From a virus: a stretch of DNA of 33,203 nt. The DNA is taken from the IMG/VR virus record IMGVR_UViG_3300025137_000148, positions 1 to 33,203 of that record; one strand, written 5' to 3'. Numbering within the stretch: the first letter of the stretch is position 1; every line of letters begins with the position of its first letter. The notes under the pieces are model-generated. The model saw only the letters and a program-made list of their open reading frames with translations, was not told the DNA's origin and searched no databases. Shown here piece after piece: positions 1 through 33,203 of this stretch. Made by a program: the position numbers and the translations under genes.

Positions 1-660
1 ATCGCGGCTTTCTTCCTTTTTGGAAACAAAGCGGAAGCACAAGACCTCACTGAAACGGTAAAGTCATGGGATATTGACGTTCAAGTAGGTAACTACGAAA
101 AACGTATTGACGGAGGACTTTACGGAGCGCAAGATGCAGACTATGTGAAAGCATCTTCTGAATTAGGAGTAATTGGTGGATTATCACTAATTGGTTCTGT
201 TGAGCACGTTAACGCTGATGTTGAAGAGTTATATGGTACTATTGGTACTAATCTATCAACATTCATTGGTGATGTAGCTACAGAATTATACATTACTTCT
301 ATTGATGATGTAAATGCTTACGAGGTAGTAAGTTCTTACGATGTAAGCTTATTTGGCATTGATTCCGTTGTTTCATACACAATGGAAGAAAATGGTGCAT
401 CTACAGCAGACATTGCAGTAGGAACAGACTTAGACGTCACAGAGCATTTTGCATTTTCTGTTGGAGTAGAATATGGTCAATCATTTGAATATGATGTAGA
501 TTATACTTATACTTTAGCCACAATTGGTGTTCAAACAACTTTAGATCACCTTACAGTGTATGCTAATTTAAATTATCTAAACAATGATTTAAACACAGCT
601 CAAGGCACTGACGGAGAGTGGAAATCCACTACCGACTTTGGGGTAGCCCTCAATTTCTAA
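1..660 (+). CDS. Secreted beta-barrel-like protein, 5' truncated
   Basis: The frame is open from the first base of the window, so the true start lies upstream and only the C-terminal 219 residues are present. The first residues (IAAFFLFGNKAEA) look like the end of a signal peptide with an AxA signal peptidase I site before QDL. The rest has alternating polar and hydrophobic short strands, many Thr, Val and Tyr residues and few Lys, and it ends VALNF. A terminal Phe after a beta-strand is typical of outer-membrane barrels recognised by the BAM complex. A strong terminator follows 14 bases after the stop, so this gene ends a transcription unit. By inference it is a small phage-encoded outer-membrane or surface protein, perhaps altering the infected cell's surface. 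The exact family is not recognised. An internal GTG at 145 is not a credible start because it would discard the signal peptide. Confidence 0.6.
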   Translation: MAAFFLFGNKAEAQDLTETVKSWDIDVQVGNYEKRIDGGLYGAQDADYVKASSELGVIGGLSLIGSVEHVNADVEELYGTIGTNLSTFIGDVATELYITSIDDVNAYEVVSSYDVSLFGIDSVVSYTMEENGASTADIAVGTDLDVTEHFAFSVGVEYGQSFEYDVDYTYTLATIGVQTTLDHLTVYANLNYLNNDLNTAQGTDGEWKSTTDFGVALNF

Positions 661-673
661 TGTTAACCTAAAG

Positions 674-702
674 AGCCCTCACATCTGTGGGGGCTTTTTT
701 TT
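674..702 (+). terminator. Rho-independent terminator after the secreted protein gene
   Basis: The stem AGCCCTCAC (674-682) pairs with GTGGGGGCT (687-695), with one G-U pair and the loop ATCT, and runs into an uninterrupted T run to 702. The next ATG begins at 703 directly after the T run, so the next gene has no room for its own leader. Confidence 0.9.
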
Positions 703-1104
703 ATGAAATTTATAACTTTATACGGCAAAGAAAAACCTATTAGAAACCCTCATAGGTATAAAATTAAATGGAATGGCAAATGCCGTAGTAAATTCCAAAA
801 AAACGTTAGGTCTTATTTATACAAGCATTGGCGCTATGACGCTGTATACGAGGAGTTTAAGGTTGCGGGCACACAACTTAGCTTAGACTTCTATAATCAC
901 ACTAAAAAGATCGCTATAGAAGTTCAAGGTGCCCAACATCTTAAATTTGTTAAGCATTTTCACAAAACTAGGGCTAATTTTGTACGCCAAATAAGAAGAG
1001 ACGACAAAAAAATGGATTTTTGCGAGTTAAATGATATTGAATTAATCCAAATTTATCCAGATGACGAATTGTCTGAAGAATATTTTGAAAAGATTTTAGG
1101 TTAA
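703..1104 (+). CDS. Vsr-like PD-(D/E)XK endonuclease
   Basis: This is a 133-residue basic protein with the pattern of small Vsr/DUF559-like nucleases. A strand reads TQLSLDFYNHTKKIAIEVQG, giving an Asp (about residue 62) and an E-x-Q pair (about 73-75). These are followed by QH, a conserved RRDDKK segment (about 98-103) and a final strand (IELIQIYPDD). Proteins of this type are phage-encoded nucleases; some are free-standing homing or mobile endonucleases, others may act in DNA processing. The start ATG follows the T run of the preceding terminator with no spacer and no clear Shine-Dalgarno, so expression may depend on read-through or on a promoter inside the upstream gene. The family assignment rests on the catalytic-strand pattern alone. 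Confidence 0.6.
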   Translation: MKFITLYGKEKPIRNPHRYKIKWNGKCRSKFQKNVRSYLYKHWRYDAVYEEFKVAGTQLSLDFYNHTKKIAIEVQGAQHLKFVKHFHKTRANFVRQIRRDDKKMDFCELNDIELIQIYPDDELSEEYFEKILG

Positions 1105-1113
1105 GTGTAAATA
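1104..1113 (+). promoter_or_regulatory. AGTGTAAATA element before the 1119 gene
   Basis: The decamer AGTGTAAATA lies 15 bases before the ATG at 1119. The identical decamer lies before the gene at 32742, and close variants precede other genes. It resembles a -10-type late promoter element (compare T4 late TATAAATA). The assignment is inferred from recurrence. Confidence 0.45.
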
Positions 1114-1118
1114 CAGAT

Positions 1119-1358
1119 ATGAGCAAACCAAAATTTAAAAGATTTGATGTGCCACAAAAAGTATTAGACCAATTATATGAATTGACTGGAGGGTCTGGAG
1201 CTTATAAAGGCTTTATAATAGCCTATTCTTCAGAAAAAGGAGAACCGATAGTCCATACAAAATGCGACAGTCAAGTTACAGAGTACGGTTTGCATAAAGC
1301 TTTAGAGTCTTACATATCGGATTACGATCAGTCTACATTCCCATTAGAGGAAGAATAA
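1119..1358 (+). CDS. Small conserved-type phage protein of unknown function
   Basis: This is a 79-residue acidic protein with no recognised motif, signal peptide or membrane segment. It has a basic N-terminus (MSKPKFKRFDVP), a central Gly-rich turn (ELTGGSGAYKGF) and an acidic tail ending LEEE. It lies between the Vsr-like nuclease and the helicase. An AGTGTAAATA element ends 5 bases before its ATG, whereas the helicase downstream has its own promoter, so it may be expressed separately from the replication genes. I compared it with ClpS because of the ClpA-like protein encoded later, but see no resemblance. Confidence 0.65.
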   Translation: MSKPKFKRFDVPQKVLDQLYELTGGSGAYKGFIIAYSSEKGEPIVHTKCDSQVTEYGLHKALESYISDYDQSTFPLEEE

Positions 1359-1368
1359 AAGAAAATAC

Positions 1369-1405
1369 TTGACTTTTAACTATTATCCCACACTATGGGG
1401 TATAC
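1369..1405 (+). promoter_or_regulatory. Promoter of the replication operon, predicted leaderless
   Basis: TTGACT (1369-1374) is followed by TATGGG (1394-1399), and only six bases separate the latter from the ATG at 1406. The spacer is long (19 bases) and the -10 is weak, but the layout matches the much better promoter at 4912. The predicted transcription start falls on or next to the A of the start codon. Confidence 0.45.
1384..1402 (+). promoter_or_regulatory. Inverted repeat over the -10 of the replication promoter
   Basis: TATCCCA (1384-1390) pairs with TGGGGTA (1396-1402) around the 5-base spacer CACTA, with one G-T pair. It covers the putative -10 and ends just before the start codon. 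It could be a repressor operator. A different inverted repeat sits in the same place at 4929. Confidence 0.4.
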
Positions 1406-2923
1406 ATGATTTATAGTTACGAAATTGAAAAGCAGGTTTTAGCGGCCTTTTTGCAAAAACCAAAGATATTTATTAATTATCTAAATGTCTTAAATCAGAA
1501 AGACTTCTACGATAAAAACTCATTGTTACATAAAACTTTGTTTCTAATCTTAAGCAAGTCTTTGGAAAAGAACGAAAACATTGATGATGTGATTATTGTT
1601 CAAAGGATTCAAGATCTTGGGATTAAGTTCGAGGAAGATATAAACATCCTAGATTATGTTAGGTCTTTATCAATGAGGAAAATACATTCCGACGACAAGA
1701 TAGAAAGCTCTATAAAAGAGCTTAAAAAACTAAGCGTTAGAAGAGAAATATCTGCTACTGGTCAAAAAATCACAGAGCAAATGAAATCATTGAATACGGA
1801 CGTGCCATATTTAGAAATAATTGAATTAGCAGACAAAACTTATAATGATCAGATTAATCTTTTTGAAGTGGGGGATGATGTCCCACAAAATATTTATGAC
1901 GAGATGGAGAGTTTCATCGAAGACAGAGGTAACAACCCAGTTGAAGAATTTGGCATGTTTGGCCCTCATGAAAAAATTAATGACATATATGGCTCTCTTC
2001 TTAGGCCAGGCAACATAACTGTTATAGTGGCTCGCTCTGGTGTTGGTAAAACACAATTTTGCATGGACTATGCAACAAAAGTTGCGTTAAAATACGATGT
2101 GCCTGTATTACATTTTGATAATGGAGAGATGAGCAAAGAAGAGTTGATTATTAGACAGTGCGCGGCAATATCGGGAGTAGCTTCCCATCTATTAGAAAGC
2201 GGCAAATGGAGACAAGCTGGAGATGACGTTGTAAAGAAAGTGCGTTCTGTTTGGTCTAAAATAAGTAAACTTAAATTTTATTATTATAATGTCGGGGGAA
2301 TGGATGTAGATTCAATGATCAACACTCTTAAAAGATTTTACTTTTCACAAGTCGGTCGCGGCAACAAGATGATTTTCTCTTTTGATTATATTAAAACATC
2401 TTCAGATGGAATAAGTGGAAACAAAAACGAGTGGCAGTTGGTTGGTGAAATGGTAGATAAGTTTAAAAAATGTATTCAAAAAGAAATACTAGAAGATGGC
2501 GCTCCAGTTATACCAATGATAACGTCTGTTCAATCAAATCGTAGTGGCATCACAACAAACAGAAATGCGCAAAACATTGTTGACGATGAATCTATCGTTT
2601 CTTTATCAGATAGAATCACCCAATTCTGTTCTCATATGTTTATCTTGCGTCAAAAAACTACAGATGAGATTGCTGACGATGGATCTTCCTTTGGTACTCA
2701 TAAATTAATAAACGTAAAGTCTAGACATTTAGGTAAAGATATTGCAGGTGCAGTTGAACCAGTTCAAGTAGACGATAATTTACGAAAGAATTTTATCAAC
2801 TTGCATTTTAAAAACTTCAACATCACTGAATGCGGAGACTTAAGAGATATCGTCTCTTTTAGAAACTCTGGCGGAGATTTAATTAACACACAATCAGATT
2901 TGCCTTCTTTTGATGACCTATAA
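1406..2923 (+). CDS. dnaB: Replicative DNA helicase, DnaB family
   Basis: This is a 505-residue hexameric helicase that would unwind DNA at the phage fork. The N-terminal helical domain (about 1-120) starts in DnaB style (EKQVLAAFL). The RecA-like ATPase domain has Walker A ARSGVGKT at 209-216, a following FDNGEM segment corresponding to the DnaB E-M-S motif, and a hydrophobic Walker B strand ending SFDY. The length is usual for phage DnaB proteins. It is the first gene of a tightly packed operon and overlaps the primase by 11 bases, the usual helicase-primase pairing. The C-terminus is acidic and ends PSFDDL. No intein or frameshift is visible. The start ATG follows a -10 box by six bases, suggesting a leaderless mRNA. 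Confidence 0.92.
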   Translation: MIYSYEIEKQVLAAFLQKPKIFINYLNVLNQKDFYDKNSLLHKTLFLILSKSLEKNENIDDVIIVQRIQDLGIKFEEDINILDYVRSLSMRKIHSDDKIESSIKELKKLSVRREISATGQKITEQMKSLNTDVPYLEIIELADKTYNDQINLFEVGDDVPQNIYDEMESFIEDRGNNPVEEFGMFGPHEKINDIYGSLLRPGNITVIVARSGVGKTQFCMDYATKVALKYDVPVLHFDNGEMSKEELIIRQCAAISGVASHLLESGKWRQAGDDVVKKVRSVWSKISKLKFYYYNVGGMDVDSMINTLKRFYFSQVGRGNKMIFSFDYIKTSSDGISGNKNEWQLVGEMVDKFKKCIQKEILEDGAPVIPMITSVQSNRSGITTNRNAQNIVDDESIVSLSDRITQFCSHMFILRQKTTDEIADDGSSFGTHKLINVKSRHLGKDIAGAVEPVQVDDNLRKNFINLHFKNFNITECGDLRDIVSFRNSGGDLINTQSDLPSFDDL

Positions 2924-3938
2924 GGATACATTAGAAAAATTGGGATACCAATTACAAGATTGTGGTTCTCATTGGAGAACTAGAGCTGTATATAGAAGTG
3001 GAAAAAACAAAACCGCTATTATAATATATAAAGACTCTGGAGTTTGGAAAGATTTTGGTTTAGACGATCAAGCTAAACCTTTTTCAGCTTTGGTTAGAGA
3101 AACATTAAAAACTGATAATCCAAAAGTTCTTGCAGAATATTTAAATTCTTTGCCACAAGAGGTTAATAGTGAACCTAAAATAGAAAAAATAGAAATGGAA
3201 AAAATATACCCCGAATCTTATTTGGATAAATTATTGCCAATTAGAAATTTCTATGAAAAAAAGAATATATCTAGCGATACTCAGAAAAAGTTTAAATGTG
3301 GGTACGCAGGTAGTGGTAAAATGTACCGCAGGATGGTTTTCCCAATTTACAATTTAAACGGCCAAATACACGGCTTTTCTGGACGTACAGTGTTAGAGGG
3401 AGATGGCATACCCAAATGGAAACACATGGGAAGAAAAACAGATTGGATATTTCCAAATCACCTTATAGAAACAGACAAAGAAGTTATTATAGTAGAAAGT
3501 ATAGGCGACTGTTTAGCTTTACATGAAGCTGGCTTTCATAATGTATTAGTGGCTTTCGGTTTAGACGCATCTTCTAAGCTCATCTCTTTTATAAATAGTT
3601 TTAATCTAGATCGTGTCATTATATCAATGAACAACGACCAAGAGAAACAAATGAACTCTGGTGGCCAAGCTACCATTAAAACTGCAGCAAAATTAGCTCA
3701 AATATACGATTTAAATCAAATATGCATTAATCCGCCCCTCATGAATGATTTCGGCGACATGTTGGAATCAAATTCTTCTAATATTAATATCTTCTCAGAT
3801 TGGTATAAGAGAAAATGTAAGTGGAATTTGGGAGACAAAAAAACCCAAGATTGGATAGTTAATCAAATTAAGACAAACAAGGTTCTGCTCAAGAACGGTA
3901 ATTGTAAAAAACTTTTAAAAATTTTAGATGGAAGTTAA
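2913..3938 (+). CDS. DNA primase with TOPRIM domain
   Basis: This is a 341-residue DnaG/gp4-type primase. The core begins near residue 139 with RRMVFPIYNLNGQIHGFSGR, the RNA-polymerase subdomain signature. The TOPRIM domain follows with the catalytic Glu in VIIVESIGD (about 194-199) and an acidic motif reading ISMNND (about 237-242), where a classical TOPRIM has DxD. It ends with DFGDM (about residue 285). No zinc-binding N-terminus is evident, so template recognition may differ from DnaG. The start chosen is the ATG at 2913, overlapping the helicase stop by 11 bases; a TTG one codon upstream is less likely. It would synthesise RNA primers together with DnaB. The downstream nuclease start overlaps its end. 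Confidence 0.85.
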   Translation: MTYKDTLEKLGYQLQDCGSHWRTRAVYRSGKNKTAIIIYKDSGVWKDFGLDDQAKPFSALVRETLKTDNPKVLAEYLNSLPQEVNSEPKIEKIEMEKIYPESYLDKLLPIRNFYEKKNISSDTQKKFKCGYAGSGKMYRRMVFPIYNLNGQIHGFSGRTVLEGDGIPKWKHMGRKTDWIFPNHLIETDKEVIIVESIGDCLALHEAGFHNVLVAFGLDASSKLISFINSFNLDRVIISMNNDQEKQMNSGGQATIKTAAKLAQIYDLNQICINPPLMNDFGDMLESNSSNINIFSDWYKRKCKWNLGDKKTQDWIVNQIKTNKVLLKNGNCKKLLKILDGS

Positions 3939-4923
3939 ATTATCAGCAAGTCGTATAAAAACAGCTCAATCTTGCAGTTGGTTATATTGGTCAAAATATA
4001 AATTAAAGTTGCCAGAGCGAGGCAATGACGGCGCCAGAAGAGGTACCGTGTGCCATAATGTTTTTGAGCATTTATCTAAACAAAAAACCAAAAATCAATT
4101 TAACAAAATAGTTAAAGCTAAAGATCCGTTTGCATCGAAGGCTGTTGAAGATTTAATTATGTCTGATGCTACTGAACTTGGAGTCACGGACGAGGATAAT
4201 ATGAACCTTATCAAACAAATGATTCTCAATGGTTTGAGTTGTAATTTTCACGGAGAAGATTTGGGTGTCCCAGATGAAGCTCATGCAGAATTAGATTTTG
4301 ATATAGAAAAAAATGGTTACCACATTCGTGGGTTTATTGACCAACTGTTTTTATACAAAGAAAAAAAAATCGCTATCATAAGAGATTACAAAACAAGCAA
4401 GAAGATGTTTGAGGGTAAAGAAAAAGATGATAACCTTCAAGACTACATGTACTGTTTAGCTGTAAAACATTTATTCCCAGAATATGTAAACAGAAATGCA
4501 GAATTTTTGTTTTTAAAGTTTGATCTAAAGAAAAAAGGCTTAATGAAAATGAAGCCACTAGACGAGGATGATTTAGAAGGCTTTGAAATGCAGTTAGAAA
4601 ATATACAAAACTATTTAGAAAATTTTAGCGAGTCTGATGCTAAAAGCAGTTTTGCATATGACAAAGGTTTTCCAGACGATGGAACATTTAGCGGCAAATT
4701 GCAGTGTGGGTTTGCCAAAGAAAAAAATCAACTCAAGAAAGACGGAACAAAAATGTGGCATTGTCCGTTTAAGTTTGATTTTTTTTATGTAGAAGTGTTA
4801 AACCACCTAGGAGAACACATAATGTCATCCTTTCAAGATGATTTTGATAAAAGTATTGTTCCAGAAGGCGGTAGCCATTCAATTAAATATTATAAAGGTT
4901 GTCCAAAACACTTGACAAATTAA
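3928..4923 (+). CDS. Cas4/RecB-like PD-(D/E)XK nuclease with four candidate Fe-S cysteines
   Basis: This is a 331-residue nuclease of the RecB/AddB/Cas4 class. The order is: SxSRIKTAQSC with Cys16; RRGTVCH with His43; GFIDQL with Asp138; RDYKTSK with Asp153 and Lys155; then Gln171 and Tyr175 (QDYMY), the QxxxY motif. Three late cysteines (260, 279, 325) together with Cys16 could hold a 4Fe-4S cluster, as in Cas4 and AddB, though their spacing is wider than usual. It sits between primase and polymerase genes and overlaps the primase by 11 bases. A role in processing DNA ends during replication or recombination is likely. There are no CRISPR arrays or cas1/cas2 genes in the window, so an adaptation role is not supported. 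Confidence 0.82.
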   Translation: MEVKLSASRIKTAQSCSWLYWSKYKLKLPERGNDGARRGTVCHNVFEHLSKQKTKNQFNKIVKAKDPFASKAVEDLIMSDATELGVTDEDNMNLIKQMILNGLSCNFHGEDLGVPDEAHAELDFDIEKNGYHIRGFIDQLFLYKEKKIAIIRDYKTSKKMFEGKEKDDNLQDYMYCLAVKHLFPEYVNRNAEFLFLKFDLKKKGLMKMKPLDEDDLEGFEMQLENIQNYLENFSESDAKSSFAYDKGFPDDGTFSGKLQCGFAKEKNQLKKDGTKMWHCPFKFDFFYVEVLNHLGEHIMSSFQDDFDKSIVPEGGSHSIKYYKGCPKHLTN

Positions 4924-4945
4924 AATTATCACCTATATTGGTGAC
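4912..4945 (+). promoter_or_regulatory. Sigma70-type promoter driving the split polymerase genes, predicted leaderless
   Basis: TTGACA (4912-4917), a 16-base spacer and TATATT (4934-4939) form a near-consensus promoter. Only six bases lie between the -10 and the ATG at 4946, so transcription should begin at the start codon. The -35 box lies inside the end of the upstream nuclease gene. Confidence 0.7.
4929..4944 (+). promoter_or_regulatory. Inverted repeat framing the -10 box
   Basis: TCACC (4929-4933) and GGTGA (4940-4944) form a perfect inverted repeat, and the sequence between them is exactly the -10 hexamer TATATT. This is a good candidate operator. A similar placement is seen at 1384-1402. 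Confidence 0.5.
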
Positions 4946-5641
4946 ATGATACCATTCTTTAAAACACATGCATCTATCGGTAAAAGCATTTTACGCATAG
5001 ATGATGTCTACGAACTAACAAAAGACTTTGATGAAGTTTATTTCATTGAAGACAGTATGACAGGCTTTCCAGAAGCGTTTAGGAAATTTGGAGATAGGTT
5101 GCGGTTTGGTTTAAGATTTTCCATGTACAACGAAGATGGAAACCAAGAATCTGAAAGTAAAATGATTGCATTCGCCAATGGAGATGCGGGGGCAAAAGAA
5201 TTATATAGGTTATTCACAGAGCAGTCTGACATTAAAATTTCAAAACCTTGGGACTTTACTAAAGAGTTACAGTATATAGTGCCTTTTTACGATTCTTTTT
5301 TACACAAGAATTTAACGACCTTTTCTAACTGTGTTATTGATTTGCCGTTTGATGTTCCTTTTATGCTTGAGGATAACAATCTACCGTTCGATTGTTTAAT
5401 CGGAGATAAAATATTAAGCTATTGCAAAAACAATCCAAATCAGCATTTTTATGGTAAGTCAATATACTACGAAAACAAAGAAGATGTTTTGGCTTTTCAG
5501 ACTTATAAATTAATTTGTAACCGCAGGATAGGTAGAACTTACGATCTATCAAACCCTGGACTAGATCACTTTGGTAGTGATGAATTTTGCTTTGAATCAT
5601 GGAAGACTTACTCAGATACAACTTTAAACAGCGCTATATAA
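4946..5641 (+). CDS. PHP-domain half of a split DNA polymerase III alpha subunit
   Basis: These 231 residues match the N-terminal PHP region of DnaE and stop where the polymerase domain should begin. The start FFKTHASIGKSIL fits the first PHP strand. VYFIEDSMTGFPEAF fits the second motif, where metal-dependent PHP domains have TDH-N. The end, QTYKLICNRRIGR followed by FGSDEFCFESW, matches the DnaE stretch with DEF(Y)LKS at the PHP/palm border. Several usual PHP metal ligands appear replaced, so the domain is probably structural and proofreading would fall to the exonuclease encoded next. Its end overlaps that exonuclease by 43 bases. The rest of the polymerase is encoded at 7399-9975. A strong promoter precedes it. 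Confidence 0.75.
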   Translation: MIPFFKTHASIGKSILRIDDVYELTKDFDEVYFIEDSMTGFPEAFRKFGDRLRFGLRFSMYNEDGNQESESKMIAFANGDAGAKELYRLFTEQSDIKISKPWDFTKELQYIVPFYDSFLHKNLTTFSNCVIDLPFDVPFMLEDNNLPFDCLIGDKILSYCKNNPNQHFYGKSIYYENKEDVLAFQTYKLICNRRIGRTYDLSNPGLDHFGSDEFCFESWKTYSDTTLNSAI

Positions 5642-6228
5642 TTTTCGATACCGAAACAGAGGGGTTAAATTTAATCACCTCTAAACCTTGGCAAATAGCT
5701 TGGATTGAGTGTGAAGGCAAAAAGGTTATCAAGAAACATAATCGCTTTATTAAATGGGACGATCTAAACGTTTCACCAGATGCTGCTCGAGTCACTGGAT
5801 TCGATAGGGCTTATTACGAATCTGTTGCAGAAGATCCAAAGGTTGTTTGGGCAGATTTTGAAAAAGTTTTGTATGGCAATAATATTATCCTTGGTCATAA
5901 TATCCTTGGTTATGATATTTACATCTTGGGTATTTGGGCTAGAAAAATAGGTCAAAGATTAAATCACGAAAACTTTATTGGTCAACTTTTAGATACAAAT
6001 ATTTTGGCTAAAGCTATTGCGGAAGATAATAGAAAACCAGAAGATGATCTTCTTGCTTGGCAAATGCGATACTTAAATTTTAGAAGACGCGGTTTAAAAA
6101 CAAATCAAAAACATCTATTACAACATTATAATATTGACTTTGACGAAAATAAACTCCATGATGCCTTATACGACATAGAAAAGAACTTTGATATTTTTCA
6201 AAAACAAATATGGGAATTAGAAATATGA
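5599..6228 (+). CDS. DnaQ-like DEDDh 3'-5' exonuclease
   Basis: This is a 209-residue proofreading-type exonuclease. All three motifs are present: Exo I IIFDTETEG with Asp17 and Glu19; Exo II GHNILGYDIYIL with Asp106; Exo III LHDALYDIEKN with His187 and Asp192, the DEDDh spacing. The start at 5599 is required because Exo I begins only about 14 residues in, giving an unusual 43-base overlap with the PHP gene. Its position between the two halves of the polymerase strongly suggests that it serves as the epsilon-like proofreading subunit. The next gene begins in an ATGA overlap with its stop, so the two should be translationally coupled. Confidence 0.88.
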   Translation: MEDLLRYNFKQRYIIFDTETEGLNLITSKPWQIAWIECEGKKVIKKHNRFIKWDDLNVSPDAARVTGFDRAYYESVAEDPKVVWADFEKVLYGNNIILGHNILGYDIYILGIWARKIGQRLNHENFIGQLLDTNILAKAIAEDNRKPEDDLLAWQMRYLNFRRRGLKTNQKHLLQHYNIDFDENKLHDALYDIEKNFDIFQKQIWELEI

Positions 6229-7427
6229 ATATAGATTTTACATCAAATTTTAACTCAATTATTATTGAAAGACCAGATCGCTTTATGCATTTAGTTCAGT
6301 GGGGTTCATTTGTCCTACCTCGTGAAATGCTCGCAGACATTGAACAAACCAATTTGTTTCAAACTGAAAACCTAAATAATTCTAATCTTACCTATAAAAT
6401 TAATGAATCTGGAATCTTAATGTCTAGAGAGGGAGAGGTAGATTGGGCCTCTGAATCGCTTAATGGTGAAATAAAAATAAGCACAATCTCTAACAATATT
6501 ATTATAGAGTTCGAAGCTACTTTTCAAAACGGTTCTTTAGCAAAAGCTAATTGTATCGAAGTTAAAAAAGTAAACATAAACATTAAAGAGCTACAAAGAA
6601 GACATGAATTTAATTTAAAAGAAGCTCTTTCGTCTCACGAATCAGACAAAGAATCTTTAATTGGAGACCAAAAGAATCAATCGAAAGAACAATCTAAGAC
6701 TTTAAAGGAAATGCAAGATTCCTTAGAATCTGCCACAAACATCTTTAGAGAAAAGTTAGTATCTGCAAAATTAAAATTCGAGGAAGAGCAAAAACAAATA
6801 GAAGAAAAAGTATTTGAAGAAAAACAAAAACTAGCCGAAGAGAAAGAAGAAGCTTTAAAAGAGAAAGACAAAGCTCTAGAAGACCAAAAGCTAGAATTTG
6901 AAAAGCGAAAAAAAAAATATACCGACACTTTATCAAACTCATCGAAATGTATCAAGACGAATGAAGAAAGAATTGGTAAGCTCTCTGACACGATAGATCA
7001 ACTATTGGGAGACATTGAGTTTATAGAAGAAAGAAAAGAGCACTTTAAAAAAGAGTTAGCTAAAGAAAAAGATATCAATTTAAAACTTTTAAGCGCTCAA
7101 AAGGATGATTCTAAATTTAAAGACTTAGAAATAAAATCCTTAAAAGCTAAATTTGAATCAGAAATTAATCAACTAAAAGTATTGGATAAATACAAAAGAG
7201 ATAACGATTTCTCCACAAAAATAGTAGAGAAAAATTCACATCATCAAAAACACATAGAGGAAATTAAAAACAATTTTGAGACAGAGAAGAACAACCTAAT
7301 CAAAAAGTTTGAAATTAAACTTGACAAAGAGAAAGAAAAGTATCATAAGGATACAGATATAGTAACAAAGAAAAAATCTATACTACAAAAAATCAAAGAT
7401 GTCTTTAGCAAATTTAAAATCCTTTAA
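6225..7427 (+). CDS. Long coiled-coil protein inside the polymerase operon
   Basis: This is a 400-residue protein with an apparently folded N-terminal domain (about 1-115, with a strand-rich segment around SGILMSREGEVDWASESL). A highly charged Lys/Glu-rich coiled coil follows (about 120-375), and the protein ends in a basic amphipathic tail (KKKSILQKIKDVFSKFKIL). No signal peptide or transmembrane segment is seen. The ATG at 6225 forms an ATGA overlap with the exonuclease stop and is preferred over an in-frame ATG at 6210. Its end overlaps the polymerase gene by 29 bases. Placement between proofreading exonuclease and polymerase suggests a linker, scaffold or tether for the split replisome, but this is inference. 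A structural or membrane-anchoring role is possible. The family is not recognised. Confidence 0.7.
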   Translation: MNIDFTSNFNSIIIERPDRFMHLVQWGSFVLPREMLADIEQTNLFQTENLNNSNLTYKINESGILMSREGEVDWASESLNGEIKISTISNNIIIEFEATFQNGSLAKANCIEVKKVNINIKELQRRHEFNLKEALSSHESDKESLIGDQKNQSKEQSKTLKEMQDSLESATNIFREKLVSAKLKFEEEQKQIEEKVFEEKQKLAEEKEEALKEKDKALEDQKLEFEKRKKKYTDTLSNSSKCIKTNEERIGKLSDTIDQLLGDIEFIEERKEHFKKELAKEKDINLKLLSAQKDDSKFKDLEIKSLKAKFESEINQLKVLDKYKRDNDFSTKIVEKNSHHQKHIEEIKNNFETEKNNLIKKFEIKLDKEKEKYHKDTDIVTKKKSILQKIKDVFSKFKIL

Positions 7428-9975
7428 AACACCTATGCCAGTTGGCGTTAGACTACCAGAAATTGAGGTAGAACAACGCTTTTATGACGAGTTAAACATA
7501 TCAAATACCTCGTCTAATTATGACTTGTTGCGTGAATTATGTTTGAAAGGTGTGCAACAAAGAGAAATATATAAGCTCAAGAACAAACAAGAGTATTACG
7601 ATCGTGTGAAAATGGAATTAACCGTCTTGCAAGAGCTTGGTTTTATTGATTACATACTTCTAAATTGGGATATTCTTAATTTTTGTCACGAAAACGACAT
7701 ACCAACTGGCCCAGGTAGAGGCTCTGCCGCAGGTTCTTTGGTATTATATTTATTAAAAGTAACAAATATTGATCCAATTCAGTATAATCTCTTTTTTGAG
7801 CGATTTGTATCTAAGAGCAGAGCTAAAAAGACCATTGTTGACGATATAACGTACCTAGACGGCTCTTTGTTGGCTGACGTGGACAATGACATCAGTTACG
7901 ATAGAAGAGCCGAGGTAATCAAATATATCGAAGATAAGCATAAAGGTAAAACATGTAAAATTTTAACTCTCAACACATTGAGTAGCAAATTGTGTGTAAA
8001 GGAGTGCGGTAAGATCGTAGGGGGTTTTTCAGAGGAAGATGTTAATGATATTAGCGCCTCTATTCCAAAGCAGTTCGGTAAGGTATTTAAGTTAAATAAA
8101 GCTTACGATGAAAGCGAAAAACTTAAAAAGTTTTGTGATGACAACCCAAAAGTATTTAAAATAGCCAGAAAACTAGAAGGATTAAATAAGAACACTGGCG
8201 TTCACCCATCGGGGATTGCGATTAGTTTCTATAATATCGACGAGGTAATGCCAATGCAAAAAACAAACGATGGCAATTATGTTTCGGGGTATGATATGAA
8301 TGATGTGGCATCTTTGATGGTTAAGTTCGATATTTTAGGTCTAAGAACTTTATCTGTTGTTTATGATACACTTCAGCAATTAGGTAAAAAGGTAGAAACT
8401 ATAGATGTCGAATCAACAGATATATATGAAAATTTCAAATTCATTGAGGCACCAAAAGGCCTCTTCCAGATTGAAGCGGACACAAACTTTAAGGCAGCTA
8501 GGAAAATTGCTCCCAGGAACCTTGAAGAACTGTCTGCTGTTGTCGCTATTGCTCGTCCTGGTGCTCTTGATTACTTAGACACGTACGCTAGCTATGTAAA
8601 GACTGGTGTTTTCAGTTCTGTGCATGAGTTCTTTGATGATATACTTTCGTATACTGGCGGGATACCTTTATACCAAGAGCAGTTAATGCAAATGGCTGTT
8701 AAAGTTGGTTTTACATTAGATGAAGCGGAACAACTAAGAAGGATTGTCGGCAAAAAGAAAGTAGATTTAATGCCAGCTTGGAAAGCTAAGATTGAAGAAA
8801 AAGTAGAAGAAAAAGATTTACCAAAACAGGTCGGTGACGTTTTATGGAAGGTGGCAGAAGATTCAGCTAATTATTCTTTTAATAAATCACACTCAATTAG
8901 CTACGCTACATTAGCTGCGATAACAACATACTTGAAATTTAATCATTCCAAAGAGTTCTTTTTATCACTGCTTAAAATGACAAAGCATGAACCAGATTCT
9001 CATGCAGAAATTTCTTTAATTAGCCAAGAGCTCTGTCTCTTTGATATGAAGCTTTTGCCACCAGATTTATCCAAGTCTGACGTTGAGTTTTCTATTGAGG
9101 ATAAAAACATTCGTTATGGAATTAACAGTATAAAAGGTGTTTCTGAAAAAACATTAGAAAACTTAGTTGAGTTTAGAAAATCTGAATTACTGCAACAAAC
9201 CAAATATGATGTTTTTGTTTCAGCTAAACAATCTGGTATCAATATTGGTATTGTATCTGGCTTAATACAAGGCGGAATGATGGACTCTTTCTGTAATTTT
9301 GTTGATGGTGTTCCAAACAGATGCCGTCTAGTCTTAGAGGCTCAAGCATTTAACCTTCTGACAGACAGAGAAAAAAGAAACTTTATTAGTTTAGGCGATA
9401 GACTTGATTACGACATTCTTAATTCTATTGCTTACGTTAAAAAAGAAAACTATCCAGGAGATGACTCTAAGCCACTAATGAAAGACTCTAGATTTAAAAC
9501 TTTCAAAAGAGATTACGATAAGTACCGTCAAATTTATGACAAAAATAAAGAGCATTTAGTTTTCGCTAACTGGTACTTTGAACGCAAGTATTTGGGATAT
9601 AGTCATTCTAATGAAATTAAAAAAGTTTTTAAAGAGACTAAAAACTTAGTAAACACATTGGAATTAAAGTCCGTTGATCTTAACGACCGTGTAAAGTTTG
9701 TCGGAGTTGTGACAGATTGTGTGTCAAGAAAAAGTAGGGCTGGAAACAAATATATGATGGTCGAAATACAGGATGATTATGGAAAAATTAAATTTATGAT
9801 GGCCAATAACAGAAGATCTGCCGCGCTAGACATTTACTTAGAGAGAGGTGGTAAAAAACCTAAAGAAGGGCAGATTGTATTTATATATGGCAGTAAGGGT
9901 GATGATATAATATTCGGAGAAAAAATAAATATCCTGGACGAAAAAATCTATACAAGATTATCCGAAATAAAATGA
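7399..9975 (+). CDS. dnaE: Polymerase half of a split DNA polymerase III alpha subunit
   Basis: This is an 858-residue family C polymerase lacking the PHP domain. The palm motif GPGRGSAAGS lies at about 104-113. The catalytic acidic motif ADVDND at 159-164 corresponds to PDFDVDF in E. coli, and MVKFDILGLRTL places the third catalytic Asp at about 311. GVHPSGIAIS (about 267-276) matches the family's GVHxGG motif. SANYSFNKSHSISYA fits the fingers, and a C-terminal OB fold lies near 755-850 (VKFVGVVTDC, then YMMVEIQDDYG). Sequence before residue 60 matches the DnaE segment immediately after PHP, so the break is at the domain border. The first ATG (7399) overlaps the coiled-coil gene; an ATG at 7435 just after that gene's stop is an alternative. 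It ends in an ATGA overlap with the ClpA-like gene. It would be the main replicative polymerase. Confidence 0.92.
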   Translation: MSLANLKSFKTPMPVGVRLPEIEVEQRFYDELNISNTSSNYDLLRELCLKGVQQREIYKLKNKQEYYDRVKMELTVLQELGFIDYILLNWDILNFCHENDIPTGPGRGSAAGSLVLYLLKVTNIDPIQYNLFFERFVSKSRAKKTIVDDITYLDGSLLADVDNDISYDRRAEVIKYIEDKHKGKTCKILTLNTLSSKLCVKECGKIVGGFSEEDVNDISASIPKQFGKVFKLNKAYDESEKLKKFCDDNPKVFKIARKLEGLNKNTGVHPSGIAISFYNIDEVMPMQKTNDGNYVSGYDMNDVASLMVKFDILGLRTLSVVYDTLQQLGKKVETIDVESTDIYENFKFIEAPKGLFQIEADTNFKAARKIAPRNLEELSAVVAIARPGALDYLDTYASYVKTGVFSSVHEFFDDILSYTGGIPLYQEQLMQMAVKVGFTLDEAEQLRRIVGKKKVDLMPAWKAKIEEKVEEKDLPKQVGDVLWKVAEDSANYSFNKSHSISYATLAAITTYLKFNHSKEFFLSLLKMTKHEPDSHAEISLISQELCLFDMKLLPPDLSKSDVEFSIEDKNIRYGINSIKGVSEKTLENLVEFRKSELLQQTKYDVFVSAKQSGINIGIVSGLIQGGMMDSFCNFVDGVPNRCRLVLEAQAFNLLTDREKRNFISLGDRLDYDILNSIAYVKKENYPGDDSKPLMKDSRFKTFKRDYDKYRQIYDKNKEHLVFANWYFERKYLGYSHSNEIKKVFKETKNLVNTLELKSVDLNDRVKFVGVVTDCVSRKSRAGNKYMMVEIQDDYGKIKFMMANNRRSAALDIYLERGGKKPKEGQIVFIYGSKGDDIIFGEKINILDEKIYTRLSEIK

Positions 9976-11348
9976 GTGATTTTTCAAATTATAATTTAAC
10001 ACCTTCGGCTAAAAATGCTTTAGTGCAAGCTCAAGACATAGCGGAGGAGCATGGCCACTTAAAAGTGATAGACGTCCATTTGATTTATTCCGTGCTTTGT
10101 TTGAATCATGCCAATATTGATTTTTGCATGGAGTCTAATGGTCTTTTAAAGGAAGGTTTTTCTGAGTCTATACTTTTAGTATTGGAAAGATACAAAGAGC
10201 CAAAAAGAAAAAAGAAAATATTTGCTCCAGAAATATTCGACATTTTAGACGAAGCCCAAAAAACAGCAGATAAAAATGAAGATCAATTTATAGGAGTCGA
10301 TCATATTTTTATATCTATATTACAAACAAGAAAAGAATTAAGAGCTTTCTTTATAGGTCTTGAAGTTGATGTTATAAAATTATGTGCGTCTCTTTTATAC
10401 ACAATTAAATACGGAATAGATTACTCCACACCTCCCCCTATTCCAAGCAACAATGTGCAAAATCAACAAAAACCAAAACAAGATATAGGTGATTGGTGCG
10501 AAAACATGAACAAAACCATCAAAGAACGTGGGACGTTTGAAATTTTTGGTAGAGAAAAAGAAATAAATAGAACTTTCGAAATTCTTTTAAGAAAAAACAA
10601 AAGCAATGTTATTTTAGTTGGAGAAGCTGGTGTTGGCAAAACTGCCATTGTGGAAGGGTTAACTGAAAATATACTACAAAAAAAATGCCCCAAATTCTTA
10701 TTAAACAAAAAAATACTTTCTTTAGACATGACTTCTGTTTTAGCTGGCACAATGTATCGTGGTCAAATGGAAGAAAAGGTAAAATCCATAATAGATGAAA
10801 TATCTAGTAGCGATGAATATGTTTTGTTTATTGATGAAATACACACGATTGTCGGAGCAGGAAATTCTGAGGGTGGTTTAGACTTAGCTAATAGCTTAAA
10901 ACCAGTCCTATCTAGAGGTGGATTTGCTTGTATTGGGGCTACAACAAAAGATGAGTACGACAAATACTTTAAAACAGACTCTGCCCTAAATCGTCGTTTT
11001 GAAAAGATAGATGTGTTAGAGCCAAGCAAAGAAGAAACTTTAACTCTAATGAAAAAAGCTAAACTTTCATATGAAAAATTTCACAATATAAAATTCACTC
11101 CATCAATTATTAAAAAAGTTATTGACTTGTGTTCAGAATATTTACCTACTAAAAAATTCCCAGACAAAGCTTTTGATATTTTAGATGAAGCTGGGGCAAA
11201 AACAAAAATACAAAACATTAAAGAGGAAGAGGGTAAAAGGGTTGAGGCCGACACGATATATGAAATTTTTGCACAAAAACTAAATACAAGTATTGACAAT
11301 GTAAAAACAAATACCAATATAAATGTAGGCAATAAAATAGGTTTTTAA
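9972..11348 (+). CDS. Single-ring ClpA/ClpC-like AAA+ unfoldase
   Basis: This is a 458-residue protein containing a Clp N-domain (two repeats, about 5-145) and one AAA+ module of the ClpA/ClpB D1 type. The motifs are Walker A GEAGVGKT (217-224), pore loop GTMYRG (259-264, with the aromatic Tyr kept), Walker B VLFIDE (284-289), sensor 1 IGATT and arginine finger SALNRRF (338-343). Full ClpA/ClpB proteins are about 750-860 residues; the second AAA+ domain and any IGF/L ClpP-docking loop are absent. Translation begins in an ATGA overlap with the polymerase stop. It could unfold or remodel proteins at the fork, or interfere with host Clp function. The C-terminal 40 residues are not recognised. 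Confidence 0.85.
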   Translation: MSDFSNYNLTPSAKNALVQAQDIAEEHGHLKVIDVHLIYSVLCLNHANIDFCMESNGLLKEGFSESILLVLERYKEPKRKKKIFAPEIFDILDEAQKTADKNEDQFIGVDHIFISILQTRKELRAFFIGLEVDVIKLCASLLYTIKYGIDYSTPPPIPSNNVQNQQKPKQDIGDWCENMNKTIKERGTFEIFGREKEINRTFEILLRKNKSNVILVGEAGVGKTAIVEGLTENILQKKCPKFLLNKKILSLDMTSVLAGTMYRGQMEEKVKSIIDEISSSDEYVLFIDEIHTIVGAGNSEGGLDLANSLKPVLSRGGFACIGATTKDEYDKYFKTDSALNRRFEKIDVLEPSKEETLTLMKKAKLSYEKFHNIKFTPSIIKKVIDLCSEYLPTKKFPDKAFDILDEAGAKTKIQNIKEEEGKRVEADTIYEIFAQKLNTSIDNVKTNTNINVGNKIGF

Positions 11349-11350
11349 TT

Positions 11351-11560
11351 ATGAGAAAAATAAATCGTATAGTAAATACAATGAAAAAAAGCGGAGGTCG
11401 TTTCTTCGGTCTTCGGACAAAAAGTGGAAATAGCTACAACGCTCAATTCGTCAAAGAGACCCCAAAGTATATCGTTATTCACGATAGAAATGCTGGTTGT
11501 CGACGAACATTTGCAAAAGCTAGTTTGACTGGCTTAAAAATGGGTACAGTTAGTATCTAA
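11351..11560 (+). CDS. Small basic phage protein of unknown function
   Basis: This is a 69-residue, strongly basic protein starting three bases after the ClpA-like gene and closing the operon before a terminator. A beta-rich layout is suggested by RFFGLRTKSGNSYNAQF, then KYIVIHDRN, then a C-terminal GLKMGTVSI, as in small SH3-like or nucleic-acid-binding folds. No catalytic motif, signal peptide or membrane segment is present. It may bind nucleic acid or partner with the unfoldase, but nothing in the sequence proves either. Confidence 0.65.
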   Translation: MRKINRIVNTMKKSGGRFFGLRTKSGNSYNAQFVKETPKYIVIHDRNAGCRRTFAKASLTGLKMGTVSI

Positions 11561-11565
11561 TTACG

Positions 11566-11591
11566 AAGGTGGTAGAAATACCACCTTTTTT
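11566..11591 (+). terminator. Rho-independent terminator closing the replication operon
   Basis: A perfect 9-bp stem, AAGGTGGTA (11566-11574) with TACCACCTT (11579-11587), carries a GAAA tetraloop and is followed by a T run. It starts six bases after the stop of the small basic protein. Confidence 0.95.
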
Positions 11592-11594
11592 ATT

Positions 11595-11606
11595 TATAAT
11601 ATACTT
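11595..11606 (+). promoter_or_regulatory. -10 box next to a start codon, predicted leaderless promoter
   Basis: TATAAT (11595-11600) lies six bases before the ATG at 11607 and immediately after the terminator T run. There is no space for a Shine-Dalgarno in a new transcript. No good -35 is visible because the terminator hairpin occupies that region, so the promoter may be weak or need a phage factor. Confidence 0.5.
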
Positions 11607-12689
11607 ATGCTTGAAGAAGATTTAAATCCAAATGTAAATTTTTCTGAAATATTGAAAGGGCGTTTAATAACTAGCACTTTTGATTTTACCATGAGTGATG
11701 TAGAAAAATCTTTTCTAAAGGACATATTCGAGAAAAACCCCAAAATAAAACATGAATTTAAAAAAATAGATTCAATAGAGCTTTTAGACAGAAATTTCTT
11801 TTATGATATTTACAGGTTTAAATGCGAGGGGAAAGGATATTGTTTAAAACTTGGAGACAGACACGACAATTACATATTTAAAAGAGAGTATTCTTTTTTA
11901 GACAAAATCAAAGAAAAAAAAATATCGCCAAGACCCATATTGAATGGAAGGGGTAAAGATTATTCGTACTTAATTACCACCTATGAATTTAGCGAATCAA
12001 TAAAACAATTAGGTATATCGTTTTTGATATCTAATATAAAACTTTTTTCTAAGACTTTAAAAGATATTCATGAATCTTCTAAGACGGAATCAAGCGAAAA
12101 AGAAATGTTCATTGATATGTATATTTCAATGGGGGCTTTCAATGAAATTTTAGATCAAAAACAATTAAATGCTTTAAGATCTTTTGGGAATTTTGAAAAA
12201 TGCGAGCAGATACTAAAGGGACTAGAAGACACAATAAAGATTCAAGTTCCATCAATGGTAGAGCAGGATCCCTGCATATGCCACATGAACTTAACGGAAT
12301 CAAATATACTGTATAGAGGTGGGTTATTTAAATTATGTAATTTTCATAAATCTTTTAATCTTAACCCGCTTTGGGATTTAGCAATGACCTCTTTAAATCT
12401 TGGGTTTAACAGTCACCCCAAATTAGAAGAAAAATTTATTAAGCATTACTCCAAAGAAAACATGCATCATATAAAAAACATCTTACCAGCATATAAAGAC
12501 GTTTGTTATAAATTAATTTTGTATGAAATTATATGCGTTTACTTTTATAAAATAATCATTACAAAAGAAGATAGATCTCTTGAAAGTTTGTTCTTTGCGT
12601 ATGAAACTATTAGGCCATTGATATTAAATGAATTTCCAATGTATACAAAGATATTAGACCCAATGTTCGGCGATTTTAATAAAATTTAA
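11607..12689 (+). CDS. APH/choline-kinase-fold pseudokinase
   Basis: This is a 360-residue protein with the order of motifs of aminoglycoside phosphotransferase-like kinases. A nucleotide-binding Lys lies in YCLKLGD (Lys81), a helix Glu in FKREYSFL (Glu94) and a hinge strand YLITTYEF (121-128). The catalytic loop HMNLTESNIL (226-235), the metal motif NFH (245-247) and PLWDLA (254-259) follow. Where active enzymes have HxD and D(F/x)(G/E), this protein has HMN and NFH, so both the catalytic and the metal-binding Asp are Asn. It is therefore probably catalytically dead or strongly altered, perhaps binding a nucleotide, sugar or protein. It overlaps the downstream transferase at TAATG, suggesting coupled translation and a shared job. 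Confidence 0.68.
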   Translation: MLEEDLNPNVNFSEILKGRLITSTFDFTMSDVEKSFLKDIFEKNPKIKHEFKKIDSIELLDRNFFYDIYRFKCEGKGYCLKLGDRHDNYIFKREYSFLDKIKEKKISPRPILNGRGKDYSYLITTYEFSESIKQLGISFLISNIKLFSKTLKDIHESSKTESSEKEMFIDMYISMGAFNEILDQKQLNALRSFGNFEKCEQILKGLEDTIKIQVPSMVEQDPCICHMNLTESNILYRGGLFKLCNFHKSFNLNPLWDLAMTSLNLGFNSHPKLEEKFIKHYSKENMHHIKNILPAYKDVCYKLILYEIICVYFYKIIITKEDRSLESLFFAYETIRPLILNEFPMYTKILDPMFGDFNKI

Positions 12690-13453
12690 TGAAATTATTT
12701 TTTGACCATATTTGTGGTAAACAAGCAGATACTGACTTCATACACACTTTAGTCAGTGCCACAGTAAATAAAGAAGAAGAACAAGAAGCTTTAGATAACG
12801 GCTGGTGCCCATCTAATATATGGTACAAACAAGATACAAATTTTGTTAAACAAAATAAAATCATTTGGTATCAAAGCAGACAAACTCGACTAGATTTAAG
12901 CAAGTACACGGAAACCAAGAACGAAAAAAAAGCTTGGAAAAAAATCGCCAAGGGGAATGTTAAAACAGAAATAACTACTGACCCAGATTTTAAAAAATTA
13001 TATAAAATTTATAAAAACTATGTTTGTTATAAAAAATTTTCTTCAGTATTGTCTCAAGAAGAGTTTATTGAAGTTTACGAAAAAGGAAATCACGTTTTTT
13101 TAATTTATGGAGACGTCGCTTTCAGTGTCGTGCAAAAAGTAGGAAAAAGCTTATTAGCTTATCAATTTTGCTGGGGTTATGAAGATAAAGTATTAGGTTT
13201 AGGCAGATTTTCTACATATAAAGAAATAAGTTTAGCTAAAGACTTAGGCTTAAAATATTTATATCTTGGGCCAAGTTACGAAAGCCATGGAAGGTACAAA
13301 AGCTCATTTCCAGGATTTGAGTTTTGGACAGGTAGAAAATGGTGCTCTGATGAATCAAAATACTTTGACTTATTGGATCAAGATGAGAAAATAATTTCCG
13401 TTGAAGATTTAATTGGTTCTTACAATTCATTTTTTGATTCTTTTTCAGTATAA
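12689..13453 (+). CDS. Aminoacyl-tRNA-protein transferase-like protein (Ate1/Bpt type)
   Basis: This is a 254-residue protein resembling leucyl/arginyl-tRNA-protein transferases, which add Leu or Arg to exposed N-terminal acidic residues and create N-degrons. The N-terminal part has WYQSRQTRLDL (about 60-70), comparable to the RxxRxxL-type segment before the conserved basic helix. The C-terminal GNAT-like half has FSTYKEISLAKDLGLKYLYL, then GPSYESHGRYKSSFPGFEFW and GRKW, the family's LGTY...YLYLGYWI...YK.xFxPxE...W signature. The length is close to bacterial Bpt (about 230-250). The start overlaps the pseudokinase stop. Its last 34 bases overlap the convergent gene on the other strand. Whether it uses charged tRNA is unproven; a general GNAT acyltransferase is the alternative. 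Confidence 0.6.
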   Translation: MKLFFDHICGKQADTDFIHTLVSATVNKEEEQEALDNGWCPSNIWYKQDTNFVKQNKIIWYQSRQTRLDLSKYTETKNEKKAWKKIAKGNVKTEITTDPDFKKLYKIYKNYVCYKKFSSVLSQEEFIEVYEKGNHVFLIYGDVAFSVVQKVGKSLLAYQFCWGYEDKVLGLGRFSTYKEISLAKDLGLKYLYLGPSYESHGRYKSSFPGFEFWTGRKWCSDESKYFDLLDQDEKIISVEDLIGSYNSFFDSFSV

Positions 13454-14076
13454 TCTAAATCCTTAAACTCTGTCATAAAAGAGTTGTCGGTATACTTGAC
13501 TCTCTTATTTTCTACACTGTAAAAATTTTGATCTATTTCGTACCCAGGATTTTTAGTTAAAGGCTCTTCTACCCAAGCGTCATCATGCCATACAATTCTA
13601 TTGTTGGGGTATGCGTAAAAGTTTCCATTTTCCATTTTAAACATATGGGCGCATTTGTGTTCTGGATGTTCAGAAAAATTTGTATCTAAAATTGCTTTGT
13701 TTTCCCAGCCCCAATCTATTGTAAACATATATTCTCCCCATTCTCTTTTGTTTGAAGGGGTTATAAGGACACCTCTAAGACCTTTAAGTCTAGACCTCAC
13801 CCCTACATCAACATAGGGCGAAAAACAGTCCCAGTACATAGCTTCTTCTAATGGTACTGGGTCACACTCTTTCCAACATAGCGCTGTAATCGGTCTTCTA
13901 GTCCAGTTCACTCCATTGTCTAAATAACACTCAAACAATGGCACTCTTTTTTCCATTGATGTAACTGAATGAACATCACACATTGTGTATTCTTCGTGTC
14001 CTTTTTTGTGGTTATATAAATATTCGTTTCTAATGAAACATGTAAATGTTGGTAAGTTGTGAGTTAAATAAGGCAT
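13420..14076 (-). CDS. Conserved-looking phage protein of unknown function
   Basis: This is a 218-residue soluble protein, rich in Trp and Cys, with segments that look strongly constrained. Examples are LFECYLDNGVNWTRRPITAL, then YWDCFSPYVDVGVRSRLKGL and HKCAHMFKMENGNFYAYPNN. No catalytic motif is recognised, and no signal peptide or membrane segment is present. The start at 14076 (MPYLTHNLP) is preferred; the upstream ATG at 14139 would overlap the divergent gene and add a low-complexity leader. It is a lone leftward gene between two rightward blocks, with its own AGTGTAA element upstream and a 34-base tail-to-tail overlap with the transferase gene. Confidence 0.7.
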   Translation of the reverse strand: MPYLTHNLPTFTCFIRNEYLYNHKKGHEEYTMCDVHSVTSMEKRVPLFECYLDNGVNWTRRPITALCWKECDPVPLEEAMYWDCFSPYVDVGVRSRLKGLRGVLITPSNKREWGEYMFTIDWGWENKAILDTNFSEHPEHKCAHMFKMENGNFYAYPNNRIVWHDDAWVEEPLTKNPGYEIDQNFYSVENKRVKYTDNSFMTEFKDLDYTEKESKNEL

Positions 14077-14102
14077 ATAAAATATATTAAATTTACTATA
14101 GA

Positions 14103-14112
14103 ATTTTACACT
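14103..14112 (-). promoter_or_regulatory. AGTGTAAAAT element before the 14076 gene
   Basis: AGTGTAAAAT on the minus strand belongs to the family of elements upstream of several tail and structural genes. The distance to the start (36 bases) is larger than in the other cases (15-19), so this copy is less certain. Confidence 0.3.
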
Positions 14113-14120
14113 TTTTGTTA

Positions 14121-14133
14121 TATAATAATCCAA
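14121..14133 (+). promoter_or_regulatory. -10 box next to a start codon, predicted leaderless promoter
   Basis: TATAAT (14121-14126) is seven bases before the ATG at 14134. An overlapping extended -10 reading, TG-T-TATATA, is also present at 14116-14124. No clear -35 is seen. The region is shared with the divergent promoter for the minus-strand gene. Confidence 0.5.
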
Positions 14134-14601
14134 ATGCAATACAATTTATATAAACCAAACGCCAAATCAACAGGTTGCGCTTTTTCTTTTAAAATCATCA
14201 CAAAAGATAAAGAAGGCAATCCATCAAAGCCAACATTTTTAATTCAAGCGATTAAACAAGCCAGTTGGAATTCCAGTAAAAAAACAGGGTCTTTTAGTGC
14301 CAATGCCAAAGATCCAGAAAAAAATATTTATTGCAAAATCAATGAAAACGAAGTTGGCGCAATCATTGACGCTATTGAAAAGTATACAGATTGGTCAGCG
14401 TACCATACTTATAACGATGATAAAACAACAATGTCATTCAAACCGTACACAAAACCAAATGGCGCAGAAGCTTGGTCTTTTGGTGTGATTAAAAATTCCG
14501 CTTTAAAATTCGGCATAGGTATTGAAAAGGGCGAAGCCAGAACTTTTAAAACATTATTGGAATTATATTTAATTACATTATTTAGTTATGAATGTTTATG
14601 A
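14134..14601 (+). CDS. Possible PC4/Whirly-like ssDNA-binding protein
   Basis: This is a 155-residue beta-rich protein. FSFKI, then KQASWNSSKKTGSFSANAKD, INENEVGAIIDAIEK, AYHTYNDDKTTMSFKPY and the closing GIGIEKGEARTFKTLLELYL follow the layout of PC4/Whirly-type proteins: a sheet with Trp and Phe, an 'xLsxxEvGxil' helix, an 'H...K.l.ikP' strand pair and a final helix. Those proteins bind single-stranded DNA, and no other SSB is visible here despite a full replication set. The match is by pattern only. It ends in an ATGA overlap with the glycosyltransferase, so the two are co-transcribed. Confidence 0.45.
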   Translation: MQYNLYKPNAKSTGCAFSFKIITKDKEGNPSKPTFLIQAIKQASWNSSKKTGSFSANAKDPEKNIYCKINENEVGAIIDAIEKYTDWSAYHTYNDDKTTMSFKPYTKPNGAEAWSFGVIKNSALKFGIGIEKGEARTFKTLLELYLITLFSYECL

Positions 14602-16283
14602 AAACGATACTTTACCACTCAAATAACTCTAAAGCTTTTACTGGTTTTGGTAAGCATTGTAAAAATATTTTAAAATACCTACAAAAAACTGGTAAGTATA
14701 AAATAGTTGAATTTGCAAACGGCTCCAAATGGAACGACCCATCGAACCAATTCAAACCCTGGGAGTGCAAAGGTAGTTTACCAGACGATCCATCAGTTTT
14801 ACAACAATTAAACAATGACCCAAACCGAGCTCGTGCGGCTGGTTATGGAGGTGAGATGGTAGATGAAGCTATTAAAAAATATAAACCAGATCTTTATATT
14901 GGGGTCGAAGATATATGGGGTTTTGGAGGTTATTGGGACAGACCTTGGTGGAATAATATAAATAATATGATTTGGACTACATTAGATAGTCAACCAATTT
15001 TGCCTCAAGCCTTAGAAGCTGCACCAAAAACAAAAAACTTTTTTACTTGGGCCTCTTTTGCAGAAAAAGATATGGCTAAAGAAGGTCATGATCATGTCAA
15101 AACATTGCATGGCACAGTCAACACCCAAGATTTTCATAGATTGTCAGACACTCAAAGATTTCAATTAAGAAATAAATTTGGCATATCCAATGATTATATT
15201 GTTGGTTTTGTATTTAGAAATCAACTTCGCAAAAGTGTTCCTAACTTATTAGATGGTTTTAAAACTTTTAAAAAAGACTGTAGGAACGCTAAATTACTTC
15301 TACACACTCATTGGTCAGAAGGTTGGGACATACCAAGATTAATAAAAGAAAAAGGTATAGACAACAAAGATGTGTTGACTACTTATTTCTGCACTGCTTG
15401 CAATCAATATGAAATCCGTCCATTTACTGGTCAAAAACAAACATGTGGTCATTGTGGAGCAAAGGAAACATTGAACACTACTAATGTTGGCGCTGGCGTT
15501 AGCGAAGAACAACTAAATGAAATCTATAATATGATGGATGTTTACTGTCATCCGTTTACAAGTGGAGGTATGGAAATACCAATCTTTGAAGCTAAATTAA
15601 CGGAGCTAATTACTCTAGTAACAAATTATTCATGTGGTGAAGATTCTTGCACTTCTGAAAGCGGAGGACTTCCACTTGAGTGGGCTGAATACAGAGAACC
15701 TGGTACTCAATTTATTAAAGCTTCCACTTACGCATCTAGCATAGCCAAACAACTAAAAAAAGTTTGGCAAATGAAAAGAGACAAAATAAGAGAAATCGGC
15801 AAGAAAGCTCGAGAATTTACAATTAAAAATTATTCAATAGAATCTGTCGGCAAAAAACTAGAAAATATTATTGATAACATGCCAGATATTGAATATGATT
15901 ATATTTTTGGTGATGATAAAAAAAACAAAGACTTAGAAGAACTATTAGATCCAGGCAGAAGATTGGCCGTTGTCATGCCAGAGTCCGCTGGTGATGTTTT
16001 GTGGATTAATAGTTTGATGGATAATACTAAAAAGCTTTATCCAGATCACGATATTTACGTATTCACTAAACAACATTTTTTTGATTACATTGAAGACCAC
16101 CCACATGTTCACAAAGTATTACCTTATGCTCCAGAAATAGATAACTTGCATTTCTTGGAGGGTAAAAGTCTGCACAAAGGATATTTTGAAATGGCATTCT
16201 TGCCTCACTATGGAACTCAAAGATTTCATAATTACCACCATAATGGATTAGATAAAACTCAATTTGAATTATATGAAAATTAA
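14598..16283 (+). CDS. Glycosyltransferase (GT4-like) fused to a GT9-like N-terminal half
   Basis: This is a 561-residue GT-B enzyme. The start ATG at 14598 forms an ATGA overlap with the upstream stop and is preferred over 14592. Residues 1-450 are GT4-like: an N-terminal FTGFGKHCKNIL strand-helix, then a C-terminal Rossmann domain with YIVGFVFRNQLRKSVPNLLD and the donor motif SGGMEIPIFEAKLTE. A CxxC...CxxC zinc-ribbon-like insertion lies near 265-290 (CTAC, then CGHC). From about residue 454 a second domain begins (RRLAVVMPESAGDVLWINSL), matching the first Rossmann half of GT9 heptosyltransferase-like enzymes. It stops at the chain end, and the second GT9 half is encoded separately at 16649. 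The substrate is unknown: surface polysaccharide, virion protein or modified DNA are all possible. Confidence 0.75.
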   Translation: MKTILYHSNNSKAFTGFGKHCKNILKYLQKTGKYKIVEFANGSKWNDPSNQFKPWECKGSLPDDPSVLQQLNNDPNRARAAGYGGEMVDEAIKKYKPDLYIGVEDIWGFGGYWDRPWWNNINNMIWTTLDSQPILPQALEAAPKTKNFFTWASFAEKDMAKEGHDHVKTLHGTVNTQDFHRLSDTQRFQLRNKFGISNDYIVGFVFRNQLRKSVPNLLDGFKTFKKDCRNAKLLLHTHWSEGWDIPRLIKEKGIDNKDVLTTYFCTACNQYEIRPFTGQKQTCGHCGAKETLNTTNVGAGVSEEQLNEIYNMMDVYCHPFTSGGMEIPIFEAKLTELITLVTNYSCGEDSCTSESGGLPLEWAEYREPGTQFIKASTYASSIAKQLKKVWQMKRDKIREIGKKAREFTIKNYSIESVGKKLENIIDNMPDIEYDYIFGDDKKNKDLEELLDPGRRLAVVMPESAGDVLWINSLMDNTKKLYPDHDIYVFTKQHFFDYIEDHPHVHKVLPYAPEIDNLHFLEGKSLHKGYFEMAFLPHYGTQRFHNYHHNGLDKTQFELYEN

Positions 16284-16665
16284 TATACCAGTTTCTGCAG
16301 GAGAATTAGTTGACAAGCTAACCATTCTTGACATAAAGATAGAAAACATTAAAGATAAAAATAAAATTTCTAATATAAAATACGAAAAAACGCATTTACA
16401 ACACTTGTACGAACAAAAATGGTATCATAAGTTTGTTGATGTAGAGGCCTTACGCGACGTGCTTTATCAAATTAATAGGGGCTTGTGGGCGATAGAAGAC
16501 GCCATAAGAATAAAAGAAAAAAACAAAGAGTTCGACGAAGAGTTTGTTAAATTAGCTAGAGATGTTTATAAAACTAACGACAAAAGATTCGAAACAAAAA
16601 CAAAAATCAATAAACTTACCCAATCAGAAATAGTAGAAGAAAAATCATATGAGTCATATAATTGA
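16273..16665 (+). CDS. DUF6165-like protein
   Basis: This is a 130-residue, mostly helical, charged protein. SAGELVDKLTILDIKIENI near the N-terminus, NRGLWAIEDAIRIKEKNKEF in the middle and VYKTNDKRFETKTKINKL followed by EEKSY at the end match what I know of DUF6165, a small family often beside glycosyltransferases. It lies between the two genes that together would encode a GT9 enzyme. The ATG at 16273 overlaps the upstream stop by 11 bases, and its own end overlaps the next gene by 17. This tight coupling suggests an accessory or partner subunit of the glycosyltransferases. The biochemical role is unknown. Confidence 0.65.
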   Translation: MKINIPVSAGELVDKLTILDIKIENIKDKNKISNIKYEKTHLQHLYEQKWYHKFVDVEALRDVLYQINRGLWAIEDAIRIKEKNKEFDEEFVKLARDVYKTNDKRFETKTKINKLTQSEIVEEKSYESYN

Positions 16666-17776
16666 AGTTTACGCAAAAGATCTTGGCGTTAAAGTAGGAA
16701 AGCCAACAATAACCGAGCACTTCTACCCAGGATTGCCAGAAAAATATATTACGATACATTCATCCAATAAAATGGTTGCATCGGATTATAAATATTGGGA
16801 CATTGTGCTTTGGCTTGTGGACGATCATTTAAGTAAAAATAATATTAAAACGGTGCAAGTGGGAGGCCCTGACGACAAACCAATAAAAGGGATCGATGTA
16901 AATCTTATAGGTACCTCATTTAAACAAATGAATTATATCATAAATAATTCTTTAACACATGTCGGTTGTGATAGTTTGCCTGGGCATATAGCAAGTTCTT
17001 ATGATATACCATCTGTAATTTTGCATTTTAATCTTTACAAAGAAAACTCAAAACCAATTTGGCATGAAAAAAATACATGCGTAAGCATAGAGCCAGACTT
17101 CAGTGAGAAAAAACCATCTTTTGGTTTAAATTGCTCGCGTATAAATGAAATTAAACCAGAGATTATAGCCCAATCAATTTTAGATCAATTAGATATTAAA
17201 GAAAAAATAGAATTCAAAACAGTAAGAATTGGGCGAGAGTTTCATAATGAATCAGTAGAAATTGTTCCTAACTTTTTTGGCGAATCCCAATCATTATTTC
17301 AACAAGCGATTAACTTGCGTGCTGATCTACACTTTGATTTAAATAACATCATTGCTTGGAGTCAGTATTGCTTAGTTAACCTGCATTTAAACCAAGAAAT
17401 ATCAGAAGAAGCTCTACATAACTGCGTTAACTTGAAGCAAATTGTTTTTCATTATTCAGAAAAGCACCAAGACCAAGATCTAAACAAATTTTTTAAAATT
17501 TTAAAAAATAAAAAAATCAATCTAATTATTATTTGTGCAGAGCATACGAAAAACATTTCTGAAATTAGATTAAAGTATTTCGACTACGCAGTTACAGAAA
17601 TTAAATTTCCTAAAAATGAAGTTAAAGCTTCAAAATACCTTTCTAAAAAAAGCTTTATCACAGACGGTAAATCTTTTACTTCTGAATCTTCTGCAAAAAG
17701 ACTTGACAATTCTAATAACTTCGTTTACGATGAAGTTTCATCAAAAGAATTAGAAAGTTTATATTTATATGAGTAG
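16649..17776 (+). CDS. GT9-like C-terminal half with an extra domain
   Basis: This is a 375-residue protein. Residues 1-185 look like the C-terminal Rossmann half of a heptosyltransferase-like GT9 enzyme: EKYITIHSSNK, then KTVQVGGPDD, LIGTSFKQMNYIINNSLTHV and the donor-site GCDSLPGHIASSYDIPSVIL. The first half of such an enzyme is missing here and occurs at the end of the 14598 gene. Residues from about 195 form an unrecognised domain with repeated Leu/Ile-rich helices and strands (CVNLKQIVFHYS, NKKINLIIICAEHTKNISEI). The gene overlaps DUF6165 upstream and the next gene downstream by 8 bases. It most likely pairs with the 14598 product to complete an active site. Confidence 0.65.
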   Translation: MSHIIEVYAKDLGVKVGKPTITEHFYPGLPEKYITIHSSNKMVASDYKYWDIVLWLVDDHLSKNNIKTVQVGGPDDKPIKGIDVNLIGTSFKQMNYIINNSLTHVGCDSLPGHIASSYDIPSVILHFNLYKENSKPIWHEKNTCVSIEPDFSEKKPSFGLNCSRINEIKPEIIAQSILDQLDIKEKIEFKTVRIGREFHNESVEIVPNFFGESQSLFQQAINLRADLHFDLNNIIAWSQYCLVNLHLNQEISEEALHNCVNLKQIVFHYSEKHQDQDLNKFFKILKNKKINLIIICAEHTKNISEIRLKYFDYAVTEIKFPKNEVKASKYLSKKSFITDGKSFTSESSAKRLDNSNNFVYDEVSSKELESLYLYE

Positions 17777-18503
17777 TCCAGAAAAATACAAAAGAAACGA
17801 ACACGGCTTATTAGAGTCTATAGAATATGTTTTTAACGAAGATGGTTCCGTCAATTGGCGAGCCATGATTCATTCAGATCATTTATATCCAAACAAAGAT
17901 TGGTTTGAGTACAGGAAAATGCCTGTACCAGATTCTGTCGAAGGCTTGAATGACAATCAATTGCTTATTAAAATAAGCGGTATCAAAGAACTTGCAAGAC
18001 TTCGCGGTTTCCACAATGTTACATATGATGTAACGGAATCTTCCGATAGCCGTGTAGTTGTTCAGTGCATGGTTAATTGGATTGAAAATTATGAAAGCAA
18101 CGGCACACAAACCTTTGCTTCAATTGCTAACGCTACAACAAATAATACAAATGGTTTTGCAGCTAAATTTTTAGAATGCATAGCTGAGAATCGTGCCTTT
18201 GTTCGTTGTGTTCGCAACTTCCTAAATATTCACATAGTCGGTGCTGATGAGATAGATAGCTCAAAAAACAAAGCGCCTATTGACGTAAGCACCCCTAAAT
18301 CAACTGATATTAGTCCCCAAGGCATCTTAGCTAAGAATCTTATGGACAAGTTAGGGGTAAGCGATTTTGAAGGCTTTAAGGACTGGCTAAGAGTTCTGTA
18401 TAAAGACGGGACATATAGCGGAGATGCAGAACAAGTTAAAACTTGGAACGCTTTTAAAGATATACCAGCCAAAGAGTGCCGTAAACTTCTTAAGTTATTG
18501 TAG
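17769..18503 (+). CDS. Possible single-strand annealing or recombination protein
   Basis: This is a 244-residue soluble protein. The middle reads GIKELARLRGFHNVTYDV and VVQCMVNWIENYE, followed by ASIANATTNNTNGFAAKFLE and CIAENRAFVRCVRNFLNIHI. The last part recalls the 'ATxxA...AxxRAxxRxxRxFL' helix of ERF/Rad52-type annealing proteins, here with a strongly conserved-looking NRAFVR. The C-terminal 60 residues form a small helical domain joined by a Ser/Pro-rich linker (PIDVSTPKSTDISPQG). An annealing protein would fit with the Cas4/RecB-like nuclease, but this remains tentative. Its 3' end overlaps the convergent tail gene by 14 bases. It lies last in the glycosyltransferase transcription unit. 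Confidence 0.4.
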   Translation: MSSPEKYKRNEHGLLESIEYVFNEDGSVNWRAMIHSDHLYPNKDWFEYRKMPVPDSVEGLNDNQLLIKISGIKELARLRGFHNVTYDVTESSDSRVVVQCMVNWIENYESNGTQTFASIANATTNNTNGFAAKFLECIAENRAFVRCVRNFLNIHIVGADEIDSSKNKAPIDVSTPKSTDISPQGILAKNLMDKLGVSDFEGFKDWLRVLYKDGTYSGDAEQVKTWNAFKDIPAKECRKLLKLL

Positions 18504-21500
18504 TTTTATAAAAACTGGTATCTACAACATCTTCGTTTTGGATTAAATCGAATCTAAGATCAAAGCCAGTATTCATTTGCCCATAGGTCAATCTATTTTG
18601 AACCTCAGTAAATGTGTATTGGTTTTGTTTGTGATTCTCTGCAACCATATTATAGTTGTCTCCAGTCTTAGCGTATACATTGACGCTGAAACTTAATGTA
18701 GATAAGTCTAAATTTCTAGCGTATTCGTCTACGGAATTTATGAAATAAGAGCAATCATTACTTAAAGACTGCCCACTTCCATAACCTGTTCCATCGACTC
18801 TCACTTGTCCAAAAATAACATCTCCGTCTATTTTTCTAATTAGAGGTTTTATGTATCTTTGAGTTGGCGGTGAGATTGAAAAAGTTTTTGGATTACCCAT
18901 AACAGATTCTGGATTTTTTAAAGCAGCTATATTGATTGAGTAATTGCCGTCCATCAATCCATTAATTCTGAAAGGTGTTCCCGCACCGTCTGAAGCTTCA
19001 GTTGTATCTTTTTGAACTTCTTTTTGAAAATAAGGTGATGATCTATTTGTTTTTAAAACTGTTACCCTATACGAAGTTTCAATTCCATCTCCAACTGAAT
19101 TTATATCACCAGTTATGCTGTAAGTTAAATTGTTGTTTTGGAATATTTCAAAATTAAACACTGGTGCAGTCGGTCTATTTATTTCGTGTTTAGGTATACC
19201 TATATTATATGTGTTTTCTTCTAGATCAAAATCTTCATCTTCTATCATGTTGAATTTCCTTCTCTCGTACTGAAGGGCGTCTATGTTAAATAGGTTATCT
19301 TCTTCTGCGCTTATTTTTACTATTTTAAATTCTCCAGTTACTTGATTATTTAATTCTACATTAAAGTACGAACCTACTTGAACTCCAGTAATGTCTTTAA
19401 AATTAGAATCGCCACTGTTTAAAAAAACTTTTATTCCATTGTTTTCTTTTAATACCCCAGTCAAATAAAACTTAGAAATTTGTTCTGCATCTGAGTTTTC
19501 TATTTCTGATATTGGCAGTCTACCAGTGTACTTATCTTGATCAATTCCAAATACTTGCACTCTATCATAATTAACTACATCGTAAAGAGTATGCAATTCT
19601 GTTTGTTTTTTGTTGTTGTAGGCGTATAAACCCCCGTTTTGTTCCCCTGTTAATATAGAGCCAGTATTAATTTGGTCTTCTATAATAAAATATGGAGGTG
19701 TGCTATTAGGTTTACCTGTTTCTATTTCTAAAATTCTTCCGTAATTAATTTCAAAGTTTTTCACTTCGTCATCAATTCTAATGATATCTCCTGGTTCTAG
19801 AAATAAAGCCTCTCTACCAGCTTTAAAATTAACTAATTCTGTCTCTAGTTTATTAGATAACATTATGTATTTACCTAAACGTCTAGCTTGTGATTTAGAT
19901 GTGCATCCAATACCATTAGCTTTATTTGTGACTATACCGTACTGCCTTATTCTTTCTTCGTCTTCTATGTATTCGTACTTAGTAACAAATTGATCTTTAG
20001 CATCTGAGTATGGGACTTCGACTCTTGTAAATCTAGCAGATGAAGTTATATCTCCATAATTAAAAACTCCATCGAAAACATTTCCATTATTAAAAATTGC
20101 AGCTAACTCTTTAGGCTTATCAGCGTTAAAGGTTAAAGATGCTCCATCCCAAAAAGATATAGCTCTAAATATAGACGCTATGTTTCCTAAAATCTCAAAA
20201 GCGTTTGCGCTAGCAGTTAGCCTTATATTTGCGGAAAACCTAGGCTCTAAACCTAAACTTGAATCCAGTACACCATCATACAAACCATCACTATCGACTG
20301 CATCACAAAATCTACCTATTTCATAAAGCTTGAATATATTAACATCTTCTCTGTCATCTAAGTTATTACCCACTCCATAAACTGGATTTATCATTAGATC
20401 GTATAAGATCCAAGCGGGGTTATCTGTCCAACCTAATTTAAAGGTGCCGTCCCAATCTCCATTGTAAAGAACTTCTTTATTTTTGCCAAATTCAAAACTA
20501 GAATCAGTTTCTACAGTTCCTAAACCATAAGTATTACTAGCAATAATTAACCCAGCATGAGCCCCACCAATTTTATCTTTTAGCGCTGTGCCCAATCTAA
20601 TTGTTTGTATTACTGTTCCATCATACCAATTTATTAATTGATTGTTTCTATAAATTTTTAAATCAACAATTTTTGAGTTAGCTGTTATTCTAGAATTGAA
20701 GCCGTTTGTATATGCCCCAATTTGAAAATTGTTTTGATTTCCAGGATCCATGTCATAACTTGTTGTCCAGCCAGTGTCTGTGTTTGAACCTATTATTTCT
20801 CCCGTTTCAAAATTCCTAACAACAATTAACATATTGTTACCGCCTGTTCTTTTAACTCTTATATCATATATTATTGAGTTTAAGTTTGATTCACCTATTT
20901 TTACTTTTACATCACCCCCAGTTGGGCTAAAGATAATAATCATAGCATCAGTTGTATTTTCACCCCTTTGTATTAACGCTAATCTATTTGCATTGGTTGT
21001 ACTTGAAGGGTCAAATGTATCATAAACATATTGGCTTCCATCGTCATCGCCACTACCAAAAAAAATTGTTCCAAATTTTACCTTAACTCTAACTTCGAAA
21101 TTGTCATCACCCAAATATATCCTTTTTGAAGCGCGTGCTACATCGCCTAATGTCCATTTATATATATCTCTTTTACCGTAAAGATTAGAATTATCAACAA
21201 ACCTTTTATCACTTCCATCTGTATTTAATGGCTGATAGTTTGACGGTATTAAAACTTTCTTAAGTCTCACATCAAATTCCCTAGATGGTTGGCTACTAAA
21301 AGTTCTTGCATCAAATGTTGATCCAGCGATTGCACTAAATGGATAAATGAAATTCTGTTTAGTGGTTTCCGTAAAATAGCTTATAGATACATCCCTTCTT
21401 ATTAGAGTAGAATCTGTTTCGTGACTTAATTTATTTATTTCTACATATCTATTTACATCTCTCCAAGAATTGCCAGGAAATAAATATTCTCCAGTTGCAA

Positions 21501-23331
21501 GATTAAATTCTGTAACCAAATCATCAGTTAATCCTGGTACACTTACTTGATCTATCTTTAAATTTTTTAATTCCGTATTCTTGGGCAAATCTTCTAATTC
21601 ATCTATTGTCGACATATAAGAAGACTGTATTAAAGAAGTGTATTGTTTATTCAGTCTTTCTCTGAATTGGCTCAATGCTATATTTTTAATATCATTTCCA
21701 CCAGAAAGAAGCGCTCCTACAGAACTACCTATTGTGTCATTTCCAATTTCACCAGACTCACTAATATCTCCTTCAAATCCATATTGTATATGTAGATCTA
21801 AAGTCGCAGGTCTTTGAATGCCTGCATCGTCTCCAGCATCAAGAGTGTCAAATAAAGAATCTATTGATATTGATGGATAACACTGATCAACTTCCATTCT
21901 TCTTATAATATGCCTGTAACCATAACTGTCATGCTGTAATGGTTGGCTAGCCATCCAAGCTGAAAAGTCTCCAGCATTTCTGTTATCTGCATATCCCCCC
22001 TCTGATCCAGTCGCCCCTGGATCTGTTGCGTTATCATCATTTATTCCAGTAGCCTTACCACCATACTTTAATGGCCCTAGTAAAATCTGTCTAGCTTGAA
22101 AATCTTGACTACCTTGTTGATATCCATCTGTAACTGGTTGTTGCTCTTCTCCATTTCTAAAATCAAAACTAACATTTGAGTAATTGTATTTTGAATTTAA
22201 ATCACTTACAAAACCAATCTTTAACTCGGCACCATCTGTTAATCCCTTAACTGGCGATATTTGATTTGTACTAGCTGATTCTAAGGATATGCCATCATTA
22301 TCAAAAACGAAAACGTCATGTTCCCCTGTTGTGCCACTTGCTATTGCACTACCTCCACCATTCGTAGGTAAAATTAAATCATCATCATCCTTTTTAACAA
22401 AAAATATACCTGTATTAAAACTTAATTTATTTTCTGTTGTGTCAGAAGCGCCACTCACTGGGTGTATAGTATCTACATCTCCAATATGAAAAAAGAATGC
22501 ACCGCCACCTACAAAATCCGTAACCTTAGTTAAATTATTAATTTGTCCAGTTTTTCTTAATTCACGAGTTTGACTCTGATTAAAAACTGGGGCTATAAAA
22601 TTAAAATCCTCTGGTACATTTATTGTGTCTCTGTCATTTATTTGTATTTGACGTTTTATTGGTGTGCCAGGTATAGAGTTTCCACTTCCTTGAAACAATA
22701 AATTTTGAAAATCAAAAACTGTCGTTAAATAAGGATTAACGACATCATCTCCCCGATTAGTTGATATTCTTCCAGAAATTGCATTGTGATCAACTGGGAG
22801 ACCTGCATACTGAGAGTCGTTAAATATGCCATTGATGTCATATTCTGCTATACCAAATCTAGCTAAACCAGAATTTTGAGATATGTAATCAACCAATTGT
22901 GGTTTGTATGCATCTATATCTTCTTTTTTTTTGGTTGCTAGATAAGCATTAGGAGCGGTTGAACTTGCTATTGCACTAGTAAGTCTAGACTTAATATTAT
23001 CCAATATTCTGCTAATAGACCCAGTAGTCAACCTATCGACATCTTTAATCTTAGAGAATGGTAGTTTTTGACTATTTGCATTTAAATTTTCTGGGGCTTT
23101 AACTGGAGTCTTGTTTAAATAAAGGGACTCAAACTCGCTTAAGCCTTTAGCGTATTTGCCATTTGGAGTCACTAAACCCTCAATTGGCCCCTCTCCAAGT
23201 AAATCTAGAACAGATAGTGCGGAAGAGGATTGTAAAGCATTTGTTTGTTCTGGTGGCTTAAGCTCCGCTTGACCAATAATATTTGGTTGCGCCCTTAATT
23301 TTTTTTCTAGATATTCCTTGAAGTCCTTCAT
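18490..23331 (-). CDS. Tail tip protein J paralogue 2, with LamG-like insertion
   Basis: This is a 1613-residue relative of lambda gpJ, the central tip protein that contacts the receptor. The N-terminus has LDLLGEGPIEGLVTPNGKY (about 43-61). The J core includes FDVRLKKVLIPSNYQPLNTD, then GDWDGTFKLGWTDNPAWILY and YGVGNNLDD, equivalent to the lambda 'VPSNY...WDG...WxLxD' region. Fibronectin-like and tip domains follow. Unlike its paralogue, the two core blocks are separated by about 230 residues (about 722-953), which look like a LamG/concanavalin-type beta-sandwich. An AGTGTAATAT element lies upstream, and a 12-base gap separates it from the small gene. By inference it is a second receptor-binding tip. 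The ATG codon begins at 23331. Confidence 0.88.
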   Translation of the reverse strand: MKDFKEYLEKKLRAQPNIIGQAELKPPEQTNALQSSSALSVLDLLGEGPIEGLVTPNGKYAKGLSEFESLYLNKTPVKAPENLNANSQKLPFSKIKDVDRLTTGSISRILDNIKSRLTSAIASSTAPNAYLATKKKEDIDAYKPQLVDYISQNSGLARFGIAEYDINGIFNDSQYAGLPVDHNAISGRISTNRGDDVVNPYLTTVFDFQNLLFQGSGNSIPGTPIKRQIQINDRDTINVPEDFNFIAPVFNQSQTRELRKTGQINNLTKVTDFVGGGAFFFHIGDVDTIHPVSGASDTTENKLSFNTGIFFVKKDDDDLILPTNGGGSAIASGTTGEHDVFVFDNDGISLESASTNQISPVKGLTDGAELKIGFVSDLNSKYNYSNVSFDFRNGEEQQPVTDGYQQGSQDFQARQILLGPLKYGGKATGINDDNATDPGATGSEGGYADNRNAGDFSAWMASQPLQHDSYGYRHIIRRMEVDQCYPSISIDSLFDTLDAGDDAGIQRPATLDLHIQYGFEGDISESGEIGNDTIGSSVGALLSGGNDIKNIALSQFRERLNKQYTSLIQSSYMSTIDELEDLPKNTELKNLKIDQVSVPGLTDDLVTEFNLATGEYLFPGNSWRDVNRYVEINKLSHETDSTLIRRDVSISYFTETTKQNFIYPFSAIAGSTFDARTFSSQPSREFDVRLKKVLIPSNYQPLNTDGSDKRFVDNSNLYGKRDIYKWTLGDVARASKRIYLGDDNFEVRVKVKFGTIFFGSGDDDGSQYVYDTFDPSSTTNANRLALIQRGENTTDAMIIIFSPTGGDVKVKIGESNLNSIIYDIRVKRTGGNNMLIVVRNFETGEIIGSNTDTGWTTSYDMDPGNQNNFQIGAYTNGFNSRITANSKIVDLKIYRNNQLINWYDGTVIQTIRLGTALKDKIGGAHAGLIIASNTYGLGTVETDSSFEFGKNKEVLYNGDWDGTFKLGWTDNPAWILYDLMINPVYGVGNNLDDREDVNIFKLYEIGRFCDAVDSDGLYDGVLDSSLGLEPRFSANIRLTASANAFEILGNIASIFRAISFWDGASLTFNADKPKELAAIFNNGNVFDGVFNYGDITSSARFTRVEVPYSDAKDQFVTKYEYIEDEERIRQYGIVTNKANGIGCTSKSQARRLGKYIMLSNKLETELVNFKAGREALFLEPGDIIRIDDEVKNFEINYGRILEIETGKPNSTPPYFIIEDQINTGSILTGEQNGGLYAYNNKKQTELHTLYDVVNYDRVQVFGIDQDKYTGRLPISEIENSDAEQISKFYLTGVLKENNGIKVFLNSGDSNFKDITGVQVGSYFNVELNNQVTGEFKIVKISAEEDNLFNIDALQYERRKFNMIEDEDFDLEENTYNIGIPKHEINRPTAPVFNFEIFQNNNLTYSITGDINSVGDGIETSYRVTVLKTNRSSPYFQKEVQKDTTEASDGAGTPFRINGLMDGNYSINIAALKNPESVMGNPKTFSISPPTQRYIKPLIRKIDGDVIFGQVRVDGTGYGSGQSLSNDCSYFINSVDEYARNLDLSTLSFSVNVYAKTGDNYNMVAENHKQNQYTFTEVQNRLTYGQMNTGFDLRFDLIQNEDVVDTSFYKTTIT

Positions 23332-23340
23332 GCCTAAAAT

Positions 23341-23350
23341 ATATTACACT
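23341..23350 (-). promoter_or_regulatory. AGTGTAATAT element before tail tip J2
   Basis: AGTGTAATAT (minus strand) overlaps the stop codon of the small upstream gene and begins 19 bases before the J2 start codon. It would allow J2 to be transcribed independently of J1. Confidence 0.4.
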
Positions 23351-23724
23351 ACAAATACGATAGCTTCATCTATTGATTCGTCTTGTTGCTTTAAAATAAC
23401 TTTAAAATTAAATTTTTTTAAATTTATTAATTTTTTATTAATAATTGCGCCCATCTCTTTTACTGTTTGAAATGCTTCTTTTTCAGTCTCTAGATTTTCA
23501 TTTAACAAATCTATCTGGATCCATAAGTTTGGATACTTTATCCTTTCGTTTTTAAATCTAGTTTCGTTAAATATAGAAAATCCGATGAACATTTTATCCT
23601 GCATTTTTATTTCAATTTTTTTTGCAGAAATAGAATAACCAGACGGATTACTTTCATTATTTATTTTTGATATAAATACCTTTTCCTTTTGAGGGGGTAA
23701 AATTTTTATTTCTTGATGCAACAT
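23344..23724 (-). CDS. Small protein between the two J genes, unknown
   Basis: This is a 126-residue protein, rich in Lys, Ile, Asn and Glu, with an apparently beta-rich N-terminal half (KEKVFISKIN, then KKIEIKMQDKMFIGFSIF) and a helical stretch before the C-terminal strand. No signal peptide, membrane segment or known motif is seen. Its start overlaps the J1 stop at TAATG, so it is translationally coupled to J1. A minor tail component, a chaperone for J, or an immunity or exclusion factor are all possible; nothing in the sequence chooses between them. Confidence 0.65.
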   Translation of the reverse strand: MLHQEIKILPPQKEKVFISKINNESNPSGYSISAKKIEIKMQDKMFIGFSIFNETRFKNERIKYPNLWIQIDLLNENLETEKEAFQTVKEMGAIINKKLINLKKFNFKVILKQQDESIDEAIVFVV

Positions 23725-26700
23725 TATTCTATTGATTTAACAAAAACGTTATGAGTTCCATATATATATAAATTTTTGAACGATACCGTGGTCACTATAA
23801 AACCTCCTGCTGTAGTCGTGCCTTTTAATACTCTTTTTTCTTTTCTTATTCCATTGGGTAACACAACAGTGATTAAATATTTTTCTTCAGTTCCTAAAGT
23901 GTCACCATTGATAGTAAAATTCAAATCAAAATTTCCTACATTATTTTGCGTTTTTGTATGGGAAAAACTAATAGGCTCTGTTATTTGTTTTATTTCATTT
24001 TCTAAAACACCAATGTTATAAGGGGTCTCTTGAGATAAATTAAAATCCTCATCACCACGTTCGATAAAATTAAATTTTCCGCTATTGTATTGTGTAGCTT
24101 CTATAGAATATAAATTATCTTGTTCTGGCGTTATCTTTAATACTCTATAAGTTTCTTGGGATCTGCTCTTTAAGTTTATATTGATATAAGAATCAGTTTT
24201 CAACAAACTCATTGTTTGGCCAGATGTGTTTGTTAGATTTAATTTGATTGCATTGTTGCCACTTGATTCTGTAGAAGCTATTTGTATTTTACTTATTTGT
24301 GGTGCATCAAAAGCATTTAATCTTTGGTTGTTTACTAGCCCGCCTTTTGCAATTTCATTATATAAATCTGCCTGTCCAGTTTGACCACTAGGTGCGTAAA
24401 CAAAAGAGTTATTGTCTATGCTGTTTATGTTTATTGTATTTTCTATTGCAATCGTAGAGTCGTTTTCATTAACCTCAAGAATTTTTGCATAATCAATTTC
24501 AAAGTTTTTCAATTCATCGTTTATACTAATAACTTCGCCCACGTTTAACATTAAGCTCTCAGATCCAGCTTTAAAGCCTACTATTTCCCTTTCTAGCTTG
24601 TTTGAATATAGAATATACCTACCAAGCCTTCTAGCCTGTCCTCTGCTCGTGGTGCCCCTACCATTAACTTTTCTTACTATCTTCCCATCTCTTCTGATTC
24701 CATCTTCATCTTCTAAAGATTCTACTTTTATTCTAAAATCATCCTCTCTATCTTGGAACTGAACCTCTACTACATTAAAGTTTGAGGACTTAGATACATC
24801 TTGATAATCAAACCTTCCGTCAAAAACATTTCCATTGTTGAAAAAAGCGGACACATCAACTGGCCTATCTGAATAAAAGTCTATTGATCCATTTGACCAG
24901 AAAGGTTTTCCGTTAAATACTGTAGCTATTTGATTTATAATTTCAAATGCGTTATCTGCACTATCAATCAAAATATTACAAGAAAACCTTGGCTCTAAAC
25001 CACCAAGACCATCACTTATGCCAACAAAATTTCCATCGTCATTTACTGCGTCACAATAACGTCCTATTTTATATAGATTAAATATATTTATATCTTCTAA
25101 GTCGTCTAATCTACTGCCTAAACCATATCTGTTATTAATCAAAAGGTCATATAAAATCCAAGCAGGGTTATCCGTCCAAGCTGATTTTAAAGCTCCATCC
25201 CAATCCCCATCATAAATAACCCTTGTTCCTAAATCGTTAGCGTTTTTAATAAATCTTTTGTCGACACCTTCGTTATCTAGTGGCGTGTAATTAGAAGGCA
25301 CTAAGACTTTTTTTAATCTAACGTTATATGTTCTATTTGGGATGTCATTAAAAGTTCTTGCGTCTAAACCAACCTTAGCTAAAGCTGAATTTGGGTAACT
25401 AAAACTTGTGTTTAAAATTTCACTTATAGCATACATCTCTATTTCTCTATTTACTTTAGTAGAATCAGTTTCGTAATCTAATTTTCTAACTGTAACGTAT
25501 CTTTTATGTTTTTCTGATAAGCTTTTTAAACTTTCATTTGGGAATATTAAATTATCTGCATCGTCTTTTGCGTTTATTAAATCACTATATTTAGGCAAAT
25601 CAAAATCATCTGAATTGAACGGATAAGGTTCGAAAGCAATACCTTGTATGTTAATTCTTTTTCTAATTGGTTGGTAAATATGGGACCCAGTTACATTCTC
25701 AAAACCCATTTCAACCTCTATTGCTGCCGAAGCTCTGTCAGTTTCATTTTTTGGGTTTTTTGCATCATTATACCGTATGTTTTTTGAAAACAACGAATGA
25801 ACTGTTAAAGATACTGAAATTTTATCAATTTCTCTTTTTGTTACAATGTGCGTAGTCGAAGTATCATCTCTACTTAAACTGGCTGGTGATCTCCAATCAG
25901 CAAAATCTATAATTTCTCCAGGAGCTCCAAAGTTATCAAAAGAAGAATCAAAATCGCTCGCATTGGAGTCGCTAGATATACCACTAATATTTATGTCGTG
26001 ACTTGAGAAAGATGGATTATAAACTTCTCCAGTAATTGGAGCTGACCCCAAGGTTTCATTCCCTGCTAAATCGGCATACAGCTCATTACCTGTATTTGTA
26101 ACGTCTAAAGTTCCCCCTTGACCACTTTTATACATACCCAATAAATCAACTCCAGTAGGCGCTTCAGCTTCTATACTGTAAGGTCCAAGCAAAAGATTTG
26201 AATAAACAAAAAATGCTCTACTCCCACTTACTATAGGTTTTTGATTCTCTTCTCCCAAAGTTGTTTGTACTTTTATGTTTGTAAAATTAAAAGTTTCTAA
26301 TTGCTTTTCTTCTAATTTTATTTGTAAATTTCTGCCAGTTATTTCTCCACTGGGCTGATTAACATTTGGATTTGCCAAATGACTGTATTTAATTCTCCCA
26401 TCAGAATTTGCAGAAAAAACATCATACCCATACTTTATGCCGCTATTCAGTTTCGCTTCCGCAACACCATCGTCATCATCGCTAAAAATCATGACCCTTT
26501 TCATGTTCCCGTCACTGACTCCAGACATAGCGTGATTGTTTTCCCCCAAGTATACTGGCCACATAAACGCTCCTCTAAATTTAACGAAAGGTTTTTCAAC
26601 TAGCTCAACGTTGTGAGGATAAGCAACACTATTACCAGTAATTGTCCATACTTGTCTACGACGGCGGCGACTCACGGAGTCTCCAAAAGCATTGGCTGCC

Positions 26701-28706
26701 GCAACATCTCCATCGATTTCTCTACAAATTGATTCTTTTATGTTTCTGCTAATTCCGCTAAAACCAGTAATTTCTGGCAAAACGTATTTCAAAGACTCTT
26801 TCGAATTACTATAAAAGGTTCCAGTATCTAAAGCTAGTTTTAATTCGTGTTGATTTTGTATCTTGTGGTCGATTTCTCCAAAGTTTTGTTTAGCATTAAA
26901 CAATAAATATCCAGTGCTATTTCCCACAAATTCATTATAACTTACATCCTCTCTGGCAATAGATAAATTATGAAAATACGCCGCATCTTTATTGTCCCAA
27001 CGAGCAAGGTTTTTGTTGGTAAATTCTGATCCAAAATTATCGAGTCCTACTACAAAATTTCCAGTTGCATTTTTTGCAACATTATCAGGTGTTTGGGTGT
27101 AAGATGCGTCGAAATCAACCCACTGATCCATTGTACTCCGAGCATCAAAAGCGACTGCTCCTATTAAACCATTTTGCCAAAATGTAATTCCGCTACATTT
27201 ACTACCAGCTGGTATGTAATAACTCCCAGTGAATCTATACGTATGAAAACCAGTAGCTTCGCTAAACTCATAAGCGCCTGGAAAATTCTGTAAATTAAAA
27301 TTGTTATCAGGAAAGTTATTTTTTTCCCTATTGTTGAAAAAACCTAAATAATTAAAATTATTTGTAGCGTCTTCGGGAGCTTTAAAACCACCAATTTTAA
27401 AAACATTTTTTTTGCCCTGGAAAGTGTCAACCTTTCCTCCAGAAACCACGTATCCACCAAATCTATTAGATAGTTTGTTTTCATGTGCTTGATTAAATAA
27501 ATAGTATTTAGTTACTTTTTCGTTTGGCAATTGATCGATTAAAGATTTAATATTATTTAAATGCGGCTCTATTAAACCTTCTGCTTTTTCTGATCCAGGT
27601 AAAAATGAATGATAAATATCATATGGTCTGGTTCCAGTTACAAGAGGGCCTCTTCTTGCCAATCCCCCATTAGCTGAACCACCATTCTTAGTTCCATTTT
27701 CACCATCAGTGCTTTCGTCCCAACCAGTAACTCCCCAATAAAATCCACTAAAAAAAATTTGTGCCGCGTATCCAGTTACGAATAGACTTGTATCGGCATC
27801 GGTTTGTTTTTTAATAGAATGATAACCTTGCAAAACTGTCCAAAAAGCTCTAGTAGTAAAAGCGTTTTCTATATAACCGCCCTTTTCATTCAAACCGTTG
27901 CCGAACATATAAGATCCTTGATACTTTTTTGGCCTATCCACCGTGCATACGTTCCTGGTGGGTATTCTTATCATGTTTAGCTCCGAAATTTCATCTTGCC
28001 CATAATAATTAACTTGAGCATAGGGAGCCCTTCTATATCCCGCTCCAGAAAAAAATGACCCTCCATTTGGTACATCTTCTCCTATATCCGTTATTGAATT
28101 TCCATCGTCATCTATAGCGGAGGGTTGAGAAAATGTACACCCTATTAAAGAATCATTATGAGTTTTTGTTAATGCGGATTCGAAATCCATTTTAATTGTA
28201 ATAACTTTTTTACGAGTCGGTTGTAAAAAAGCAGGATTTAATAAATCTAGTTTTCTTCCTGTTATGAGTATCCCAGTAGACAAATAATCCCTATACTCCA
28301 TAAGTTGGTTTCTGACCCCAGTTGTATAATCCATAAAACAACCAGAAAGATTTTGCATACTTAAAAACTCTGTAGTTGTTTTTGTTTTAGCTCTCTCTAC
28401 AACTGGTACATCATTTAAATAAATAGCTTCTAGTGCTGTACTTTTTTTGCCCTCTTGATCAAAGAAACCTTCAATTGGCCCATCAGAAATTAAATCAACG
28501 CTTTCTAATTTAGATGTCGCCAATAATAAATCCGCAGCTAAAGGAGAGGCAAGTTGATTAAAAGTCTCAGAAATTCTATTGGCATTTCCCTGAAGAAGGT
28601 TATTTCGCTCCCTAGCACGATCTTTCGCTTCATCACCTGGAGGCCAATGACCGATAACAGAATACTTCTGTGTTCTTTTTATTTTTGACTTTATATAGTC
28701 TTTCAT
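23724..28706 (-). CDS. Tail tip protein J paralogue 1
   Basis: This is a 1660-residue gpJ-like central tail tip protein. The N-terminal landmark SVDLISDGPIEGFFDQEGKK lies at about 69-88. The core has YNVRLKKVLVPSNYTPLDNE and then, about 30 residues later, GDWDGALKSAWTDNPAWILY and YGLGSRLDD, the uninterrupted lambda J order. FNNGNVFDGRFDYQD, TSRGQARRLGRYILYSNKLE and ELKNFEIDYAKILEV follow, each with a clear counterpart in J2. A long Gly/Asn/Ser-rich region (about 180-1000) precedes the core and differs from J2. It starts in a TAATG overlap with the second gpI gene, with a GAGGG Shine-Dalgarno-like stretch at 28712-28716. It probably penetrates or binds the host surface at the tip of the tail. 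Confidence 0.9.
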   Translation of the reverse strand: MKDYIKSKIKRTQKYSVIGHWPPGDEAKDRARERNNLLQGNANRISETFNQLASPLAADLLLATSKLESVDLISDGPIEGFFDQEGKKSTALEAIYLNDVPVVERAKTKTTTEFLSMQNLSGCFMDYTTGVRNQLMEYRDYLSTGILITGRKLDLLNPAFLQPTRKKVITIKMDFESALTKTHNDSLIGCTFSQPSAIDDDGNSITDIGEDVPNGGSFFSGAGYRRAPYAQVNYYGQDEISELNMIRIPTRNVCTVDRPKKYQGSYMFGNGLNEKGGYIENAFTTRAFWTVLQGYHSIKKQTDADTSLFVTGYAAQIFFSGFYWGVTGWDESTDGENGTKNGGSANGGLARRGPLVTGTRPYDIYHSFLPGSEKAEGLIEPHLNNIKSLIDQLPNEKVTKYYLFNQAHENKLSNRFGGYVVSGGKVDTFQGKKNVFKIGGFKAPEDATNNFNYLGFFNNREKNNFPDNNFNLQNFPGAYEFSEATGFHTYRFTGSYYIPAGSKCSGITFWQNGLIGAVAFDARSTMDQWVDFDASYTQTPDNVAKNATGNFVVGLDNFGSEFTNKNLARWDNKDAAYFHNLSIAREDVSYNEFVGNSTGYLLFNAKQNFGEIDHKIQNQHELKLALDTGTFYSNSKESLKYVLPEITGFSGISRNIKESICREIDGDVAAANAFGDSVSRRRRRQVWTITGNSVAYPHNVELVEKPFVKFRGAFMWPVYLGENNHAMSGVSDGNMKRVMIFSDDDDGVAEAKLNSGIKYGYDVFSANSDGRIKYSHLANPNVNQPSGEITGRNLQIKLEEKQLETFNFTNIKVQTTLGEENQKPIVSGSRAFFVYSNLLLGPYSIEAEAPTGVDLLGMYKSGQGGTLDVTNTGNELYADLAGNETLGSAPITGEVYNPSFSSHDINISGISSDSNASDFDSSFDNFGAPGEIIDFADWRSPASLSRDDTSTTHIVTKREIDKISVSLTVHSLFSKNIRYNDAKNPKNETDRASAAIEVEMGFENVTGSHIYQPIRKRINIQGIAFEPYPFNSDDFDLPKYSDLINAKDDADNLIFPNESLKSLSEKHKRYVTVRKLDYETDSTKVNREIEMYAISEILNTSFSYPNSALAKVGLDARTFNDIPNRTYNVRLKKVLVPSNYTPLDNEGVDKRFIKNANDLGTRVIYDGDWDGALKSAWTDNPAWILYDLLINNRYGLGSRLDDLEDINIFNLYKIGRYCDAVNDDGNFVGISDGLGGLEPRFSCNILIDSADNAFEIINQIATVFNGKPFWSNGSIDFYSDRPVDVSAFFNNGNVFDGRFDYQDVSKSSNFNVVEVQFQDREDDFRIKVESLEDEDGIRRDGKIVRKVNGRGTTSRGQARRLGRYILYSNKLEREIVGFKAGSESLMLNVGEVISINDELKNFEIDYAKILEVNENDSTIAIENTININSIDNNSFVYAPSGQTGQADLYNEIAKGGLVNNQRLNAFDAPQISKIQIASTESSGNNAIKLNLTNTSGQTMSLLKTDSYININLKSRSQETYRVLKITPEQDNLYSIEATQYNSGKFNFIERGDEDFNLSQETPYNIGVLENEIKQITEPISFSHTKTQNNVGNFDLNFTINGDTLGTEEKYLITVVLPNGIRKEKRVLKGTTTAGGFIVTTVSFKNLYIYGTHNVFVKSIE

Positions 28707-29389
28707 TAATACCCTCTAATGTAATTTGATACCGAAGATCCGAAAGATTTTTGTATATTTAATAAGGCGTTTGACCTTGTTTTTTCATACCTATCATTTT
28801 GTCTGTCGTTAGACAAATCAAAATTACTAATAGTGGATCCAACAACATAAGAACCAACCCTTAATCTTCCGTATCCAATTGGCACTGGTCTCCCTTGAGA
28901 TGAAACATTCTGAGGACTTTGAAAAAGAAAAGAAGAATTTTTTATAGATGTACTTATTGCATCTTCATTTGGTTCGTTTTCAGGTATTGGAGTTAGTAGA
29001 TACATAATACCCGCTATAATTAAACCTACACCCAAAGTAAATAAGAAAGACCCAAATGCCGTACCAACAACAGCAGCTGTGCCTGCATATCCCACAAGTG
29101 CGCCACCAATAACAATAAGTAATGGGCCTGAACCTATTATGCAAGGAACTATTTCAATGGTATTAATTTCTTCTATTTTTTTCAAACCCTCTAGAGATCT
29201 ATTTTCACTATTACTTAGTATTTCATAGTGAGAGCCTTTTTTGCTTTCGTCTGTAATATACTTTCTAAAACCAGGAAATTTTGTTTCCATAGCGGAAACT
29301 GCATCCATAGCCTTATTTATATTAGCAAATTCAAAATTTTTGCCATATATCTTCGCCATCTTACCGTATAATTTTATTTTAGTTTTCAT
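28706..29389 (-). CDS. Tail assembly protein I paralogue 2
   Basis: This is a 227-residue gpI-like protein. The N-terminal beta-grasp (ubiquitin-like) domain starts KIKLYGKMAKIYGKNFEF. After INTIEIVPCIIGSG there is a long hydrophobic region (about 92-134), then LLTPIPENEP and a segment with RPVPIGYGRLRVGSYVVGS. The same blocks occur in the neighbouring paralogue. GpI proteins act with gpK during assembly of the tail tip and are not usually duplicated. Compared with paralogue 1 the hydrophobic region is longer and the poly-Gly tail is absent. It overlaps paralogue 1 and J1 by TAATG, which links it physically to J1. Confidence 0.85.
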   Translation of the reverse strand: MKTKIKLYGKMAKIYGKNFEFANINKAMDAVSAMETKFPGFRKYITDESKKGSHYEILSNSENRSLEGLKKIEEINTIEIVPCIIGSGPLLIVIGGALVGYAGTAAVVGTAFGSFLFTLGVGLIIAGIMYLLTPIPENEPNEDAISTSIKNSSFLFQSPQNVSSQGRPVPIGYGRLRVGSYVVGSTISNFDLSNDRQNDRYEKTRSNALLNIQKSFGSSVSNYIRGY

Positions 29390-30000
29390 TAGTAACCGCC
29401 TCCGCCTCCGCCTCCAGCTTCACTTACAACATTTGAACCTCCACCTGCAGAAGTAGAAGTAGAACTAGAAAAATCAGATTCTAAGCTAGATAAATCTACT
29501 GGCTCTATTACACTTTGTATAATTTTAGAGCCCACCCTTAAAGATCCATAGCCTAAAGGTACGGGCGTAAACTGTTCAGCCAAATTCTCTTTATTAGCAA
29601 AGAAAAAAGATCTTGCGCCGAGTCTACTTATAGAGCCTTTGGGTTCACTCTCTGGTATTGGCGTCATCAAATATTGAATGCCAGCAAAAACCAAACCTAA
29701 TATTAATGTGCCTACAAAGACACTCAAACTAGCTGGATCATTTCCAGTAATACATGGAACGATTTCTATTCTTTGGATTTGTTTTTTTTTGATAGCTTGA
29801 TTTGATTTCTGTAAAGCGTTCCCATCTACAATCATTTCGTATTGCATATTTTTAATTGAGCTGGTTGTAAAAAACTTTTTAAACCCTGGGTTATTTGCGT
29901 CCATCGCTTCTATACAATCCATAGGTTTATTTATATTAAAAAATTTATTATAATTTTTAAATTTTTTCCCCGCCAATCCATGTAGAATAACCTCTGTCAT
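29389..30000 (-). CDS. Tail assembly protein I paralogue 1
   Basis: This is a 203-residue gpI-like protein: an N-terminal beta-grasp domain (EVILHGLAGKKFKNYNKFFN), IQRIEIVPCITGND, a hydrophobic segment of about 25 residues, YLMTPIPESEP and then TPVPLGYGSLRVGSKI. It ends in a Ser/Gly-rich tail with seven consecutive Gly and a final Tyr, encoded by hexanucleotide repeats near 29400-29420. Its ATG overlaps the gpK stop as ATGA and has a clear Shine-Dalgarno. It would be processed or chaperoned together with gpK before J assembles. The gene pair with paralogue 2 points to an old tandem duplication, because the two proteins now differ widely outside the shared blocks. Confidence 0.85.
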   Translation of the reverse strand: MTEVILHGLAGKKFKNYNKFFNINKPMDCIEAMDANNPGFKKFFTTSSIKNMQYEMIVDGNALQKSNQAIKKKQIQRIEIVPCITGNDPASLSVFVGTLILGLVFAGIQYLMTPIPESEPKGSISRLGARSFFFANKENLAEQFTPVPLGYGSLRVGSKIIQSVIEPVDLSSLESDFSSSTSTSAGGGSNVVSEAGGGGGGGY

Positions 30001-30368
30001 TTTAGTTCCTCCTTTAGTTTTTCTAAATGATTTTTTCCTGCGTCTGAAAATTCTGGTTCATGAATATGGAAAGTATTCTTTTCCATGGAATAAATAATGA
30101 ACGGATAACAAATTAAATCTGCAGTTTTCAAATCAAAATCAGAAGGCTTGCAATCACCTTTTGGGTGTGAATGGTAAACCCCTACAATTTTATTATTGTT
30201 CTTTACATACAAAAACTCTCTTGCTGGAATGTAAAATTCATTTTCTGGATCTATTGAATGATTCTTCATTGCAATCAAATCAAATTGATCACCTTTTTCT
30301 ATCACGAACCCACAAACTTCTTTTTGAGGTTGTTTTTCACATTCTATTTCTATTTTTCTTTTTATCAT
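29997..30368 (-). CDS. Tail assembly protease K, JAB/MPN domain only
   Basis: This is a 123-residue JAB/MPN (JAMM) metalloprotease domain. Glu17 in KEVCGF and the motif HSHPKGDCKPSDFD, giving His66, His68, Ser76 and Asp79, make up the complete HxH-x7-SxxD zinc site. Lambda gpK is about twice as long and adds an NlpC/P60 peptidase domain, which is absent here. The gene order L-K-I-J is as in lambda. The family is proposed to cleave or process the ubiquitin-like domain of gpI; here a single K serves two I proteins. The start overlaps the gpL stop at TAATG. Confidence 0.88.
   Translation of the reverse strand: MIKRKIEIECEKQPQKEVCGFVIEKGDQFDLIAMKNHSIDPENEFYIPAREFLYVKNNNKIVGVYHSHPKGDCKPSDFDLKTADLICYPFIIYSMEKNTFHIHEPEFSDAGKNHLEKLKEELK
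30008..30013 (-). promoter_or_regulatory. Consensus Shine-Dalgarno before gpI paralogue 1
   Basis: AGGAGG on the minus strand lies seven bases before the ATG at 30000, inside the end of gpK. It shows that the host uses Shine-Dalgarno initiation, which makes the lack of such sites before several first genes meaningful. Confidence 0.8.
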
Positions 30369-31450
30369 TAGTAAGAGAAATTTTCTGTTCCAGGGAATCC
30401 TCCGTAGGGCAAATTTTTATTATTGTTGACGCCGCCCCATTCTTCATTTGCAAATCTTAACTTACATCCGAATAATTTTTTAGAACAAGCATCTTTGATC
30501 CATAAATCTGTTCTTTTGTTTGGAGATTGCGCTTCTGTTGCAGAGTGCCCAGATTTACATACATAATACACTGGGTGTTGTTGATAATAATTTGCAGTTA
30601 ATCCTTGTCCAGATAAAACTCTATTACTGTATGTAAAGACGTAATCTCCAGTTGTATAAGTTCTATCGTCTCCACCAGCTGTTTTGTTGCCACTCCAAAG
30701 ACCTTTTGGAGTAAGTAAAGCGTCAACGCTAGATTCGTTTCTGGTGGTAAACCCATTGTCTGGCATAGGGAATATGTCTTTATTAAAGCCGTATGTAGTC
30801 CCTTCTCCAGTAACAAATAATTTATCATTAACAGTACCACAAGGTCTATCGTGCCCATCTTGCGAGCTATTATGACCATATCTACATCCATACCCTCTAT
30901 ATATAAAAGGGCAATATCGAGAGGCTATTGATCTAGCAGGTATTTCGATATTTTCAAGCTCTAAACTAGAGACTAACTCAAATTCAACGGCTAATTTATT
31001 TTCACTCATTTTTCTTGATATGAAATATTTATCGTCTGGCATTTTAGCATTTGGATTTGCGGTTCCAAATGGATTTTGTCCATTCGGGAAATTAACGTCA
31101 TCCAAGAATTTAGCAAAAGTTCTTTTTCTTACGACTTTAGCTCCATTTAAGTTGTTATACTTTCTTAGCAAAGAAGAGACATACAGACCAGCATTGGACA
31201 CTTTAATTTTTGGTCTAGGTAGCCTTTGATCTCCTAAAATCTCAAAACCTTCAGATTCAACTGGAATTGGCAAATATTCTTGACCGTCAAATACAATTTT
31301 ACCAGCAATTCCGTTGGTTCCACCATGAAAGTTAATTTGTGCTTGACTATCGTTTTGATAATCGTAGTATAAAGTATAAAGCTCTAATAAAGCTGAAGGC
31401 TCTACATCGAATATAGCTTTAGCAAAATCTTGATTTATCCCTTTTCCCAT
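30368..31450 (-). CDS. Minor tail protein L with domain inserted between Fe-S cysteine pairs
   Basis: This is a 360-residue gpL-like protein. FDGQEYLPIPVESEGFEILG and LPRPKIKVSN are typical of the family's N-terminal half. Cysteines 180 and 189 (RYCPFIYRGYGCRYG) and 322 and 329 (CSKKLFGCKLRF) have the within-pair spacings I recall for the 4Fe-4S ligands of lambda gpL. The pairs lie 133 residues apart, against roughly 23 in lambda. The insert contains TTGDYV, VYYVCKSGHSAT and DLWIKD, resembling CBM5/12-like carbohydrate-binding modules. The start chosen (MGKGINQ, 31450) avoids a hydrophobic leader that would overlap the divergent gene. It is the first gene of the leftward tail operon. Confidence 0.85.
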   Translation of the reverse strand: MGKGINQDFAKAIFDVEPSALLELYTLYYDYQNDSQAQINFHGGTNGIAGKIVFDGQEYLPIPVESEGFEILGDQRLPRPKIKVSNAGLYVSSLLRKYNNLNGAKVVRKRTFAKFLDDVNFPNGQNPFGTANPNAKMPDDKYFISRKMSENKLAVEFELVSSLELENIEIPARSIASRYCPFIYRGYGCRYGHNSSQDGHDRPCGTVNDKLFVTGEGTTYGFNKDIFPMPDNGFTTRNESSVDALLTPKGLWSGNKTAGGDDRTYTTGDYVFTYSNRVLSGQGLTANYYQQHPVYYVCKSGHSATEAQSPNKRTDLWIKDACSKKLFGCKLRFANEEWGGVNNNKNLPYGGFPGTENFSY

Positions 31451-31455
31451 GTAGT

Positions 31456-31465
31456 ATATTACACC
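31456..31465 (-). promoter_or_regulatory. GGTGTAATAT element before the tail operon
   Basis: GGTGTAATAT on the minus strand begins 15 bases before the gpL start codon, in a 20-base gap between two divergent genes. It matches the AGTGTAA family at all but the first base and is the likely promoter of the L-K-I-I-J set. Confidence 0.45.
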
Positions 31466-31470
31466 GAAAA

Positions 31471-31980
31471 ATGAAAAAATATAATAATTTAAAAAATGCT
31501 TCGTACAGAGTATATAAAAAAGAAGATTTCTCCGCAATACTTAAAATTTTTATAGAATTTCAGAAAGAATCTAAAATTGGTAGCTTTTATAACATAACCA
31601 AAGGACATAGCGACAACTTCATAACTATGTATTTATTTGAAGAATTGAAAAAACTAACAAAAAATTGCAAACACAATTATGTCGGAATAGACAACGATAC
31701 TGGTGAAATCTTTGGTTTTGCCTGCTTGACGGAAGATGTTTTCGCAAAAAATTCTTTAGAGCTACAATTAGCGTTTAAACACCCTAAATACATTTTTAAC
31801 AGACAAATGAAATATTTAATGCTTTTGCTTTTTAAAAAAATAAAAAAAGACAGAAAAGTATTCGCGGTTTTGGGGCAGAGAGAAAAATTTGAAAAATATT
31901 TTAAGTTTATTAAGCGTATTTTTAAGGTAAAAGTCTACAACAAAGACAGTTTAGGCAAAATTTATATAGAATTTTTATAG
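31471..31980 (+). CDS. GNAT-like acetyltransferase domain protein
   Basis: This is a 169-residue, strongly basic protein. YRVYKKEDFSAILKIFIEFQ near the N-terminus and NYVGIDNDTGEIFGFACLTE in the middle fit the first strand-helix and the central beta-hairpin of GNAT folds. The acyl-CoA-binding Q/RxxGxG/A loop is not clear. SLELQLAFKHP and a C-terminal basic helix-rich part follow. It is divergent from the tail operon with only 20 bases between the starts, and the next gene begins one base after its stop. The substrate is unknown; a role in modifying a protein during infection is conceivable. Confidence 0.5.
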   Translation: MKKYNNLKNASYRVYKKEDFSAILKIFIEFQKESKIGSFYNITKGHSDNFITMYLFEELKKLTKNCKHNYVGIDNDTGEIFGFACLTEDVFAKNSLELQLAFKHPKYIFNRQMKYLMLLLFKKIKKDRKVFAVLGQREKFEKYFKFIKRIFKVKVYNKDSLGKIYIEFL

Positions 31981-31981
31981 T

Positions 31982-32518
31982 ATGAAAGATGTTTACAAAA
32001 AATTAGATTCAGTTTTAGATTCCTTCGAGCATGATTTAATCGAAAGATGCGAATATGTTCCTCATAAATATGATATTGAAGATAAATTGTCGGCAGATAA
32101 TTTGTTTAAAATACAGAAAAATGGCAATCTAGACAAAGCCAATTCCATAGACGACAACGACAATAGATTAATTTTAGACCTTTCATACCTATATGGTATA
32201 GATTTTAAAGGTTTAGTTGAGAAAGAAACAGGTATTAAAAGAAAATACTCTGGTTTTTTCTGGTATCCTTGCGACGCTTTTTGTGGTTGGCACACAAACA
32301 ACAATGCAGAGGGAGAAAGAATGTATTTTACTTGGGCTGCCGAAAGCAATAAAAGTTTTTTTAGGTATCAAGACCCAGACACAAAAGAAATTATAACAGA
32401 TTGGGACAAAAAAGGCTGGCAATATAGAAAATTTAATGTTTCTAGGTCTAAATCGTATTGGCATTGTGTCGGATCTAAAACAAATAGAATAAGCATAGGT
32501 TTGAGACTTGACAAATAA
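31982..32518 (+). CDS. Possible 2OG-Fe(II) oxygenase-like/cupin-fold protein
   Basis: This is a 178-residue protein. The second half reads FFWYPCDAFCGWHTNNNAEG, then RMYFTWAAESNKSFFRYQDP, and ends KSYWHCVGSKTNRISIGLRL. A 'GWHT(N/D)' motif, a later WH and a terminal R-x-S-I-G-L-R strand fit the double-stranded beta-helix of 2OG-Fe(II) enzymes, whose iron ligands are HxD...H with a downstream Arg for 2-oxoglutarate. Here the facial triad would read HTN...H, so activity is uncertain. The N-terminal 80 residues are not recognised. It follows the GNAT-like gene by one base and is probably co-transcribed. Confidence 0.45.
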   Translation: MKDVYKKLDSVLDSFEHDLIERCEYVPHKYDIEDKLSADNLFKIQKNGNLDKANSIDDNDNRLILDLSYLYGIDFKGLVEKETGIKRKYSGFFWYPCDAFCGWHTNNNAEGERMYFTWAAESNKSFFRYQDPDTKEIITDWDKKGWQYRKFNVSRSKSYWHCVGSKTNRISIGLRLDK

Positions 32519-32525
32519 GCATGTT

Positions 32526-32535
32526 AGTGTTAAAA
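32526..32535 (+). promoter_or_regulatory. AGTGTTAAAA element before the 32544 gene
   Basis: AGTGTTAAAA, a variant of the AGTGTAA family with one extra T, begins 18 bases before the ATG at 32544 in a 25-base gap. Confidence 0.3.
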
Positions 32536-32543
32536 AATAAGTA

Positions 32544-32726
32544 ATGAGTAAATGGACAGAAAAACAAACTGGAGCTTTGTGGAAAAAAAACACTGGCAAG
32601 ACTAAATATTTATCTGGATATGTCGAAATTGAGGGTATTCAACACAAAGTAGTTATCTTCCCCAACAAATTCAAACAAGAAAATAAACACCCAGAATTTA
32701 TTATATACCATCCGTTCGAAAAATAG
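32544..32726 (+). CDS. Small phage protein, DUF736-like pattern
   Basis: This is a 60-residue basic protein. TGALWKKNTGKTKYLSGYVE, then HKVVIFPNKFKQENKHPEFI, form a compact beta layout with a 'GxLW...YLSGxVE...F.N....N.PxF.IY' rhythm that recalls DUF736-type small proteins. No catalytic residues, signal peptide or membrane segment are apparent, and the function is unknown. It has its own AGTGTTAAAA element and lies at the boundary between accessory and structural genes. Confidence 0.6.
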   Translation: MSKWTEKQTGALWKKNTGKTKYLSGYVEIEGIQHKVVIFPNKFKQENKHPEFIIYHPFEK

Positions 32727-32734
32727 TGTAAATA
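32725..32734 (+). promoter_or_regulatory. AGTGTAAATA element before the 32742 gene
   Basis: AGTGTAAATA is identical to the element at 1104 and begins 17 bases before the ATG at 32742. It overlaps the stop codon of the upstream gene by two bases. Confidence 0.45.
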
Positions 32735-32741
32735 TGCCTAT

Positions 32742-33122
32742 ATGGCAGAAAATCCTCATTTAATAGAAAAGGAAATCAAAGGAACTTTTGATACTGGGTA
32801 TTTAGCTACAGGTTTTGATGCGAGAATAGGCGCAATATTGGATGATTTTCCAATTACGCAAGACTCATTTACGTCGACTTTAAATAGTCAACATTTCCTA
32901 ACTTTTCAAAAAGTCATAAGGGAACTTAATATGAAATTAGATTCCTATGGCTTGACTCAATTTATCAAAGACCCTCTTGGAGAGGGCTTCATACCTAAAA
33001 CACTTACTGGGTTCTTTAGTGAGGCGCCTACAATAGGTAGTGATGATTTCTTGCAATTACAAGATGGATCTTTCTTGGTACAACAAAATTCCTCAAAACT
33101 AGTCATAGTACCAGACAATTAA
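32742..33122 (+). CDS. Unknown protein, probable virion-associated
   Basis: This is a 126-residue acidic protein with no recognised motif, signal peptide or membrane segment. Segments such as GFDARIGAILDDFPITQDSF and LTGFFSEAPTIGSDDFLQLQ, plus a beta-rich end (GSFLVQQNSSKLVIVPDN), are compatible with a small head or tail component. It is flanked by AGTGTAA elements on both sides and followed by what looks like a structural gene. The function is inferred from location only. Confidence 0.6.
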   Translation: MAENPHLIEKEIKGTFDTGYLATGFDARIGAILDDFPITQDSFTSTLNSQHFLTFQKVIRELNMKLDSYGLTQFIKDPLGEGFIPKTLTGFFSEAPTIGSDDFLQLQDGSFLVQQNSSKLVIVPDN

Positions 33123-33131
33123 GTGTAACTA
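33122..33131 (+). promoter_or_regulatory. AGTGTAACTA element before the last gene
   Basis: AGTGTAACTA begins 16 bases before the ATG at 33138, overlapping the preceding stop codon by one base. Confidence 0.4.
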
Positions 33132-33137
33132 AATACA

Positions 33138-33203
33138 ATGGCCGACAAAAAAATATCAGAATTAACTAAATTAAGTAGTAACGACTTGGATCACAGAAAT
33201 GAT
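33138..33203 (+). CDS. Structural protein N-terminus, 3' truncated
   Basis: Only 22 codons are present before the window ends. The opening MADKKISELTKLSSNDL follows the 'K/xISELTxLxxxDL' pattern common at the N-terminus of phage tail-fibre and other structural proteins. The rest of the gene lies outside the window, so nothing more can be said. Confidence 0.55.
   Translation, partial: MADKKISELTKLSSNDLDHRND

Follow-up and report, generated by a model that had tools for sequence, protein, structure and literature searches.

A short sequence element with the consensus (A/W)GTGTAAWWW was found at a nearly fixed distance before genes of a large uncultured phage lineage. It probably acts as a single-element late promoter, used by the host RNA polymerase together with a phage-encoded sigma factor, for which a protein of 186 aa is the best candidate. 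The window, i.e. the whole stretch of DNA from which the analysis started, comprises positions 1 to 33,203 of the record IMGVR_UViG_3300025137_000148.

Occurrence and conservation of the element

Over the whole window, raw motif counts correspond to chance, with AGTGTAA observed 6 times against 5.69 expected and 72 near-matches to the 10-mer against 73 expected. Counted by position, four genes of the window carry the element where 0.06 are expected, and a fifth is lost to the window end. The preliminary description of this DNA had reported an identical element before two genes and variants before three others, and all five were located. AGTGTAAATA is found on the plus strand at 1104-1113, upstream of gene 1119-1358 (79 aa; 15 nt from the ATG, G of GTGTAA at 14 nt), and again at 32725-32734, upstream of gene 32742-33122 (126 aa; 17 nt from the ATG, G at 16 nt). 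The variant AGTGTAACTA (33122-33131, plus strand) has its G 15 nt before ATG 33138. On the minus strand, GGTGTAATAT (31465-31456) lies 14 nt before ATG 31450 of a gpL-like minor tail protein and AGTGTAATAT (23350-23341) 18 nt before ATG 23331 of a large J-like protein (J2). GTGTAA also precedes orthologue-like genes of 32742 in four relatives (L010, L012, G008 and G020); the ORF starting at 33138 is complete in L003, with 929 aa, and has the same element in L010. The J2 element is absent from the more distant orthologues compared.

A less exact variant had been proposed for gene 13420-14076 on the minus strand. Its element AGTGTAAAAT (14112-14103) does contain an exact AGTGTAA (14112-14106) but lies 35 nt from ATG 14076; in the relative L032 the element of the counterpart gene is only 16 nt from the ATG. 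A further AGTGTAA (29514-29508, minus strand) is intragenic and far from every start. The overlap with the preceding stop codon, described as frequent, is present at 1119, 32742, 33138 and J2 but is not general, the gpL gene being divergent from its upstream neighbour.

With the gpL-like gene as query, 40 relatives were collected from viral contigs and upstream regions were examined at 35 loci. GTGTAA was present at -14/-15 from the ATG in 35/35 orthologues examined (58-100% amino acid identity), and it is invariant while the divergent upstream neighbour gene varies. Among 319 non-redundant upstream regions of these loci, it was the most enriched hexamer (38 versus 0.9). In one locus (L004, minus-strand gene near 4433 of the reversed locus), the element and the first bases of one gene have become attached to another gene downstream, so that the element is 22 nt from the ATG of the latter; either promoters were swapped naturally or the assembly joined them.

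The helicase and DnaE proteins as queries led to the large uncultured lineage. One contig of 84,764 bp (G007) belongs to the same virus, with 99.985% identity over 26,666 bp, so that window positions 1-26666 equal G007 58099-84764. The full-genome test of motif frequency 5' of genes came out in favour of the element, which in G007 is positioned before 11 genes against 0.21 expected. In seven core records GTGTAA stands at -16 to -13 of 79/732 starts, with a null mean of 0.79 and a maximum of 4 in 300 first-order Markov resamplings; these gene starts come from a simple ORF caller and the contigs are incomplete. GTGTAA was the top hexamer at -22 to -7 of starts in 8 of the 11 large records (G007, G008, G009, G010, G012, G014, G015 and G020), and the more distant G016 and G017 use GTGTAT as well. 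GTGTA[A/T] at -16 to -13 exceeded expectation in the window and in each of 16 records, with a single site only in G022. Microcystis phage MaeS, which gave remote helicase and terminase matches, lacks the element and both sigma proteins described below, and uses Shine-Dalgarno sequences.

The raw window counts would agree with chance, or with the element being a by-product of stop codons that overlap it (TAAGTGTAA). This reading was refuted by the enrichment at starts in the core records and by the first rank of GTGTAA among hexamers in most records, as well as by the gpL loci, where the element is retained before divergent genes without a stop codon; its probability is negligible.

Proposed promoter geometry and gene classes

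An alignment of 89 non-redundant sites on GTGTAA showed A/T directly 5' of the element and A/T 3' of it, G being nearly excluded at the next position. No further conserved position was present up to 50 nt upstream in these sites, hence there is no -35 box. The spacing is sharp, with 50/102 sites at -14. These genomes also show a TTGAC maximum precisely at -35 relative to the ATG (29 genes at this position against a background of about 2), with TATAAT located at -11/-12, a placement indicating that the sigma70-type promoters of the lineage would start transcription at the ATG. Early genes thus have the layout of leaderless genes, with the -10 box a few nt from the ATG and no Shine-Dalgarno sequence in between, and late genes have GTGTAA at -14; both promoter classes appear to be leaderless. 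The earlier proposal that transcription would start near the ATG is supported by this geometry in 16 large related contigs. In bacterial leaderless promoters, likewise, the -10 box is set so that the transcription start coincides with the ATG. Here, by comparison, an early sigma70-type class and a late phage-specific class both with this geometry seem to be combined in one phage.

When both classes are placed on a shared start point, GTGTAA covers the -10 position, and TGTAAW differs from TATAAT by G for A at -11, a base at which sigma70 needs A. The gene at 11607 fits this arrangement. In its relatives a terminator is directly followed by GTGTAATATA, and the virus of the window has TATAATATA at almost this position, shifted by one base towards the ATG (window 11560-11607: terminator GGTGGTAGAAATACCACCTTTTTT, then TATAATATACTT-ATG). 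This suggests that the element and the -10 box are equivalent in position.

The resemblance of TGTAAW to a -10 box could also mean that the promoter is read by a host sigma factor, primary or alternative, without any phage sigma; an unusual host sigma is conceivable. We consider this improbable in view of the missing -35 box and the G at -11. In addition, the element marks a separate gene class and is distributed throughout the lineage together with two phage sigma factors. A host assignment via the helicase in genome contigs gave only four contigs, from metagenome-assembled bins of conflicting taxa, and was not trusted.

The sharp spacing and the absence of Shine-Dalgarno sequences from the genes with the element at -14 would also fit an element of translation initiation, replacing the Shine-Dalgarno sequence in the mRNA at a fixed distance from the AUG. 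This was judged very improbable. Elements are also found 22-40 nt upstream, and for this far class a Shine-Dalgarno-like sequence occupies the gap in 16/46 cases against 202/1607 genes without element, a comparison of the far class with other genes only, since one between close and far elements would be biased by the lack of room for a Shine-Dalgarno sequence behind close elements. Replication genes, which have the same needs in translation, do not use the element, and the sigma70 boxes are equally anchored to the ATG. Furthermore, three orthologues of gene 11607 have an intrinsic terminator directly abutting the element, where a fresh transcript would be expected to start; terminators before elements overall showed no significant enrichment (6/101 versus 26/254). 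From the conservation and placement of the element we strongly infer that it is a promoter.

The genes behind the two promoter types fall into different classes. The element precedes gpL (5/5), DUF5824 (11/11), portal-like (8/9) and tape measure (6/9) genes, the family of G007 22064 (8/10) and that of gene 1119 (G007 59217), where GTGTA[A/T] is kept in 8/12 orthologues. Non-structural genes, namely RNR and PhoH, are also among the bearers, and the designation of the whole set as late is drawn from gene content. Sigma70-type promoters are found in the families of G007 56546 (10/15) and the helicase (9/16), and at the head of the sigma operon (4/6). Among 46 distinct helicase upstream regions, TTGAC at -40 to -33 was present in 29 and GTGTA[A/T] in one. 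In the window, the replicative helicase gene has TTGACT-16-CACTAT at 1369-1396 (plus strand), 9 nt before ATG 1406. TTGACA-16-TATATT at 4912-4939 (plus strand) ends 6 nt before ATG 4946, again in leaderless geometry; the 231-aa family of this gene (G007 63044) has a sigma70-type promoter in 15/16 orthologues, three of which show it only when an alternative start is assumed. The gene at 32544, for which AGTGTTAAAA had been listed as a variant of the element, was wrongly placed: it has TTGACA-17-TAAAAA at 32508-32536 (plus strand), ending 7 nt before the ATG, and its G010 orthologue is likewise of the sigma70 type. Apart from this gene, both the late-promoter reading and the distinction from the TTGACA promoters that serve replication genes, proposed from the window, gained support from the comparison of the 16 large related contigs.

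RNR beta carries the element in 9/14 and a sigma70-type promoter in 6/14 cases, often both and overlapping. Such overlapping TTGAC and GTGTAA sequences are located at G007 39467, G008 64615, G009 40508, G010 49586 and G022 76221, and this gene likely has a composite early-plus-late promoter.

Some further features were observed along these genomes. Just 5' of the element of the portal-like gene, G007 contains AACTTTTAA / AGTTAACTTT repeats (about 12080-12128). They recur at the homologous place in G009, G010, G011, G012, G016 and G019, in several of them right after terL, and they could possibly represent a packaging (pac/cos) or activator site. Between the late and the replication genes, G007 43442-56574 holds a long gene run which by eye appears to encode sugar/nucleotide-sugar and surface-glycan biosynthesis. 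In the window, a 133-aa protein (703-1104) resembles HNH/homing endonucleases (phrog_559, E 3e-15), and a 254-aa protein (12689-13453) matches the C-terminal domain of arginine-tRNA-protein transferase (PF04377, 4.5e-6), which is unusual in a phage. A 236-aa protein (G007 58048-58758, before/within window 145-660) has an apparent signal peptide, is beta-barrel-like by eye and is followed by a terminator; it is possibly a phage-carried outer-membrane protein.

Two phage sigma-like proteins

The search for a phage sigma-like factor, suggested in the preliminary description, yielded two proteins. The 186-aa protein (G007 37798-38358, minus strand) matched phrog_351, RNA polymerase sigma factor (E 7e-11), and showed a weak alignment with primary sigma factors in PDB and a Sigma70_r2 match under the curated cut-off. 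Its AlphaFold model is of moderate quality (mean pLDDT 76, pTM 0.45), and the modelled fold matched sigma factors in PDB (sigma32, E 6e-5) and sigmas among viral models. With both a region 2 and a sigma fold found, the protein is predicted to be a sigma70-family factor. It has a region-4-like C-terminus, although the element lacks a -35 box. Its gene directly follows that of a dNMP kinase within a short operon, the head of which has a sigma70-type promoter in 5/13 records by strict match and the GTGTAA element in none.

The second protein, of 223 aa, is ECF-like and is encoded in the terminase cluster, three genes upstream of terL (G007 7622-8293). It contains sigma region 2 together with an HTH at the C-terminus (TIGR02937 sigma70-ECF, 2e-7; Sigma70_r2, 5e-5). 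Its weak match to phrog_1740 (E 9e-4 and 2e-3), the PHROG of phiEco32 gp36, makes it a serious rival as reader of the element, the promoters of gp36 being single elements too, and its gene is present in 8/8 records with a complete cluster. Reading of the promoter by this protein is nevertheless unlikely. The phrog match is limited to region 2 and the PDB fold match is weak (E 0.013). Moreover, its gene belongs to the late cluster, behind GTGTAA-type promoters in 7/8 records and behind a sigma70-type promoter in 0/8, and another factor must then initiate late transcription. Both sigma factors were found wherever the respective gene neighbourhood is complete, their absences tracking contig incompleteness, and co-occurrence therefore decides nothing between them. 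It is the order of expression that favours the 186-aa protein as the best candidate reader, with moderate confidence. A search with PF00940 for a single-subunit phage RNA polymerase gave no match, as did its control, and is hence uninformative.

With the 186-aa protein as reader, the infection would proceed as follows. Host sigma70 would transcribe the early genes from ATG-anchored TTGAC/TATAAT promoters, and one early operon would yield the 186-aa sigma. This factor would then redirect the host core RNA polymerase to the GTGTAA promoters of late genes, among them those for tail, portal-like and tape-measure proteins. As the element takes the -10 position without a -35, transcription would mostly start on the ATG or a few bases away from it, and most late mRNAs would be leaderless or nearly so.

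Relation to known systems and implications

The closest working analogue is phiEco32, with which the proposed system shares a single element without -35 and a phage sigma. The phiEco32 factor gp36 uses promoters of the form tAATGTAtA, which lack a -35, start 6-8 bp downstream and serve middle/late genes with the host core enzyme (PMC8948821). In phiEco32 a dNMP kinase gene lies two genes from gp36, and here it lies directly 5' of the 186-aa sigma. The systems differ in sequence (GTGTAAWWW here) and in the start point, predicted at the ATG for most genes here; the present lineage, in addition, consists of tailed phages with lambda-like tail-tip genes. Profile comparison to phiEco32 gp36 gave no homology for either the 186-aa or the 223-aa sigma, although the latter has the weak match to the gp36 PHROG given above. 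The late promoters of phage 7-11 (GTAAtg-16-aCTA), served by sigma gp47 with a region 4 (PMC8948821), are bipartite, while the GTGTAA element stands alone.

The late promoters of T4 (TATAAATA, gp55) have in common with the element a single -10-like sequence, the absence of a -35 and the late structural genes behind them. The resemblance to TATAAATA noted earlier holds for the position, TGTAAWWW being equally distant from the predicted start point, and for part of the sequence; the second base here is G instead of A, and an extra G is conserved upstream. T4-type late transcription depends on gp55, gp33 and gp45, with the gp45 sliding clamp as activator. T4 gp55 (185 aa) is close in size to the 186-aa sigma, but hhalign of the latter's profile against gp55 (NP_049679.1) gave a probability of 0.6%, and the two belong to different PHROGs (phrog_234 and phrog_351, respectively). 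The gp45-type clamp PF09116, the only clamp family searched, was absent from six large records, which are possibly incomplete. Kinship with the T4 late system is thus not supported by these comparisons.

Phage transcripts are often leaderless, according to a passing statement (PMC5312081), so leaderlessness alone is not new. In the open-access literature neither this element nor a phage with both promoter classes anchored at the ATG was found reported, which counts as weak evidence. We lean slightly towards a wider picture, in which the lineage would depend largely on leaderless messages. It would comprise an early ATG-anchored sigma70 class, a late ATG-anchored single-element class and a divergent, non-gp55 sigma accepting G at -11, and the ECF-like sigma might add a further layer or amplifier.

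The signal found 5' of many structural genes across this large, never-cultured phage group very probably turns on their expression late in the infection. In uncultured phages, late promoters can seldom be read from sequence. The element is very sharp, so that sequence alone could serve to mark late genes across the contigs of this large and mostly aquatic group of phages, and the division into sigma70 and GTGTAA promoters would indicate the timing of many unnamed genes. The system may also offer a natural case in which substitution of the critical base at -11 separates phage from host transcription, in a phage group whose gene expression is seemingly built on leaderless mRNA.
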